Source: Aquisphaera giovannonii
Lineage (GTDB): Bacteria > Planctomycetota > Planctomycetia > Isosphaerales > Isosphaeraceae
Length of the DNA stretch: 64,000 nt
Direction: 5' to 3'
Assembly: GCF_008087625.1 (NCBI RefSeq)
Contig: NZ_CP042997.1
Span: forward strand, 5,580,001 to 5,644,000
In this document: positions 1 to 64,000 of the stretch, piece after piece
Layout of the letters: each line of letters starts with the position of its first letter
Numbering within the stretch: the first letter of the stretch is position 1
Made by a program: the position numbers and the translations under genes
The notes under the pieces: generated by a model
The model's input: the letters and a program-made list of their open reading frames with translations, nothing else
What the model was told of the DNA's origin: nothing
The model's database searches: none

Positions 1-122
1 AGTCGTATTCGTGGTGTCCGGGCGTGCTCAAGGCCGTGGCCCCTCGGGTTCCATGACCCATGCCAGGACTCATACTAGACTCTCGGGGACGATCGGAACA
101 GCCGGTCGCCCCTCAATAGCCA

Positions 123-262
123 GCCGGAGCGGGGACTCGGCGGCGACCCTCCCCCTCGTGCGCGGCCAGTGATCCGGGTGGCTGTGGCGGAGCGCAGCGA
201 CGCCGCGGGATCGCGTCGGCCGGCGCGAGCGGCGCGGGCCAACCCCGCGGGCCGGGGCGGTC
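123..262. repeat. Palindromic repeat, family A, copy 1; left arm of an inverted pair
   Basis: This stretch is, on the opposite strand, nearly the same as 2268-2408. Its core begins CCGGGTGGCTGTGGCGGAGC near 174 and runs into GC-rich spacer ending in GGGCCGGGGCGGTC. The match continues outward through a CTGGCCGCGCACGAGGG-type segment. The two copies face each other around the flavoprotein gene at 308-1549. Family A cores also occur at 2231-2358, 2404-2453 and 43498-43618. The first 122 bases of the window show no gene that I can support. Confidence 0.75.
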
Positions 263-307
263 ACTTCGGGTCGGCCGGCCGCCCTGCTGACCTCGGGCCC
301 CTCCGGC

Positions 308-1549
308 CTATCCGCCCCGGGCATCGGTCGCGGGGGGCTCCTGGACCGTCGGCGCCGCCGCGGCGAGGATCTCGCGGCGATCGCGCGTCAGGGGCGGATA
401 GATCCGCTGCCCGTTGATCGCCCGCTTGGTCGCCTTCGCCGCCTCCCCCGTCGCGACGACATGGCGGTCCCATCCCTCGGTGTAGAGGGCGCCCCAGGGA
501 CCCAGGTCCAGCACGGTCACGTACCACGCGATCTGCAGCGGCAGCATCGGCAGGCCAAGGAGGTCGCAGACCACGTTGTGCCCGGCGATCCGCCCCATCG
601 GCCGGCCGTGCTGGCAGGACATGACCGACGCGTGGACATCGTCCATCATCGACCAGGCCGCGTCCCCGGCCGCGAACGCGCCGGCCACCCCCTCGACCCG
701 CATGAACGGGTCGACCGGGATCCGGCCGAAGCGGTCGAGCTCGACCGGGAACAGCCTCGTCAGCGGGCTGGCCCGCATGCCGGCGCACCAGACCACCGTG
801 GCGGCGGGGATCTCCTCGCCGGACCGGAGCGTCAGGCCCGAGGGGCCGACCGCGGCGACGTCGACCCCCAGGCGCGTCTCGATCCCCAGCGCGGCGAGGG
901 CCTCCTCGATGATCGGCCGGGCCGACTCCCCCATGTCCGAGCCAACCCGCGCTCCGCGGTCCGCCAGGATGACGCGGGGGGAGCCGTCCCTCCCGGCCCG
1001 GGCCAGGGCCGTGCGCAGCTTCCCCGGTGCCTCGGCGGCCGTCTCCAGGCCGGTCAGGCCGGCGCCCACGACCACAACCGTGAACAGCCCCGGGACCTCG
1101 GGCCGGGCGGGCAGCGCGTCGATGTGGCGGTTCAGCCGGGCCGCGCCGTCGTAGGTGTCCACGTCGAACGCATGCTCGGCCAGGCCCGGGATGTCCGGCC
1201 GCAGGAGCCGGCTGCCGAGCGCGAAGACGAGGCGATCATACGTCAGGACCTCCGGGCCGTTCGGGGCGGCCAGCGTCACGGCCCGCCCGGCGAAGTCGAT
1301 GCCGGCGACCTCGCCCTCCACGCGGCGGACTCCGGCGGGGCCCAGCACGTCGTCGAGCGGGACCCGGAGCCGGCTCAAGTCCGCCTCGTAATTGCGGACG
1401 CGGATGTTGTGGTACGCGTTGCGATCGACCAGCGTCACCTCCACGGCACCCGCGCCCTGCCCGAGCTCGTCGAGCTTGCGCGCCGCCCCGACCGCGCTCC
1501 AGAGCCCGGCAAATCCGCCCCCCAGGACGAGGACACGCGTGGCGCCCAT
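308..1549 (-). CDS. NDH-2-like NAD(P)/FAD-dependent oxidoreductase
   Basis: A 413-residue flavoprotein of the pyridine-nucleotide-disulphide family, most like type II NADH dehydrogenases, which pass electrons from NADH to quinone without pumping protons. The N-terminus carries the FAD-binding Rossmann motif LGGGFAGLWSA (residues about 7-17). A second dinucleotide motif, VVVVGAGLTGLE, lies near residue 160 and fits NAD(H) binding. An FAD-contact motif AAGDAAW lies near residue 297. No membrane segment is evident, so membrane contact would be peripheral. The ATG at 1549 directly precedes the Rossmann strand, which fixes the start. It is monocistronic and bracketed by inverted repeats. The substrate is not shown by the sequence; a ferredoxin- or sulphide:quinone-type reductase is possible but less likely. 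Confidence 0.8.
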   Translation of the reverse strand: MGATRVLVLGGGFAGLWSAVGAARKLDELGQGAGAVEVTLVDRNAYHNIRVRNYEADLSRLRVPLDDVLGPAGVRRVEGEVAGIDFAGRAVTLAAPNGPEVLTYDRLVFALGSRLLRPDIPGLAEHAFDVDTYDGAARLNRHIDALPARPEVPGLFTVVVVGAGLTGLETAAEAPGKLRTALARAGRDGSPRVILADRGARVGSDMGESARPIIEEALAALGIETRLGVDVAAVGPSGLTLRSGEEIPAATVVWCAGMRASPLTRLFPVELDRFGRIPVDPFMRVEGVAGAFAAGDAAWSMMDDVHASVMSCQHGRPMGRIAGHNVVCDLLGLPMLPLQIAWYVTVLDLGPWGALYTEGWDRHVVATGEAAKATKRAINGQRIYPPLTRDRREILAAAAPTVQEPPATDARGG

Positions 1550-2040
1550 GGAACACCCCGAGATGAGGATCGCTCGCCGCGGAGCGGCTGGCCGTCAAGG
1601 ATCGAATCCGGAGGATATCCGCTCGTGGCACCCTCGCAACAGCCCCTGGGCTCCTCCCTCGCCGCAGTCACATGCCCCCCGTTGCCGCTCCTCCAGGCAT
1701 GCAGGCCCGGCTCGCCGGAGCCGAAAGGTGGCTGGCCCGGTGCGCTGTTCATTCCCCCGCCGGCCGACCCGGAATATGAGGAGCTGGCCTGCCGGATGAA
1801 CGAGATCGAGTCGCGACGACCCATCCCCTCAAGCCGGGCGGAGGCAGCGACCAACGGCCTCGTTGCGGACATCCCGCTCGATGCGGCGACCGGCCGGAGG
1901 CGCGGCCGATGGGTGGCTTTCTTCTGGTTCAACCGGCTGACGTGCACGCCGGGAGTGAGCGACTGTCCCACAAGTCCTGCATCCCAGGCGGCACCTCGTC
2001 GCGACCAGGTTCCGGCAAGAGCAGGGTCCGGATCCGCTTC

Positions 2041-2131
2041 CCCCCTTACGAAGGGGGGATACAGGGGGGTGATCTCGATCGCCTCGGCCCGGATCAATCC
2101 ACCCCCTCTGGCTCCCCCTTCGTAAGGGGGA
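2041..2131. repeat. Palindromic repeat, family B, copy 1
   Basis: The left arm CCCCCTTACGAAGGGGGGAT and the right arm CTCCCCCTTCGTAAGGGGGA flank a central GATCTCGATCGCCTCGGC. The same arms and the same centre, in reverse orientation, occur at 45184-45275. The rest of the 1550-2230 gap holds no gene I can support. Confidence 0.75.
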
Positions 2132-2230
2132 GAACCGGGATCGGCTCGCCTTCTTGAGAGGGATTGCAGGAAGCGTTGCTTATGGGACAGACTCCGAGCG
2201 GGGGATCTCGGAGTCGAGATCGCCGGCCGT

Positions 2231-2358
2231 CCGGGTGGCTGCGGCAGAGCCGGAAGGCGACGCCGCGGGACCGCCCCGGCCCGCGGGGTTGGCCCGCGCC
2301 GCTCGCGCCGGCCGGGGCGATCCCGCGGCGTCGCTGCGCTCCGCCACAGCCACGCGGA
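2231..2358. repeat. Palindromic repeat, family A, copy 2 (complete, both arms)
   Basis: The left arm CCGGGTGGCTGCGGCAGAGC and the right arm GCTCCGCCACAGCCACGCGG are imperfect reverse complements around a GC-rich centre. Bases 2268-2408, covering the right arm and beyond, match 123-262 in inverted orientation. A third single arm follows at 2404-2453. Confidence 0.75.
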
Positions 2359-2403
2359 TCACTGGCCGCGCACGAGGGGGAGGGCCGCCGCCGAGTCTCC
2401 GTT

Positions 2404-2453
2404 CCGGGTGGCTGCGGCAGAGCCGCAGGCGATGCCGCGGGATCGCCCCGGCC
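2404..2453. repeat. Palindromic repeat, family A, single arm
   Basis: One left arm (CCGGGTGGCTGCGGCAGAGC followed by GATGCCGCGGGATCG) sits directly after the complete copy at 2231-2358, with no matching right arm nearby. This looks like a partial or decayed copy. Confidence 0.6.
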
Positions 2454-2555
2454 CGAGATCCATGCCTCGGGCGTCGTGCCGACCCGAACGACCGTGGCGT
2501 CGCGGAAGGGCCCGGACGGCGCGCGCTCCGACCGGATGGGCCGTTCTTTTGCGTC

Positions 2556-3902
2556 TCAATCGAGCGACGCCGGCCGGGGGCCTTCCGGCGTGCCGGGGGG
2601 CCGCTCGGCCAGCCCTCGCGCGAGGGCGAGGTGGGCGATGAGCTCCGCCCGCTTCCCGGCGCGGAGCGCGGCGGCCGGGTGGAGGGTCGCCACGACGTTC
2701 GCCCCGCCGGCGGCGGCCACGACCTCGCCGCGGCGCTCGGCGAACCGGAAGAGCGGCCCGAGCACCGCCCGCGCCGCCGCCGGGCCGAGGCACACCACCG
2801 CGGCCGGCCGGATCGCGGCCAGCTCCGCGAGCAGCCACGGGCGGCACGAGGCGGCCTCGCGGGGCCCGACCCGGGGGCCGTCGCCCGCGGCGCGTTTCAC
2901 CGCCTGCGTCCGGTACACCGCCGCGCGGTCCAGGCCGGCCTCGTCCAGCGCCGCGTCGAGCAGGGCGCCGGCCGCGCCGGCCAGCGGCCGGTCGCCGACC
3001 AGGACCACCCGCGCGCCCGCCGGCCCCTCCCCGAACGCCGGCGGCGAGCCCGGGCCGCACAGGCCGCACGCGGAGCAGCCGCGGGCCGCCGCCCGGAGGC
3101 CGTCGAGGTCGCGTGCGGCCGGCAGGAAGTCGGCGGCCGACCGGGCGCATCCTTCCTGGTGCGCGACCATCTCCGCCACGCGGGCCGGCGCCTCGGCCAG
3201 CAGGTCGGGGATGATGGCGGCCTCCGGGAGCGTCGCCCAGTGCCGCACCGGGAGCTCCTTCTTCATCGCTCGGACCTTGATCCGCGCCGGGTTGAACGTC
3301 GCCCGGTAGTACGTCTTCCACAGGCCCTCCAGCTCGTCCGCCGCGGGCGCGTCCTTCGCCGGCACGCCGGGGCCGAACTGGAGCCCTTCGCCGTCCCACA
3401 GCACCGACTCGTCCGGCGTCAGGATGGACCAGCGCATCTCCGGGAAGCGGCGGGCGAAGAACGGCGAGGCCCGGCGCAGGATGCGGTGGTCCGGCCGGTG
3501 CCAGGCGACGAAGTGCTCGCCGACCGCGCGGAAGCGGACGAACGCGTGCATCTTGTGGACGTCGCGGCGGACGGACTTCTCGGCGTGCAGGAGCCAGCCC
3601 ACGTCGTCGTCGGTGGCGAGGTCGAGCAGGTGCGGCTCGCCGTGGGTGAGCCGCCACAAGGCGCGGTACAGGTGCCCCCACCGCCGCGGGTCGCGGTGGC
3701 ACGCGACCGATTCCGCCAGCGCGACGAACGCCCGGGGCACGCGGAACGCCCCGCCCTCGGGCGCGGCGGGGAGCTCGTCCGCCGCGAACAGGCCGGGCGC
3801 GTTGCCGTCGTCGAAGAGGACGTCGGCCGGGGGCACGCCCGCGGCCAGCAGCACCCGGGCGGCGGTGCGCCAGGCGGCGAAGTCGGGGGCGGAGACGATC
3901 AT
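2556..3902 (-). CDS. UdgX-like uracil-DNA-binding protein fused to a TIGR03915-type DNA-metabolism domain
   Basis: A 448-residue two-part protein. The N-terminal ~250 residues resemble the TIGR03915 family, which is encoded beside a TIGR03916 radical SAM protein and is suspected to act in DNA repair or modification. The C-terminal part resembles UdgX / family 4 uracil-DNA glycosylases: a cysteine cluster GCSACGLC (about 274), GEGPAG (about 287), SCRPWL, VVCLG, and a late motif VATLHPAAALRA. The cysteines fit an Fe-S cluster. The KRRIH loop that marks true UdgX is replaced by KRAAG, so covalent uracil-DNA trapping is doubtful. The ATG at 3902 overlaps the stop of the upstream radical SAM gene (ATGA), indicating translational coupling. 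Confidence 0.75.
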   Translation of the reverse strand: MIVSAPDFAAWRTAARVLLAAGVPPADVLFDDGNAPGLFAADELPAAPEGGAFRVPRAFVALAESVACHRDPRRWGHLYRALWRLTHGEPHLLDLATDDDVGWLLHAEKSVRRDVHKMHAFVRFRAVGEHFVAWHRPDHRILRRASPFFARRFPEMRWSILTPDESVLWDGEGLQFGPGVPAKDAPAADELEGLWKTYYRATFNPARIKVRAMKKELPVRHWATLPEAAIIPDLLAEAPARVAEMVAHQEGCARSAADFLPAARDLDGLRAAARGCSACGLCGPGSPPAFGEGPAGARVVLVGDRPLAGAAGALLDAALDEAGLDRAAVYRTQAVKRAAGDGPRVGPREAASCRPWLLAELAAIRPAAVVCLGPAAARAVLGPLFRFAERRGEVVAAAGGANVVATLHPAAALRAGKRAELIAHLALARGLAERPPGTPEGPRPASLD

Positions 3903-5122
3903 GCGTCGTCCAGGTGGTCGAACAGGGTCGGCTGCACGAGCTTCTTCTTCAGGCCGACCGCGTCGAGGAGGCGCACGGTCGGGTTGTGGTCGCCGGCGAG
4001 CACGAACGGGGCGGCGGCCTTCCAGTTCACCTTCAGCTTGCGCAGGTCGTCGGTCGTCAGCCCGTGGTGCCGGCGGATCGCCAGGATGCGATTGACGTTC
4101 CGCACCCCGACGCCGGGGATGCGCAGGAGCAGCTCGCGGGGGGCGGTATTCACGTCCACCGGGAACCGGTCGCGGTTGGCCAAGGCCCACGCCAGCTTCG
4201 GGTCCATGTCCAGCGCCAGGTTCGCGCCCGGGGCGACCACCTCGGCCACGTCGAAGCCGTAGAAGCGGAGCAGCCAGTCGGCCTGGTACAGCCGGTGCTC
4301 GCGCATCAGCGGCGGGCGGAGCGCGGGCAGCCGGGCGTCGGCGTGCGGGGTCGGGCTGTAGGCCGAGTAATAGACGCGGCGTAGCCGCTGGGTGCGGTAC
4401 AGCTCGTCGGCGGTCGCCAGGATGGTGCCGTCCGCGGTCGGCGTCGCGCCGACGACCATCTGCGTGCTCTGCCCGGCCGGGGCGAACGCCGGCGCCTTCA
4501 GCCCGGCCTTCCGGTCGGCCGCGTGCTCGGCGATCCCCTCGGCCACCACGTTCATCGTGCCGTCGATGTCCTCGCGCGTCTTCTCCGGGGCGAGGAGCTG
4601 CAAGTCCTGGCTCGTCGGCAGCTCGATGTTCGCGCTCAGCCGGTCGGCCCAGAGTCCCGCCTCCGCGACCAGCTCGGCGGACGCGCCGGGGATCAGCTTG
4701 AGGTGGATGTACCCCCCGAACCCGTGGTCCTCGCGCAGCCCGCGGGCGACCGCGACGAGCTGCTCCATCGTGCCGTCCACGCTGCCGACGATGCCGCTGC
4801 TGAGGAACAGCCCCTCGATGTAGTTGCGGCGGTAGAAATCGATGGTGAGGCCGATCACCTCGGCCACGGTGAACCGCGCCCGCGGGGTGTCGCTCGACAC
4901 CCGGTTGACGCAGAACCGGCAGTCGTACACGCAGTAGTTCGTGAGCAGCAATTTGAGCAGCGACACGCACCGGCCGTCGGGCGTGTAGCTGTGGCAGATC
5001 CCCATCCCCTCCGTCGACCCGAGCCGGCTGTCCCGACGCTTCGTGGCGCTCCCGCTGCTCGCGCACGAGGCGTCGTACTTCGCCGCATCGGCCAGGATGT
5101 CGAGCTTTCGGCGGATGTCCAT
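3899..5122 (-). CDS. Putative DNA modification/repair radical SAM protein (TIGR03916-like)
   Basis: A 407-residue radical SAM enzyme. The cluster motif CVYDCRFC has cysteines at residues 64, 68 and 71, the CxxxCxxC pattern that binds the 4Fe-4S cluster and S-adenosylmethionine. A helix-hairpin-helix segment (NTAPRELLLRIPGVGVRNVN, about 323-342) suggests DNA contact. The layout and the coupled partner match the TIGR03916/TIGR03915 pair, for which a role in DNA repair or modification is proposed but the reaction is not established. It is the first gene of the two-gene operon and its stop overlaps the start of the partner. Start chosen at the ATG giving MDIRRKLDIL. Confidence 0.85.
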   Translation of the reverse strand: MDIRRKLDILADAAKYDASCASSGSATKRRDSRLGSTEGMGICHSYTPDGRCVSLLKLLLTNYCVYDCRFCVNRVSSDTPRARFTVAEVIGLTIDFYRRNYIEGLFLSSGIVGSVDGTMEQLVAVARGLREDHGFGGYIHLKLIPGASAELVAEAGLWADRLSANIELPTSQDLQLLAPEKTREDIDGTMNVVAEGIAEHAADRKAGLKAPAFAPAGQSTQMVVGATPTADGTILATADELYRTQRLRRVYYSAYSPTPHADARLPALRPPLMREHRLYQADWLLRFYGFDVAEVVAPGANLALDMDPKLAWALANRDRFPVDVNTAPRELLLRIPGVGVRNVNRILAIRRHHGLTTDDLRKLKVNWKAAAPFVLAGDHNPTVRLLDAVGLKKKLVQPTLFDHLDDA

Positions 5123-5625
5123 GGTATGGCCGCACCGGTTGTTGAAGTGTACTCGCGTTCACAGTACCATGGGGTGGGACGGAGCTCAATGCCGGCGACG
5201 ATCGGCGTGGGTGGGATTGCCGGGGTCATGTCGTCTGTGTGGGTTTGGAAAGATAGGCAATAAGGCTGTGAGAGTCTCTATCCGCCCAGAGACGCTCATG
5301 GCTCACGGAGCGTCTATGACCGAATCCAAAGCGACCGGCCGTGGTCATGAGAACTGTCGGGGGGGCCGAACGGGGCCGGCGGTCGAACGGATTCACCCAG
5401 CTTTGGGCACGGAAGGGGACTCTGATCGCGGACCCTACCCGGACGCCGCTTTCGGGTGGCACACACTGCGAAGTGCTTTTCCAGGTTTCCTATGCTTCCG
5501 GGAAATCGTGCGATGTTCTCGTTTCGGCCCCCCCATTTCGGCCCCCCGATCGATTTGCGTCCCTCTCGTGCCATACTGGAGGGCGAGGACGTGTCCGTCC
5601 GCCGGGCACTCACTAGGCTGAATTC
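5123..5625. other. Intergenic gap without a supported gene
   Basis: About 500 bases between two divergent transcription units. The open frames here look like chance frames in GC-rich DNA. A short direct repeat TTTCGGCCCCCC occurs twice near 5520-5550. I see no clear promoter. Confidence 0.5.
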
Positions 5626-5829
5626 ATGAGTGTCGATGAATTGAAAGCGGCCGTCGCCCAGCTCCCCGCCGAGGAGCTCGATCGCTTCTCGCAATGGTTC
5701 GAGGAGTTCCTGGCCGACGAGTGGGATCGACGGATCGAGGCCGACATCCGGGCCGGCCGCCTCGATGCCGCCGGCCGCCGCGCCGATGAGGACTTCGAGG
5801 CCGGACGCGGCTCGCCGCTCTCGCCGTGA
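5626..5829 (+). CDS. Addiction-module antitoxin, type II toxin-antitoxin
   Basis: A 67-residue acidic protein beginning MSVDELKAAVAQLPAEELD. It matches the pattern of short addiction-module antitoxins of the form DEIKAAVxxLPxxEL...WxxxxDxxIEADIxAGRLD, where WDRRIEADIRAGRLDAAGR is the toxin-binding tail region. Its stop TGA overlaps the GTG start of the next gene, which is typical of a co-translated antitoxin-toxin pair. It should bind and neutralise the product of 5826-6083 and may repress the operon. No DNA-binding fold is evident from the sequence alone. Confidence 0.8.
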   Translation: MSVDELKAAVAQLPAEELDRFSQWFEEFLADEWDRRIEADIRAGRLDAAGRRADEDFEAGRGSPLSP

Positions 5830-6083
5830 ACCACTTCGCCACGCCGGAGTCCTGGTTCCACGATCGCCGGCTCACCGACGAGGCCCGCGAGCTGGCCGAC
5901 CGCAGCTTCGCGATGCTCCAGGCCGACCCGCGCCATCCGTCGCTGCGCCTCAAGCGTGTCGGGAACTTCCGGTCCGCGCGCGTGAGCCTCCGCATCCGCG
6001 CCCTGGCGAGAGAGCGGCCCGACGGCCTGGTCTGGTCCTGGATCGGCCCGCACGACCGTTACGAGCCGTTGATCGCCCAGTAG
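5826..6083 (+). CDS. RelE/ParE-superfamily toxin
   Basis: An 85-residue protein starting with GTG (GTGA overlap with the antitoxin). It shows the usual pattern of small RelE/ParE-like toxins: a helical N-terminus with LADRSFAMLQADPRHPSL, then FRSARVSLRIRALA and LVWSWIGPHDRYEPLI at the C-terminus. Members act either as ribosome-dependent mRNA endonucleases (RelE) or gyrase poisons (ParE), and the sequence does not decide between them. The pair is complete and looks intact, and sits at the edge of an accessory region. Confidence 0.82.
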   Translation: MNHFATPESWFHDRRLTDEARELADRSFAMLQADPRHPSLRLKRVGNFRSARVSLRIRALARERPDGLVWSWIGPHDRYEPLIAQ

Positions 6084-6303
6084 CCCGCGAGGCCGAAGCC
6101 TTCCGGCGTCCCCGAGGCGAACGAGCCGCGTCCCCGTTCGCGCGTTCGACCTCGACTGATTCCGGTGCGGAATACTCGTCTCCCTGGCCGTCCTGGCCGC
6201 GATGATCCTCTGGGTGGCCCGTCCGTTCCGCCGCACACCATCTGAGCCGTGCCTCGTCACGGGGCGAATGGCTTACCTTGGTTTTCCAGAACGCGGGGGC
6301 AAT

Positions 6304-6398
6304 CAGAATGACCCCGTTGGCTCCCCCGTTGGCTCCCTCCCAGAATGACCCCGTTGGCTCCTTCCCGTTGGCTCCCTCAGAATGACCCCGTTGGCTCC
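6304..6398 (-). repeat. GAGCCAACGGGGTCATTCTG repeat cluster, left (three full and two partial copies)
   Basis: Three full copies, read on this strand as CAGAATGACCCCGTTGGCTC, start at 6304, 6341 and 6378. Two short pieces, CCGTTGGCTCCCT, lie between them. The same unit occurs in the opposite orientation in a larger cluster at 11303-11563. The spacing is short and irregular and there is no spacer set, so this is a tandem repeat and not a CRISPR array. Confidence 0.85.
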
Positions 6399-6422
6399 CT
6401 TTGGTCCATGGCGCCCGCTTCC

Positions 6423-7388
6423 TCATCTCTGCGAGCGAGCTCGGACCTTGGCCGCGACCTCGCGGATGGCGTCGATCACCAGCTTCGGCTCCTCGACCTG
6501 GATGGCGTGGCCGGCCTTCCCGGCCACCTTGTGCGAGCTGTCGGTGGAGAGGCCGGGCAGTTTCGCCTGGAGCTCCTGCCAGACCTGTTCCATCCTCTTG
6601 AGGACGTCTTCCTTCAGGTCCGGCACGACCTTCCAGGCGGGATTGTGGGTGAGCACCGCCAGCGGCCTGTCGCCCAGGTCGCGGGCGGCCCTCACCTCCT
6701 CCCAACTCGCGACGACGTCCAGCCCGTCGGGGTTGTCCGAGCGATTGGCGATCCGGGCCGTCAGGAACTTCCGGGCCCGCGCCACGCTCTCGTCCTCGCC
6801 CGGCGCCTCGGCGGGGAAGGCCTCCAGCCACTTCGTGTCCTGATCGACGACGGCCGCGTCCACCAGGACCATGCCCGCGACATCCTCCGGGTACATGTCG
6901 GCGAAGGCCCGGGCGTTCAGGCCGCCGATCGAGTGGGCGACCAGGATGTAGGGACCGGGCACCCCGGCGTTCGCCAGCAGGGCATGAAGGTCCCGGGCGC
7001 AGTCCCGGCTGGTCCGAGGCTTCTTCGGCGCCGGGTCGCTGGTCCCGAGGCCGGCACGGTCGTACAGGCACACCAGGTTCGTCCTCGCGACCTCGTCGCA
7101 GACCGCCTTCCACTCGTCGCTCTCCGCCGCGGGCAGCCCCATGCCGGGCTCGATGACGACCGTCGGGCCGCCCTTGCCCTGGGTGGCCAGCGTGAGCTTG
7201 TAGCCGCCGACGTCGGCCTTCCGCGTCGTCCGAGTCGGGGGAGGATCGTCCGCCCGTGCGGACGCCCAGGACGCCAGGGCCAGGATGCCGAAGGCAGCAA
7301 GCCGCCGGCAGCGGCCCCGTCGGCCGGCCGGATTGCCATGCTCGAGACGAAGGGCGATCATCGGGGTGAGGACTGCGTCGTGGGCCAT
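6423..7388 (-). CDS. Secreted alpha/beta hydrolase
   Basis: A 321-residue alpha/beta-hydrolase. After a basic leader (GRRGRCRRLAAF) comes a hydrophobic signal segment ending ASARA. The fold markers are PTVVIEPGMGLPAAESDEW (oxyanion strand region), NLVCLYDRAGLGTSDP, the nucleophile elbow VAHSIGGL (Ser), then VLVDAAVVDQD and a late GKAGHAIQVEEP that supplies the His. The Ser/Asp/His set looks complete. The start at 7388 is preferred because GGAG lies 7 bases upstream; an ATG at 7361 is the alternative. Its substrate cannot be read. It lies between the left repeat cluster and the HigA-like gene, which is divergent. Confidence 0.8.
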   Translation of the reverse strand: MAHDAVLTPMIALRLEHGNPAGRRGRCRRLAAFGILALASWASARADDPPPTRTTRKADVGGYKLTLATQGKGGPTVVIEPGMGLPAAESDEWKAVCDEVARTNLVCLYDRAGLGTSDPAPKKPRTSRDCARDLHALLANAGVPGPYILVAHSIGGLNARAFADMYPEDVAGMVLVDAAVVDQDTKWLEAFPAEAPGEDESVARARKFLTARIANRSDNPDGLDVVASWEEVRAARDLGDRPLAVLTHNPAWKVVPDLKEDVLKRMEQVWQELQAKLPGLSTDSSHKVAGKAGHAIQVEEPKLVIDAIREVAAKVRARSQR

Positions 7389-7648
7389 GCGAAGTCTCCG
7401 GGGATCAAGGTGAGCCATCGGCGGGGGGCGGACGTCGGCGACGACACCCTGCCCACAGGCAATTCGGTCCCACCCCGGAATCATTTCGCCGCCCGGTCGA
7501 ATTGGGCCCGCCCTCTCGCTCGCCGCAGGAACCAGTGGCCGGAACAATGCGATGCCATGACCGTCCGCCCGCGACCGGATCGGTGGCGAGACCTGCGTCT
7601 CCGGGCAGCCGGCCCGCGAAGGGCGCCCGCAAGAACGGGAGGTGAGCC

Positions 7649-8161
7649 ATGGCCGTCGCGCACGGCGGGACGTCGAAGCCCACGAGGAAGCAGGTGACTC
7701 CGAAGTCCAGGTCCGAGACAAAGCCTTCGCCGCCGGCCGATTCGGCGAGCCCGCGCCCGGTACCGCGGGCCCCCGCGAGCTACTTCTCCCTGGTGGAGGA
7801 ATTCCGGCTCGAACGCATCCGGGACGACGACCATCTCGCCCGTGCCCTGGCGGTGGTCGATCGCTTGATGGCTCGCGACCTCGACGAGGGAGAGCAATCG
7901 TATCTGGACGCGCTGGTCGACCTCATCGAAGTCTACGAGGAGAAGGCCTACCCGATCCCCGCCGCATCGGAGAGCGAAGTCCTTGAGGAACTGATGGGCC
8001 AGCGCAAGCTGACTGAGACGGCGCTGGCGGAGCAGACCGGCATCGCCCAATCCACCATCTCCGACGTCCTGAGGGGCGAGCGGGAGCTCACCAAGGACCA
8101 TGTGGTCACCCTCGCGAAATTCTTCCACGTCTCGCCGCAGGTCTTCCTGCCCGGGACGTGA
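7649..8161 (+). CDS. HigA-like HTH antitoxin/regulator, apparently orphan
   Basis: A 170-residue protein with a C-terminal helix-turn-helix: LMGQRKLTETALAEQTGIAQ, STISDVLRGERELTKDH and VVTLAKFFHVSPQVFLPG, typical of HigA antitoxins of the XRE class. The middle part (LARALAVVDRLMARDLDEGE, QSYLDALVDLIEVYEEKAYP) is the usual HigA N-domain. The first ~45 residues are Pro/Ser-rich and may be an extension from an early start. No HigB toxin frame is visible immediately upstream or downstream, so it could be an orphan or a regulator of the island. It converges on the HerA gene. Confidence 0.8.
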   Translation: MAVAHGGTSKPTRKQVTPKSRSETKPSPPADSASPRPVPRAPASYFSLVEEFRLERIRDDDHLARALAVVDRLMARDLDEGEQSYLDALVDLIEVYEEKAYPIPAASESEVLEELMGQRKLTETALAEQTGIAQSTISDVLRGERELTKDHVVTLAKFFHVSPQVFLPGT

Positions 8162-8389
8162 ATCGCCGACGCGGCGGGGGTCGTCCGTGGGTGTGACTCC
8201 CCGTTGTCAGGGCTGAGTCCGCCAAAGGCCGGCGAAATGAGCTGACCGCAATATCGGTTCCTAACCACCTTGACCTGCCCCAGCTTCGGTGGCTTACCTG
8301 GTGATATAGGAATGTCCCCGTTTCGGTACTCTATCCGGAACGATGTTCTCTTTTGATGTGCGCTGGCCCTGCGGTTGTACTCTGCCGCG

Positions 8390-10141
8390 TCACTCATTGA
8401 CTCTCGTCTGACGCCGCAGTGTCTCTACTGCCTCTGCTATCAAATCTGCATTGGGTTTACAAGTGTTCCACTCCTTCCAAAATTGTCTAGTGCCACTGCT
8501 TGGATGAATAGCAGGTTTGTCGAGCTTGATACGTGTGGGCAACAGAACTGAGTCGCCTAACATTAAAGCCTCTCCCGTATCCAGCATAGGTAAAATTTCC
8601 GTCAGGCCGGCCATCGAATCTGGCATTAGACGGCGAACGACGGCTTGGTCAGCGTCGTTCGTGAGTCGGAGTATTAGAAAATTGTTGCATTGGCTAAGAA
8701 TTGTCCTACTTACGTCCGATGGTCTTTGGCTCACGACCACGAGAGAAACACCATACTTTCGCCCTTCTTTTGCAATCCTTTCAAAGGTCGCTAAGGCCTG
8801 TCGTTCGACGGCGTCGGCCCCATCTTTCACGGGCAAATACAAGTGAGCTTCGTCGCAGACCAATGTAAAGGGCGTTCGGCTGTCAGCTCTTTGCCAGAAC
8901 TGTAGGTCATAGAGAAGTCGTGCGAACGTGCCTGCGACTATCGGTAGGACATCGGAGGGTACTTCCGAGAAGTCCACAATCTTGATCCCTTTGCGGGCGT
9001 GGTCAGAGCAGAGCAGCTGACTAAGTTGCTTGGCTAGCCATCCGTACTGTTGCGCGTACGAGGGAGGCTGAAACATGAAGCCATATCTTCGGTCTTCAAG
9101 TTTAGCCTGTAAACGAGAGATAAATCTAGTCAGTCGACCCTCCCATTCACCCTTAACTGGATTGTTGTTTGCCCCAGTTCCTTTCTTCGTGTCATCAAGC
9201 AACAGTGCTTCTAGTAAATCTTTGATCTCATAAGGAATAGGAGAATCTACTGTAAAGGTTTTGGCTACAGAATCTTTCCCTTCATTCTCGAGTGTCTTCT
9301 CTTTCAGCATTCGTACGTGTGTCGTAAATCGCGACGCCTGGTTTGGCGCGTTATTATCACTCCGATCCAAGATCATGGAAAGCATTTCATCCCGGTTAAG
9401 AAGCCAGTACGGCAAGAATATAATCCCGCTGTCAGGAGACATTAAATCCCCTGGTCCGGCTATCCTGAAGCCCTGACAATACCCCTCTTTGCCAGCCAGC
9501 GGTTGATACTCGCCGTGCATATCAAGTACTATAAGGTTTGGGTGACGGAGTTTTTTTGCCCTCTCAAGTATTAAAGCGACCGTCCAGCTTTTGCCCGAGC
9601 CAGTGCTGCCGAGAATCGAGGCGTGTCGTTGAAAAAATCGGTCTCCGCTCGCTATAGCCGTCGCGTCTGGGTCAATGATGAATCTTCCTAGCTGAAGCTG
9701 CTCTTCTTTTGCTATATCTGCTCCAAGCAGGCCCATGAAACGTTGAAGGTTGGCGGCCTCAATCAGATAGCAATCTCTACCAATCTGGGGAAAGGAATCG
9801 GCACCTCTCTTGAAGCGATTCTTTTCAGCACCATCTACTGTCCTGAATGTACCTATCAGAATTACGCGAACCAAGTCGTTGGGCTGCAATCCCAATTCAA
9901 TCTCAGAACCAGAATCTCCTACTGCGTCGAGCATGCCTTCACGAAGTGTACGCGTGACGCGCTCGACGATGCCAATCAGATATTCCTGCTCTGTAGCACC
10001 CCGGATCGCAATCAATTCGCCGATACCGACGCGGGTGACAACGGATTGATTGGCCGCATCGATCAATACGCGGCTCGTGTCGACTGCGGCGACATGCCCG
10101 ATTGAATCGTCCTCGTTGAACTGTAAGGCTGGTTTAATCAT
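8390..10141 (-). CDS. HerA-type ATPase of a SIR2-HerA antiphage system
   Basis: A 583-residue HerA/FtsK-like ATPase. The N-terminal HAS-barrel region comes first (GHVAAVDTSRVLIDAA, IGIVERVTRTL). Walker A is GSTGSGKS (178-185), then LIVLDMHGEY. Walker B is FTLVCDE (425-431) with EAHLYLP, followed by VVSQRPSD (about 470-476) and the sensor-like LRLTNDADQ. HerA forms hexamers that translocate DNA; next to a SIR2 protein it forms a defence complex that depletes NAD or cuts nucleic acid on infection (established for SIR2-HerA, also called Nezha). ATG 10141 overlaps the SIR2 stop (ATGA). Base composition is far more AT-rich than the flanks, a strong sign of transfer. Confidence 0.9.
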   Translation of the reverse strand: MIKPALQFNEDDSIGHVAAVDTSRVLIDAANQSVVTRVGIGELIAIRGATEQEYLIGIVERVTRTLREGMLDAVGDSGSEIELGLQPNDLVRVILIGTFRTVDGAEKNRFKRGADSFPQIGRDCYLIEAANLQRFMGLLGADIAKEEQLQLGRFIIDPDATAIASGDRFFQRHASILGSTGSGKSWTVALILERAKKLRHPNLIVLDMHGEYQPLAGKEGYCQGFRIAGPGDLMSPDSGIIFLPYWLLNRDEMLSMILDRSDNNAPNQASRFTTHVRMLKEKTLENEGKDSVAKTFTVDSPIPYEIKDLLEALLLDDTKKGTGANNNPVKGEWEGRLTRFISRLQAKLEDRRYGFMFQPPSYAQQYGWLAKQLSQLLCSDHARKGIKIVDFSEVPSDVLPIVAGTFARLLYDLQFWQRADSRTPFTLVCDEAHLYLPVKDGADAVERQALATFERIAKEGRKYGVSLVVVSQRPSDVSRTILSQCNNFLILRLTNDADQAVVRRLMPDSMAGLTEILPMLDTGEALMLGDSVLLPTRIKLDKPAIHPSSGTRQFWKEWNTCKPNADLIAEAVETLRRQTRVNE

Positions 10142-11199
10142 GGCTCCAAGACATCCTGAATGAAATGGCCCAGGTCCCATATTGAGGCGCCCGGGATTGA
10201 TTCGACACCATTTTTGCTGATGACCTTTGTGCCTAGGTGGTCGGGTGCCGCGCACAAGGCTGTCAGCCGGCCCGAGCCTTTAGCCAACTTCTCGGCATGT
10301 GGAGTGAGACTATGCGTTAGCACCAATGCTGGCTTTCCTCTTTCAAGTTCTGACTCAAGGTGGGTTTGGAGGTGCGCGTCATTGAAGCCAAAGCCCAGTA
10401 TCAGATATCTGGATGCCTTATCGATTTCACGATTGGCGCGCTCGCGATGTGAATCAAACGGCTTGTTATAGCCGTCGCGATACTTGTTTAGACCGGGTGT
10501 AATAATAAGTCGTTGGAGACCCAATGGGAAAGGGCAGCGGACAGGTCCAGAATGATGCTGATACCAATCGAGGCTTCCGTGAGGCTTTAGTACGACGGCA
10601 TGCTTGCTGATGTTTAATTTTACACCTGTCTTTGTTTTGTCTATCCTTTTGCAGAGGAGCAGGTGAGAAGATTCTGGATCCAGGCGACCAAAATGTTGGC
10701 CTACAAAGAGCGTATTCAAAGAAAGGCCGGATTGCTCTACGGCTACCTCGACGAGTCGATCGTAGTTTGTAGTTACGATAGGAATTCCGTTCTCAGGCTT
10801 TAGTAGATGTGGTATAAGTCTGGTGAGCCGAAGCGTTTTGTTGCCATTAACAACTTGCTCAATGACTTGCCTTTCCGCCTCTAGGATTAATTTGCTTGTC
10901 AACTCGACGATGACTGCTTCAAGTGCGTCACTCGGTCTGTTTCGTGACAGGGCGGATTCGAGGTCAATGTTATTTTTCAAATCGCTCGCAATGGGAGACC
11001 ACTCGGGTTGGACTTCGCTCGTGATTCGATTCGGTACGTTCTCTAGTAGATGGTCAGCCAGCTTACCCATACCTGGAATGCCTTCTGCTGCAGAGAGGCC
11101 AGATCCCACAATGATGGCCAAGCCATCACTGAAATGGCCTTGCAGCTGCCGCTTGAACTCATTTAGATCCATTGTGCGATCGGTCGATTCCCAAGACAT
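10138..11199 (-). CDS. SIR2-like NADase subunit of a SIR2-HerA antiphage system
   Basis: A 353-residue SIR2-fold protein. Motifs in order: VGSGLSAAEGIPGM (31-44, the NAD-binding GSGxS loop), VTTNYDRLVE (142-151), LKPHGSLDWY (205-214, with the catalytic His equivalent) and LGFGFNDAHL (268-277). Defence SIR2 proteins hydrolyse NAD+ when triggered by phage, causing abortive infection. The Asn (TNYD) and His (PHGS) needed for NADase activity are present. It is the first gene of the pair and is coupled to HerA through ATGA. An internal ATG at 11172 (MDLNEFKRQL) is an alternative start. Like HerA it is much lower in GC than neighbouring genes. Confidence 0.88.
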   Translation of the reverse strand: MSWESTDRTMDLNEFKRQLQGHFSDGLAIIVGSGLSAAEGIPGMGKLADHLLENVPNRITSEVQPEWSPIASDLKNNIDLESALSRNRPSDALEAVIVELTSKLILEAERQVIEQVVNGNKTLRLTRLIPHLLKPENGIPIVTTNYDRLVEVAVEQSGLSLNTLFVGQHFGRLDPESSHLLLCKRIDKTKTGVKLNISKHAVVLKPHGSLDWYQHHSGPVRCPFPLGLQRLIITPGLNKYRDGYNKPFDSHRERANREIDKASRYLILGFGFNDAHLQTHLESELERGKPALVLTHSLTPHAEKLAKGSGRLTALCAAPDHLGTKVISKNGVESIPGASIWDLGHFIQDVLEP

Positions 11200-11226
11200 G
11201 GGATTTGGCTTTTCCAGCCGCGGTTG

Positions 11227-11235
11227 ACTATAGCA
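11227..11235 (-). promoter_or_regulatory. Possible extended -10 promoter of the SIR2-HerA operon
   Basis: On the minus strand the sequence reads TGCTATAGT, an extended -10 (TGn plus TATAGT), about 28 bases before the SIR2 start. A TTGAAA lies further upstream but at about 22 bases spacing, too far for a standard -35. Only the extended -10 supports this call. Confidence 0.35.
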
Positions 11236-11302
11236 TCCTATCAGTCGGGGGCTTTTTCAAGGCTTCGGAAAAAATAGACGGAGATGGCCAGAAAGTGTGG
11301 GA

Positions 11303-11563
11303 GCCAACGGGGCAGGAGCCAACGAGGAGCCAACGGGGAGAGGGGCCAACGGGGTCATTCTGGAGGAGCCAACGGGGTCGGAGCCAACGGGGTCATTCTG
11401 GTCACGGGGAGCCAACGGGGTCATTCTGGGGAGCCAACGGGGTCAGGGGGAGCAAACGGGGGAGCCAAGGGGGGGGAGCCAAAGGGGTCAGGGGGGGAGC
11501 CAAAGGGGTCAGAGCGGGGGGGAGCCAAAGGGGTCATGGGGAGCCAAAGGGGTCATTCTGGTC
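11303..11563 (+). repeat. GAGCCAACGGGGTCATTCTG repeat cluster, right (about a dozen copies)
   Basis: The unit GAGCCAACGGGGTCATTCTG recurs with truncated forms (GGAGCCAACGGGG) and a drift to GAGCCAAAGGGGTCA toward the right end. Copies are packed with 0-15 intervening bases. The orientation is opposite to the cluster at 6304-6398, so the two clusters face each other across the SIR2-HerA region. All three forward frames stay open through the array, which follows from its lack of stop codons and is not a sign of coding. Confidence 0.88.
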
Positions 11564-11598
11564 ATCCGCAGCAGACTGGGTAATATAGGCCGCGATGG

Positions 11599-12225
11599 TC
11601 AGCTGTGAGGGAGCCCCGCGATTCGGAAGTCGGCGCCCTCGGTAGTGTCCGGCGTCTCGCCTTCGGGGCGGAGCTCGGGGTCGAGGGCTTCGAACGGGTT
11701 GATCCGCACGGACCGGTCGGGGAAGCGGGCGACGATCTCGAGCTGGCCGCCCATGGCCTCGATGAAGCCCCGCAGCGTGCTCAGGTCCATGTCGCTGCGG
11801 CGCTCGAGCCTGGAGATGGCGGCCTGGTTGACGTGCAGGGTCTTCGCCAGCTCCGCCTGCGTCTGCTCGCGGGCCTCGCGCAACTGGCGGAGAGTCGCCT
11901 CCTCGGCGATCAGCTCCGCCGCCCGGTCGCGGACGGCTTGCTGCTCGGCCGCCGGCAGGGTGGCCAGGTCATCTTCGAGCCGCGTCGTCTTTCGTGCCTC
12001 ATTGCCCCAGGCGTTCGAGGTGCCGGCGGAATCGCTCGTCGGCGATGGGGATGAAGGTCCTGTACCAGCGCCTGTCGCCCGCTTGTTGCCGCCGATCAAT
12101 GGGATAGCCGCCCGATTCGGATCGAAGGCGAAGAGGAGTCGCCAGGGATCGTCCTGGTATTGCACCCGCCGTTCTTTGATACTGGCGAGCCCCGAACCCT
12201 GGTGAGGCCGCTGGCGCTCGATCAC
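11599..12225 (-). CDS. XRE/HTH antitoxin in an ORF fused to a toxin remnant
   Basis: One open frame of 208 residues from a GTG at 12225. The second half (from about residue 75) is an XRE-type antitoxin: LREAREQTQAELAKTLHVNQ, AAISRLERRSDMDLSTLRGF, then FIEAMGGQLEIVARFPD and VRINPFEAL. This is the usual partner of RelE-like toxins of the phage-derived Gp49/HigB class. No in-frame ATG opens the antitoxin; an ATG at the expected ATGA junction (11999-12002) is out of frame. The antitoxin may be made from a non-canonical start or as a fusion with the toxin remnant. The HTH itself looks intact. It lies downstream of the HNH gene, whose stop overlaps the GTG. Confidence 0.6.
   Translation of the reverse strand: MIERQRPHQGSGLASIKERRVQYQDDPWRLLFAFDPNRAAIPLIGGNKRATGAGTGPSSPSPTSDSAGTSNAWGNEARKTTRLEDDLATLPAAEQQAVRDRAAELIAEEATLRQLREAREQTQAELAKTLHVNQAAISRLERRSDMDLSTLRGFIEAMGGQLEIVARFPDRSVRINPFEALDPELRPEGETPDTTEGADFRIAGLPHS
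11999..12225 (-). pseudogene. Truncated, frameshifted RelE/HigB-type toxin
   Basis: The first frame gives RRVQYQDDPWRLLFAFDPNR and AAIPLIGGNK, the typical core of these toxins. After GGNK the expected continuation, DRRWYRTFIPIAD followed by ERFRRHLERLGQ and a stop at 11999, is present in another frame. A net one-base deletion (or two-base insertion) near 12085 would explain it. About 40-50 N-terminal residues that the family normally has are also missing, because the HNH gene ends exactly where the remnant begins. The toxin should be inactive. Confidence 0.75.
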
Positions 12226-12623
12226 GGGTATAGCTGGAGCTTCATCCAGGAGATCCTCGCGATCCGCTGGACGTCCCGATTCCTCTGCAGGGCCGCCACG
12301 GCGACGCGACCGATCGCCGTCGGGCCGCGGATGGAGCCCTCGTCGCGATCGACCTGGAAATGTTCATTCCAGACGTCGAGCCGCGGATGGAAGAGCGGGG
12401 CGACTTCCTCGGTCACCTCGTCTTTCGCGTGCTGCCGGTCGGACTTGAACAGGTTGCACGCCCGGCAGGCCAGGGCCAGGTTGGACTCCTCGTCGGAGCC
12501 CCCTCTCGAGCTGGGCACGATGTGCTCCACCTCGAACGGGAGATTGAAGATGACCTCCGGGGCTCGGCAGTATTCGCAACGGTGGCCGGCTCGCTCGGCG
12601 ACGGCCGCGTACGGCTTGCTCAC
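12222..12623 (-). CDS. HNH endonuclease
   Basis: A 133-residue HNH nuclease. A zinc-binding CEYC pair is followed by FEVEHIVPSSRGGSDEESNL (catalytic His in VEHIVP, Asn in SNL) and the second pair CRAC with NLFKSD. The C-terminal extension (APLFHPRLDVWNEHF, TAIGRVAVAALQRNR) is usual for small HNH proteins of cyanobacteria and planctomycetes. GTG start at 12623 overlaps the stop of the upstream small gene (GTGA), so the two are co-translated. The substrate is unknown; many relatives stand alone outside restriction systems. Confidence 0.85.
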   Translation of the reverse strand: MSKPYAAVAERAGHRCEYCRAPEVIFNLPFEVEHIVPSSRGGSDEESNLALACRACNLFKSDRQHAKDEVTEEVAPLFHPRLDVWNEHFQVDRDEGSIRGPTAIGRVAVAALQRNRDVQRIARISWMKLQLYP

Positions 12624-12982
12624 GACGAGAGTTCGCGGAGGAGGGCGTCGGCCCGCTCGGTCGCGGCGCGGACCTCGGCGTCGATCAACCGGGCGAGTTC
12701 CGCTTCCTTCTGCTCGGTCAGCGCGGAATCGCCAGCCGCGGCCTCCCGTTTCCTTCCCATGAGCTCTCGCAAGCGGCCTCGCTGCTCCGCGGTGAAGTAG
12801 CGGTCGGGGGCCATCCCTCGGACGATCACGAGGGTCTGGCCATCCTCCTGGGGGAGTTGCGAGGCGAGCGCATCCAGCGCCTCGCCAGCCGTACGGCCCG
12901 CAGCCTGGATGCCCGCGGCAAGGGCACGGTACTCCATGGACGACGGGCCGGACGATTCATGCAACAGGGAGACTCGGGTCAT
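12620..12982 (-). CDS. Small helical protein coupled to the HNH nuclease; function unknown
   Basis: A 120-residue protein. The middle (QTLVIVRGMAPDRYFTAEQ) looks globular, and the C-terminal half (RLRELMGRKREAAAGDS, KEAELARLIDAEVRAATERA) is charged and alpha-helical, possibly a coiled coil. The start at 12982 is chosen because GAGG lies 6 bases upstream; ATGs at 12994 and 12937 are alternatives. It shares a GTGA overlap with the HNH gene, so a joint function is likely. I do not recognise a family. Confidence 0.65.
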   Translation of the reverse strand: MTRVSLLHESSGPSSMEYRALAAGIQAAGRTAGEALDALASQLPQEDGQTLVIVRGMAPDRYFTAEQRGRLRELMGRKREAAAGDSALTEQKEAELARLIDAEVRAATERADALLRELSS

Positions 12983-13250
12983 CGCGCACCTCATTCCTTC
13001 ATGTCCAGATTCTACCTGGGGCCTCGGCGATCCGCGACACCATCAGCCGGCGTGGTTGCGCCACGATCCTATAGGGACGGTGAATAGGGGGATGCCAGGA
13101 CTTTCTCGATGCCTTCGGCGATCCAGGTAAAATAGGCTGTCTGATGGTCATGGCGTTCGGCCTCATCGGGGTTCGCGCCGGGGGGCGATCGGGCTATGCT
13201 CCGGGCATTCAGGAATTCCACACCTTCGACTTGCGGACGGAGCCGCCACG

Positions 13251-14408
13251 ATGCGCGTCCTGATTGTCACCTCGTTCCCGATCCCCGGCGAGTATGACGG
13301 CACGGCGATGCTGCCGATCAAGATCCTGCGGGCGCTGAAGTCCCGCGGGGTGGACGTGGCGGTGGCGTACCTGCGGCTGAGGCCTTCCAAGGGGCTGGCG
13401 ACGGTCGTCGAGGACTTCGAGGGGACGCCGGTGTTCAACGTCCCGCCGGTCGGCTGGGTGGGGGGCTCGGCGCTCCTGAAGATCGCCCGGGAGTGGCCGT
13501 TCGACGTGGTCCACGCCCAGCATTACGGCGGGGCGACGCGGGCGTATGCCGCCTGCCGGCGCGGGCAATGGCCGCTCGTGTACGAGATCCACTCGCTGCT
13601 GGGCGAGGAGGTGGAGCGCGACCGCCTGGGGCGGGGGCCGGTCTTCCGGGCGTACCTCGCGGTCGAGAAGAAGGTCTTCCGCCACGCGGCTCAGGTGATC
13701 GCGCTGGGCGAGCCGGTGAAGCGGGTCGTCGTGGAGAAGAAGGGGGTGCCGGAGGACCGGGTGAGCGTCATCTACCCGGGCATCGACCTGGGCGAGTACG
13801 AGCGGCCGGGGCGGCCCGCCGAGATCCCGGGCGTCGGGCCCGAGCACGCGGTGATCATGTACGTCGGCAGCATCGTCCACCCGAACCAGGGGGTCCCGAT
13901 CCTCGTCGAGTCGCTGCCGAGGATCTTCGAAGCCCGCCCCGACGCCCGCTGCGTCCTCGTGGGCGGGCCGGCGGACGCGGGCGAGCGGTATCGCGCCCAG
14001 CTCGGGGAGCACGGGGACAGGCTCGTCGTCCTGACCGGGCAGACGCCGGAGCAGGTCGTCGCGCTGACCCGCCGCGCCGACGTGCTCGTGCACCCTCGGC
14101 TCGCCTGCGTGGAGAACTACTCGGTGCAGAGCAAGATCGCCGTGTACCTGGCGGCGGGCCGGCCGATCGTCGCGACCGACTTCGGCGACTACAAGCACCT
14201 GCTGGGCGACACCGGCGCGGGGCTGCTGACCGACGTCGCGCCCGGGCCGATCGCCGAGGGCATCCTCCGCGTCCTGGGCGACCCGGGCCTCGCCGCCTCG
14301 CTCGCCGCCGCCTGCGGGCCGGTCGCCCGCGAGCATTTCGGCATGGACCGGAACATCGGCCGGTACCTCGAGGTGTACGACCGGGCGATGGCCGCCGGGC
14401 CGCGTTGA
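13251..14408 (+). CDS. Glycosyltransferase, GT-B fold, family 4-like
   Basis: A 385-residue GT-B enzyme. The N-domain starts MRVLIVTSFPIPGEYDGTA, followed by FDVVHAQHYGGATRAYAACR and PLVYEIHSLLGEEVE. The C-domain has VSVIYPGIDLGEY (linker), VIMYVGSIVHPNQGVPILVE and RCVLVGGPADAGERYRA. The donor-binding segment ADVLVHPRLACVENYSVQSK, IAVYLAAGRPIVATDFG corresponds to the family's E-x7-E region. It should transfer a sugar from a nucleotide-sugar donor onto an envelope or exported glycan. It stands alone, with no glycan cluster around it. The ATG at 13251 opens the first Rossmann strand. Confidence 0.85.
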   Translation: MRVLIVTSFPIPGEYDGTAMLPIKILRALKSRGVDVAVAYLRLRPSKGLATVVEDFEGTPVFNVPPVGWVGGSALLKIAREWPFDVVHAQHYGGATRAYAACRRGQWPLVYEIHSLLGEEVERDRLGRGPVFRAYLAVEKKVFRHAAQVIALGEPVKRVVVEKKGVPEDRVSVIYPGIDLGEYERPGRPAEIPGVGPEHAVIMYVGSIVHPNQGVPILVESLPRIFEARPDARCVLVGGPADAGERYRAQLGEHGDRLVVLTGQTPEQVVALTRRADVLVHPRLACVENYSVQSKIAVYLAAGRPIVATDFGDYKHLLGDTGAGLLTDVAPGPIAEGILRVLGDPGLAASLAAACGPVAREHFGMDRNIGRYLEVYDRAMAAGPR

Positions 14409-14832
14409 CGGCGGGAGGGGCCGTCCCGGACCCCGGATCCTCATTCGACGCTCCGCCGCGGTGCGCCCATGAACACGGCGCGAGCGGCGGCGAGGGGGCC
14501 CTGGCGGCTCCCGTCGGGCGGCCTCGCCGCGATCCCTCCCCCGCTCGGCCGGCGCCATGCTTCCGTGGAGGGACAAGCCAGCATGGCAATCCCCAGTGCG
14601 TAGGGCCGTGGGGCGTGCGTGGCGTCGGATGCGGCCCGCCGTGGCGGTCGCACCACGCGGCGGGGAACTCTCGGGTTGTAGCGATTGCAGGGGTCGGGCC
14701 GGGCTGCGGCAAAAAGAACTCTCCTGCTCCGATGAAGCCAATTTCATCAGGAATCCGATGACTTCCGACAATTCCGGACGTGATGGACGGCGAGGCGCCG
14801 GTGCCCGTCGCCCCACCCCGTGGAAGTCGTGA
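14409..14832. other. Intergenic gap without a supported gene
   Basis: About 420 bases between the glycosyltransferase and the barrel-protein gene. The frames here look like chance frames. A TGGCAATCCCCAGTGC string near 14583-14598 resembles a sigma-54 site but has the wrong GG-GC spacing (11 instead of 10). Confidence 0.45.
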
Positions 14833-14854
14833 AGGGGATCGAGGCCGATCCCCT
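14833..14854 (+). promoter_or_regulatory. Leader hairpin upstream of the barrel-protein gene
   Basis: AGGGGATCG, a four-base loop AGGC and CGATCCCCT form a perfect 9-bp stem. It ends 12 bases before the AGGAGG ribosome-binding site of the gene at 14879. The position would suit a translation or stability control element. No U-tract follows, so it is not a classic terminator. Confidence 0.5.
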
Positions 14855-14878
14855 CCCATCGGATCAGGAGGATCCGCG

Positions 14879-15940
14879 ATGCACTGGCTGGTCCTGCTTG
14901 CCGCGTCCCTGGGCCAGGTTGCGCCCCCGAACCCCGCGCCGATGATGCCCGCCACCGCCCCCGCCCCCGTCGCCGAGTCATCCGGCCCGGCGGCCGCCGC
15001 GACCGCGGCCGTGGAGTCCGCCGTGGCCGACGCCGCGGCCCCCGAGGTGAGCTTCGGCGCACCCGTCGTGCCCATGGTCCCCGCCGCCGCCCCGTACGGC
15101 GCGGCCGCCCCCAACTTCAACGAGGCCCGCGGCCTCTTCGAGAGCGACCACGCCTTCGACGGCTTCGTCGGCCCGATGACCGACCCGATCCAGGCCAAGG
15201 ACGCCCGCTCGCTCACCGAGGCCCGGTTCCTCTTCCTCAGCAACTGGGCCCGGCCCGGCACCCCGGTGGTCGGCCGCGGGACCTACCAGGTGTACGCCCT
15301 CCAGCTCCGCCTGGCGGTGACGGAGCGGCTCCAGCTCTTCGCCGACAAGGACGGCATCGTCCGGTTCTCGCCCAATCCGGGCCGGTCGGTGACCGGGCTG
15401 GCGAACCTCGCCGCCGGCGCCAAGTACGTCTTCATCCGGGACGTGGAGGACCAGTTCCTGTTCTCCGGTGCCGTCCAGTACGAGGCCCCGACCGGCTACG
15501 CCAACATCTTCCAGAACCAGGGCTCGGGCCTGCTGGGCGTCTACGGGATCTTCGCCAAGCAGTTCGGCGACAACTTGCACATCCAGGGGCAGTTCGGCCA
15601 GAACATCGCGATGCAGACCCAGCAGAACGGCTACTTCTACACGCACCTGCACGCCGACTACCGGCTCGGCAAGTTCGTCCCGTTCTTCGAGGCCAACTGG
15701 TTCTACTACAACCAGGGCGCCCACTACCTGCCGGCCTCCATCGGCATGGAAGGCGCGGGGTTCATCAACCTGGGCACGTCCGGGTTCACGGGCGACAGCA
15801 TCGTCACCCTCGCCCCCGGCTTCAAGTACGACTTCAACCAGCACCTGGAGCTGGGCACCTGCTACCAGTTCCCGGTCAGCCCCGAGCACAAGTCGCTGTA
15901 CGGCGACCAGCTGATCGTGGACCTGATCCTCCGCTATTGA
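14879..15940 (+). CDS. Predicted outer-membrane beta-barrel protein
   Basis: A 353-residue exported protein. The short signal peptide MHWLVLLAASLGQVA is followed by a Pro/Ala-rich linker to about residue 80. The rest alternates polar and hydrophobic residues as in beta-barrel strands, with many aromatic residues, e.g. GTYQVYALQLRLAVTERLQL, QFLFSGAVQYEAPTGYANIF, GYFYTHLHADYRLGKFVPFF and FEANWFYYNQGAHYLPA. It ends in a C-terminal aromatic (VDLILRY), the outer-membrane insertion signal. The AGGAGG site 7 bases before the ATG fixes the start. The cargo is unknown; phylum relatives are annotated as transporter-like barrels. Confidence 0.75.
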   Translation: MHWLVLLAASLGQVAPPNPAPMMPATAPAPVAESSGPAAAATAAVESAVADAAAPEVSFGAPVVPMVPAAAPYGAAAPNFNEARGLFESDHAFDGFVGPMTDPIQAKDARSLTEARFLFLSNWARPGTPVVGRGTYQVYALQLRLAVTERLQLFADKDGIVRFSPNPGRSVTGLANLAAGAKYVFIRDVEDQFLFSGAVQYEAPTGYANIFQNQGSGLLGVYGIFAKQFGDNLHIQGQFGQNIAMQTQQNGYFYTHLHADYRLGKFVPFFEANWFYYNQGAHYLPASIGMEGAGFINLGTSGFTGDSIVTLAPGFKYDFNQHLELGTCYQFPVSPEHKSLYGDQLIVDLILRY

Positions 15941-16015
15941 GTGCCCTCCGCCGGCATGCCGGGGCCGAGGCGGGGCGGGATTGACCGCCCTCGTCGCCGG
16001 CCCCGTGCCGCATCC

Positions 16016-17080
<1,065 letters not shown>

Positions 17081-17135
17081 GGGGCATACTCCGAGGGCGG
17101 GACGGGTGCTTCGTGACGGCCCGGGCCGGCGGCGG

Positions 17136-17564
17136 TCAGCGGCGCTTGCCGGGGGCCTTCGCCGCGGCCGGGGCGTTGTCCATGTTCAGGGTGCGGTTGT
17201 AGTCCTCGTCGCGGAGGATGTGGATCGGGTCGACGCCGATCGCCTTGTACTCGACCTGCTTCGGCTCCTTCGCGTCCGCGAGCGTCAGGCCCACCTTGAA
17301 GGTGTGGGCCTCCGCATCGGCCTGGTCGGAGGCGATGGAATAGGCCGCGAGCTTCTTGCCGGCCTTCCACTGGAAGTCGACGAAGTCGATTGCGGGCTTG
17401 TCTCCCGTCAGCGAGGAGGCCGGCCGGCCCGCCTTCCAGGCCTCGAGGCCGGCCTCGAGCGACTTGCGGGCCTGGTCGGCGGACGACAACGGGGCGCTCG
17501 GGCTCCCGCAACCGGACAGGGCGATCGTGATCATCAGGGCGGGGAGCGAGAACCTCGGGCGCAT
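17136..17564 (-). CDS. Small lipoprotein between two DUF1559 genes
   Basis: A 142-residue lipoprotein. The N-terminus [19 protein letters not shown] ends in a lipobox (LSGC, Cys about 19). The mature part contains [34 protein letters not shown] and [20 protein letters not shown]. The same pattern (ELWKAGRP, NRKAGQVLEDY, GADPILVFRQEDYD) occurs in the lipoprotein at 19514-20044, so the two are divergent paralogs. It lies 53 bases after the upstream DUF1559 gene and 55 bases before the next, supporting an operon. Start chosen at 17564 because the signal peptide begins there. The function is unknown; a partner role for the DUF1559 proteins is inference. Confidence 0.8.
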
Positions 17565-17617
17565 GCGTCGACCTCGGGCTGGGACCGGTGGGGAGGGTGG
17601 CACGGCGGGTCGGCGCC

Positions 17618-18691
17618 TCAGAACGAATCCGCGGAGACGACCTCGCCGCCGTTCCGCGAGCCGATGGCCCGCCAGGTGGTGAGCGAGACCGAGTCCTTGA
17701 CGAACCGGACCGAGCCGTCCCCCATCATCGTGTTGACGCCGCCGGGGTGGAGGCTCGAGGGCGGGACCTGCATCGGCATGTTGGCCATCGTCCCGGCGAA
17801 GCCGACGCCCGCGCAGGTCTTGCCGTTGGGGGTGCCGACGTGGTTGTAGGAGGTGCAGCACATCTCGCCCATCACCCAGCTCATCCCCTGCCGGCGCGTC
17901 AGCCGCGTGGTGGTCTGGGGGCTGAGCGCCTCGCAGTTGGCGTGGGTCGCCTCGAAGCCGGTCGGGCTGGGCGTGATCGTCCCGGACATGATGAGCGAGT
18001 CGGACCGGGCGTTGCCGTCGTTGGTGTCCCTGCCGCGGATCTTCTCACTGAAGAAGGCCGTGTTGCTGAGGCCGTCGGTGATGCCGGCGAACTTGACGGA
18101 GCTCAGGTAGTAGAAGATGCCGGAGGGCTTCGCGCCCGGGTCGGGCACGTCGGTCGGGAGCGCCTCGCCCATGTCGCAGGCCCAGGTGTTCAGGTTCCCG
18201 AGGTAGTTGTTGCCGCCGGGCCACTGCGAGAGCAGGGCGTCGCCGGCGTCCGAGGGGCAGAGGAACGTCGCCACCTGCGCCAGCGAGGCCGTCTGGTTCT
18301 CCCGGTTCGGGTTCTGATACGGGGGCATGAAGGGGACGTCGCCGGCCATCCCGGGCGTCTCCGGGGGCAGGTTGAAGTTGATCGCGTTGAACAGGTTCCC
18401 CTGCTCGATGTACATCAGGAGCTGGCTGTGCACCGACCACCGCGCGTAGGCCGCGGCGCTCGGGAGCACGCTCACATAGTTCTTCCCCTTGCCGAAGGGG
18501 AGGACCTGGAACGCGGTCACGTAGTTGTGGACCGCGATGCCGACCTGCTTCAGGTTGTTGGTGCACTGCGACCGGCGTGCGGCCTCCCGGGCCGACTGCA
18601 CGGCGGGGAGCAGGAGGGCGATGAGCACGGCGATGATGGCGATGACGACCAGCAATTCGATCAGCGTGAAGCCGCGGCGAGGACGGTCCAT
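17618..18691 (-). CDS. DUF1559 (pilin-like) exported protein
   Basis: A 357-residue DUF1559 protein starting [20 protein letters not shown], with the prepilin cleavage site before FTLIE. The conserved [20 protein letters not shown] and [20 protein letters not shown] blocks are present. The tail [20 protein letters not shown] and STRNGG-like end ([13 protein letters not shown]) match its neighbour at 16016. The ATG at 18691 is chosen because any longer N-terminus would bury the prepilin helix. It is the first gene of the DUF1559-lipoprotein-DUF1559 cluster. Confidence 0.92.
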
Positions 18692-18912
18692 GCGGGGGGC
18701 CTCCCTTGAGGATCGGGGGGAAAATGGAGAAAATTGCATGTGAATTCGGGTCGCCGGGGCCCGGCGGCCGCGATCCCGACGGTGCGGTGGCGAGGGGCCC
18801 GCGACGGGCCGCCCCTCCTCGCGAAGGGGCGGGCCCCGGCGAGCGGAGGTCGGCACGTTCGCCGCGCGGAGCGGGCACGCGCGGGCCCGCCCATCGTGCG
18901 AGATCCGATCGA

Positions 18913-19338
18913 TCAGGCCGGACGTTCCGGGGGCGGATCGACCGCGGCGGCGCGGCCGATGGAATGGAGGGGAGATGCCGGCCCCGTCGGCCAGGATGGG
19001 CCTTCGGGCCGGATGCGGGCCGCGGCCGAATGGCAGATGTCGATGCGGTGCGGGGCCTTCCACGTCGGGGCGGGCGGGGGCTGGTCCGTGGGGGCGTTGC
19101 AATTCGGGCCGCTGCAGCGCGGCGGCGGCGTTCCGGGCGACGGGTCGATGTCGATGAGGTCGAGCGGGCTCGCCGAGGCGAGCGACCCGAACGGCGCGGG
19201 CCGGGAGTTCGACGGCGCGACATGGCCGCCGCAGCCGGCGCGGGCCGGACTGGGGCCCGCCGAGGCGGCGAGGAGGACCAGGAGTGGGAGGAGGGCCCGG
19301 ATTCGCCGATCGCGACGCCGGGCCGCCGGGGGATTCAT
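18913..19338 (-). CDS. Small secreted protein with a CSGPNC motif
   Basis: A 141-residue protein. [20 protein letters not shown] begins a strong signal peptide ending SPARA. The mature part starts [13 protein letters not shown] and contains [20 protein letters not shown], a cysteine pair in a proline-rich setting. Similar CSGPxC motifs occur in other small exported planctomycete proteins as I recall them. It lies upstream of the DUF1559 cluster on the same strand (about 220 bases), so it could share its transcript. The function is unknown. The start at 19338 is set by the signal peptide. Confidence 0.6.
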
Positions 19339-19513
19339 CCTGCGAGCCGTCTCGATTATCATCGACCCGGGCGTCGCGACGTTCCCGATGGGGGTCCGCC
19401 GGGGATCGCGAACAGATGGAGATGCACCCAATCTACCCGTTCACGCCCGATCGGTACAAGCCTCGATTCCCGGGGCCGCGGGCCGGGGGCCGTCCGCCGG
19501 GGCCCGTGATGAC

Positions 19514-20044
19514 ATGAATCCGAATCGAAGGGGCGTGTGGCCGTGGCGTCCGGTGATCTGCGGCCTCCTGGCGGCGGCGCTGGCCGGTTGCCACGCCCGG
19601 TCCGCCGCGCCGGCCAACCTCGTGCCGGATTCGGCCCGGGCCAGGTGGGCCGTGGGACGCGCCATGGAGCTCTGGAAGGCGGGCCGGCCGACGGGCGTGA
19701 TCGAGCCCACGGAGCCGCGCATCCAGGTCGTGGACTCGAACCGGAAGGCCGGGCAGGTGCTGGAGGACTACCGGATCCTGGCGGAGACCTCCTCATTGCG
19801 CGAGCGGACGCTGAGCGTCCGGGTCCGATTGAGGGGCCCCGACGAGGAGGCCGTCGTCCGGTACCTGGTGATGGGGGCCGACCCGATCCTGGTCTTCCGC
19901 CAGGAGGACTACGACCTGATGATGCACTGGGAGCACAAGATGGATCCCGAGGCCGAGGACGCGGCGCCGGGGCCCGAACCGCCGGCGGCCCCTCGGCGGG
20001 CCGATGAGGATCTGCCACGCAGGCCCTCCGGAGCCCCCGGGTGA
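19514..20044 (+). CDS. Lipoprotein, paralog of the one at 17136-17564
   Basis: A 176-residue lipoprotein with signal peptide and lipobox (LLAAALAGC, Cys about 26). The mature sequence shares the order ELWKAGRP, QVVDSNRKAGQVLEDY and MGADPILVFRQEDYDLMMHW with the paralog inside the DUF1559 cluster. The C-terminal ~35 residues are acidic and Pro-rich. It is transcribed away from that cluster. The ATG at 19514 is chosen from the signal peptide. Function unknown; the pairing with DUF1559 genes suggests an envelope-assembly role. Confidence 0.75.
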   Translation: MNPNRRGVWPWRPVICGLLAAALAGCHARSAAPANLVPDSARARWAVGRAMELWKAGRPTGVIEPTEPRIQVVDSNRKAGQVLEDYRILAETSSLRERTLSVRVRLRGPDEEAVVRYLVMGADPILVFRQEDYDLMMHWEHKMDPEAEDAAPGPEPPAAPRRADEDLPRRPSGAPG

Positions 20045-20121
20045 CGAGAGGCTTGACCCTTGAGCGGGGCACCGACCCCGGCCCGTTGAGATCCATGGTC
20101 CCAGCCCGGAACGAGGACCCA

Positions 20122-20274
20122 TCTCCCTCTCCCGCTCGGCGGGAGAGGGGCGGGGTGAGGGCGGAGCGGGCCTCGGATCACCCGTCGCGAGGCGTACCCA
20201 GGATTGATGAACTGCCGAGTTACCTGGGCCGGAGGACCCTCACCCTAGCCCTCTCCCGCCGAGCGGGAGAGGGG
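20122..20274. repeat. Palindromic repeat, family C, copy 1
   Basis: The arms CCCTCTCCCGCTCGGCGGGA and GCCCTCTCCCGCCGAGCGGG, each itself a hairpin, frame a region with GGGGTGAGGG on the left and CCCTCACCCT on the right. The same architecture is at 40211-40385. The rest of the 20045-20442 gap has no gene I can support. Confidence 0.75.
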
Positions 20275-20442
20275 ACAGAAATGCGCGGCCCGATTGGTGA
20301 GTCATGACAAGCCTTGGAGGGGGGATCCACACCCGGCCCTCCACGTTGCGACGAGGGGATTGGGGGGCGGAGCCATGCCGCGGGGGCCAGGCGACGGATA
20401 CTGGGATGCCCGGAAGCCCTTGCCTCGTGATCGGAGGGACCA

Positions 20443-21983
20443 GTGACGACGGAGACACCGGCCGGGATCGACGCGGCCCCGCCGCCGCCCCAGGGGGCTT
20501 CGCATGCCCCCGCCTCGCGCGCAATCCGCGCGGCCGCCTGGTCGGCCCGGGCGGCCTGGGTCCGGGCCCGGTTCCTCGTCGCGCTGGCGGCGGCGTTCCT
20601 CGTGGTCGGCCGTTGGGACGTGCTGCGGACGTACTGGGACCGGTGGACCGCGCCGGCCGCGCGCGAGGCGGCCATGGGGGCGGTCTCCGCCGACACGGAG
20701 TACTTCTGCCCGATGGAGCCGGGCGTCGTCTCCGACTGGCCGGCGAAGTGCCCGATCTGCCACATGGCGCTCGTCCGCCGCAAGAAGGGGGACATGGGCC
20801 CGCTCCCCGACGGCGTGATCGCCCGCGTGCAGCTCTCGCCCGAGCGCATCCTCCTGGCCGGCGTCCGCACGGCCCCCCTGCGGTACGAGCCGCTGGCGCG
20901 GACGATCCGCCTGGTCGGGCCGCTGGCCGCGGGCGATGCCTCGCGACGGCTGACGGCGGAGACGAGCGTCGAGGAGGCCTCGTGGCTGCGGCCCGGGCTG
21001 GAGGCCGACGTCCTGCCCGACCCGCCGGACGGCCTGCCCGCGAGGAAGGGCAAGGTCGCCGCGATCGAGGGCGGCACGCGCGTGACGATCGATCTCCCCG
21101 ACTGGACGGGGCCGATCCCGCGCCTGGCCGCGGCGACCGTCCGGATCCCGATGGCCGACCGCGAGCCGTTCCGCTCGATGCCCCGCGGCGAGCCGCCGAT
21201 CCGGCCGGGCGACCCGAGGGCCGTCTACACCTGCGCCGAGCATCCGGCCTCGACGGCGACCCAGGCCGGCCGCTGCCCCCAGGACGGGAAGGCGCTGATG
21301 CGGAGCCCGCTGGCCGCCAACCAGAAGGTCGCCTGGTGGTGCCCGATGCACCCGTCGGTGTGTGCTGACGTGCCGGGGCGGAAATGCGACGAGTGCGGCG
21401 GGATGACGCTCGTCCCGCGGGTCGTCTCGTACTGCCCGGCGGGGAAGGTGCTGGCCGTGCCGGAGTCGGCCGTGATCGACACCGGAGCCCGCCGCGTCGT
21501 CTACGTCGAGGGCATGCCCGGGATGTTCGACGGCGTGGAGGTCCGCCTCGGCCCCCGCTGCGGCACGTCGTATCCGGTCGTGGACGGGCTCGAGGAGGGC
21601 ATGCGGGTCGCGGAGGCCGGCGCCTTCCTGGTGGACGCCGAGACGAGGCTCAACCCGGGCCTGGCCGCCGCGTACCTCGGCGCCCGCCGGGGCGATCCGG
21701 CGGCCGCCCCCGCCGCGACGGCGACGGCCCCGCCCGGCGACGCGGAGGCGCCCGCGGATCACCTCGACCTGGACGAGCTCTCCCCGGCCGATCGCGCGGT
21801 CGCGATCGCGCAGAAGACCTGCCCGGTCACGAAGAAGCCGCTCGGCTCGATGGGGACGCCCGTGCGGGTCGAGGTGAAGGGCCGGGCGGTCTTCGTCTGC
21901 TGCTCGGGTTGCACGGGGGCGCTCCAGGCGAATCCCGACAGGTATCTGCCCCCTCCGCCGGCCGCTCACCCCGCGCACCACCC

Positions 21984-21987
<4 letters not shown>
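20443..21987 (+). CDS. RND efflux periplasmic adaptor with several metal-binding motifs (CusB-like)
   Basis: A 514-residue membrane-fusion protein of a metal-efflux RND system. One membrane segment (FLVALAAAFLVVGRWDVL, about 42-59) anchors it. Three Cys-rich heavy-metal-binding blocks follow: YFCPMEPGVVSDWPAKCPIC near 87, YTCAEHPASTATQAGRCPQD near 263 and WWCPMHPSVCADVPGRKCDE near 298. Adaptor barrel segments lie between and after them (e.g. VLAVPESAVIDTGARRVVYV, LGPRCGTSYPVVDGLEEGMR). The C-terminus adds a YHS-like block (CPVTKKPLGSMG, VFVCCSGC). GTG start with GGAGGG upstream. The stop overlaps the start of the pump gene (ATGA). Cu/Ag-type substrates are inferred from the family. Confidence 0.85.
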
Positions 21988-25925
<3,938 letters not shown>

Positions 25926-25947
25926 GTCTTCGAGAGGAAGGAAGCCC

Positions 25948-26023
25948 CGTGGGAGCCGGCTCCGCCCGGGGACCCTCCGCAGGCCAAGGCTCACGCGGTC
26001 GCCGGGCGGAGCCGGCTCCCACG
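25948..26023. repeat. Palindromic repeat, family D, copy 1
   Basis: A 22-bp perfect inverted repeat whose arms contain GTGGGAGCCGGCTCCGCCCG and its complement, separated by 32 bases, between the efflux pump stop and the tRNA-Thr gene. It could act as a strong RNA hairpin. The right arm recurs with one change at 38822-38842. Confidence 0.75.
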
Positions 26024-26030
26024 TTCCTTC

Positions 26031-26103
26031 GCCACCTTAGCTCAGTCGGCAGAGCGCAGCTTTCGTAAAGCTGAAGTCCAGGGTTCGAGTCCCTGAGGTG
26101 GCT
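26031..26103 (+). tRNA. tRNA-Thr (anticodon CGT)
   Basis: A 73-nt cloverleaf. The acceptor stem GCCACCT pairs with AGGTGGC (discriminator T). The D-arm is GCTC-AGTCGGCA-GAGC, the anticodon arm CAGCT-TTCGTAA-AGCTG with anticodon CGT, and the T-arm CAGGG-TTCGAGT-CCCTG. CCA is not encoded. A nearly identical copy is at 27674-27746; the two differ only in the D-loop. Confidence 0.95.
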
Positions 26104-26128
26104 CTCGATCGAGGCTCGACGGTCGGGC

Positions 26129-27454
26129 TCAGATCCGGTTCGGCGTCGGGTCGGTGAGCGGGGCCCGGATGAAGCCGGAGTCCTCCGGGGCCTCGTAGTC
26201 GATGCCGGCGAGCTCGGGCGTCGCGACGGGGACGTGGCCGCGGACGCGGCTGTCCATGGCGGCGTCGAGGATCCCGGTCGTCAGCAGGGTCCGCTGGATG
26301 GGGTAGGGGGGCTTGCCGGTCCGGAAGAAGTCCTCGATGCGGAGGGCCAGCGGGTCGAAGAAGCGGGCACCGGGCGGGGGGGGGAGGTAGGTCAGGGTGG
26401 AGGCGATCGTCTCATGGCCCTTGGCGTCCTCGGTCCGGACGGCGACGGTGCCGTCCTGGACGTGGCCGTTGAGCAGCAGGACGGTGCCGCGGAGGCCGTC
26501 GGCGTACTCGACGAGGAAGGCGACGGGCTTCCCCACGTCCCGGCAGTTCTGGCGGATGTCGCCGACGTTGACCGTCCGGCTGCGGCCGAGGGCGTGGCGG
26601 AGCAACTCCCACGACCAGAGGCCCTCGTCGCCGGCCTTCCACACGGCGTCGCCCTCCAGGCAGGTGACGGCCTTCACGCCCTGCGGCCTGCCCCTGCGGG
26701 CCCGCCGTTCGGCCATGCACTGGAGGATCTCCAGGCCGTGGAAGCCGTAGGGCTCGGTGGGGCCGTAGAAGGCGGCGAGGATGTCCCGGAAGGGCCGGCC
26801 CAGGGGGATCTCCAGCTCCGGATAGCGCCAGGTGACCGGCAGGCTGGAGCCCGCCATGAACGGCACGCCCAGGGCCTTCGCCTGATCGACCATCCGGATC
26901 GCCTCGGCCCGGTCGTAGCTGAGGTGCTTGTCGTTGAAGACCGGGACGACCCGGCCGGAGGCCCGGAAGACGTCGAGGATCCGGCGGAAGAAGGCGCCCC
27001 GGGGATACTGCCGCTGGAGCTTCTCGTTGTCTGGGTAATTCCCGTGCTCGCCGATGAGGAGCACGGCGTCCACCGCGAGCGTGCCGGTGCCGAGCGTGAG
27101 GGCGTCCTCGATCGTCGGGCTGAGCCGGACGCCGTACTTCCTCGCCTTCGCCCGGCCCAGGTCCGTGGCGTCGGGAGTCTGGTCGATGAACAGGCTGGCG
27201 ACGTCGAAGCCGGGCTTGTGGAGCGCGTCGCCGACGTCGTCGCCCTCCCGATAAACCGGGAACCCGTCCAGGAACCGGCCGACGATGTGATAGGCGTGCG
27301 ACAGGTAGAAATACGTGGTGGCGATGGCGGCGATTCGGGGCTTCCGGCCGGCCTGCCCGACCGTCGCCGCCGGCGCGATGCCGGGGAGGAGGAGCGTCCC
27401 GGCGGCCGCGGATTCCAGGAAGTGACGTCGGGAGGGGGCATGCGTCGGCTTCAT
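26129..27454 (-). CDS. Secreted (Tat-like leader) protein of unknown function, paralog of 29622-30986
   Basis: A 441-residue exported protein. The leader KPTHAPSRRHFLESAAAG resembles a twin-arginine signal (SRRHFL). The mature part opens RKPRIAAIATTYFYLSHAYH, a beta-strand-led Rossmann-like start, and has VDAVLLIGEHGNYPDNEKLQ and RVVPVFNDKHLSYDRAEA. These are reminiscent of, but not clearly, Gfo/Idh/MocA proteins. This is a family seen in planctomycetes as I recall; no reaction is known to me. The start at 27454 has GGAG 9 bases upstream. Its 3' end lies 25 bases from a tRNA-Thr gene, and its paralog lies beyond the second tRNA copy. Confidence 0.75.
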   Translation of the reverse strand: MKPTHAPSRRHFLESAAAGTLLLPGIAPAATVGQAGRKPRIAAIATTYFYLSHAYHIVGRFLDGFPVYREGDDVGDALHKPGFDVASLFIDQTPDATDLGRAKARKYGVRLSPTIEDALTLGTGTLAVDAVLLIGEHGNYPDNEKLQRQYPRGAFFRRILDVFRASGRVVPVFNDKHLSYDRAEAIRMVDQAKALGVPFMAGSSLPVTWRYPELEIPLGRPFRDILAAFYGPTEPYGFHGLEILQCMAERRARRGRPQGVKAVTCLEGDAVWKAGDEGLWSWELLRHALGRSRTVNVGDIRQNCRDVGKPVAFLVEYADGLRGTVLLLNGHVQDGTVAVRTEDAKGHETIASTLTYLPPPPGARFFDPLALRIEDFFRTGKPPYPIQRTLLTTGILDAAMDSRVRGHVPVATPELAGIDYEAPEDSGFIRAPLTDPTPNRI

Positions 27455-27673
27455 GGCGGGTGACTCCATGGATCGGCGGGGGGAGCAGCGGGGCAGGCGT
27501 CGAGGCGTGCGGTCCGAGCCTGTCCTCGCCACAATACTCGACCCACGCGGGAGATCCAACCCGGGAGCTGTCGCGGGCGCGTGTCCCAACTTCGTGCGGT
27601 CCTGCGAGATCTTGCCGTTGATCCCCGCCGCGCCGTCGGCTAGCATGGTGTCCGGTCGTCGCAAGACCCGGCC

Positions 27674-27746
27674 GCCACCTTAGCTCAGCTGGTAGAGCGC
27701 AGCTTTCGTAAAGCTGAAGTCCAGGGTTCGAGTCCCTGAGGTGGCT
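27674..27746 (+). tRNA. tRNA-Thr (anticodon CGT), second copy
   Basis: A 73-nt cloverleaf with the same acceptor (GCCACCT/AGGTGGC), anticodon arm (CGT) and T-arm as the copy at 26031. Only the D-loop differs (AGCTGGTA against AGTCGGCA). Two same-anticodon genes 1.6 kb apart suggest local duplication. Confidence 0.95.
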
Positions 27747-28130
27747 CTCCTATCCTTCCCTCGCCGCGAGATGCCCGCTCGCGGCGATGTTGCGCACGGG
27801 CCGCGAATGGACGAAGCCAGTCTGCTGCCTCGTCGCGGGCGGTTTGCTGTGCGTCGCCGTGGGTGATTGCTTCCAATTGACGGGGTTGGGGCGTTGTGTC
27901 CGGAGGCGGCGAGTGCCGCGCGTTCCGGACATCGACTTCATCTGCCGTGGCCGCGTCCGGCTGCGTCTGCCTCGCCTGGTGCCGTTCTCGTACAATCGAG
28001 GTGGGACGTCCGGGTGCTATGCGGCCAAGACCGTCGGAGCTCGGCAGGGGCACCCGGTGCAACGGCCTCGGTCACGAAGGGGAACACCCGAATTCGTGAT
28101 CTGGTTCGCGGTGAGGAGTGGAATGGCGCC
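27747..28130. other. Gap between tRNA-Thr and the PIN unit; no supported gene
   Basis: About 380 bases. The frames here do not look coding. A GAGGAG lies 12 bases before the next start. This is the left edge of the stretch that sets the second tRNA/secreted-protein pair apart from the first. Confidence 0.45.
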
Positions 28131-28829
28131 ATGGATCCAATCGATCTGGTCTCGCGGTGGAATGCCTGGTGCGTCACCGGTTCGCCCAATCAGATTGATG
28201 ACACGTTAACACGACTCGATGCCGGCCTGCCCGGCGGCTGGCAACGACTGACGGAGGAGCAGGTCCGCGAGCGGCATCTGGATCGGTTCCAGGGGCCGCT
28301 CAGCGCTCGACGCCCCGTCTGGTATGCCACGAATAGCCCGTCGAACCATGGCGGTGCGAATGTAAGCCTGGACAGGATCAGAGACACGGACTTGCGCGGT
28401 GGATTGGTCCTGTTCAACGGCCCGGCGTACCCCGTCATCACCCCGCAATCGGCCGGCGAATGGGACCGGATCGTCGGCTTCCTCGAGGGGTCGATCATCC
28501 CCGCGGCCCGCGCTGCGGGCGCGAATCCGAAGGCTCCCACTCCGGAGGAGATCTTCCTCGATCAATTGCCATCTTCTGTCGGCGACGCCCTCCGGAGGTT
28601 CTCTCGCGGTGCTCGGAAGGTGTTGCCGCTGAATGCTATGGAGACCGAATCCTGGAATGGGTTTGTGATCGCCGCCTTCCGCTCGAGGGCGATCATCGAC
28701 TCCCGACTCCTCGTCGAGTGGCTGGTCGTGGACGGCTGGAAGCGTGACGCGGCGGAGTCGCTCGATTCTCAACTATCCGAACAGTGCCTGCTGCTGTCGC
28801 GGTTCGCGGAAGAGGTGCTGGCTGTATGA
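28131..28829 (+). CDS. Unknown protein coupled to a PIN-like nuclease
   Basis: A 232-residue protein that I do not recognise. It has a short N-terminal start (MDPIDLVSRWNAWCVTGSP), then PVWYATNSPSNHGGANVSLD and GLVLFNGPAYPVITPQSAGE, and two helical segments (EWDRIVGFLEGSIIPAARAA, SLDSQLSEQCLLLSRFAEEV). No signal peptide or membrane segment is seen. It ends with ATGA overlapping the PIN gene, so translation is coupled. By position it could be the antitoxin or partner of that nuclease, but it is larger than typical antitoxins and has no visible DNA-binding motif. Codon usage is less GC-extreme than the flanking secreted-protein genes. Confidence 0.7.
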   Translation: MDPIDLVSRWNAWCVTGSPNQIDDTLTRLDAGLPGGWQRLTEEQVRERHLDRFQGPLSARRPVWYATNSPSNHGGANVSLDRIRDTDLRGGLVLFNGPAYPVITPQSAGEWDRIVGFLEGSIIPAARAAGANPKAPTPEEIFLDQLPSSVGDALRRFSRGARKVLPLNAMETESWNGFVIAAFRSRAIIDSRLLVEWLVVDGWKRDAAESLDSQLSEQCLLLSRFAEEVLAV

Positions 28830-29584
28830 TCGCCATCCCTGAGGCGGCGGCGAGCATCGCGGAACAGCCTGCTCCGGTCATCATCCTGGATACGTGCTCA
28901 CTCCTCGACGTTTTCCGATGGGTAGATAGCGAACGCGAGCCGAGGGCCTCGGCGGATGAGATCCGGGCCGCGTCATTGCTCCTTCGGGGGGCCGCCAGCT
29001 CCCCCGTCTCCTTCCATCTGGTCGTCCCCGAGCTCGTGGAGGTCGAATACGGAAGGAAGGCGCGGAATCTCGAGGATTCATTTCAGGGCTGGATCAGGGA
29101 CCATGATAAGTGCGGGGGCTGGTTTGCGGAGGCGGCCCCGTGGATCGGCATTGCTCTGCAGGAGCCCCTGAGGATCGAACCGCTCAGGATCTCGGAGAAG
29201 TGCCACGAACTCGCGGACAAACTCCTTGAGAAGGCGATCGTGCTGAGTCGAGACGTCGCCTGTCTGAACAGGGCGATCGGCAGGTTGATCGGCAAGAGTC
29301 CCCCGTGCCACCTCAGGGACGAGGTTAAGGATGCGATCAACCTCGAGCAGGCGCTGGAGCTGAGCCGCCGACTCGGGCTGATCGGTTCCTCGCCGGGGCG
29401 GGTTTTCATAAGCTCAAACACCAGGGATTTTGGAGACGCCAAGAGGCGTTCTCGACTCCACCCGGATATCGAGCGAGATTTCCAGGAAGCCGGCCTCGAG
29501 TATTTCACGTCTCTGGCCGCCGCGCTCGGATCGCTGCAGTCGAGAAAAGGGCTCCAGCGCTCGACGGAATCTCACGCCGAGTGA
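28826..29584 (+). CDS. PIN-like ribonuclease domain protein
   Basis: A 252-residue protein resembling large PIN-domain proteins (DUF4935-like). The N-terminal strand VIILDTCSLLDVFRW holds the first acidic residue. VVPELVEVEYGRKARNLE gives the conserved Glu. LRDEVKDAINLEQALELSRR gives the next acidic set, and RVFISSNTRDFGDAKRR matches the late SNTxDF strand. PIN proteins cleave RNA, often as toxins of TA systems. The start at 28826 overlaps the preceding stop (ATGA). Here the partner is a 232-residue unknown protein and not a short VapB-like antitoxin, which is unusual. Confidence 0.7.
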   Translation: MIAIPEAAASIAEQPAPVIILDTCSLLDVFRWVDSEREPRASADEIRAASLLLRGAASSPVSFHLVVPELVEVEYGRKARNLEDSFQGWIRDHDKCGGWFAEAAPWIGIALQEPLRIEPLRISEKCHELADKLLEKAIVLSRDVACLNRAIGRLIGKSPPCHLRDEVKDAINLEQALELSRRLGLIGSSPGRVFISSNTRDFGDAKRRSRLHPDIERDFQEAGLEYFTSLAAALGSLQSRKGLQRSTESHAE

Positions 29585-29621
29585 GTAGACGATTGATCCC
29601 GCGGCACTCCGCCCGATCGCC

Positions 29622-30986
29622 TCACAGCCGATTCGGAGTCGGATCCGTCAGCGGCGTGCGGATGAAGCCGGAGTCGGCGGGCGCCTCGTAGTCGATCGCG
29701 GCGAGTTCCGGGGTGGCGACCGGCGCGTGGCCGCGGATGCGACTATCCAGGGCGGCGTCGAGGATGCCGCCGGTGAGGAGCGTCCGCTCGACGGGGTAGG
29801 GGGGCTTGCCCGACCGGAAGAAGTCCTCGATGCGGAGGACCAGGGGGTCGAAGAAGCGGGCGCCCGGCGGGGCGGGGAGGTAGGTCAGGGTGGAGGCGAT
29901 CGTCTCCCGGCCCTGCGAATCCCGGGTCCGGACGGCGACCGTGGTGTCGTCCACGTGGCCGTTCAGGATCATCGCCGTGGCCCGCAGGCCGTCTTCGTAC
30001 TCGACCACGAAGGCGTTCGGGCCGCGGAGGATCGTGGACGCGTCGCGGACCGAGGGCGTGGCGAAGTCGCGGCAGTTCTGGCGGACGTCCCCGGGGTTCA
30101 CGGTGTGGCTGCGGCCCAGGGCGTGGCGGAGCAGGTCCCACGACCAGAGCCCCTTGTCTCCGGCCTCCCAGACCTCGGGCCCCTCCAGGTAGGTGACCGA
30201 CTTCACGCCCTGGGTCTTACCCTTGCGGTCGCGGCGCTCGGCCATGCACTGGAGCGTCTCCAGGGCGTGGAAGCCGAAGATCTCCAGGTTCCCGCGCGAG
30301 GCGACGAGCACCTCCCGGAAGGGCCGGCCCAGGGGGATCTCCAGCTCCGGCAGCCGCCAGGTCACCGGCAGGCTGGAGCCCGCCATCAGGGGGACGCCGA
30401 GCGCCCGGGCCTGGTCGACCATCTGCTGACCCTCGGCCCGGCTGTAGCTGAGGTGCTTGTCGATGAACACCGGCGCGACCTTGCCCGACGCCCGGAAGAC
30501 GTCCAGCACCTTGCGGAAGTACGCCCCTCGGGGATACAGCTTCTGGAGCTTCTCGTTGAGCGGGTAGTCCCCGTGCTCCGCGATCAGGAGGACGGCGTCC
30601 ACCGCGAGCTTGCCGGTGCCGAGCGTGAGGGCGTCCTCGATCGTCGGGCTCAGCCGGACGCCGTACGCCTTGGCCTTCGCCCGGCCCAGGTCCGTCGCGT
30701 CCGAGGCCTGCTCGATGTACAGGCTGGCGACGTCGAAGCCGGGCCTGTGCAAGGAATCGCCGCGCCCCTCCGCGGCCGGGCCGCCCGCGTAGTGCGGGAA
30801 CCCGTCCAGGAACCGGCCGACGATGTGGTACGCGTGCGAGAGGTAGAAGTACGTGCTCGCGAGCGCCGCGACCTTCGGCCGACGCGGCGGGTCCTCCGTC
30901 CGCGATGCGCCGAGCGCCGGGGCGAGCATCATCCCGGCGGCGGTGGACTCCAGGAACCGGCGGCGGCTGGCGGGGGGCGTGATCAT
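29622..30986 (-). CDS. Secreted (Tat-like leader) protein of unknown function, paralog of 26129-27454
   Basis: A 454-residue paralog, sharing most blocks: YFYLSHAYHIVGRFLDGFP, LSPTIEDALTLGTGKLAVDA, VLLIAEHGDYPLNEKLQKLY, KVAPVFIDKHLSYSRAEGQQ and LMAGSSLPVTWRLPELEIPL. The leader MITPPASRRRFLESTAAG again resembles a Tat signal. A short insertion near the C-terminal third (TPSVRDASTILRGPN) distinguishes it. GGGAG lies 5 bases before the ATG. Its 3' end abuts the PIN unit, whereas the first copy's 3' end abuts a tRNA. Confidence 0.75.
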   Translation of the reverse strand: MITPPASRRRFLESTAAGMMLAPALGASRTEDPPRRPKVAALASTYFYLSHAYHIVGRFLDGFPHYAGGPAAEGRGDSLHRPGFDVASLYIEQASDATDLGRAKAKAYGVRLSPTIEDALTLGTGKLAVDAVLLIAEHGDYPLNEKLQKLYPRGAYFRKVLDVFRASGKVAPVFIDKHLSYSRAEGQQMVDQARALGVPLMAGSSLPVTWRLPELEIPLGRPFREVLVASRGNLEIFGFHALETLQCMAERRDRKGKTQGVKSVTYLEGPEVWEAGDKGLWSWDLLRHALGRSHTVNPGDVRQNCRDFATPSVRDASTILRGPNAFVVEYEDGLRATAMILNGHVDDTTVAVRTRDSQGRETIASTLTYLPAPPGARFFDPLVLRIEDFFRSGKPPYPVERTLLTGGILDAALDSRIRGHAPVATPELAAIDYEAPADSGFIRTPLTDPTPNRL

Positions 30987-31271
30987 GGGGGCTCCCGTGG
31001 GATGGATGGCGAGACGGCAGCAGGTCCGAACCTCGGGACGAGCCGGGATGCGGGACGAGCGGCTACCAGAATACGGTCCCGGGCATAGCGGACCAAGAGC
31101 GAGCAGGCGTGCACGTCTCGCGCACGAGCGCCGGATCGCTTCCCGGCGGGAGCGTCGAGGATTGAATCCCGCGCTTTCCCGAATGGCGGTCCCGTTTCTG
31201 CGTGCAATTAGGTTATGATGGAAAACATGATGTGTGTAAGATTGAGAGTTGCATGTGTCCTGCGCTGATGC

Positions 31272-31581
31272 GTGACGGATGGGGCCGGGCGAGTTGGGGA
31301 GGGTCTGCTCACCCGGCACGACGAGACGCTGCACCACCTGGTCGCCCACCGGCTGGACCAGCGAAGCGGCACTCCGGTCCGAAGCGAAGGCACGCCTTCA
31401 AGATGTCCTCAACGCCAAGGACGCGCCCGACGGGGAAGTGCTGGCCCTGCGGCACTTCGACCAACTCACCCAGGCTGAGGCCCTGGAGGTGATGGGCATC
31501 AAGCGGAACGCCGCCGGCATGCATTCTCTGCTGGCGCGGAAACGGCTTAAAGACGGCCTGAGCAGCCTGCCCGAGGGCTGA
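31272..31581 (+). pseudogene. ECF sigma factor remnant next to a kinase gene
   Basis: Two pieces of a planctomycete kinase-linked ECF sigma factor survive. In one frame (31272 on) LLTRHDETLHHLVAHRLDQR matches the N-terminal segment before region 2. In another frame (to 31581) AKARLQDVLNAKDAPDGEVL, ALRHFDQLTQAEALEVMGI and ARKRLKDGLSSLPEG match region 4. The part between, covering region 2 and the linker, is missing and the frames do not agree, so the gene is broken. The kinase gene begins 14 bases later. Confidence 0.65.
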
Positions 31582-31594
31582 ACGAGTTCCAATC

Positions 31595-34500
31595 ATGAGC
31601 GAGATGGATTCCGGGCCCGACCTGTTGAACGAGCTGGCCCATGAATTCGCCGAGCGAGTCCGACGCGGCGAGCGTCCTTCCCTGACCGAATACACCGGCC
31701 CGCACCCTGAGCTGGCCGACGAGATCCGCGACCTGTTCCCGGCGCTGGCGGCCATCGAGCAATTCGGCTCAGTCGGGAGGGCGTCGACCGGCCCGCACGC
31801 CGGGACCGCGACCTGCGACGGCACGGCGCCGCGGCAACTGGGGGAGTACCGCATCCTCCGCGAAGTGGCCCGCGGCGGCATGGGGGTCGTCTACGAGGCG
31901 GTCCAGGAGTCGCTGGGGCGACACGTGGCGCTCAAGGTGCTCCCGTTCCAGAGGCTGGCCGATCCCAGGCACCTGGAGCGGTTCCGGCGGGAGGCGCACG
32001 CGGCGGCCAGGCTGCACCACTCCAACATCGTACCGGTCTTCGGGGTCGGTGAGCAGGGGGGCGTCCACTACTTCGCGATGGAATTCATCCGCGGTCGCGC
32101 CCTGAGCAGCGTGCTGCACGAGCTGAGGGGCCGGCGCCGGGCCAAGGGGCTTGATGCGGGGGTGACGGCCGAGGGTTCGTCCTCGGCCCTCGCGGGAAGG
32201 CGCGGTTGGGGGCTGGCCGTCACGCTGGCCGAGGGGCTGGCGACCGGCCGTTTCCCGGGCAGGGACGACGTGCCTCGCGACTCCGACGGGGGCGAGTTGG
32301 CCCCCCGTCTCGACCCGGCCCGCGACGGTTTCATCGGGCCGGGCCCATCCGACGCGATCGTCTCGGGCGACGAGCTGGACCTGAGTGCCCAGTCGGACGC
32401 GCGGTATTTCCGCAGCGTGGCCCGGGTGGGCGTCCAGGTCGCCGAGGCCCTGGAGTATGCCCACGAGCAGGGCGTCTTGCACCGGGATATCAAGCCGTCG
32501 AACCTCCTCCTCGACACCCAGGGCACCGTCTGGGTCACCGACTTCGGCCTGGCCAAGGCGGAAGGGACCGGCGAGCTGACCGAACCGGGCGACCTCCTGG
32601 GGACGCTGCGGTACATGGCGCCGGAGCGATTCCGGGGCCAGGCCGACCGTCGCAGCGACATCTTCAGCCTCGGCCTGACCCTCTACGAGATGGTCACGCT
32701 GCGGCCGGCCTTCGCCGCCACCGAGCGGGTGCAGTTGATCGAGCGGATGCTCCACAACGAGCCGCCGCGGCCGCGCAAGCTCGACGGGCACGTCCCGCGC
32801 GACCTGGAGACGCTGATCCTCAAGGCCATCGCCAAGGAGCCGGGCCGCCGCTACCAGACGGCGGGCGAGCTGGCCGAGGACCTGAAACGCTTCCTGGCCG
32901 ACATGCCGATCCTGGCGCGGCCCGTCACCGTGCCGGAACGGGTCATCAAGTGGGCGAGGCGGCGGCCGATGATCGCGGGCCTGGCCGTAGCCGTGCACCT
33001 CCTGCTGGCGGCGCTCCTGATGACCGGGATCTGGTCCTACGTCCAGATCAACCGGTCGCTCGCGATCGCCAGGGCAGAGGGCACCAGGGCCGTGGAACTG
33101 GCCCGATCGGAGGCCCAGGCCAATGCCAAGGCGCGGGAACAGACCAGGATCGCCAGGGATCGGGTCGAGGACCTGAGGCGCAGGGATTACATCGACCGCG
33201 TCAACCTGGCCTACCGCGAGTGCCTGGCCAACAACGTGGCCCAGGCCTTGAAGCTCCTTGACGGTTGCCCGGAGGATTTGCGCGGTTGGGAGTGGGCCTA
33301 CGTGAGCCGCCAGTGCCATCTGGACCTGCACACCTACCGCGAGCCTGGAGCGGCGATCAATGCCGTGGCCTTCAGCCCCGACGGCCGACGCCTCGCCATC
33401 GCGTCGGGCAACCCCTGGTCGATCCCGGGGGGGACGGGTGATCTCGCCGTGCGGGACGTGGCGACCGGCCGGGAAGTCTTCGCCCATCGCGGCCTCGCGG
33501 GCGGCATCCGCGCGGTGGCCTACAGCCCCGACGGCCGCTGGCTCGCCACGGGCCATGCGGCGACCTTGACGGTGTGGGATGCCCTCACGGGGAAGGAGCG
33601 CTACCACACGACCGATCCCGGTCACTTCGCGCTGCTCAGCCTGGCCTACAGCCCCGACGGCCGGCGGATCATCGCAGGTTACGGATCATTCGATAAATAT
33701 ACGATCGGATATGCCGGTTATGCCAGGCTCAGGGACGCCGCGACGGGGGACGAGCTCATCGACCGATTCCCGGGGAAGGGAGGCGGCATCATGAGCGTGG
33801 CGTTCAGCCCCGACGGCCAACAGGCGGCCCTGGCAACGGGCCCGAGGGTGGAGGTCTGGGACCTGGCGAGCCGCAAGCTGCTCCGTCCGCTGATGGCGCA
33901 CACCGGCCGCGTCGTCTACGCGGTGGCCTTCAGCCCCGACGGGAGATACCTCGCCTCGGGAGGATGGGACAAGACCGTCCGACTCTGGGATCGCGCCACC
34001 GGCGCCGAGCTCCGGACCTATTCCGGCCACGAGGGCTTCGTCCGCGGCCTGGCCTTCAGCCCCGACAGCCAGCGGATCGTCTCGGCGAGCGACGACAGGA
34101 GTCTCAAGCTGTGGTCGTTGGGCTCCGATCGCGAGCTGGCCACCTTCCACGGCCATCAGAGCTCCGTCCAGTGCGTCGCCTTCGGCCCCGACGGCTCCCA
34201 GATCGCCTCGGGGAGTCAGGATCAGACGGTCAAGGTCTGGTCCGCCACACCGAATCTCCAGCTCACCGTCCGGGGACACGTGGGCCAGGTCCGGGGCGTG
34301 GCCTTCAGCCCCGACGGCCACGCAGTCGCCTCGGGCTGGGCGGAGGGAGACCTCGAGCTCTGGGATCCGGCGACGGGCGAACCGATCCTCTCCCTTCAAC
34401 GGCAGAGTTCCTTCGGCGCGGTCGCGTTCAGCCCCGATGGACGCCACCTGGCGACTTCGGGATTGAACGAGAGGTTGAAGGTCTGGGATGCCACCACGGG

Positions 34501-35857
34501 GAGGCAGCTCCTCACGCTGACGGGGACAAGCCGCGAAGTCATCCGGCCGTGCGTGGCGTTCAGCCCGGACGGCCGCTACCTGGCGCAGGCCGATAACGAC
34601 CGGTCGGTGAAGGTGTGGGATGCCACCACCGGAGGGAGGGTCCAGACCCTCCGCGGGCACTCGGCGGCGGTCTGTGCCGTGGCGTTCAGCCCCGACGGGC
34701 AGACGCTGGCTTCCGCGGGCGACGATGAGACCGTGAAAGTGTGGGCCGTCGGGAGCGGTCAGGAGCTCCTTACCTTCCGAGGCCACATGGCCCCGGTCTT
34801 CAGCGTGGCGTTCAGTCCCGACGGGCATCGGCTCGCCTCGGCCGGCGGCAACTCGCCGTATTTCCAGGCCCTGGACGCGGATAGTGATCGGGGCGGTCGG
34901 GAGCTCACCGCCGCCGGCGGCGACTCGCAGCACTTCGGTGAGGTGCACGTCTGGGATCCCTCCACCGGCCGCGAGCTCTACCAGCTCCGGGGGCACACCG
35001 ATGCGGTCCTGGGCGTCGCGTTCAGCCCCGACGGCCGGCGCCTCGTCACGGCCAGCGATGATCAGACCATCAAGCTTTGGGACACGGCCACCGGCCAGGA
35101 GGTCTTCGCCCTCAGGGGGCACCTCGCCGCGGTTCGCAGCGCGGCGTTCAGCCCCGACGGCCGGCGCATCGTGTCGGGGGGCAGCGATTGGACCGCGAAG
35201 GTCTGGGACCTGGATTCGAGCACGTCCGAGGTCCTGTCTCGCCGCGAGGCCGTGGCCCAGGCCGCATCCGGCGAAATGTTTCTGGCGGTCGAACGCTGGG
35301 ACCAGGCGGCCGCCGCGCTGACCCGAGCCCTGGAACTGAAGCTCGACAATGCCCGGACCCGGCTGGCGCGGGCCCGAGCCTTTTCCGGCATGGGCCACTC
35401 TCGGGAGGCCGAGGCCGACTTCTCCAGGGCCCTTGAGCTGACGGCGAGGAACGCGAATAAGTACCACGATGTCGCCTGGTTGCTGGCCACGTACCCGGAT
35501 CCCAACCTCCGCGATCCGGCGCGTGCGGTCGAACTGGCCAGGAAAGCCGTCGATCTGTCGCCCAATGAAGGAACGAACTGGAACACGCTGGGGATCGCAT
35601 ACTACCGGGCCGGCGACTGGAGGGCGGCGATCGACGCCCTGACGAACTCGATGGAACGGGGCTCCTGCCGGGGCGAGGGCTTCAGCGCCTTCTTCCTCGC
35701 CATGGCCCACTGGCAACTCGGGGACGAGTCGCGAGCGCTCTCCTGGTACGACAGGGCCGTCGAGTGGATGGACGGAAGGAAGTCAACCGATGAGGAACTC
35801 GCCCGCTTCCGTGCCGAAGCCGCGGCCTTGCTGGGAGTGAAAGACAGGAGCGACTGA
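31595..35857 (+). CDS. Ser/Thr protein kinase with 14 WD40 repeats and TPRs
   Basis: A 1420-residue membrane kinase. The N-terminal ~80 residues form a kinase-associated helical lead (LLNELAHEFAERVRRGERPS). The kinase domain has VARGGMGVVYEA (about 88-99), VALKVLPF, HRDIKPSNLLLD (about 295) and DFGLAKAEG (about 316), so catalytic residues are complete. A ~90-residue insertion sits in the hinge. One membrane segment (AVAVHLLLAALLMTGIW) is near 463-479. About 14 WD40 repeats (AFSPDGRRLAS...VKVWD type) follow, enough for two seven-bladed propellers. The C-terminus has TPR-like helices. The kinase faces the cytoplasm and the repeats would be on the other side. Substrate unknown. Confidence 0.92.
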   Translation: MSEMDSGPDLLNELAHEFAERVRRGERPSLTEYTGPHPELADEIRDLFPALAAIEQFGSVGRASTGPHAGTATCDGTAPRQLGEYRILREVARGGMGVVYEAVQESLGRHVALKVLPFQRLADPRHLERFRREAHAAARLHHSNIVPVFGVGEQGGVHYFAMEFIRGRALSSVLHELRGRRRAKGLDAGVTAEGSSSALAGRRGWGLAVTLAEGLATGRFPGRDDVPRDSDGGELAPRLDPARDGFIGPGPSDAIVSGDELDLSAQSDARYFRSVARVGVQVAEALEYAHEQGVLHRDIKPSNLLLDTQGTVWVTDFGLAKAEGTGELTEPGDLLGTLRYMAPERFRGQADRRSDIFSLGLTLYEMVTLRPAFAATERVQLIERMLHNEPPRPRKLDGHVPRDLETLILKAIAKEPGRRYQTAGELAEDLKRFLADMPILARPVTVPERVIKWARRRPMIAGLAVAVHLLLAALLMTGIWSYVQINRSLAIARAEGTRAVELARSEAQANAKAREQTRIARDRVEDLRRRDYIDRVNLAYRECLANNVAQALKLLDGCPEDLRGWEWAYVSRQCHLDLHTYREPGAAINAVAFSPDGRRLAIASGNPWSIPGGTGDLAVRDVATGREVFAHRGLAGGIRAVAYSPDGRWLATGHAATLTVWDALTGKERYHTTDPGHFALLSLAYSPDGRRIIAGYGSFDKYTIGYAGYARLRDAATGDELIDRFPGKGGGIMSVAFSPDGQQAALATGPRVEVWDLASRKLLRPLMAHTGRVVYAVAFSPDGRYLASGGWDKTVRLWDRATGAELRTYSGHEGFVRGLAFSPDSQRIVSASDDRSLKLWSLGSDRELATFHGHQSSVQCVAFGPDGSQIASGSQDQTVKVWSATPNLQLTVRGHVGQVRGVAFSPDGHAVASGWAEGDLELWDPATGEPILSLQRQSSFGAVAFSPDGRHLATSGLNERLKVWDATTGRQLLTLTGTSREVIRPCVAFSPDGRYLAQADNDRSVKVWDATTGGRVQTLRGHSAAVCAVAFSPDGQTLASAGDDETVKVWAVGSGQELLTFRGHMAPVFSVAFSPDGHRLASAGGNSPYFQALDADSDRGGRELTAAGGDSQHFGEVHVWDPSTGRELYQLRGHTDAVLGVAFSPDGRRLVTASDDQTIKLWDTATGQEVFALRGHLAAVRSAAFSPDGRRIVSGGSDWTAKVWDLDSSTSEVLSRREAVAQAASGEMFLAVERWDQAAAALTRALELKLDNARTRLARARAFSGMGHSREAEADFSRALELTARNANKYHDVAWLLATYPDPNLRDPARAVELARKAVDLSPNEGTNWNTLGIAYYRAGDWRAAIDALTNSMERGSCRGEGFSAFFLAMAHWQLGDESRALSWYDRAVEWMDGRKSTDEELARFRAEAAALLGVKDRSD

Positions 35858-35900
35858 TCTCGGGGCCGCCGCCCGGACCGACTGAGGACCTCCGGCAACG

Positions 35901-37481
35901 CTACGCCCGACGCCCCAGGGCGCGGTGGAGCAGGTTGTGGGTGATCCGCTGGACGCGATCGTCCGGGCCGTGCGGGCGCGACCAGTGGGACCAGGGCAGG
36001 GTGTGGCCGGGGGGCGAGGAGAGGCCCTGGGACCAGAAGATCGTGGAGGCGTTGAACACGAAGTTGCCCTTCGGGCCGGGATAGATCGTCGCGGCCCACT
36101 TCTGCGGGGTCTCGCCGCCCACCCAGGCGGTGCCCGCGGCGACGACCTCCAGGCCGGGGATCGCGGCGGGGTCGCCGTGGTACTCCCAGCCGATCAGGCC
36201 CGGGATGCGATCTCCCTTCTTCACGCCCGTCCCCTCGAAGATCCAGTGGTCCGGCTTGACGACGATCCAGTCGCCGCCGCCGTTCACCGGCTCGACGTTG
36301 CGGGCACCCAACAGCAGGCCCTCGTCCGGGCCGTGCTCGGGGAACGGGCCGTGATCCTTCTGTCTCCCTCGGGCGTAGTCGTTCTCCGCGCCGTAGGGAC
36401 CGCCGCGGAAGAAGACACGGTTCGGGCGGCCGTCGCTCGAGGGCGTCATCGGCGCGACCCAGCACATCGTATTGCCCGAGAGGAACAGCAGGTTGACCCC
36501 GGCGTCGCGCATCGCCTCGACGCTGCGGAACATCCGGATGTCCCAGTATTCGTCATGGCCGACGCTGACGAACGCCTTGCACTTCAGCCCGCGGTCGGGC
36601 GTCATCATGTCGCTGTTCGAGCAATACGTGACGTCGTAGCCGTGCTGTTCCAGCCAGTACGCCAGCGGGAACTCGAACGGCAGGAACTCCCCCGCGCCGA
36701 CGGTCAGGGGGTCGTTGACGATGGCGTCGTACTGGGCCTCACGGCCGTAGGGGCGGTCGAAGCTGACCTGCGCCCAGGGCCCCTGTCCTCCCTTCGGATG
36801 GGAGTAGACCGAGTAATGGCTGGGCCAGCGGTTGTAGGCCTGCCAGGTGTTGTCCGAGCACTGAAAGAGGATATCGGCCGGGCGGTCGTCCTTGACGAGG
36901 AAGATGATGTAGCTCTGCCAGTACGGCTCGGCCTCGCGATCCGGGATCGTCGTCAGCCGGGCCAGGTAGACGCCGCTCGTCCAGTCGGCCGGGATCGTGA
37001 GCGTCGCTGCCGGCTCCCAGCGGCACTCGTGGATGTCCTTGACGCCCGGCTTCGGCGTCGGCTGGGCCTTGCCCGGGAAGGGGCCGAGCTTCGTCATCAG
37101 GCGCGCACCCCGGCCGCCGTAATAGCCGGTCCGGAAGACCTCGATCGCGAACCGTCGCGGCGGGTCGGTGGAGACCATCAGGTCGATCGTCTCGCCCGCC
37201 CGGACGCTCTGCTTCGAGGCGTAGCCCTCGATCCAGGTGGACCGATACCCGGACGCATCGGCCCGCACGCGCGTCAACTGCCAGTCGCTCGCCCCCGGCT
37301 TGCGATTCTCCTCGACGATCGGATTCGGGCCGCCCGCGTCGGGGGCGGCCGCGGCCTCCGCCCCGCCCCGGGAATTCGGGCGGTACGGCATGGCGAGCGC
37401 CCCCAGGCCGGCGGCGAGCCGGGACAGGAACGGGCGGCGCGGCAGGGCATTGGGGGGGCCGGGCTGGGGCAGGTCGGTCAT
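35901..37481 (-). CDS. Exported protein with an N,N-dimethylformamidase beta-subunit-like domain
   Basis: A 526-residue protein. The leader (LPRRPFLSRLAAGLGALAMP) suggests export, possibly by Tat. The mature part matches the DMFase large-subunit C-terminal domain family: GYASKQSVRAGETIDLMVST, VFRTGYYGGRGARLMTKLGP, IIFLVKDDRPADILFQCSDN, TWQAYNRWPSHYSVY and KAFVSVGHDEYWDIRMFRSV. The named enzyme hydrolyses dimethylformamide with iron, but most relatives are uncharacterised and no substrate should be assumed. The ATG at 37481 has GAGGAGG upstream. Confidence 0.78.
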   Translation of the reverse strand: MTDLPQPGPPNALPRRPFLSRLAAGLGALAMPYRPNSRGGAEAAAAPDAGGPNPIVEENRKPGASDWQLTRVRADASGYRSTWIEGYASKQSVRAGETIDLMVSTDPPRRFAIEVFRTGYYGGRGARLMTKLGPFPGKAQPTPKPGVKDIHECRWEPAATLTIPADWTSGVYLARLTTIPDREAEPYWQSYIIFLVKDDRPADILFQCSDNTWQAYNRWPSHYSVYSHPKGGQGPWAQVSFDRPYGREAQYDAIVNDPLTVGAGEFLPFEFPLAYWLEQHGYDVTYCSNSDMMTPDRGLKCKAFVSVGHDEYWDIRMFRSVEAMRDAGVNLLFLSGNTMCWVAPMTPSSDGRPNRVFFRGGPYGAENDYARGRQKDHGPFPEHGPDEGLLLGARNVEPVNGGGDWIVVKPDHWIFEGTGVKKGDRIPGLIGWEYHGDPAAIPGLEVVAAGTAWVGGETPQKWAATIYPGPKGNFVFNASTIFWSQGLSSPPGHTLPWSHWSRPHGPDDRVQRITHNLLHRALGRRA

Positions 37482-37784
37482 CGATCCGCCTCCTCTTCTC
37501 GGGGTTTGTTCCGCACCTGTGCGGGCACGATTCCGCCGTGCACCTCCGGCGCATCGCGGGGCCGGGTCGGATCGCGCCAGTCTATGGGGCCCCGGGGCCG
37601 CGGGCAAGCCGTCGCCGGCGGCGCGAGGATGCGGGCAGGGGCGGGAGCAGGGATGGCCGTTATCGACAAGAGTTCAGATGAAACGCGGTGGCCGCTCCGC
37701 CTATAATGTTTAGTTAAGTGGGGCCAGGGAGTCAGGCCCCGGATCGCGAGGCGGGGCTCCAGCGGCAAGGACGGATTGAGGACG

Positions 37785-38744
37785 ATGATCACCGAACGCA
37801 TCCGGGAGATGCTCGAGGCGTGCGAGGCCGGGACGCCGTCGTTCCCGCCGTCGGTCCTGTTCAACGAGGGCTGGCTGCTGCGGATCGTCCTGGACTGGTT
37901 CGCGGAGCACGGCGGCGACCGCTACCCGCTCTCGCCGAGGCCCGGCGCGCGGTGGTTCTCCGAGCCGTGGCTCCCCTCGGCCTTCCTCCCCCGGTTCCGG
38001 GGCGACCGGTTGGCCGAGGCGCGGTCGCACGCCGACGGCGTGCTCGGGCACTTCGCCATCGGCGACCCGGGGACGGCGGGGCTGGCGCTGCGGCCGGACG
38101 GCACGCAGCTCGTCGTGGCCGAGGCCAAGCTCTACGCCAGGCTCTCCGCCGGCGTGAGGAACGCGCCGTACTACGACCAGGCCGCGCGGACCGTCGCCTG
38201 CATGGCGGAGGTCCTCCGCCGCGCCGATCGCCCGCCGGAGGCGATGGAGGACCTCTCGCTGGTGATCCTCGCCCCGAGGGCCCGGGTGGAGGACGGCGTG
38301 TTCACCTGGGACGCCGCGCACGAGGCGATCCGCCGCAAGGTCCGCCGCCGGGTGGAGGACTACGCCGGCGAGCGAGACGCCTGGTACCGCGACTGGTTCG
38401 AGCCGACCTGGCGGCGGCTCGAGGTCCGCTGCCTGAGCTGGGAGGAGATCATCGAGGTCATCGCCTTCCACAGCCCGGAGCAGGGCCAGGTCATCGACAG
38501 CTTCTACGGCCGCTGCCTGCACTACAACCGCCCGCGGATCAAGGCCGCCTTCCCGGGCCGCACCGCCGGCTTCCCGGGCGAGCGGGCCCAGGCGGACAGG
38601 GCCGCGAACGCCGCCCGCGCGGCGGGCGCGGGGCCGGAACCGGAGCCCGCGCCCGAGGCGGCCGCCCCCCCGGATCCGGCCGATCGCCGGGCGGGCCTGG
38701 ACGTCGAGGCCGTGATCGACGCCATCACCTCGACGCCGGCGTGA
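37785..38744 (+). CDS. PD-(D/E)XK-like nuclease-fold protein, function unknown
   Basis: A 319-residue cytosolic protein. The block GHFAIGDPGTAGLALRPDGT, QLVVAEAKLYARLSAGV resembles the catalytic core of PD-(D/E)XK nucleases (acidic residue, then ExK in EAK), followed by PYYDQAARTVACMAEVLRRA as the usual helix. The N-terminal half contains FNEGWLLRIVLDWFAEHGG, also seen in such proteins. The C-terminal ~60 residues are Pro/Ala-rich. ATG 37785 (MITERIREML) is preferred; a TTG at 37776 is possible. It stands alone with no methylase or helicase beside it, so a restriction role is not supported. Confidence 0.6.
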   Translation: MITERIREMLEACEAGTPSFPPSVLFNEGWLLRIVLDWFAEHGGDRYPLSPRPGARWFSEPWLPSAFLPRFRGDRLAEARSHADGVLGHFAIGDPGTAGLALRPDGTQLVVAEAKLYARLSAGVRNAPYYDQAARTVACMAEVLRRADRPPEAMEDLSLVILAPRARVEDGVFTWDAAHEAIRRKVRRRVEDYAGERDAWYRDWFEPTWRRLEVRCLSWEEIIEVIAFHSPEQGQVIDSFYGRCLHYNRPRIKAAFPGRTAGFPGERAQADRAANAARAAGAGPEPEPAPEAAAPPDPADRRAGLDVEAVIDAITSTPA

Positions 38745-38821
38745 CGTCCACGAGGGTTCCGGCGTCCAGGCGGCCGAGGGGCCGACGATCCCATTCCAGA
38801 AGGCAGAGGCCCGTCCCGGTC

Positions 38822-38842
38822 GCCGGACGGAGCCGGCTCCCA
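38822..38842. repeat. Palindromic repeat, family D, partial copy
   Basis: GCCGGACGGAGCCGGCTCCC matches the right arm of the family D element at 25948-26023 with one change. The opposite arm is not preserved, although GCCGGCCGGAGCCGGCCCC lies downstream. Confidence 0.55.
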
Positions 38843-38907
38843 CGGGGCCGGCCTGCGGGCGATGGCCTGTCTCGATGCCGGCCGGAGCCGGCCCCTCCAG
38901 GGCCCGC

Positions 38908-39969
38908 TCAGCGTGCGAGCTCGCGGTCGAGGACCGGACCGAGGTTCTGGCGGACGAGGTCGAGCTGGACGATGTTGCCGTCCTTGCCGATGAGGACGCT
39001 CGCGGGGATGTCCACGACGCCGAAGGCCGCGGCGTAGTCCTTCTCCCCCTTGCCGTTGATCAGGGTCGGCCAGCGGACGTTGTGGTCCAGCAGGAACCGG
39101 CGGACGTTGGGCAGGATCGTCTCCGGCTTGAGGCCCTCGCCCTGGAGCGTGTCCAGGTTGATGCCGACGACGACCAGGTCCTTGTCCTTGCGGGCGTCGA
39201 TCGCCTGCTGGAACTGCTCGACCTGGGCCTCGGTCGGCAGGCACCAGCTCGCCCAGAACTCGACGAGCACGACCTTCCCCTTGAGCGCGGCCAGGTCGAA
39301 CGGCCTGCCGTCGAGGTCGGTCCCGCGGATCGCCGGCGCGGGCTTGCCGACGGCCTCCAGCCGCCTCAGCCGCTCGGCGAGGAACTCCTTGACGACGGGC
39401 CGCTGGGCGCGTTCGGCGCAGAACTTGAAGGCCTTGAGGGCGACCGGGATCTGGTCGGCGTGGACGAGCCGCTGGTAATAGGCGTCGGTGATGCCGATGA
39501 TCTCCTCCGACTGGAGGCCGGCGACGCCGTCCTGGGCGGCGTTCTCGACCGCCACCTTGAGGGCCGCGAGCGACTCCTCGAAGGCCCCGCGGTCCGCCTC
39601 GGCGACGATCTTGACCAGGTGCGCCAGGGCGCTCGTGGCGTGCGACGGGCTGCCGACCCGGATCACGGTCGAGGCGGCGGGCTCGGCCTCGCGGAAGAGG
39701 TTGGCGGAGATCGCCAGGCGGAAGAGCTCCTCGTACGTCGCCGCCGCGGCGGCCGGGTCCTGCCTCGCGGCGAGCCTGCCGAGCCGATCCAGGCGGGTCT
39801 TCTCGAGCTGCCGGAACTGGTTGGCGAAGTCCTCGTGGATCGCCTGGACCGAGTCCGGCTCCTGCCCCCGGGCCGCCCCCACGCCCCACGCCATGGACAG
39901 CGAGAGCCCCAGCGCGGCCGCCCCCCGGACGATCCCAGCCGACCCACGGACGAAGGACGAGCCACTCAT
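38908..39969 (-). CDS. TlpA-like thioredoxin-fold protein lacking the second cysteine
   Basis: A 353-residue exported protein. The signal peptide (AALGLSLSMAWGVGAARG) is followed by a helical region and then the thioredoxin fold: GKPAPAIRGTDLDGRPFDLA, LKGKVVLVEFWASWCLPTEA, VVVGINLDTLQGEGLKPE, VDIPASVLIGKDGNIVQLDL. In TlpA/ResA proteins the active site is WCxxC; here it is WCLPT, so the resolving Cys is absent (about residue 240). The protein may use a single-Cys mechanism or serve binding. The ATG at 39969 is set by the signal peptide. Confidence 0.82.
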   Translation of the reverse strand: MSGSSFVRGSAGIVRGAAALGLSLSMAWGVGAARGQEPDSVQAIHEDFANQFRQLEKTRLDRLGRLAARQDPAAAAATYEELFRLAISANLFREAEPAASTVIRVGSPSHATSALAHLVKIVAEADRGAFEESLAALKVAVENAAQDGVAGLQSEEIIGITDAYYQRLVHADQIPVALKAFKFCAERAQRPVVKEFLAERLRRLEAVGKPAPAIRGTDLDGRPFDLAALKGKVVLVEFWASWCLPTEAQVEQFQQAIDARKDKDLVVVGINLDTLQGEGLKPETILPNVRRFLLDHNVRWPTLINGKGEKDYAAAFGVVDIPASVLIGKDGNIVQLDLVRQNLGPVLDRELAR

Positions 39970-40210
39970 GGAAGCAAACCCCCCGACGCGATTCCTCGGG
40001 GCACGATCCCGGCGTGCCCGCCCCGATCCCGATCCGGGGCCCCATGCCCCGCGAGCGGAACGAGGCCACCATTGTGCCACGCATCTGCCTTCAAAGGTAG
40101 TGCGCCCGCGGCCCGGGGGCGACCCGCGCCCCGCGAGCCGCGCCGTTACCCCACCCCCGTGGCCCTGGTCCAGCCTCCGGCGGATCCTGCCATGCGGCGA
40201 CGCCGCGATT

Positions 40211-40385
40211 CCTCTCCCTCTCCCGCTCGGCGGGAGAGGGCCGGGGTGAGGGCGGGGCGGGCCCTCGCACGCGGGGCGGTTGCTGGCGCAATCTGGCGAG
40301 CCTCGAATCAGCAGTCCCTTGCGACGGCTGAGGTGATCGAAGACCCTCACCCCACGCCTCTCCCGCAAGCGGGCGAGGGAGAGGG
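40211..40385. repeat. Palindromic repeat, family C, copy 2
   Basis: The left hairpin CCCTCTCCCGCTCGGCGGGA with GGGGTGAGGG, and the right arm CCCTCACCCC with CCTCTCCCGCAAGCGGG, repeat the plan of the copy at 20122-20274. The centre differs. It lies upstream of the thioredoxin-fold gene. Confidence 0.75.
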
Positions 40386-40548
40386 ATGATGAAGCGGCCA
40401 GGTAGTAGGGCCTGTCGGATGATCTGCTCCGGCGGCCTTCCGCCTTCAGCCGCCCACTCATGTCCAGAGAGAATGAACTGGCCGGGGAACGCAGTCCGTC
40501 GGATGATCTGCTCCGGCATGCTTCCGTCTTCAACCGCCCACTCGTGTC
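40386..40548. repeat. Direct tandem repeat of about 84 bp, two copies
   Basis: Two diverged copies. Each contains a GTCGGATGATCTGCTCCGGC block (40414 and 40498) followed by a CTTCCG-CTTCA-CCGCCCACTC tail, and a preceding TGGCC/CGGCC segment. Both fill the gap between the palindromic element and the end of the cytochrome gene. Confidence 0.65.
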
Positions 40549-40593
40549 GGGAGATCTTGCCGACTCGGGGATCTCCTCATGATCCGCCGCCGC

Positions 40594-43548
40594 TCACCGC
40601 CCCGCGCCGGCCGGGGGCTCGGGGGACTTCAGGTAGGCGATCAGGTCGGCGAGGTCCGCCGGGGTGAGGTTCTGCTCCAGGCCGTCGGGCATGAGCGAGC
40701 GGCCGGTGGAGCGGAGGGCCTCGACGTCGGCGCGGGGGATGACGTCCTCCAAGCCCTCGGCGCGGCGGAGGCGGAGCGAGGACGGGGTCTCCTCGACGAG
40801 GAGGCCGGTGAGCGTGTCGCCCCTCGCGGTGGCGACGACGACGGCCACGCCGTCGGGGGCCACCTCGCGGCTCGGGTCGAGGATCGCGACCATGAGGTCG
40901 GCCGGCGGGCGGCCGGCGACGCTCAGGAGGTCCGGGCCGACCTTCGCCCCGCCGCCGCGGGTGTGGCAGGTCTGGCAGTTCTTCGCGAACAGCTCGCGGC
41001 CGCGAGCCGGGTCGGGGGAGCCGGCCGAGAGCGCCGGGGCGTATCGCTCCAGCACGGCGCGGCGGTCCGCTCCGGCGGCGGGGAACACCCCGGCCAACCG
41101 CTTCGCGAGCGCGGGGTCGGCGAGCCGCCGGAGGGCGTCGCGCGTCCCGGGGTCGATCTCCGAGGCCTCCAGTCGCTTCGACGCGACCGCCTCGACCAGC
41201 CGCCCGGCGAGCGCCGGCGACCCGCTGAGGGCGCCGAGGAGGACGCGGCGGGTCGCCAGCGAGAGGTCGTCCCACCGCGAGAGCAGCGCGTCGGCCAGCG
41301 CGGGGTCGCCCGCGGAGGCGACGGCCCGGGCCGCGGCCGACTGGAGCGTCGCGGGCTGGTCCGCGTTCACGAGGATCGGGATCAATCCCCGGGCGGCCGG
41401 GTCGCGCGCGGCCAGGATCGCGGCGAGGGCCCGGTCGCGGGCGGGCAGGGGGGCGGCGGGGTCCTTCGCCTTCGCGGCGGCGGCATCGAGGAGGCGCCGC
41501 ACGGACTGGCGGAGGGGCGGGGACGCGGGCTCGAGCGACGGCCAGGCGAACGCCTTCGAGCCCGCCCGGGCCTGGCCCCTGGCGATCCCCTGGAGGAGGG
41601 CGAAGCCGGCGGCCTCGGCCGGCGCGGCGGCGGCGCGGGCCAGGGCGTCGGCGACGAGCGCGCGGTCGGCCGACGCCCCGATCTGGGCGCCGAGGCTCGC
41701 CAGGAAGCCGAGCTGCGCGTCGGTCGGCCGGGCGAGCCAGCCGGGCTGCCGCGTCGCCAGGATGTCCAGGAACTTGCCCGGGGAGGACTCCAGCGCCCCC
41801 AGGATGGCCGCGGCCGCCCAGGGGGACTCGGCGTCGCGCGCGGCGACCCTCGCCAGGGCGTCCCGCTCGAGGTCGGTGTCCAGCTTCGCGAGCGCCACGA
41901 CGGCGCGGAGGCGGACGCGGGCATCGGCGTCGTCGGCGATCGCGGCGAGCTCGGATGCGAAGCTCGGCTGTCTCGCGGAGTCGGCGACCAGCCGCGCCGC
42001 CTGCTCGCGGACGCGCGGGCTGTCGTCGCGGAGGGCGGCCCGGAGCGTCTCGTCGTCGAGGGCGTCCAGGCCGCGGAGGGTCCACAGCGCGTGGGCCCGC
42101 GCGAGCGGGAGCTTCGAGGCCGCCGCCAGGCGGCGGAGGGCCGGCACCGTCGCGAGGTCGCGCCGCTCGACGAGCAGCCGCTGGGCCGTGTCGCGGCACC
42201 AGCCGTTGGGGCTCTCCAGCAGGGCGACGAGGCCCGCGGCGTCGGCCGATCCCGGCTTGGCGGCGGGCGGGCCGGGCTCGCTGCCGCGGGGGGCGACCCG
42301 CCAGATCCGCCCGTGCTCGAACCCTTCGCGGAAGTCGACCGACTTCCGCTGGCCCTCGGGGACGAAGTCCGGGTGCTCGACCCACGCCCGGCAGAAGTCG
42401 GCGACGTAGAGGGCCCCGTCGGGGCCGGTCGCCAGGTTCACCGGCCGGAACCAGGGGTGGGCGGAGGCCAGGAACTCGCGGTCGGCCTCGCCCGGGGCGC
42501 GGCGGGCGATGTATGTGGGGCCGTCGGGGACGAGCTTGCGGCGCTGGACCAGGCTCGTCAGCGGCTCGCAGAAGAAGGCGTCGCCGCGGTAGGCGTCGCC
42601 GAGGAGCCCGCCGCGCTCGATCGTCGGGCCGCAGGTGGCGTTGAAGAAGGCGACGGTCTCGACGTTGAACCGCTTCTGGGCCGGGGCGATCGAGTAGACG
42701 CGGCCGCCGTCGGAGAGGTCCAGGATGTCGGCCACGGTGTTCGCGGACGGCCCGACCTCCCCCGGCTCGAGGACGACGTGGCGGATCGGCACGGTGTTCC
42801 ACGACGGGAAGCGGTCGCCCCAGTCGTCGCGGGGCAGTCCGAACTGGCTGAAGCCGGCGACGGCCTGCGCCCGCCCGGTCGCCGGGTCCACCCTGAGGTC
42901 GTTGCGGAGGATCGGCACGGCCTTCGAGTCCGGCTCGCCGGGCCTCCGCACCGAGCCGCCGCTGCGGCCGTTGGCGAGGTAGACGCGGTTGTCCATGCCC
43001 CACGTCGGGCTGTTCACGCGGAGCTGCTGGTTCCCCTCGAAAAACCCCGTGAGGATCACGGTGCGGACGTCGGCCCGGCCGTCGCCGTCGGTGTCCTTGA
43101 AGAAGAGCAGGTCCGGCGCGGCGGTGACCAGGATGCCGCCGTTCCAGGGGAGGACTCCGCTGGGCCAGTGCAGGCCGTCGGCGAAGGTGGTGACGCGCTC
43201 GTACCGGCCGTCGCCGTCGCGGTCCTCCAGCCGCTTCACGCGGCCGCCGTCGGGGGAGATCGGATAGTCCGTCATCTCGACCACGTACATCGCCCCGTGC
43301 TCGTCCCAGGCCATCGCCACCGGCGCGGACACGTCCGGCTCGGCGGCGACCAGCTCGATGGCCAGCGACGGGTCCGCCAGCCGCATCGCGGCTCGCGATT
43401 CGTCCGGCGTCGGGGCCTTGTCGGCGAGGGCCCGGGGGGCGATCAGGACAGCCAGGAAGGTCGCGACGAGGGCGAGACGCGCCAGTGACTCGCACGCCCG
43501 GGTGGCTGGGGCGGAGCCGAAGGCGACGCCCCGGGACCGCCGCGGCAT
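40594..43548 (-). CDS. PVC-type membrane-bound dehydrogenase with HEAT repeats and C-terminal cytochrome c
   Basis: A 984-residue exported protein. The signal segment (LARLALVATFLAVLIAPRAL) leads into a beta-propeller-like domain with EPDVSAPVAMAWDEHGAMYV, RVKRLEDRDGDGRYERVTTF and HPWFRPVNLATGPDGALYVA, typical of the PVC dehydrogenase family. Then come about 500 residues of HEAT-like helices, then a cytochrome c motif in FAKNCQTCHTRGGGAKVGPD (CxxCH near residue 850) with a downstream LTGLLVEETPSSLRLRRAEG block. It likely passes electrons from a sugar or alcohol to haem; the substrate is unknown. The start at 43548 lies inside a palindromic repeat and has no clear ribosome site; a GTG at 43710 is an alternative. 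Confidence 0.85.
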   Translation of the reverse strand: MPRRSRGVAFGSAPATRACESLARLALVATFLAVLIAPRALADKAPTPDESRAAMRLADPSLAIELVAAEPDVSAPVAMAWDEHGAMYVVEMTDYPISPDGGRVKRLEDRDGDGRYERVTTFADGLHWPSGVLPWNGGILVTAAPDLLFFKDTDGDGRADVRTVILTGFFEGNQQLRVNSPTWGMDNRVYLANGRSGGSVRRPGEPDSKAVPILRNDLRVDPATGRAQAVAGFSQFGLPRDDWGDRFPSWNTVPIRHVVLEPGEVGPSANTVADILDLSDGGRVYSIAPAQKRFNVETVAFFNATCGPTIERGGLLGDAYRGDAFFCEPLTSLVQRRKLVPDGPTYIARRAPGEADREFLASAHPWFRPVNLATGPDGALYVADFCRAWVEHPDFVPEGQRKSVDFREGFEHGRIWRVAPRGSEPGPPAAKPGSADAAGLVALLESPNGWCRDTAQRLLVERRDLATVPALRRLAAASKLPLARAHALWTLRGLDALDDETLRAALRDDSPRVREQAARLVADSARQPSFASELAAIADDADARVRLRAVVALAKLDTDLERDALARVAARDAESPWAAAAILGALESSPGKFLDILATRQPGWLARPTDAQLGFLASLGAQIGASADRALVADALARAAAAPAEAAGFALLQGIARGQARAGSKAFAWPSLEPASPPLRQSVRRLLDAAAAKAKDPAAPLPARDRALAAILAARDPAARGLIPILVNADQPATLQSAAARAVASAGDPALADALLSRWDDLSLATRRVLLGALSGSPALAGRLVEAVASKRLEASEIDPGTRDALRRLADPALAKRLAGVFPAAGADRRAVLERYAPALSAGSPDPARGRELFAKNCQTCHTRGGGAKVGPDLLSVAGRPPADLMVAILDPSREVAPDGVAVVVATARGDTLTGLLVEETPSSLRLRRAEGLEDVIPRADVEALRSTGRSLMPDGLEQNLTPADLADLIAYLKSPEPPAGAGR

Positions 43549-43618
43549 CGAGCAAGGCTTCGGCCGCCGCGACTGCCCGCCGAACGTGGCGTCGCTACGC
43601 TCCGCCACAGCCACCCGG
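43498..43618. repeat. Palindromic repeat, family A, at the 5' end of the cytochrome gene
   Basis: The left arm CCGGGTGGCTGGGGCGGAGC and the right arm GCTCCGCCACAGCCACCCGG match the outer arms of the element at 2231-2358, while the centre differs. It overlaps the start region of the gene at 40594-43548, so the leader and perhaps the first codons come from the repeat. Confidence 0.7.
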
Positions 43619-43737
43619 AGTCCGCCCTCCGGGGGGGAGTCGAGGATCGCCTGGCCGGCATCTCGGCCGGTGCGCACGGGCGGACGGAGCGGGCCGCGAT
43701 GGTGGAGCACGGTGGGATCCTCGTCGGGCGGGAATCA

Positions 43738-45126
43738 TCACTTGTGGAGTTCGTCAAGCAGGCCGACGGCCGCGTCGACGAGGGCCTCGCCGGAGCCGCG
43801 GGCGACGAAGCTGTGCAGGCCGGCCCATGTCTGGTAGCCGCCCTTGTCGTAGGCGGGGGCGTCCGGGGTGTAGCCGACGTAGTCGTTCGCCAGCTCGAAG
43901 ACGAAGGTGTCGCGGTAGGGCGAGCGGCGCTTGATCTCCTGGCCGAGCGTCGTGAAGAACTCGGCCGGGACGCCGACGATCGCGAGGTCGCCCAGGACGA
44001 TCGCCTGCACCCACGTCTTGCGGTCCCGGCCCTGCTTCGGGGCGAGGACCTTGCGGCTCTCGCGGAAGACGGCGATGGTGCCTTCGTGGTAGGGCGCGGG
44101 CTGCCGCTTGGTGCAGTAGGCGACGACCGCGGCGTCCTCCGCGGCCTCGTCGAACGTGCGGTACTTCAGGGTGACCTCGGCGCGCTTCGCCCTGATCGTC
44201 GGCAATGGGCGGGGCCGGGCGCGGTCCAGGGCATCCGCCACGGCCGCCTTGATGCGGAAGGCGGCCTCCGGGGCCTTCAGGTCGAGGTTGTGGGTCGAGC
44301 CGGAGGCGCCCTCGAAGAAGGCGAACGTGCCGCCCCGCTCCTTCTCCAACTCCTGCGCGGCCAGGCCGTAGAAGCTCGGCGAGCGGACGCCCGGCTTCGC
44401 GGTGCCGATCGTGTGCGTGGAGTGGTTGAAGAGCACCGCCTCGGGCTTGCCGTCGGGCCGGACGAAGGCCAGGACCGGCAGGTCGGGGTCGAACGGGCCG
44501 GTCGGCCGCACCGCGTCGGCCATCGAGCCGACCCAGAAGATCGTCCCGTCGGCGAGGAGCAGGCGGCTGTTCTTGCCGACCGACGACTCCTCGCCGCGGC
44601 GGAACATCAGCGACGCCGGCGCGAGCCGCTCGTTGGCGGCGACGGCCGCCGCCACGACCTTCTCGCCCACCTGCCTCGAGAACGCCTCCTCGCGGCGGTA
44701 GCCGTGGACGGTCACCGTCGAGGGGGCGTGGTGGGTGTGCGTGCAGTTGATGAGGATGTGGTCGAAGGGGATGCCGGTCTTCGCCTGGACCTCCTTCGCG
44801 GCGGCGTCCAGGATGTCGCGCTCCAGCATCAGGACGTCGCAGGCGACCAGGCAGGCCTTCGTCCCGTCCTCCGCCCGGACCACGATCGCCGAGGCGCGGA
44901 GCTCGCCCTCCTGGCCGACCGCCTTGCCCGGCCCGATGCCGCCGCCGATGACCAGGTCATCGGTCGCCTCCAGGGCCCGGGCGGCCGCGCCGGCGCCGAC
45001 CCCATCGGCCGCCATCGCCGCAACACCCGTCATCTCCAAGAATAGCAGCCCCGCGGCCGCCATCGCCGCCCGCCAGGTTCGACGCCTTCGCCTCGTCACG
45101 ATAATCCGCTCCCTTGGGTTCGACAC
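43738..45126 (-). CDS. Neutral/alkaline ceramidase-like exported hydrolase
   Basis: A 462-residue protein with a basic leader and a signal segment (AAMAAAGLLFLEMTGVAAMA). The family signature VIGGGIGPGKAVGQEGELRA is followed by CLVACDVLMLERDIL and the metal/active-site block HILINCTHTHHAPST, typical of neutral/alkaline ceramidase N-terminal domains. Later blocks include EAVLFNHSTHTIGTAKPG, FFEGASGSTHNLD and AIVLGDLAIVGVPAEFFTTL, and it ends GGYQTWAGLHSFVARGSGE. Many bacterial relatives are only domain matches and the lipid substrate is unproven. GTG start at 45126. Confidence 0.82.
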   Translation of the reverse strand: MSNPRERIIVTRRRRRTWRAAMAAAGLLFLEMTGVAAMAADGVGAGAAARALEATDDLVIGGGIGPGKAVGQEGELRASAIVVRAEDGTKACLVACDVLMLERDILDAAAKEVQAKTGIPFDHILINCTHTHHAPSTVTVHGYRREEAFSRQVGEKVVAAAVAANERLAPASLMFRRGEESSVGKNSRLLLADGTIFWVGSMADAVRPTGPFDPDLPVLAFVRPDGKPEAVLFNHSTHTIGTAKPGVRSPSFYGLAAQELEKERGGTFAFFEGASGSTHNLDLKAPEAAFRIKAAVADALDRARPRPLPTIRAKRAEVTLKYRTFDEAAEDAAVVAYCTKRQPAPYHEGTIAVFRESRKVLAPKQGRDRKTWVQAIVLGDLAIVGVPAEFFTTLGQEIKRRSPYRDTFVFELANDYVGYTPDAPAYDKGGYQTWAGLHSFVARGSGEALVDAAVGLLDELHK

Positions 45127-45183
45127 TGGCTCACCATCCGGCCCGGGAGATGCCCCGACTGCCAGGAGGAGATCTATCCGGTC

Positions 45184-45275
45184 CTCCCCCTTACCAAGGG
45201 GGAGTCAGAGGGGGTCTATCGCTCGAGCCGAGGCGGTCGAGACCACCCCCCTGAATCCCCCCTTGGTAAGGGGCG
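45184..45275. repeat. Palindromic repeat, family B, copy 2
   Basis: The arms CTCCCCCTTACCAAGGGGGA and CCCCCCTTGGTAAGGGG flank GCTCGAGCCGAGGCGGTCGA. Read on the opposite strand, the centre GTCTCGACCGCCTCGGC matches the copy at 2041-2131. Confidence 0.75.
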
Positions 45276-45357
45276 GATCGTTCCGGATCTCCCACCACTA
45301 GGTGGAATACGGATGGGTCTTCGAGGTCCAATGGCGCCGGGCCTCCGGCGTGGACCC

Positions 45358-46194
45358 TCAATCCAGGCTGCGGATCTCCACGTCGCGGAACTCGATCTCG
45401 GCCGCCTCGATCTCCAGGGCGATGCGGCCCTTCGTGATCGGCTTCGGCGGGGCGTCGGGGTGCTCGGGGTCGACGAGCCGGACGTGGACGCCGCGATTGA
45501 CGACGCGGCCGTTGAGGACGTGCGTGACGCTGTCCCCCTTGGCGATGATCTCCGCGGTGTTCCAGCCCTCCACCTCGTGGTCGCCGGCGAGGTGCTTCTG
45601 GTACTGGATCCCCTTGCCGCCGAGCACGCGGGCGGCGCCCCCCTGCGGCTCGTCGAGGAACGTCGGCATGGCCTCGCCCTGGGTCTTCGGGTCGACCCAC
45701 GAGTCGAGCTGGAAGCCGTGCAGCGCGATCAGGTCGCCGACGTTGGTGGCCTCCACCTGGAACTGGAGGGCGCGAGGCCATACGGCGTCCTCGCCCAGGA
45801 TGTGGTAGTAGATGCCGGCGTCCTTCTTCAGCTCGTAGCGGGGCCGGAACTTCTTCGCGCCCCAGCGGTACCGGACCCGCAGGTGGTAGTCGCCGTACTC
45901 CTTCTCCGTGCCGATGTAGCCCATCACCACCATGTCGTTGTCGGCGGCGTTCTTGTAGAGGTGGATCGCGCCGTCCTCGACGGTGATCACGCGATCGGGG
46001 TCGGCGTTCCTGCCGTGCTTCTGGAGGAACGTGTACCAGCCGGTCAGGTCCCGGCCGTTGAACAGCGGCGTGAAGCCCTCGGCCTTCGCGGCCTGCGACG
46101 GGGGGGCGGGGGCGGGAGACGGCGCGGACTTGGGCGCGTCGCGGTGAGGTCCCGGCAGGATGGAAAGCCAGAGCGCGAGAGCGAGGGGGAGCAT
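45358..46194 (-). CDS. DUF1080 (3-keto-disaccharide hydrolase-type) exported protein
   Basis: A 278-residue protein with an N-terminal signal segment (LPLALALWLSILPG) and a Pro/Ala-rich linker. The DUF1080 fold shows FTPLFNGRDLTGWYTFLQKH, VITVEDGAIHLYKN, YGDYHLRVRYRWGAKKFRPR and DAGIYYHILGEDAVWPRALQ, and ends FRDVEIRSLD. The family is a concanavalin-like domain that includes 3-keto-disaccharide hydrolases and is very common in planctomycetes; substrate not read here. The start at 46194 has AAAGG 7 bases upstream; a longer start at 46230 is possible. Confidence 0.85.
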   Translation of the reverse strand: MLPLALALWLSILPGPHRDAPKSAPSPAPAPPSQAAKAEGFTPLFNGRDLTGWYTFLQKHGRNADPDRVITVEDGAIHLYKNAADNDMVVMGYIGTEKEYGDYHLRVRYRWGAKKFRPRYELKKDAGIYYHILGEDAVWPRALQFQVEATNVGDLIALHGFQLDSWVDPKTQGEAMPTFLDEPQGGAARVLGGKGIQYQKHLAGDHEVEGWNTAEIIAKGDSVTHVLNGRVVNRGVHVRLVDPEHPDAPPKPITKGRIALEIEAAEIEFRDVEIRSLD

Positions 46195-46310
46195 CGCCGA
46201 ACCTTTCCCGGCAAGGTGCCCGTGCGGCATCACGACCCGTCGGGCTCGCGGGATGGCCCCCGCGGCCCCGGGCTCACGGCGTGCTATCTTGCCCCCGCGG
46301 CGGGGGGGCG

Positions 46311-46652
46311 TCAACGACCTGCCGGCGGGGCCGTCGCGGACAGCAGCGGGCCGCCGGGGGCGGGCCGGGCCGCGGCCGCCGGCGGCCGGTTGGCCCGGGG
46401 CCGCCTGGCGGCGCGGGGCTGCTGGGCCCGCCAGAGCGCCGCGAGCAGGAGGATCGCGACGACGACGCCCGCGACCCAGAGGAACGCCCTCATGCCGGTC
46501 GAGATCGGGTCCGCGGGGGTCTCGCGGAGGTAGTCCGCGAACGGCCTGGTGGCCGGCTGCCCCGTCGCGGCCGGCGGATCGTCGTAGAGCTCCGCCCCCC
46601 GATCCTTGATCGATCGCTCCTGCGAGGGCATGTCCTGCCGTTCGGGACGCAT
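46311..46652 (-). CDS. Small single-pass membrane protein, unknown
   Basis: A 113-residue protein with a hydrophilic N-terminus (SIKDRGAELYDDPPA), one membrane segment (FLWVAGVVVAILLLAALW, about 57-74) and an Arg/Pro/Ala-rich tail. No family recognised. It lies 117 bases upstream of the DUF1080 gene on the same strand, so they could be co-transcribed. Start set at 46652, where the frame gives a plausible soluble head. Confidence 0.5.
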   Translation of the reverse strand: MRPERQDMPSQERSIKDRGAELYDDPPAATGQPATRPFADYLRETPADPISTGMRAFLWVAGVVVAILLLAALWRAQQPRAARRPRANRPPAAAARPAPGGPLLSATAPPAGR

Positions 46653-46814
46653 GGTGCCGGCTCTCCGTGGGAAGACGCCCGGGCCTCGGCGTCGCGGGTC
46701 CGCCCCGCATCCGGGGTCACGTTCAAGCCTAGGGGCACGCCGGGCGCATGGCAAGGCCGGCCGCGGCCGGCCCTTCACGCCCGGCCATCGGCCCGCCGAC
46801 GCGGCCGGGCCCGG

Positions 46815-47609
46815 TCACGGCCTGGCCTCGAAGAACCAGTCCCAGCTCGGCGGGAAGTGGCTCAGCTCGGCCATGGCGGGGACGCCCTCGTCCCAGGGGT
46901 AGAGGACCTTGCTCGGCGGCCCGGCCCGGAAGCCGGCCCGGGCAAGGCGGTGCTCGACCTCGAAGGGGGTCCAGAACTTCTGCCGCAGCCCGCGGTAGCG
47001 GAACAGGCCGAAGGCGAAGTCGTAGAGCCGGTGCTCGGCGTGGGTCGCCGTGAACCGCCGGGCCTCCGCCGGCCCCATGCCGATCTCCAGGGCCTGGTCG
47101 AACTGGAGCATCGTCTGATACTGGATCGAGTCGAGCGACGGGACGACGCCCAGGAGCACGCCGCCCGGCCGGAGGGCCTCGCGGACGGCCCGCAGCGTGG
47201 CGTCGATGACGCGGACGTCCGGCATGACCAGGGAATTGAGCGCGACCGCCACGTCCACCCGCCCGCGGAGGTCACCCAGGTCGGCCATCGGCCGCTCCAG
47301 GAACTCGACGCGGGCGGCCCCGTCCGGCCCCAGCCGCTCCCGGGCCCGGGCCAGCATGGCGGGCGCGAAGTCGAGCGCGATCACCCGGCCGAAGCCGTAG
47401 CGATCCAGCAGCATCGGCAGCAGCGGCCCGGTGCCGCAGCCGAGGTCGATGACGGTCTTCGCCCCGCGATCCTCGACCGCCCCCAGCGCATCCCAGAGCG
47501 GATTCACCACCCCGGGCGCGAAGGGGTCGATGAAGACCTCGTCGTACCTCGCCGCGTGGCGGCTCCAGTGCCGCTCCTGGCTCGGGATCACCTCTTCAAC
47601 CCGTCCCAC
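46815..47609 (-). CDS. SAM-dependent class I methyltransferase
   Basis: A 264-residue Rossmann methyltransferase. Motif I is TVIDLGCGTGPLLPMLLDR, then RVIALDFAPAMLARARERLG (motif II with Asp), a DLRGRVDVAVALNSLVMPDV region (motif IV), and REALRPGGVLLGVVPSLDS. The C-terminal part (KFWTPFEVEHRLARAGFRAG) is the usual substrate-side lid. The GTG at 47609 is preferred because GAGGAGGG lies upstream. The acceptor substrate is not shown. Confidence 0.82.
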   Translation of the reverse strand: MGRVEEVIPSQERHWSRHAARYDEVFIDPFAPGVVNPLWDALGAVEDRGAKTVIDLGCGTGPLLPMLLDRYGFGRVIALDFAPAMLARARERLGPDGAARVEFLERPMADLGDLRGRVDVAVALNSLVMPDVRVIDATLRAVREALRPGGVLLGVVPSLDSIQYQTMLQFDQALEIGMGPAEARRFTATHAEHRLYDFAFGLFRYRGLRQKFWTPFEVEHRLARAGFRAGPPSKVLYPWDEGVPAMAELSHFPPSWDWFFEARP

Positions 47610-47814
47610 GTTCGCGAACCCTCCTCGGCTGGACCCGGCGTGCCCCGGGGCGGCGGGCACCGTCGGATCGACCGTCGCCCCGCCCCCGGGGGGCCGTCCT
47701 CGCGCCCCCTGTATAGAAATATGGAATACGACGGGCAAGCGGACACGCCCGGCGCGGGATCCGTGAGGGGCTGCACCGCCCCCACGCGAGGCGAGGCCCG
47801 CGCCCGGGGCGGCA

Positions 47815-48426
47815 TCAGGGGGGCGAGCCCGGGGCGGAGGGGCCGTCCCCGGCGGGGGTCAGCCGGACGACGTCGATCGCCAGCCCCTGCGCCGTGCCCA
47901 TCACGTCGCGGCGGTAGAGGCGCGGATAGCCGAGCTTCGGGTCGGGGGCGAACCGCATCACGATCCTCGCCCCCGGCGGCTGCCCGAAGGGCCGCTCGGT
48001 CCGGAGCTGGGCGAGCTCGTCGGCGATGGTCGTGAACAGGCCGTCGACCCCGTAGAACCGCTTCTCGGCCGGCGCCATCTCGAACCGCCGCCCGTCCGGG
48101 GCCACGGCCTCCACCTTGCGGACCTCGCCCGCTCGCACGGTCACGAAGTAATGATTCCGGGCGATCCCGGAGCTGGTCCACTCCAGGTCGTAGTCGCGGA
48201 TCATCGCGCGGGCCCAGGCCTCGCGGGCGTCCGCCAGGGCCTCGGGCGTCACGTCCTGCCCGCCGGAGCAGCGGGCGTACAGGCAGAGCGCCGTCAGGCC
48301 GACCACGGCGAGCGCCGCGAACGCGACCGACGGCCGCCGCGACCGGGCGCCGGGCCGATCCGACCGGTCCGGCGGGTCGTCCTCCGGCCGCCGGTCGGCC
48401 GCCGCCGCGTCGTCCTCATCGCCCAT
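47815..48426 (-). CDS. Membrane-anchored DUF6174-like protein
   Basis: A 203-residue protein with a charged Arg-rich cytosolic head and one membrane segment (VAFAALAVVGLTALCLYARC, about 34-53). The outer domain has RDYDLEWTSSGIARNHYFVT, VRAGEVRKVEAVAPDGRRF and VDGLFTTIADELAQL, resembling DUF6174 proteins, whose function is unknown. AAAGGGG precedes the ATG at 48426. Confidence 0.6.
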   Translation of the reverse strand: MGDEDDAAAADRRPEDDPPDRSDRPGARSRRPSVAFAALAVVGLTALCLYARCSGGQDVTPEALADAREAWARAMIRDYDLEWTSSGIARNHYFVTVRAGEVRKVEAVAPDGRRFEMAPAEKRFYGVDGLFTTIADELAQLRTERPFGQPPGARIVMRFAPDPKLGYPRLYRRDVMGTAQGLAIDVVRLTPAGDGPSAPGSPP

Positions 48427-48533
48427 CGCACGCCCCTTTCCGGCTTCGCCCCGGGTCCAGCATGCCAGAACCGTCCGGCGGCCGACCAGCCCGGATCGCC
48501 CGGGCCCGCCGATTCCGCCCGGCCGGGCGGGGC

Positions 48534-49913
48534 TCACTTCCGGGGCAGGGTGCCGAGGAAGCGGCGATACTCCTCCAGCGCGGGGAGCTCCGACGAGAGC
48601 GACGTGCGGGGCAGGGGCACGTCGATCGCCAGGGCATCGCCCAGGGCATGGACGACCTCCTCCGGGGTGCCGCGGCGGAGGGCCCCCGCGACGCCCGGGT
48701 CATCCTCCAGGTGGAACGACCAGGCGAGCACGGCGAGCTGACGCCGCGGGGCCTCGCGATCGAAGCCCTCGGGCAGGGGGCGATCGTCGAGGAACCGGAG
48801 GACCAGGGAATGCCAGCGCAGGGCGTTGACGGCGTCCGGGCTCGCGTGCCGGCCCCGGAGCCCCGCCAGCTCGGCCTCGCCGAGGGCCGGCCCTCGATAG
48901 CGGAGCCGACCGGCGAGCCGCCGCATGGTCGCGGCCGCGCCCGCGTCCGGGGGGGGGCCCGCGTCCGGGTCGAGGCGGTCCGCCAGCGAGGCCAGGGCCT
49001 CGGCCATCCGCCGGGCCTCCTCCGGCGAGGAGGGCCGTCCCTCGTCGGGCGAAGGGCGGGGCGGCGTGGGGGCGGACGGGCCGGCCGTCGGGCCGGATGG
49101 CGCGTCGGAGCGGGGGCCCGGTACGGCCCCGGCCCGCTCCCCCGCCCCCGGCCGCGTCCGCGCGAGGATCGCGACGACGGCCGCCGCGGCCAGGAGCAGG
49201 GCGGCGAGGCCGAGGATCGCCGGCCGTCGCGGCCGCGGCGCCCCCGCGGGCGGCGGCGGGAGTTCGGGCCCCTCGATCATGCCGGGCAGTCGGGGCGTCG
49301 CGACGAGGTCGAAGCGGTTCTCGTCCCCGAAGGCCCAGGTCGCCAGCGAGGCCCGGCGGCGGACGCGCCCGGGCAGGAGGTCCCAGGCGGCGCGGGCCAG
49401 CCCGTCGATCGGCTCGTCGGCCAGGACCGCCACGCGCCCGCCGCGGCGGATCCGCGCGGCGATGGCCGCCGCGCGGCCCGTCGGGGCGGCGACCGCGGCG
49501 ATCGGGGCGGGAATCGTCATCGAGGCCGCCGGGAGCGCGACATCCTGATCGTCCGCGGCCCAGTCGCCGCGGAGGGAGTCGGCGAATCGGAACGGATCGG
49601 CGCCGGCCTTCGCGTACGACCGGGGATCGACGAAGAGCCCGTGGAAGGCGAGCGCGCCGGGCCGCCCGCGGTCGTCGTCCCCCTGGGGGAAGACGCCGAC
49701 GATCATCCACGGCCCCCGCGGCAGCCGCATCGCGAACAGCGCGCGGTGCTCGGCGATCCCGGCCGGGCGCTCGCCGTACCGCTGGGCCGCCAGCCGCAGG
49801 GCGTCCAGCCACTCCGGCCGACATCCCGCCGACCGGGCGAGCACCGCGTACCCCCGGTCCCAGAACGGGAAGCTCCCGTAGACCGCCTGCTCGAACCGCA
49901 TCGTCCCCGGCAT
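48534..49913 (-). CDS. Membrane protein with a possible GAP1-N-like N-terminal domain
   Basis: A 459-residue protein. The N-terminus MRFEQAVYGSFPFWDRGYAV, LARSAGCRPEWLDAL resembles the GAP1-N domain found in GTPase- or MoxR/vWA-associated systems, but no such partner is nearby, so the match is tentative. One membrane segment (ILGLAALLLAAAAVVAILA, about 230-248) is followed by a Pro/Ser/Ala-rich linker and an alpha-helical C-domain (LRWHSLVLRFLDDRPLPEGF). The ATG at 49913 has AGGGA 7 bases upstream; 49937 is the longer choice. Confidence 0.55.
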   Translation of the reverse strand: MPGTMRFEQAVYGSFPFWDRGYAVLARSAGCRPEWLDALRLAAQRYGERPAGIAEHRALFAMRLPRGPWMIVGVFPQGDDDRGRPGALAFHGLFVDPRSYAKAGADPFRFADSLRGDWAADDQDVALPAASMTIPAPIAAVAAPTGRAAAIAARIRRGGRVAVLADEPIDGLARAAWDLLPGRVRRRASLATWAFGDENRFDLVATPRLPGMIEGPELPPPPAGAPRPRRPAILGLAALLLAAAAVVAILARTRPGAGERAGAVPGPRSDAPSGPTAGPSAPTPPRPSPDEGRPSSPEEARRMAEALASLADRLDPDAGPPPDAGAAATMRRLAGRLRYRGPALGEAELAGLRGRHASPDAVNALRWHSLVLRFLDDRPLPEGFDREAPRRQLAVLAWSFHLEDDPGVAGALRRGTPEEVVHALGDALAIDVPLPRTSLSSELPALEEYRRFLGTLPRK

Positions 49914-50062
49914 CGCAGTTTCCCTGACAGTCGTCATTGACGGCCGGCCGCCGGGGATCCACGATGATCGAACGGGGCGATTCCGGCAATCGCGGCCGTT
50001 ACCATCGCGGTGCAATCGCCGGGCCCGACCCGGCGGTCGGGTTCCTCACTCGGGGGCAGATC

Positions 50063-50980
50063 ATGGAATCGCGACGCGTCTTCCTCCGCTCGGCGGCGGC
50101 GGGCCTGGGACTTGGGATGGGGGCGGGGATGGCCCCGACGCCCGCCGCCGGGGCCGATCCGGCGACGGGCGGGCCCACGCTCGCCGTCTTCACGAAGCAC
50201 CTCCTGGGCCTCGACCACGAGCGGATCGCCGACCACCTGGCGGGGATCGGCGTGACGGCCATCGAGGCGCCCATCCGGCCGGGCGGGCACGTCGAGCCGG
50301 CGCGGGTCGCCGACGACCTGCCGCGGTTCGCGGAGGTCCTGAAGGAGCGGGGGATCGCGATCGCGGTCCTCAGCTCGGGGATCAACGCCGTCTCGAAGGA
50401 GCAGCACACCGAGTCCGTGCTCCGGACCGCGAGGTCGCTGGGCATCCCGCGATACCGGATGAACTGGTACCGCTACGACATGAAGCGCCCGCTCTGGCCG
50501 CAGCTCGAGGCCATCGGCCCGAGGCTCGACGAGCTGGTCGCCCTCAGCAAGGAGGTCGGGATCGTCCCCTGCTACCAGAACCACTCGGGCGTGGGGATGG
50601 TCGGGGCGACCGTGTGGGACATGGAGACCCTGATGCGCAAGCATCCGGCGGCGGACCTCGGCTGGTACTTCGACATCTTCCACGCCCGCGTCGAGGGGGG
50701 CCTCTCCTGGCCCGTCCAGGCGAAGCTGACGCGCGACCGCCTGTCGGTGGCCAGCTTCAAGGACTTCGTCTGGGACGGCAAGCAGGTCCATGGCGTCCCG
50801 CTGGGGCGGGGGCTCGTGGGGCCGGAGTACGCCGATTCCCTGCGGAAGTCCGGCTACGCCGGCGCGGTCTCCTTGTTCCTGGAGTACCTGGAATCCGAGC
50901 CCCGCGACGCCGGCTACCTGGCCCGCGCCGCGGCGGCGACGAGGCGGGACCTGGAGGTGCTGCGGTCATGGCTGAGCTGA
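50063..50980 (+). CDS. Tat-type exported sugar isomerase/epimerase-like TIM-barrel protein
   Basis: A 305-residue protein with leader ESRRVFLRSAAAGLGLGMGA, a twin-arginine-like signal. The mature part resembles AP-endonuclease-2/xylose-isomerase-like barrels: LAVFTKHLLGLDHERIADHL, IGVTAIEAPIRPGG, IPRYRMNWYRYDMKRPLWPQ, IVPCYQNHSGVGMVGATVWD, GWYFDIFHARVEGG and DRLSVASFKDFVWDG. Metal-binding acidic/His residues fit the family. Its stop overlaps the next start by 13 bases. Substrate unknown. Confidence 0.8.
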   Translation: MESRRVFLRSAAAGLGLGMGAGMAPTPAAGADPATGGPTLAVFTKHLLGLDHERIADHLAGIGVTAIEAPIRPGGHVEPARVADDLPRFAEVLKERGIAIAVLSSGINAVSKEQHTESVLRTARSLGIPRYRMNWYRYDMKRPLWPQLEAIGPRLDELVALSKEVGIVPCYQNHSGVGMVGATVWDMETLMRKHPAADLGWYFDIFHARVEGGLSWPVQAKLTRDRLSVASFKDFVWDGKQVHGVPLGRGLVGPEYADSLRKSGYAGAVSLFLEYLESEPRDAGYLARAAAATRRDLEVLRSWLS

Positions 50981-52377
50981 CGCCGACGGCCGGGGCGGCC
51001 CCTCGGAAAAAGACCTTCGGCCCGCTCCTCTATTCGACGCTCCTGGCGGCCGGCCTCGTCGGCCTGTACTCGGCCATCGAGCTGGGCGGCCCTGTCCTCC
51101 AGCGATGGCTCGAGGAACGCCGGCTCGCCTCGGCGGTCACGAGCCGGGATCCGAACGAGCGGCGAGCCGCGATCGGCCTCCTCCAGGGCAGGCATCGAGC
51201 GTCGGCCGCCCCGCACCTCCGCAGGGCACTCCTCGATCCCGACCCCGAGGTCCGCGTCGAGGCGTGCGAGGCGCTCTTCCATCTCGGCGAAGATCCTCCG
51301 CGGTATGCCGACGTGCTGATCGGCCTCGTCGGCAAGGGCGGGGACGACGACGGCGTGGACCGCCGCGTGAAGGCGGCGCGGCTCCTCGGCTCCCTCCGCG
51401 CGACGCACCGGGGGCCCTCGCCAGGCCGATCGGCGGCGGGCGGCGACGCCGACGCGGGGACGGCCCTCCAGCGTCGCACCTTCGAGGCCCTCTCGCCCCT
51501 CCTCCACGACCCGTCGGACGAGGTCCGGGCCGCCGCGGCGGCGGCGCTGGGGCAAGGCGTCGCACTCCCCGAGGTCGCCGCGTGCCTGGAAGCCGCCGCG
51601 AGCGACCGCGACCCCGACGTGCGGCTGGCCATCGCGGGGGCGCTCGTGCGGCTCCGGGGCGGCGACGACCCCGCGGCGGCCCGGATCTTCCTCGGCCTGG
51701 TGGACGACCCCGAGCTCGCCGATTGGGGGCCGCTCCTGGAGTCGTTGCGGTCGGCGGGCGAGGCGACGAGGGGCCGGGTCTTCCGCTCCGTCGTCGAGGC
51801 CGCGCGGAAGGCCGAGCCCGCGAGGCGGCCCGAGCGGATCGCCGTCCTCTCCTGGGCGGGCGGCCTGGCGCGCGACGCCGTCCCGGCGCTGGAGTCGCTG
51901 CTCGACGACCCGGACCTGGCCACGAGGGCGGCCGCGGCCGACGCGCTGCTCGGGATCCAGAACGACCACGCCTCCGGGGGCCTCGTCCCGCGGACGCGGA
52001 TCGCCCGCGTCGCGGCCATCGGGGGCCCCGGCGGCATGGCCGCCATGATGGGCATGGCCGACTCCGAGCCGGCGACGATCGCCGACCCGAGGGCGTTGCG
52101 GGCGATCCGCGCCGTCCTCGCCGAGGTGGTCGGCAGCAAGCAGATCCCCCTCGAGGGCCGCCAGAACGCCCTGGAATGGCTCCAGCGGCTGACGACCGAT
52201 TCCCCCGGCCTCCCGGCCGAGGCCTCGTCCGCCCTCGTCCGCCAGCTCGGCGACCCGGACCCGGATATCCGCCGCTCCGCCCACGCCCTCCTCGGACTCT
52301 CGATCGAAGCCGGCCCGGTCCACATGCCGGGCGCCCGGCCTGAGAAGTCGGCCCCGAAGTCCCCCGCCCCAAAGTGA
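50968..52377 (+). CDS. Membrane-anchored HEAT-repeat protein
   Basis: A 469-residue protein with one N-terminal membrane segment (LLYSTLLAAGLVGLYSAIEL, about 20-39) followed by HEAT-like repeats: DPNERRAAIGLLQGRHRAS, DPDPEVRVEACEALFHLGED, DPSDEVRAAAAAALGQGV, DRDPDVRLAIAGALVRLRGG and DDPDLATRAAAADALLGIQN. The tail is Pro/Lys-rich. It probably acts as a protein-binding scaffold at the membrane. It overlaps the preceding gene by 13 bases, so the two are likely co-translated. Confidence 0.8.
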   Translation: MAELTPTAGAAPRKKTFGPLLYSTLLAAGLVGLYSAIELGGPVLQRWLEERRLASAVTSRDPNERRAAIGLLQGRHRASAAPHLRRALLDPDPEVRVEACEALFHLGEDPPRYADVLIGLVGKGGDDDGVDRRVKAARLLGSLRATHRGPSPGRSAAGGDADAGTALQRRTFEALSPLLHDPSDEVRAAAAAALGQGVALPEVAACLEAAASDRDPDVRLAIAGALVRLRGGDDPAAARIFLGLVDDPELADWGPLLESLRSAGEATRGRVFRSVVEAARKAEPARRPERIAVLSWAGGLARDAVPALESLLDDPDLATRAAAADALLGIQNDHASGGLVPRTRIARVAAIGGPGGMAAMMGMADSEPATIADPRALRAIRAVLAEVVGSKQIPLEGRQNALEWLQRLTTDSPGLPAEASSALVRQLGDPDPDIRRSAHALLGLSIEAGPVHMPGARPEKSAPKSPAPK

Positions 52378-52553
52378 GCAGTCCTCTCCGGCATCGTTCG
52401 GGGTAGGGGCAGGATCCGAATCGCCGGTCGAGAGGGTCCGAAGGCAAGACCTTCAGCCGGTCGCGCAGCACTGCGGCACCCGCGCAGCGACACCGAAGGT
52501 CATCCTCGGGTCTCCGTCCTAGGCGTATGTGCTTTTCGCGGCAAGATTTGTTG

Positions 52554-54749
52554 TTAACGCCGCGCTTGCGCCTGGTCTGCGATGGCCTGGAAGTCGTGGC
52601 GATGTCGGAGGGGATTGAGGTCGGTATCGTTCAGTAATTGCATCCGCCGCTTCGGATCTCGGAAATAGCCGCGATCGGCAATCCATCGCAGATAGGTGAT
52701 AGCTCTAGCCGCTCGCAATTCTCGGGAGCGGGAAGTGGCCCGCTCATCGGATGAGGCGAGCGAGAAGACGCACGCGGCGTTGTAAATGGCCATGTATGAG
52801 GCTGCGTCGTCTTCGGCGAGATACCCGGTCATCCGCATGACTCTAGGGTCATAAGCCCTTGGAGGACGGGACCACTCCTGTTTCGACTGCTCCACCTCCG
52901 CGGCCATGCGTATCACGTTCCGGCGCCACAGCCACGGCCTGGCGGCCTCCACACCTTCTATCGCGATCATCTCATCCGACACCAGCAAAGCCTCGGTGAA
53001 CCGTGACTCTTTCAGCAGGAGAGGAATCAATGTCGTCAGGCAAGCGTGCCGCACCCAATAGTCCTGCGAGTCGGGGTGTAGAGTCGCGTTAATGCATCGG
53101 AACTTCTCCAACGACCTCTTCAACCACGGCTCGGCCTTACGGGCTCGTTCCGGATCGAGAGGCGGCGTGAGTGAAGCAATCAACTCGCCATCGATCGGCT
53201 GGCCGGCGAGTATCAGGATTGCGAGTTTTTTCAAAGCATCTGCCATGGGCGAAGCTGACGTCTCATGCCCGAGGAACCCGGCTGGGAGCTCGATGAGACC
53301 TCGATAAGCAAGGGCTTGCGCCAGGATCGCGACGTCGGCGTCCGAGCGAAACTCCGAGTTCAGCCGATCCTGGGCCGTCCTGACCAACTCGTCGTAGAGT
53401 TGGATACCCCTGCGGCGGTTCGTCGCCATGTACTCGAGGAGCCCGTAATGGAGCATCGTGTTCAGGGTCCTCCGCTCCGATTCGAAGCGGACCCGATCTG
53501 CTTCATGTCGGGCGGCTTTCTCGAACGACTCTCTGGCGCGCCGGGCGTCTCGCTCGATCGCATCCCAGGCGAGGACAGCGCCCGTCACGGAGACGCAAAG
53601 GAACAGGAACGTCAGCAAGGCCGCGACGGCACTCGTCTGGTGCTGGTTGAACCACCGACGTAGGCGGGTCATCCACGGGTCGGCATAGACTGAATTGCTG
53701 GTGTCCTCGAGATAGGCCTCGACGTCATCCGCGAGGAGGGCCACGGAGGAGTAGCGGTCCTGTCGGCTGGAGGCCATCGCCTTGCGGCAGACCGCGGCGA
53801 GTGGCTTCGGGATCGGGACGGTTGACCATTCGAGGTCGGCCGATGGCGGCCGGCCGGTCAGCAGGTTGTAGAGGGTCGCCCCGAGGGCGTGGATGTCGCT
53901 CTCGAAGGTCGCGGGCTCCCCGGCCTGGCCCGCGCTGGGGCCGCCGAACTGCCGCGTGACGATCCGCCGGGAGATCGCATCGGCATCGGCCTCCGGCGGG
54001 GCGTCCTCCGGGCTCACGAATCGGCAGACGCCCCAGTCCACCACCCTGGTGCCGTCGTACCGATCGATCAGGATGTTCGACGGCTTGAGGTCGCCGTGGA
54101 CGCATCGCATCTCCTCGTGGGCGTATGCGATGGTCCGGCAGGCTGAGACGAAGTGCCGGAGTACGATCCGCCGTTGCGAGGCCGGTGCCCGCGGGTCGTC
54201 GCCGGCCGGCGGGAGGCGGAGCTGCCCGATGGCGTCGCCGAGCGTAAGGCCCTCGACGACCTCCATCGCATAGGCCGGCAGCCCGCAGCCGTCCCGGACG
54301 AAGCCGAGGACGGGAACGATACCGGGATGCCGGAATTCCGCGGTTACCTGCGCCTCCTGGAGGAAGCGACGCTCCGCGTTGGGGTCTTCGCGATAACGCC
54401 TCTTCATGACCTTGTAGGCGACCTCGCGCCGGAGCTCGAGGTCCCGGGCCCGGTAGACGACCCCCATGCCGCCGATGGCCAGCACCCCGACGATCTCGTA
54501 CCGCCCCGAGACGCCCATCGCGCCGCATTCCCTGCGGGCGATCTCCTCGCCGGTCTCGGCCGGCGTCATCAGGGCCTGCTCGGCCGCGAGCATGAGCCGG
54601 ACGTCCCTCTCGACCCCTTCGCGCAGGCCCGCGGGCAGCGACCTCACGAAGGCCTCGGCCGCGTCCGGTCCCACGTCGCGACGCAGGTCATCCCATTGCG
54701 CCAGGGCTTGCTCGACGTCCTGATCGGTGAGTGATGCGGTAAGACCCAT
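52554..54749 (-). CDS. Ser/Thr protein kinase with HGD and DWG catalytic motifs
   Basis: A 731-residue membrane kinase. The glycine loop is IGGMGVVYRARD (about 92-103) and the Lys is in VAYKVMKRRY. The catalytic loop reads VHGDLKPSNILID (about 217), with Gly in place of the Arg of HRD, and the metal motif reads DWG (VVDWGVCRF) in place of DFG. Key Asp residues are kept, so activity is possible. The kinase domain ends near 340, a membrane segment (AVAALLTFLFLCVSVTGAVL) lies near 374-393, and a helical, TPR-like C-domain follows. It lies 99 bases downstream of an ECF sigma gene on the same strand, the standard planctomycete pairing. Confidence 0.85.
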   Translation of the reverse strand: MGLTASLTDQDVEQALAQWDDLRRDVGPDAAEAFVRSLPAGLREGVERDVRLMLAAEQALMTPAETGEEIARRECGAMGVSGRYEIVGVLAIGGMGVVYRARDLELRREVAYKVMKRRYREDPNAERRFLQEAQVTAEFRHPGIVPVLGFVRDGCGLPAYAMEVVEGLTLGDAIGQLRLPPAGDDPRAPASQRRIVLRHFVSACRTIAYAHEEMRCVHGDLKPSNILIDRYDGTRVVDWGVCRFVSPEDAPPEADADAISRRIVTRQFGGPSAGQAGEPATFESDIHALGATLYNLLTGRPPSADLEWSTVPIPKPLAAVCRKAMASSRQDRYSSVALLADDVEAYLEDTSNSVYADPWMTRLRRWFNQHQTSAVAALLTFLFLCVSVTGAVLAWDAIERDARRARESFEKAARHEADRVRFESERRTLNTMLHYGLLEYMATNRRRGIQLYDELVRTAQDRLNSEFRSDADVAILAQALAYRGLIELPAGFLGHETSASPMADALKKLAILILAGQPIDGELIASLTPPLDPERARKAEPWLKRSLEKFRCINATLHPDSQDYWVRHACLTTLIPLLLKESRFTEALLVSDEMIAIEGVEAARPWLWRRNVIRMAAEVEQSKQEWSRPPRAYDPRVMRMTGYLAEDDAASYMAIYNAACVFSLASSDERATSRSRELRAARAITYLRWIADRGYFRDPKRRMQLLNDTDLNPLRHRHDFQAIADQAQARR

Positions 54750-54847
54750 GCGTGTTACCCCGCCTCGGGATGAAGAGCGGACGGCCCTCGGTATCTACGG
54801 CGCGAGCCGACGGGGGCATGTCGCATCGGCGCGAACGGAATCTGGAA

Positions 54848-55438
54848 TCAGGCTCCGAGACGGGTGCCGAGCTGGCGCAGGATCCGCATGTGATGGCGAC
54901 TGGTCGTCGCGCGATGTTCGCCGCGTGAGTCCGCGATCTCCTGGATCTCCCGGCCCAGGAAATAGTGGGCGACGATCAGCTCGGCGTCGGCCTCGGGCAG
55001 GCCCGCGAGGATCTCGGGGATGTCCAGCCGGGCATCGCGGACGGCGCGGCCGTCGGTGGTCGCGGGATCCGTCGGCTCGGCGAACGCCGCCTCGAAGTGC
55101 CGGCCATCACCCTCGGGGCCGTAGTATTTCCGGACCAGGTTCACGAGGGTGTGCGAGATTACGAGCCAGACGATCGCCCGGAAGTGTTCCTCGGTCTCCG
55201 GGGGAGTTTCGAAGACCGGGCCCATCAATTTGCACATCACCTCCTGGGTGACGTCGTCGGTCTGCAGGAAGGCCCGCAGTCGCGGGAATTTCCGGTGGAA
55301 GCTGGGCCGCACCAGGTCCGGCATGAGGGCGCTCAACCCTGACAGGAGCAGCTCCCTCGCGGCCGGGTCACGCATCCGGATGCGCGGGAAGTGCTTCTGG
55401 AGCAGGGCGCGAAGCTCGGTCCTGGGATCCTCGGCCAT
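54848..55438 (-). CDS. ECF-type RNA polymerase sigma factor
   Basis: A 196-residue sigma factor. The N-terminal LLLSGLSALMPDLVRPSFHR is followed by region 2 (FLQTDDVTQEVMCKLM, AIVWLVISHTLVNLVRKYYG) and region 4 (EILAGLPEADAELIVAHYFL, GREIQEIADSRGEHRATTSR and HHMRILRQLGTRL). It directs transcription of an envelope or stress regulon, often controlled by a linked kinase; here the kinase follows directly. The ATG at 55438 is preferred (GGAG 8 bases upstream); an upstream ATG at 55501 is possible. Confidence 0.85.
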   Translation of the reverse strand: MAEDPRTELRALLQKHFPRIRMRDPAARELLLSGLSALMPDLVRPSFHRKFPRLRAFLQTDDVTQEVMCKLMGPVFETPPETEEHFRAIVWLVISHTLVNLVRKYYGPEGDGRHFEAAFAEPTDPATTDGRAVRDARLDIPEILAGLPEADAELIVAHYFLGREIQEIADSRGEHRATTSRHHMRILRQLGTRLGA

Positions 55439-55501
55439 GATTCTCGCTCCGGACGGGTGCCTCCCGGCAATGCCCAGGATGAGGCGGATCTCTTCCATCA
55501 T

Positions 55502-55960
55502 CAGGTGATGGGGACGCTTGCCGAAGCCTTGGCCTCGACCGGCTCACTGGCCGGCCCGGGATTGGGTCACGGCATGAGCCGAGCCCGCCCCGGCAGATGC
55601 CGGCCCCGCGTGGATCATTCGAGAATCGTTTCGGCTATGGCGACGGGGCCGCGATCCGGCCGGGGGGCCGTTCGCGTTGCGGCCAATTTAAGTGGAAAAT
55701 CGGGAAGTTGGCAAGGAAAACCATGAATCAGTTCAAGAAAAATGACCGCGAGACGCGGCGCATGGGCTTCGTTGAACGCCCCTACCCTCCGGACCCGTAG
55801 AGGTACATACCCACTCCGAATCGGGATTCGACCGGACGAAATCGAGGCCCGTCCTTCGCCTGCGGGCGGATCGATGTCAGATCCAGCTCTCGCCTGGCAA
55901 CCCGAAGGATGAGGTAACACGAATCCGCTCTCAAGCCCGGTTCCCTCGGAGGCTGAAGAG
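55502..55960. other. Intergenic gap, divergent promoters expected
   Basis: About 460 bases between the sigma factor and the HAF-repeat gene, transcribed in opposite directions. No gene supported. A segment at about 55735-55805 resembles 59065-59130 downstream of the HAF gene. Confidence 0.5.
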
Positions 55961-56637
55961 ATGCAGTCACTGACTCGAAGTGGCCAGTCACTTGCGAACC
56001 GCCACCATCCCCGTCGCTCCCGCTCCGCGAGGCCGAGGCTCGAGGAATTCGAGCGCCGCGAACTCCTGAGCACGATCGTGGACCTGGGGACCCTCGGTGG
56101 CCAGGGCGTGACCGTGACCGACATCAACGACGTGCGACAGGTCGTCGGCAGCGAATTCGTCGTCGGCGAGGGGACTCGGGCCTTCCTCCTGGGCTCGATC
56201 GCCGGGCCGCAGGATCTCGGGATCCTCGCCGGCTACACGTCGAGTTACGCGACAGGGATCAATGCGTCCGGACGAGTTATTGGCTACTCCGAGAGAGCCG
56301 TCGGCGGGGGCCCCCAGCCCCGGGCTTTCTTCGTAGAGAAGGGACGGATGACGGACCTGGGAATCCTTCCCGGCGGGACCTCCAGCAAGGCGACCGGGAT
56401 CAACTCCGCCGGCCAGGTCGTCGGTTGGGCGGATGGGGCGGGCGGCGGGCTGACGGCATTTCTGTATTCGAACGGCAACATGTCCAATCTCGGTGGCCTG
56501 CCCGGTTCTTCCGGCGGTGAAGCCAACGCAATCAACGATTCCGGGCAGATCGTGGGCTTCTCCTGGGTCGGAGGGATAGGCAGCCTTTCCAAGCGCGCGT
56601 TCCTTTACAGCGGTGGGAAGTTCACCGACCTGGGGAC

Positions 56638-58169
56638 GGGGTGAGCGTCTTGTAAGTGGTAAAGGTCAAGCTGCCTTCCGGCGGTTGGCCCAGAAGCCGG
56701 TCCAGAGGGCGGACTCGCTGAGGTAGAGGGCCCGGAGGTGGGCCATGGCGTCGGCCCCCTGATGGCCCCAGCGCATCCCGGTGCCGTTGAGCCGCTCGTT
56801 GATCACCAGCTTGCAGCCGGCCTCCATCGGGCCCGAGCCGATCTGCCACCCCTTGGCCAGGTAGGCCGGGTAGTCCATCCGGTGGTGCTGGTTGCGGAAG
56901 TAGTTCACCGTCGCCTCCCACGTCGCCCGCGCCCGCGGGGCGGCCGCGACGTCCAGGCCCTCCAGCCAGGCCAGCATCGCGGCGCCCCCCTCGTGCTTCA
57001 GCCGATGCGACCACGCCGCGTGCGCCGCCTCCGCCTGGGCCTCGTCGGCGTGCCAGGCCTTGGCCAGGTCCCCCAGGTGCTCGCTGGCGTGGTAGAAGTC
57101 CAGGATCACCGCGTCGATCCGCCCGAAGTGCCGCCTCAGCAGGTCCTCCAGCCCCGACCCGCCGTCGCACACCGCGATCCAGCGCCGGGCCTCGCCCATG
57201 CCCGCCCGGGCGGCCATGTGTCGCAGCGGCTCGGCCACCGCCTCCTGGCCCTCGGCGCTGGCGACGTACCTCGCCTGCCGGGGGGGCCGGCGCCGGCCCT
57301 GGGTCGCCCATCGCTCGCGGCCCTCGGGGATGGGGTTGTAGACCATGCCCACGGCGATCATCTCCCCCTCGGCCGCGGCCCCCTCGGGCCCCTGCCTGCG
57401 GACGCCCGTCAGGTCGATCGACACGTAGGCGCAGGTCATCCCCTCGGCGTCCACGTGCCAGGCCCAGGGGCCCGCCTCGTCGAAGGGGACCTTGGACTCG
57501 ATGGCCCGGCCCACCTCGGCGCCGACGGCCTCGGCGACCCGCTCCACGGTGGACTCGGCGAGGTCCAGGCCGCACATCCGCGGCAGGGCGACATCGGCGG
57601 CCTTGGCGAAGCTCTCCCGGGCCGCCGCCAGGCAGGCCAGCTCGGCGGCGCCGGAGGTCAGGTCGCCGCCGTCGAGGCCGAAGGCGGCGTCGGCGGGGCA
57701 GTGGCCCTCGCGGCATCGCGGGCAGTGGTAGTAGCCGCGCTCGATGCGCAGCGGGCCCAGGGCCGAGACCAGCCCCTTGGGCCGATAGCCCTTGAAGCGG
57801 GCGGCCTCGGAGCAGCGGGGGCAGCTCGTGCTGGACCCTACATACCCCCTTTTTTCCGCTGCATGGCAGCGGCCTGGAGGGCCTTGGCGCCGACCCGATG
57901 GACCATGTCGCGGAGCTGGAACTCGGCCTCGCCGAAGAGCTCGTCGTCGGGCTTGGTGGCCAGCAGCTCGGCCATGGCCCGGATGTCCGCGTCCGAGGCC
58001 GCCCGGAGCTCCTCGTAGAGATCCTGGGCGAGGCGGGCCTGCCGCTCGGGCAGATGCTCGAAGGACATGACGGGGACCCTCCGTGAACAGAAGGCTACTG
58101 ATTCCGAGGCGACGCATCGAAGACCTCTGTTCTACGGAATTTCCCACCCACTTTCGAGACGCTTACCCC
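56638..58169 (-). mobile_element. ISKra4-like insertion sequence
   Basis: A 1532-bp element with imperfect terminal inverted repeats (GGGGTGAGCGTCTTGTAAGT left; GGGGTAAGCGTCTCGAAAGT on the opposite strand right), flanked by a 7-bp duplication TGGGGAC at 56631-56637 and 58170-58176. It carries one transposase expressed from two frames. It sits inside the HAF-repeat gene. Confidence 0.85.
56666..58068 (-). CDS. ISKra4-family transposase, two frames joined by a likely -1 frameshift
   Basis: Frame A (57838-58068, 76 residues) starts MSFEHLPERQARLAQDLYEE and ends after an A6G5 run. Frame B continues with STSCPRCSEAARFKGYRPKG, two further CxxC zinc motifs (YYHCPRCREGHCP), DLAESTVERVAEAVGAEVGR, WHVDAEGMTCAYVSID, WIAVCDGGSGLEDLLRRHF, AVILDFYHASEHL and the late WQIGSGPMEAGCKLVINERL. 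This matches ISKra4 transposases. At the run, Lys-AAA Lys-AAA followed by GGG allows tRNA slippage of -1 into the second frame, a common IS device. Acidic catalytic residues appear intact, so it may be active. Confidence 0.8.
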
Positions 58170-59257
58170 TGGGGACGCTCCCCGGCACCGAGAGCATTGC
58201 TTATGCCATCAACAGTTCCGGGCAGGTGGTGGGCACACTGACCGGCCCAGGCGGCAGCGACGCCTTCCTCTGGTCTAACGGCAAGATGGCCGATCTCGGA
58301 GTTCTGCCGGGCGAAAGCAACTGCGTCGCTACGAGCATCAACGACAGCGGCCAGATCGTGGGGACCGCGTCCCCCGCCTTGGGAGGCAGCGTCGGAGGGC
58401 TGTCGAGTTCTCGGGCCTTCCTCTACATGGGAGGGAAACTGACCGACCTCAACGACCTCCTCCCTCCCGATTCGGGCTGGGTGCTTACCTCGGCGACGTC
58501 CATCAACAACAAGGGAGTGGTCGTCGGCCTTGGATCGTACAATGGGGCGATTCACGGGTATGAGCTCACCACGTCGCTCCGGACGTCCACCACGCCGATC
58601 CCCACGCCGACGCCAGGTCCAACACCGACACCAGCGCCCGCCCCCACTCCGACGCCCAATCCCACGCCCTCGCCGGCTCCAGGCCAGCCCACGGGCTCGG
58701 CCGGGAGCCTCCCGCCCGCTCCTCCGGCGGCACGTGCCCCCCGCTTCGCCACGCGGATCGTCATTCGCCGGCTCTCTCAGCCCGTCGCTCCCGGCAGGTC
58801 GATCGCCCTTGTCGCCACGGTCGGAGTCATCGGCTCGCGACGGCGCGTGGCGGGAGGCATCCTGAGCCTGGCCGAGGGTGACGGCGTGCTCGTCGAGGCT
58901 CCGATCAACCGGGGCCGAGCCGTTCTCCGCCTGACGACGCGACCTGCGGGAGGCGACCCGATCCGGATCGACTACTCGGGGAGTCAGGAGTTCGCGCCAA
59001 CATCGTCGGACATCCTCCTCGGACCGCCTCGCGTCCGCCGCCACGCCGATTCGTCCCCCTCCCGAGGAAGATGATCCCAGGGCGTTGCGCGTGAGGCTCG
59101 TCGAACGCTCCTGCCCTACGGACCCCGTGAGGATCGTCCGCCGAACCGGGCCGGGATTGCTCCCGGACGGGAACACGGCCGGATCGTCGCCCGGCCATGC
59201 CATGCCCCGCGCCCCGGACAGCCAACAGGCAGCAGTGAAACTGAGGGCCCGCCGTAA

Positions 59258-60578
59258 GGGACCGGGCAAAAATAAACTGATCAAGTTCTCGAGCGCGGCT
59301 TGATGGTGTAATTCCATTCGCCGTGGAAGCTAGCGGGCTTCAACTGGAGCCCGGCCATTTGCTCGTCGGTCACAATGATGCCCGTCTCGTACTTGCCTTC
59401 ATCGAGCGCGGCTCTCACAACCAGGCCCTTCTTGGTTCGCGTGGCGGCGATCAAGTTGACGATGACCTGGACGCTCACCAGCGGCTTGCCTCGCCAGTTC
59501 TGTGTGATGAAGCTGAACAGCCGGTGCTCCACCTTGTTCCACTTGCTCGTGCCCGGCGGGAAGTGGCTCACCGTTAGCTTCAGGCCGATCTGATCGGCCA
59601 GGCCCTGCAACGCCACCTTCCACAACCGGGTGCGGTAACCGTTGCTGCCCCCGCCGTCCGCGGTGATGAACAACTCGGTCGCGCGGGGGAAGCGGGGGGC
59701 CCCCATCTCTCGCCACCATCGGCCGATGCTCGCGGCCGCGAAGTAGGCGGTGTCATGATCGATCCCCACGCTGACCCAGCCCTGGTTGTTGGTCACGTCG
59801 TACACGCCGTAGGGGATCGCCTTGCCCAGCTCCTTGTCCCGGAAGTCGTGGACGCGCACCGGCTCCGGCCGCCCCTCGGGGCGCCACTCGCGGCCGCCGT
59901 TCTTGAAATCCCCGATCAACTCCTTCTTCTTCGTGTCCACCGAGATCACCGGCTGGCGCCGCTTCTGGAACCGCGCCGCCTGTGCGTTGATGAACTCGAA
60001 CTGGGCGTTCCGGTCGGGGTGCTGGTTCCCCTCGCGGGTCTTGCGGTTGGCCTGCAGGCTGTAGCCGGCCTCGTGGAGCAGCCACGCCACCGTGCGGTAG
60101 CCGACCCGATGCCCCTGCCCGCTCAACTCTGCCGCCAACCGTCGCGTGCTCTTGCACGTCCAGCGCAACGGCGACATCGGGTCGCCCCGCGTCAGCGGCT
60201 CCAGCAGCGCCTCCAGCGCCGCGGCCAGGTCGGGATCGGCCTCGGTCCGGCGCTTCCGCCCCGCGCCGCTGTGTCGCAGCCGGGTCGAGACCGGTTCGTC
60301 GGGGTGGAGTTCGCGATACTCGAGCTCCCGCATTCCGGCCGCGATCGTGTTGCGAGCCAACCCCGTGGCGAGGGATAGGGCAGTCACACCGCCGTACCCG
60401 TATTCGCGCGCCTCCGCGGCCGCCCACTGCCGCCTGGACCTCTCATCCAGGACTGCGTCCAGGGCGCAGAACTTCGCCCGAATCCGTTCAATGCGAGTGG
60501 CATCCTGCACGGCCAGAGGATAACGTCACTGGCCGTCCAGCGATACTCCAGTTGCTCAGGTTATTTTTGCCCGGGCCC
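59258..60578 (-). mobile_element. ISAzo13-like insertion sequence
   Basis: A 1321-bp element. The left end GGGACCGGGCAAAAATAAAC matches the right end (opposite strand) GGGCCCGGGCAAAAATAACC. It is flanked by a 3-bp TAA direct repeat at 59255-59257 and 60579-60581. It lies in the gap between the HAF-repeat gene and the zinc-ribbon gene. Confidence 0.8.
59281..60510 (-). CDS. ISAzo13-family transposase
   Basis: A 409-residue transposase of the Rhodopirellula-type DDE family. Blocks include RRQWAAAEAREYGYGGVTAL, LSLATGLARNTIAAGMREL (HTH), the hallmark RRQPVISVDTKKKELIGDFK (first Asp), TELFITADGGGSNGYRTRLW (second Asp) and SHFPPGTSKWNKVEHRLFSF (Glu in the late helix). The frame is unbroken and fills the element. 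GTG start at 60510. Confidence 0.88.
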   Translation of the reverse strand: MQDATRIERIRAKFCALDAVLDERSRRQWAAAEAREYGYGGVTALSLATGLARNTIAAGMRELEYRELHPDEPVSTRLRHSGAGRKRRTEADPDLAAALEALLEPLTRGDPMSPLRWTCKSTRRLAAELSGQGHRVGYRTVAWLLHEAGYSLQANRKTREGNQHPDRNAQFEFINAQAARFQKRRQPVISVDTKKKELIGDFKNGGREWRPEGRPEPVRVHDFRDKELGKAIPYGVYDVTNNQGWVSVGIDHDTAYFAAASIGRWWREMGAPRFPRATELFITADGGGSNGYRTRLWKVALQGLADQIGLKLTVSHFPPGTSKWNKVEHRLFSFITQNWRGKPLVSVQVIVNLIAATRTKKGLVVRAALDEGKYETGIIVTDEQMAGLQLKPASFHGEWNYTIKPRSRT

Positions 60579-60712
60579 TAAGCGTGCCTCGTCGCTCGGG
60601 AACGCAATCGAATCCTCGTTGCCAGGGGCCCGATCCTTCTCCCCCGGCCAGGGACAATCTTGCGAGTGTCGATGATCGAGACAATATCGCAGGTACACAA
60701 TAGGAGGCGTAC

Positions 60713-62002
60713 ATGGCACTGATCACCTGCCTTCGCTGCCCGCATTGCGGGAGGGACATCCGCACGAAGAAGATCATCGCGCCGGGCGCCCTCGTGCGCT
60801 GCCCGGGCTGCGATGACGTCTTCCGGATCTCGCCGTCGCAATCCGGCGAGCACATGATCCTCCAGGAGACGATCCCCGTAGGGCCGCCGCCCCGGGCACT
60901 CCCGGCCTTTGGGGCTCTACCGCCGCCCTTGCCATCGCCTGCACCGGCCTCGCCTACCAGGTCTGGGCCCAGGACGATCGGGAGGACCTCCTACGAATCC
61001 AGGGCCAAGTACAGGGAACCTTTCGGCCACTCCCGCAACACCTTCGCGGCCCTGGGCATCGCCTGCATCGCCCTCGTGGGCGTCGGATCTGGCAGTTGGT
61101 ATTTCGACCAGATCCGGGTCCTGGGGCGCGCTGCCAACGGGCCGGGTAGCGTCAGCAAGAAGAAGCAGGAGGAACTTGCGAACGGGAAGGTTCCGGGCAA
61201 GCCGCCGGCCCCGCCATCCCTGACCATCACGAAGCCGGAGCTCGATGGGGACGGGCGCACCACGGTGCCCAGGACGGTCAAGATCGGCCACCTGATCGTC
61301 GGGGTCTCGCACGGCAGCATCGGCCCTCTGTCCCTGCCATCCGGGAAGACGGCCGAGCAATACCTGGTTCTGACGCTTCGGGTGACCAACGAGTCGGAGG
61401 CGCCAAGCCCCTACAAGGGCTGGATCGACGGGCGGAATGCGGTCCTCCGCGACAAGTTTGGGAACCGGTACAACCCGACCCCGCTGCGGCCGGACGACCG
61501 CCCCTCGGGGTGCTACGACGGCGGCCCCATCGCCCCGCACGTGACGGCGACGGACCTGGTCGTCTTCGAGAAGCCGGCGATGGCGCAGCCGTACGGACGG
61601 GCGGACGCGCCGGCCAACGAGCTGGAGCTGGACCTGCCCCTCGGGTCGTCGGCGTTCAGGTTCCGCATCCCCTGGATGTTCCTGATGCAGGCCATGCCGA
61701 ACTTCGAGATCCGGCCGGCCAACACCGCTCCGCAGTTCGGGCCCGCGCCGGCGCCGTCCCCATACGACCCGGAGGCGGATCCGGCCCTGAGGGACGCCGT
61801 CCGGCGCGCCTACAGGGACGGGACGAAGGCGATCGACCACGCCGCCAAGGGCATGGAGACCAACCACGGCAGGGAGTACCGCAGGGGCGAGTCGAAGGTC
61901 CTCATCGACAGGCTCGTGCGGCGGTTCAAGGCGCACCACCTGACGCGCGAGCAGATCGCCCGGATCATCGATGACGTCCCTGCTCCGCACAAGGCGAACT
62001 GA
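60713..62002 (+). CDS. Zinc-ribbon membrane-anchored protein
   Basis: A 429-residue protein. The N-terminus has a two-CxxC zinc ribbon (CLRCPHCGRDIRTKKI, VRCPGCDDVFRIS), like MJ0042-type domains. A Pro-rich linker leads to one membrane segment (AALGIACIALVGVGSGSWYF, about 111-130). The outer domain has KIGHLIVGVSHGSIGPLSL, EQYLVLTLRVTNESEAPSPY and a helical tail. Such proteins are common in planctomycetes and of unknown role. Start at the ATG giving MALITCLRCPHCG. Confidence 0.72.
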   Translation: MALITCLRCPHCGRDIRTKKIIAPGALVRCPGCDDVFRISPSQSGEHMILQETIPVGPPPRALPAFGALPPPLPSPAPASPTRSGPRTIGRTSYESRAKYREPFGHSRNTFAALGIACIALVGVGSGSWYFDQIRVLGRAANGPGSVSKKKQEELANGKVPGKPPAPPSLTITKPELDGDGRTTVPRTVKIGHLIVGVSHGSIGPLSLPSGKTAEQYLVLTLRVTNESEAPSPYKGWIDGRNAVLRDKFGNRYNPTPLRPDDRPSGCYDGGPIAPHVTATDLVVFEKPAMAQPYGRADAPANELELDLPLGSSAFRFRIPWMFLMQAMPNFEIRPANTAPQFGPAPAPSPYDPEADPALRDAVRRAYRDGTKAIDHAAKGMETNHGREYRRGESKVLIDRLVRRFKAHHLTREQIARIIDDVPAPHKAN

Positions 62003-62548
62003 GGCACGTCAGGGAGCTCGGGCGGCGCCGCGGGGGATTCGAGGGGGTTCCTCGCGGCTACACCCGCTGGGGAGCCGTCGGGCTGAGCCGGGAGCCGAGG
62101 TGGAGCGGATCCCCGGGACGGGTGGTCGAAGCTCCCCATGTCGCCACCCGCTTCTCCCCTCTCCACGTAAAGGCGGAGATCCGGTGCCCCAGGGGCAAGG
62201 AGTTGCAGGGATTCGGAGCCCTCGGCGTGGGCAACTTGCACACTCCAAACTCCCCCGGTCGAGAGAGGGCGGGCGGTCGCATGGTTCGCGATGACCCGGC
62301 AAGCGCCGGCCGGATCGGGAATCGTCGCAGGCTTCCGGGAAGGAGATCCTGCGCGGGAAACGAGGAGATCCTGCGCGGGAAGCGAGGTCGCCGTTGAGGC
62401 GGGATCGGGCAACTTCTCCGGTCGATCTGCCGCCGTCTGACTTCTCCTCGGATTCCTCGATAGAATGCTCGCGGCCGCCGCGCCCGGACGCCGGGCCGCC
62501 GGCGGGAATCGACGCCGCTTCAACGCATCGCATCGGGGGGTCGTCGCC
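62003..62548. other. Intergenic gap with a 22-bp tandem repeat
   Basis: About 545 bases without a gene I can support. A 22-bp unit containing GGAGATCCTGCGCGGGAA is repeated twice in tandem at 62341-62384, with one change. Otherwise nothing recognised. Confidence 0.5.
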
Positions 62549-63448
62549 ATGGAGCCTGCCGAGGAGTTGATCGGGCGCTGCCGCGTTCCGGCGGGGAAGA
62601 AGTTCCGGCTCGAGGACCACGACCCGAGCTGGGCCGGGGATCCCGACGTGCCCAAGGAGGAGCGGAAGGCGTTCGCGAAGGAGTCGCTCTCCGAGGACGT
62701 CTCGGCGCTCGCCGAGGCGCAGGACCGGCTCTATGCCTCGGATACGTGGTCCATCCTCATGATCTTCCAGGCGATGGACGCCGCCGGGAAGGACTCCACG
62801 ATCAAGCACGTCATGTCGGGCGTGAACCCCCAGGGGTGCCAGGTCTACAGCTTCAAGCACCCCTCGGTGGAGGAGCTCGACCACAACTTCCTCTGGCGGT
62901 ACACCAGGGTCCTCCCCGAGCGCGGGCGGATCGGGATCTTCAACCGATCCTACTATGAGGAGGTCCTGATCGTCCGCGTCCACCCGGAGCTGGCCCAGGC
63001 CGAGCGGCTGCCCGAGGCGAAGATCAACGGCAAGTTCTGGGAGTCCCGGTTCGAGGACATCAACAACCTGGAGCGGCACCTCACCCGCAACGGCACCGTC
63101 ATCCTCAAGTTCTTCCTGAACATCGACAAGGAGGAGCAGAGCAAGCGGTTCCTGAAGCGGCTGAACGACCCCCGGAAGCACTGGAAATTCAACCCGGCGG
63201 ACCTGACCGAGCGCGGCTACTGGGACGCGTACATGGACGCCTACGAGCAGTCCATCGCCGCCACGAGCACGAAGTGGGCCCCCTGGTACGTCATCCCGGC
63301 CAATCACAAGTGGGTGGCCCGGGCCCTCGTCGCCCGCATCCTGGTCTCGGCCATCGACGGCCTGAACGTCTCCTACCCGGAGGTCACCCCCGCCCAGCAG
63401 GAGTCCATCGAGGCGGCCCGCAAGCAACTCGAGGCGGAGGGCGAGTGA
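62549..63448 (+). CDS. ppk2: Polyphosphate kinase 2 family (PPK2) nucleotide phosphotransferase
   Basis: A 299-residue PPK2. Walker A lies in QAMDAAGKDSTIKHVMSG (about 74-91) and the second conserved site in RIGIFNRSYYEEVLIVRVHP. The middle helices RFEDINNLERHLTRNGTVIL, KFFLNIDKEEQSKRFLKRL, the lid KHWKFNPADLTERGYWDAYM and the late APWYVIPANHKWVARALVAR are all typical. It transfers phosphate between polyphosphate and nucleoside mono- or diphosphates; the class is not fixed by the sequence. Monocistronic; start at the ATG giving MEPAEELIG. Confidence 0.92.
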   Translation: MEPAEELIGRCRVPAGKKFRLEDHDPSWAGDPDVPKEERKAFAKESLSEDVSALAEAQDRLYASDTWSILMIFQAMDAAGKDSTIKHVMSGVNPQGCQVYSFKHPSVEELDHNFLWRYTRVLPERGRIGIFNRSYYEEVLIVRVHPELAQAERLPEAKINGKFWESRFEDINNLERHLTRNGTVILKFFLNIDKEEQSKRFLKRLNDPRKHWKFNPADLTERGYWDAYMDAYEQSIAATSTKWAPWYVIPANHKWVARALVARILVSAIDGLNVSYPEVTPAQQESIEAARKQLEAEGE

Positions 63449-63756
63449 GAGGGCAACGGGCGCTTGTGGCGTGGCCCTGTCCCCACGATGACCGGGGCGC
63501 ATCCCCGGGTCGCTGGCCGTTTGAATGCCGCGAGCCGGGCCGCCGGGCCGGGTAGCACGGGCAGGGAGCGGCGCCAGCAGCCTGGCGGGTCTGGAGCAGG
63601 GCTCGTGCAGCCGCGGGGGAGGGCGAGTCTTAGCGCCTGATACCCGGTTATCGGGGCGGTCCCTCGACACGCTGGCCTCGGTACGCCGGCCGTACTAGCC
63701 CCCCCATAACCCCTCGACCTCCGAGGTTCGAACTCGAATGGCGATTCAGCACCGAT
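63449..63756. other. Intergenic gap between ppk2 and a ParD-like gene; no supported gene
   Basis: No gene I can support. The right edge holds the palindrome listed next, close to the antitoxin start. Confidence 0.45.
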
Positions 63757-63772
63757 TGGCAATTCATTGCCA
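63757..63772. promoter_or_regulatory. Possible ParD operator palindrome
   Basis: TGGCAATTCATTGCCA is a perfect 7-bp palindrome with a 2-base centre, ending 38 bases before the ATG at 63811. ParD antitoxins repress their own operon by binding such sites, so this is a fair candidate. The call is based only on position and symmetry. Confidence 0.45.
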
Positions 63773-63810
63773 TTTCTTGTCAATTGGTGTGGAGTCGCCG
63801 TGAGGAGGTC

Positions 63811-64000
63811 ATGCCCATGGAAACCATGAACGTCGCCCTGCCCGAGCCCATGAAGCAGTACGTCCAGGATCGCGTCTCGGAGGGCGGGTATAGCAGCGTG
63901 AGTGAATATATCCGCGAGCTGATTCGGAATGATCAGAGGCGGAATGTGGAGTCTCGCGTCGACGCGTTGCTGCTGAGTGGCCTGGACTCCGGCGAGCCCG
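63811..64000 (+). CDS. ParD-family antitoxin, cut by the window end
   Basis: The visible part (about 63 residues) reads ETMNVALPEPMKQYVQDRVS, EGGYSSVSEYIRELIRNDQR, the ribbon-helix-helix and tail of ParD/CC2985-type antitoxins. The toxin, expected to be RelE/ParE-like, would lie beyond the window. A GAGGAGG lies just upstream; the ATG at 63817 gives better spacing than the one at 63811. Confidence 0.8.
   Translation, partial: MPMETMNVALPEPMKQYVQDRVSEGGYSSVSEYIRELIRNDQRRNVESRVDALLLSGLDSGEP

Follow-up and report, generated by a model that had tools for sequence, protein, structure and literature searches.

A putative SIR2-HerA antiphage gene pair, probably gained laterally, in the planctomycete Aquisphaera giovannonii

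Results

A coupled SIR2-HerA gene pair

The window studied here, a 64-kb stretch of the genome of Aquisphaera giovannonii, carries on its minus strand two adjacent genes that very probably form a two-gene SIR2-HerA (Nezha-like) antiphage system, acquired by lateral transfer as a compact cassette. The features referred to below are the following:

10138-11199, minus strand: gene for a predicted SIR2-family NADase effector, 353 aa (PADLOC SIR2 PDLC04082, Pfam SIR2_2)
8390-10141, minus strand: gene for a HerA-type ATPase, 583 aa, start ATG at 10141 (PADLOC HerA PDLC04105, Pfam DUF87)
10138-10141, minus strand: ATGA stop-start overlap between the SIR2 and HerA genes, read from the sequence
8236-11285, no strand: low-GC segment containing the pair, with maximum-likelihood edges

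The pair occupies positions 8390-11199, with SIR2 first in the reading direction and HerA after it, and both frames are intact, showing neither stops nor frameshifts. The stop codon of SIR2 (TGA, 10138-10140) overlaps the ATG of HerA (10139-10141) in the form of an ATGA, as expected from the translational coupling that a previous sequence-only reading of this DNA had proposed, and exactly the same overlap was found in 25 of 88 related pairs. A longer HerA frame of 621 aa, starting at GTG 10255 and overlapping SIR2 by 118 bases, was considered and ruled out, because the full-length profiles of HerA match this frame only from residues 39-43 onwards; the ATG at 10141, which gives a protein of 583 aa, was therefore taken as the start. 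The SIR2 protein contains the motifs GSGLS at residue 32, TNYD at 144 and KPHGS at 205, in such a way that N145 and H207 are its predicted catalytic residues. In the 583-aa numbering, HerA contains GSTGSGKS at 178 (Walker A, with K184) and CDEAH at 429 (Walker B, with D430 and E431).

Family assignment and structural comparison

The assignment of the pair to the SIR2-HerA type, already made in the sequence-only reading, was confirmed by PADLOC models matching both proteins at full length: SIR2 matched PDLC04082 over residues 10-352 of 353 (432 bits, 3.1e-130), and HerA matched positions 3-574 of the 576 of PDLC04105 (775 bits, 1.2e-233). The cut-offs of the narrower NCBIfam equivalogs were missed by SIR2 (SIR2_antiphage, NF042942, 32.2 of 500 bits) and by HerA (HerA_antiphage, NF042943 and NF042944, 302 of 850 bits), so the experimentally tested systems are distant; this result does not exclude membership of the wider SIR2-HerA type. 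The branch that holds the pair is already covered by the PADLOC models, lies outside the equivalog groups and, judging from these profile scores, may lack a directly tested member.

When solved proteins were searched by sequence, SIR2 matched the SIR2 chains of the SIR2-HerA complexes 8j4u, 8yhx and 8w9l. The TNYD and HGS motifs aligned with the best two of these chains, 8j4u and 8yhx, the catalytic residues thus aligning with those of NADase members, although the identity to any solved SIR2-HerA subunit was only around 20%, and its 353 aa compare with 381-428 aa in those subunits. In a structural ranking, the predicted SIR2 model (pLDDT 91.8) obtained its highest Z scores, 19-25, with 8yhx, 8w9l, 8wld, 8sub and 8j4u, followed by ThsA with 17; among solved proteins, the modelled fold thus comes nearest to SIR2 subunits from SIR2-HerA complexes. 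Thoeris ThsA, DSR2 and KomC have the SIR2 NADase domain in common with it, but with lower structural similarity (Z 15-17) and with different partners.

The picture is less uniform for HerA. Its best sequence matches among solved structures were 9c1m, 8ziq and 8xau, all of them DUF4297-HerA nuclease complexes, and by sequence it is somewhat nearer to the HerA of these systems than to the solved SIR2-partner HerAs. The predicted HerA model (pLDDT 81.4) matched both kinds about equally, with a Z score of 38.4 for the DUF4297-partner 8xav and of 37.4 for the SIR2-partner 8wod. In structural alignment, the HerAs of the DUF4297 systems (8xau, 8ziq, 9c1m) share the fold and are around 30-33% identical to that of the window; however, their effector is a Cap4-like nuclease, whereas that of the window is a SIR2 protein, the partner gene being assigned to SIR2 by both PADLOC and Pfam and not to a Cap4-like DUF4297 nuclease.

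Compared with the known SIR2-HerA/Nezha systems (E. coli 8j4u, 8su9 and 8sub; PsSIR2/HerA 8w9l and 8wld; V. cholerae A103 Nezha, PMC11559045), the pair has in common the two-gene operon, the catalytic Asn and His of SIR2, the Walker A and B motifs of HerA and the best SIR2 fold match. It differs from them in a SIR2 some 30-75 residues shorter and in the sequence affinity of its HerA, and its function would be that of these relatives by analogy.

Conservation across relatives

Searching genomes and viral contigs with the HerA alignment yielded 96 loci that encode a relative of HerA; a single SIR2 sequence used as query of the genome and viral collections gave no matches. In 88 of the 96 loci a SIR2 gene lies directly upstream of HerA. 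Among the eight exceptions, three loci are cut at HerA by the contig end (L152, L167 and L189), in one the match to HerA is only partial (L198), and the remaining four (L155, L156, L162 and L197), which show no adjacent SIR2, all have HerA identities below 49%. Leaving aside the loci truncated by a contig end, every relative above 49% HerA identity thus keeps the partnership. Residue conservation was scored over 89 aligned rows, the window pair included. SIR2 residues N145, K205, H207 and G208 and HerA residues K184, D430, E431, R461 and R473 (Walker A, Walker B and conserved arginines) were invariant in all 89 rows, and the NADase-type and ATPase motifs can thus be regarded as intact, as had been claimed.

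Distribution and lateral gain

The SIR2 gene was absent from all 44 other genomes of the family searched, and is thus not carried by these relatives as a core gene. Among 392 planctomycete genomes, five others encode a full-length SIR2 with an adjoining HerA (G386, with two pairs, G159, G425, G414 and G292), and pairs were also found in the planctomycete plasmid pK2D_1 and in Pirellulaceae and Phycisphaerales MAGs. The planctomycete setting, presented as the novelty in the sequence-only reading, is therefore not new, since the phylum already has several members; a literature search of limited scope found no paper naming SIR2-HerA together with planctomycetes. What the window adds is a clean, full-length planctomycete member of a widespread defence type that would act by depleting NAD+.

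The nearest known pair, L131 of the Pirellulaceae MAG PLA7, has the same gene order, with 54% identity in SIR2 and 71% in HerA. In both gene trees it groups as the sister of the pair studied here (support of 99/97 for SIR2 and 92/71 for HerA), which suggests that SIR2 and HerA moved as a unit. The pair of the Ca. Manganitrophus plasmid CP114562, also in the same order (43.6% identity in SIR2, 64% in HerA), adjoins a tyrosine integrase and an N-6 methylase. The hosts and surroundings of these two pairs are unlike those of the window. Further relatives are scattered over Pseudomonadota, Nitrospirota, Acidobacteriota, Bacillota and Actinomycetota, a distribution typical of a pair of defence genes that is mobile. 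A relative of SIR2 was found in 102 plasmid records, half of them conjugative; plasmid relatives adjoin integrases, methylases, helicases and restriction genes, and other relatives lie on viral contigs. The horizontal gain put forward earlier is thus well supported by the absence of the pair from the family relatives and by the trees, which place it beside the Pirellulaceae one; its age is not set by GC content.

As a separate observation, the pairs of a Citrobacter freundii plasmid (L100) and a Klebsiella plasmid (L102) are embedded among DUF499, DUF1156 and SNF2 genes, surroundings that look like a larger methylase-helicase defence island.

Base composition

The GC content of the pair is 0.499, whereas 547 windows of equal length over the rest of the 64 kb average 0.712 (sd 0.030) and never fall below 0.656, so the AT-richness of the pair relative to the neighbours, noticed beforehand, is real. 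Its dinucleotide distance was 0.157, compared with a maximum of 0.142 elsewhere in the 64 kb, and GC3 was 0.51 in both SIR2 and HerA versus 0.73-0.97 in most neighbouring frames. The best-fitting low-GC segment (8236-11285, 3.05 kb) barely exceeds the two genes.

The same comparison was made in those related loci, 70 among L103-L182, whose flanks were long enough. The GC content of the pair was below that of its flanks in 62 of the 70, across phyla, and in all 24 loci with flanks above 60% GC; over the 70 loci the difference between pair and flanks had a median of 3.8 points, a 90th percentile of 12.3 and a maximum of 25.5. The difference in the window, around 21 points, falls in the upper tail with the expected sign. 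Low GC is therefore largely a habit of the SIR2-HerA gene pair, and for this reason it dates a transfer poorly: from the earlier proposal of a recent transfer, the transfer stands, whereas its recency, which rested mainly on GC, is weakened. As a caution, the GC contrast alone is weak evidence of recent transfer for systems of this kind.

Proposed function and alternatives

The characterised SIR2-HerA system of V. cholerae restricts phages, and its immunity is abolished by the SIR2 changes N168A or H227A or by the loss of herA (PMC11559045). From characterised relatives we infer for the pair of the window NADase activity, a phage trigger, complex formation and protection against phages. In such a scheme, a HerA hexamer would hold about twelve SIR2 subunits, phage infection would activate the SIR2-HerA complex, and infected cells would probably be stopped through the destruction of NAD+ by SIR2. 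This chain of events is the best explanation, because the proteins of the window keep the residues that are needed in the characterised relatives. Regarding how the complex would work, there is a small chance that this short SIR2, of around 350 aa, paired with a HerA whose lineage has so far been solved mostly together with DUF4297 nucleases, represents a widespread branch that assembles and is activated in the DUF4297-HerA mode and not in that of the tested SIR2-HerA complexes.

The sequence affinity of HerA for the nuclease complexes 9c1m, 8ziq and 8xau also gives some ground to a different proposal, in which HerA would be a DNA-processing motor of the DUF4297 type, with DNA translocation or degradation as the main effect and SIR2 as secondary. 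This is very improbable, as SIR2 and not a nuclease is the partner in every close relative, the SIR2 active site is invariant, and the structural comparison ended in a tie between 8xav and 8wod. That the genes are a functionless remnant can be given next to no credence: their composition still differs from that of the host and no family relative searched has the pair, but a decaying copy is hard to reconcile with frames free of stops and frameshifts in which all the invariant residues and the overlap are kept.

The frequency of SIR2 relatives on plasmids, half of them conjugative, and the integrases adjoining some of them could fit with an intact pair that has plasmids or further mobile elements, not phages, as its main targets, or that serves as an addiction module for the element that carried it. 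However, relatives are also found inside islands of restriction-modification type, phage restriction is documented for a characterised system, and the pair lies on the 10.37-Mb main contig, where no partition or mobility gene was recognized beside it, all of which makes this role improbable. The antiphage SIR2-HerA system is thus the reading that we favour.

Surroundings of the pair

From position 13165 rightwards, the gene order of the window matches that of a congeneric genome (G001). To the left of this shared order, a large open frame without relation to the window is found in G001, and the stretch of the window that includes the pair is not shared. As the left neighbour at 3899-5122 was not found in the seven relatives searched either, the pair sits in a longer variable stretch. 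No target-site duplication was detected at the edges of the low-GC segment, in the sense that 8141-8390 and 11200-11320 have no direct word of at least 8 letters in common, and no tRNA insertion site lies near the pair, the only two tRNA genes being tRNA-Thr at 26031 and 27674. With respect to a possible defence island, the matches of the next genes were all of a generic kind, to HTH and HNH.

The region is flanked by degenerate tandem arrays of GGAGCCAACGGGGTCATTCTGG, one at 6304-6399 and the other, inverted relative to it, at 11290-11561, and the right edge of the low-GC segment coincides with the border of one array. The repeat unit GCCAAMGGGGTCA is present in 32 copies at about a dozen places in the genome, with 0 in a reversed control, and the longer unit GCCAAMGGGGTCATTCTG was not found in the 44 other genomes of the family. 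The arrays were considered as ends of a mobile element, an idea with no support beyond their position, and the Y1 transposase genes of the genome do not lie close to them.

Several small genes lie around the pair. An open frame at 11599-12225 joins a toxin part resembling Gp49/HigB to an antitoxin part of HTH type, and a 90% identical copy of 11618-12151 is located at G000:C1:5034043-5034577, near another repeat array. A small HNH protein encoded at 12222-12623 shows weak similarity to PtuB of Septu, with no PtuA ATPase recognized beside it. Just downstream of HerA, on the opposite strand, 7649-8161 encodes an HTH protein with weak similarity to PD-Lambda-2_B and a host-like GC3 of 0.86.

Follow-up and report, generated by a model that had tools for sequence, protein, structure and literature searches.

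We analysed a stretch of 64,000 nucleotides (the window; G000:C1:5580001-5644000) from the 10.5-Mb genome of Aquisphaera giovannonii. Table 1 gives the coordinates of a 1.45-kb unit of two genes, here named A and B, and of the features around it. The two open reading frames and the ATGA overlap that joins them agree with the description in the earlier note on this DNA.

Table 1. Genes and features at the A-B locus (positions in the window)
Feature	Position	Strand	Remarks
Gene A	28131..28829	+	232 aa; ATG 28131, TGA 28827-28829; predicted control partner (antitoxin, immunity or sensor); unnamed family
Gene B	28826..29584	+	252 aa; ATG 28826, stop ends 29584; PIN nuclease (PIN_12/DUF4935 group), predicted RNase effector
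ATGA overlap, A stop/B start	28826..28829	+	from sequence; translational coupling inferred
tRNA-Thr (CGT), copy 2, left neighbour	27674..27747	+	context only
tRNA-Thr (CGT), copy 1	26031-26104		
Extra DNA relative to first tRNA-paralog unit	about 27750..29620	.	repeat search; flanking direct repeat not found

The surrounding DNA (26031-30986) is a tandem duplication of a unit consisting of tRNA-Thr(CGT) and a paralog of ∼450 aa. In the first unit the tRNA and the paralog are nearly gapless, as had been noticed before, at 24 bases by our count (26105-26128; 25 in the earlier note); the corresponding gap of the second unit measures 1,874 bases and contains A-B. The second secreted paralog lies to the right of A-B on the opposite strand, 37 bases past the B stop codon. 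The two paralogs are 75% identical to each other and begin with what appears by eye to be a Tat-like signal. No Pfam family matches them at E ≤ 0.001, although 40 of the 45 genomes of the family contain relatives. Further to the right, a kinase-WD40 gene (31595-35857) is preceded by a 100-aa ORF (31279-31581) that corresponds by eye to no more than the C-terminal portion of an ECF sigma factor and may be a remnant.

The extra DNA had been taken for an insertion beside a tRNA gene, and our results speak against an insertion that is recent or tRNA-targeted. In the congener G002 both tRNA-Thr genes and both paralogs of the window recur, and A-B occupies the same site, again 37 bases from the paralog. 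A recent insertion was rejected on this ground; the shared site indicates entry of A-B before the divergence of the two species, or exchange at a fixed position. An island integrated at the tRNA was also rejected: a repeat search did not detect the tRNA end a third time beyond B, and there is no integrase between the tRNA and the paralog, where A and B fill the space. A tRNA is present within 1.5 kb at 4 of the 34 loci with A (the window, L039, L050, and L123), so nearness to a tRNA is not a rule for A-B. In a scan of 30 paralog loci for an empty site in other genera, no tRNA-Thr was seen in flanks of up to 1.5 kb, which are too short to reach the known tRNA in G000 and G002; no empty site came to light.

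For protein A of the window, Pfam, PADLOC, and NCBIfam gave no match at E ≤ 1, which bears out the earlier view of a 232-residue protein free of recognised domains. None of 14 A proteins gave a Pfam match better than E 0.05 or a known antitoxin DNA-binding domain, and five members compared with PHROGs gave no match at E ≤ 0.1. A sequence search against solved structures yielded no relative (best E 0.043). Phage records held no relative of A, and the viral contigs scanned yielded no relative. The A family seems to be undescribed in the sources searched; a literature search of open-licence PMC papers (including passages of PMC2701414, PMC7159879, and PMC8195603) returned no description of the A-B pair.

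The alignment of 31 A members shows W175 in all of them, and W37, P124, W197, W203, L211, and L222 in at least 90%. A single-sequence structure model of A (mean pLDDT 39) gives only a hint of the fold, which would combine strands with helices in the N-terminal half and be helical in the C-terminal half. In G002 the A frame is open far upstream (L040:8514-9533) and might continue into a fused N-terminal extension of ∼125 aa.

Against Pfam, B of the window gave one weak match, to PIN_12 (PF16289, DUF4935) over residues 19-202 (E 4.1e-5), with a score of 24.5 bits against a curated cut-off of 32 bits. The same model matched 10 of the 11 B family proteins tested at E ≤ 0.1 (best E 7.6e-15). In the B alignment (27 rows), D22, C24, E74, R153, D169, and N198 are invariant, and position 201 is D in 25 rows and E in 2. 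Four conserved catalytic acids are expected of the PIN nuclease fold, and D22, E74, D169, and D201 make up that acidic set, which makes metal-dependent nuclease activity most likely for B, probably with RNA as the target. The earlier assignment of B as a large PIN protein is supported: every relative, or almost every one, retains the catalytic acids, and the PIN_12 match is weak for this copy but stronger in the family. A sequence search against solved structures gave nothing better than E 0.14 for B, and its single-sequence structure model reached a mean pLDDT of 33. PADLOC 2.0.0 assigned 0 families to A or B of the window, S. meliloti, and G016 copies.

Other members of the PIN_12 group were also encountered. 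Relatives on Aeromonas, Photobacterium, and Vibrio plasmids are longer than B and are not accompanied by A. A second PIN_12 gene in the genome of the window (G000:C1:6245379-6245873; L061:1396-2016; 206 aa, E 5e-10) is likewise overlapped by an upstream ORF, of 180 aa and different from A, and this nuclease group may accordingly have more than one kind of partner. Longer relatives of B, with no annotated A gene, are also present on two Rhizobium plasmids (L173 and L175); genes for a Shedu nuclease and an Abi family protein lie nearby.

We searched 397 Planctomycetia genomes with one core A and one core B protein at E ≤ 1e-4, and obtained matches in 17 genomes for A and in 24 for B. All of the A genomes except G136 are among the 24 B genomes, and in the eight B genomes missed by the A search, a profile search of the fetched stretches places A directly upstream. 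A, or part of it, is directly upstream of B in 24/24 genomes with B (a frameshift divides A in G041, and the contig end truncates it at one of two loci in G519), and 24 of the 25 genomes with A have B. When all 34 loci with A were examined, B or a fragment of B was directly downstream in 32. The two exceptions are a Fischerella plasmid with an intact A and G136 with a truncated A; conversely, B-like proteins without A occur at L036-L038, L056, and L054, the last at a contig end. The truncated A of G136 (family f11; L090:9142-9630) is flanked by what appear by eye to be the end of an IS3-like transposase gene on one side and a Phd-VapC pair on the other.

The junction between A and B was measured at 15 loci, the window included, with the start codons of both genes picked by eye and with G041a excluded for its broken A. 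It is a 4-base overlap at 10 loci (9 of the 14 other than the window), a 1-base overlap at one, and a gap of 2 to 5 bases at four. The distance matrices of A and B for 22 loci are correlated (r 0.69; none of 5000 permutations equally high), a correlation that shared ancestry alone could produce, and 9 of the 22 loci have the same nearest neighbour in both matrices. The same two genes in the same order in so many genomes are an observation far beyond chance, and the coupling of A and B is real. The two genes are tightly coupled, in agreement with the earlier note: rare co-occurrence elsewhere had been named there as a finding that would speak against its reading, and A is adjacent in every one of the Planctomycetia genomes with B.

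We propose with moderate confidence, from the features described above and below, that A-B is a solitary, mobile module, toxin-antitoxin-like or of the abortive-infection type, with B as a putative RNase effector and A as its control partner. RNase activity, toxicity, binding of A to B, neutralisation by A, and a trigger of any sort are all predicted parts of the mechanism that we infer. The two proteins would come from one message, A being translated first and B by re-initiation at the ATGA overlap; A would then bind B and restrain the RNase. Disturbance of A by phage, stress, or loss of the locus would free B, and B, once free or activated, would harm the cell as a PIN-fold RNase.

Within the class, A-B is found mainly in families f1 and f3, with single cases in f2 (G425 and G464), and a profile search of 294 genomes drawn from the phylum was positive only for the genome of the window itself. 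Outside the class, the pair is present on plasmids of Sinorhizobium chiapasense and S. meliloti, and A alone on the Fischerella plasmid. Base composition at the third codon position also sets the pair apart: GC3 is 76% in A and 77% in B, compared with a minimum of 79.4% and a median of 91.5% among the 29 other called window genes of at least 200 aa. At 16 of the 21 loci with five or more comparison genes, no gene of the region is lower in GC3 than A, a contrast that is exaggerated because these genes were picked by a codon model that favours typical composition.

The pair is evolving faster than its flanks. At the shared site in G000 and G002, A is 51% and B 44% identical, and the flanking paralogs are 84-86% identical. 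Between G423 and G507 the values are 55% for A and 63% for B, against 79% for a neighbour gene. G008 and G025 make a weaker case (A 78%, B 70%; flanks 91% and 78%). A housekeeping pair for RNA processing, composed of a PIN nuclease and a cofactor, would account for copies that keep the same site across genera, such as those of G423, G507, and G569 beside a presumed pyridine-nucleotide oxidoreductase gene. We regard this explanation as improbable, given the rapid divergence, the frequent breakage of B, and a presence in only 24/397 genomes of the class and 1/294 drawn from the phylum.

Decay of the two genes was counted at 30 loci where both lie inside the contig, which leaves out the contig-cut L048, L054, and L121, the B-less L058 and L090, and the A-less PIN_12 loci L036-L038 and L056. 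B is broken at eight of them (L040, L041, L042, L047, L050, L053, L083, and L089) and A at one (L047, where B is broken as well), so that the discordant loci stand at 7 to 0 for an intact A with a broken B (exact p 0.016). In G569 (L083:10159-11747), B is split by an insertion of ∼1.6 kb with a transposase-like ORF, IS66-like by eye, and the upstream A is intact. Errors of assembly can mimic frameshifts in draft genomes, but A and B are similar in length and such errors should strike both equally often. Programmed frameshifting of B was considered and rejected, as the positions of the breaks differ between loci except for two near profile position 155 (L050 and L089), where no common slippery motif was seen by eye; decay or assembly error is the likelier origin of the breaks.

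The one-sided decay of B is what one would expect if the effector were costly and its partner harmless. The roles do not follow from gene order alone and could be reversed, A being toxic and B silencing it, for example by cutting its message. Loss of B should then be harmful, yet A is open at 7 of 30 loci where B is lost, and it occurs alone on the Fischerella plasmid. We consider a reversal of roles very improbable.

We compared the genomic neighbourhoods with known defence systems. On the S. meliloti plasmid, A-B follows genes for a cyclase, an E1-E2 protein, a JAB protein, and a 2TM-SAVED effector, which amount to a complete CBASS operon by PADLOC models, and RelE/ParE and VapC genes are nearby. 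On the S. chiapasense plasmid, A-B faces a Mokosh cluster (MkoA, E 2.4e-225; MkoB, E 3.6e-39). For the planctomycete loci, 146 of 157 neighbour genes from 30 loci were scanned with PADLOC (11 genes longer than 900 aa were dropped), together with 93 of 94 control genes from 18 randomly chosen stretches, of which one was left without any gene. Among the best 25 of 70 families, no family had more than three members near A-B (mad2, three; mad6, HEC-01A, and protein kinase models such as PD-T4-6, two each); the control genes gave one or two members for nine families. As the neighbour figures cover those 25 families, the two sets can be compared only approximately. The Pfam families of the neighbours are mostly of ordinary cell functions, with AAA_21 in two among the best 25 of 145. 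Around the 30 planctomycete loci, defence genes were not clearly enriched. The defence-island argument holds for the two Sinorhizobium plasmids only, and the neighbouring defence genes that the earlier note had suggested looking for were found there and not as a clear excess in planctomycetes.

The direct adjacency of the Sinorhizobium copies to CBASS and Mokosh operons would also suit the main alternative, namely that A and B together act against phage as an effector complex, with A as the sensor or RNA-targeting subunit that B requires. The size of A, larger than usual antitoxins, and its Trp-rich conserved C-terminal part (W175, W197, and W203) point the same way. However, the planctomycete copies have no clear defence context, and A is intact at seven of the eight loci with a broken B, where an activator left without its enzyme should decay too; this last point is not decisive. 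We judge the effector complex to be unlikely, although less so than the two alternatives above.

The toxin-antitoxin-like or abortive-infection reading draws on the linkage of the genes, the A-first order, the PIN residues, the decay of B, fast evolution, low GC3, and the CBASS and Mokosh adjacency. Set against it are the size of A, which is large for an antitoxin and in which no DNA-binding antitoxin domain was recognised, the lack of clear defence enrichment in planctomycetes, and the presence of A without B in Fischerella and G136. The earlier suggestion of a toxin-antitoxin or defence cassette with an unusual, large partner is still the best reading, A being large and of an unnamed family; the defence part of it is narrowed, known defence operons adjoining just the two Sinorhizobium plasmid copies. 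Tentatively, A-B may be the first example to be recognised of a distinct class of mobile conflict modules built on a PIN nuclease, with a partner of ∼210-245 aa that lacks a DNA-binding domain and serves as both inhibitor and trigger sensor, distributed over planctomycetes, rhizobia, and (partner only) a cyanobacterium. If the proposal is true, a family unnamed in Pfam, NCBIfam, PADLOC, and PHROGs would have a testable function in controlling its nuclease partner, and annotators could recognise a further toxin-antitoxin or abortive-infection cassette in what is now "hypothetical protein plus PIN domain protein".

In its anatomy A-B is like a toxin-antitoxin pair, being a two-gene operon with the partner upstream of the putative toxin and linked to it across genomes. 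The closest comparison is the VapBC type II system, which likewise has two overlapping genes, the partner first and the PIN nuclease second, and is mobile. Unlike VapBC, B is ∼230-250 aa long and belongs to the PIN_12 group, and A is ∼210-245 aa long. VapB antitoxins usually carry an AbrB, RHH, Phd, or HTH domain, none of which was recognised in A; since this defining DNA-binding domain was looked for and not found, we do not file A-B as VapBC. Most relatives of B match PIN_12 (PF16289, DUF4935) with the catalytic acids kept, and B of the window falls below the family cut-off. The fold of B is known, as is the Pfam family of the B group; A appears to be without a name. Passages of PMC2701414 describe PIN genes with unrelated partners (DUF433, UPF0175, and others) that comparative genomics predicts to be antitoxins, mostly small DNA-binding-like domains such as DUF433 of 70-80 aa. 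Compared with the partners in those passages, A, in which no DNA-binding-like domain was found, is also an unrelated partner of a PIN gene, but about three times larger.
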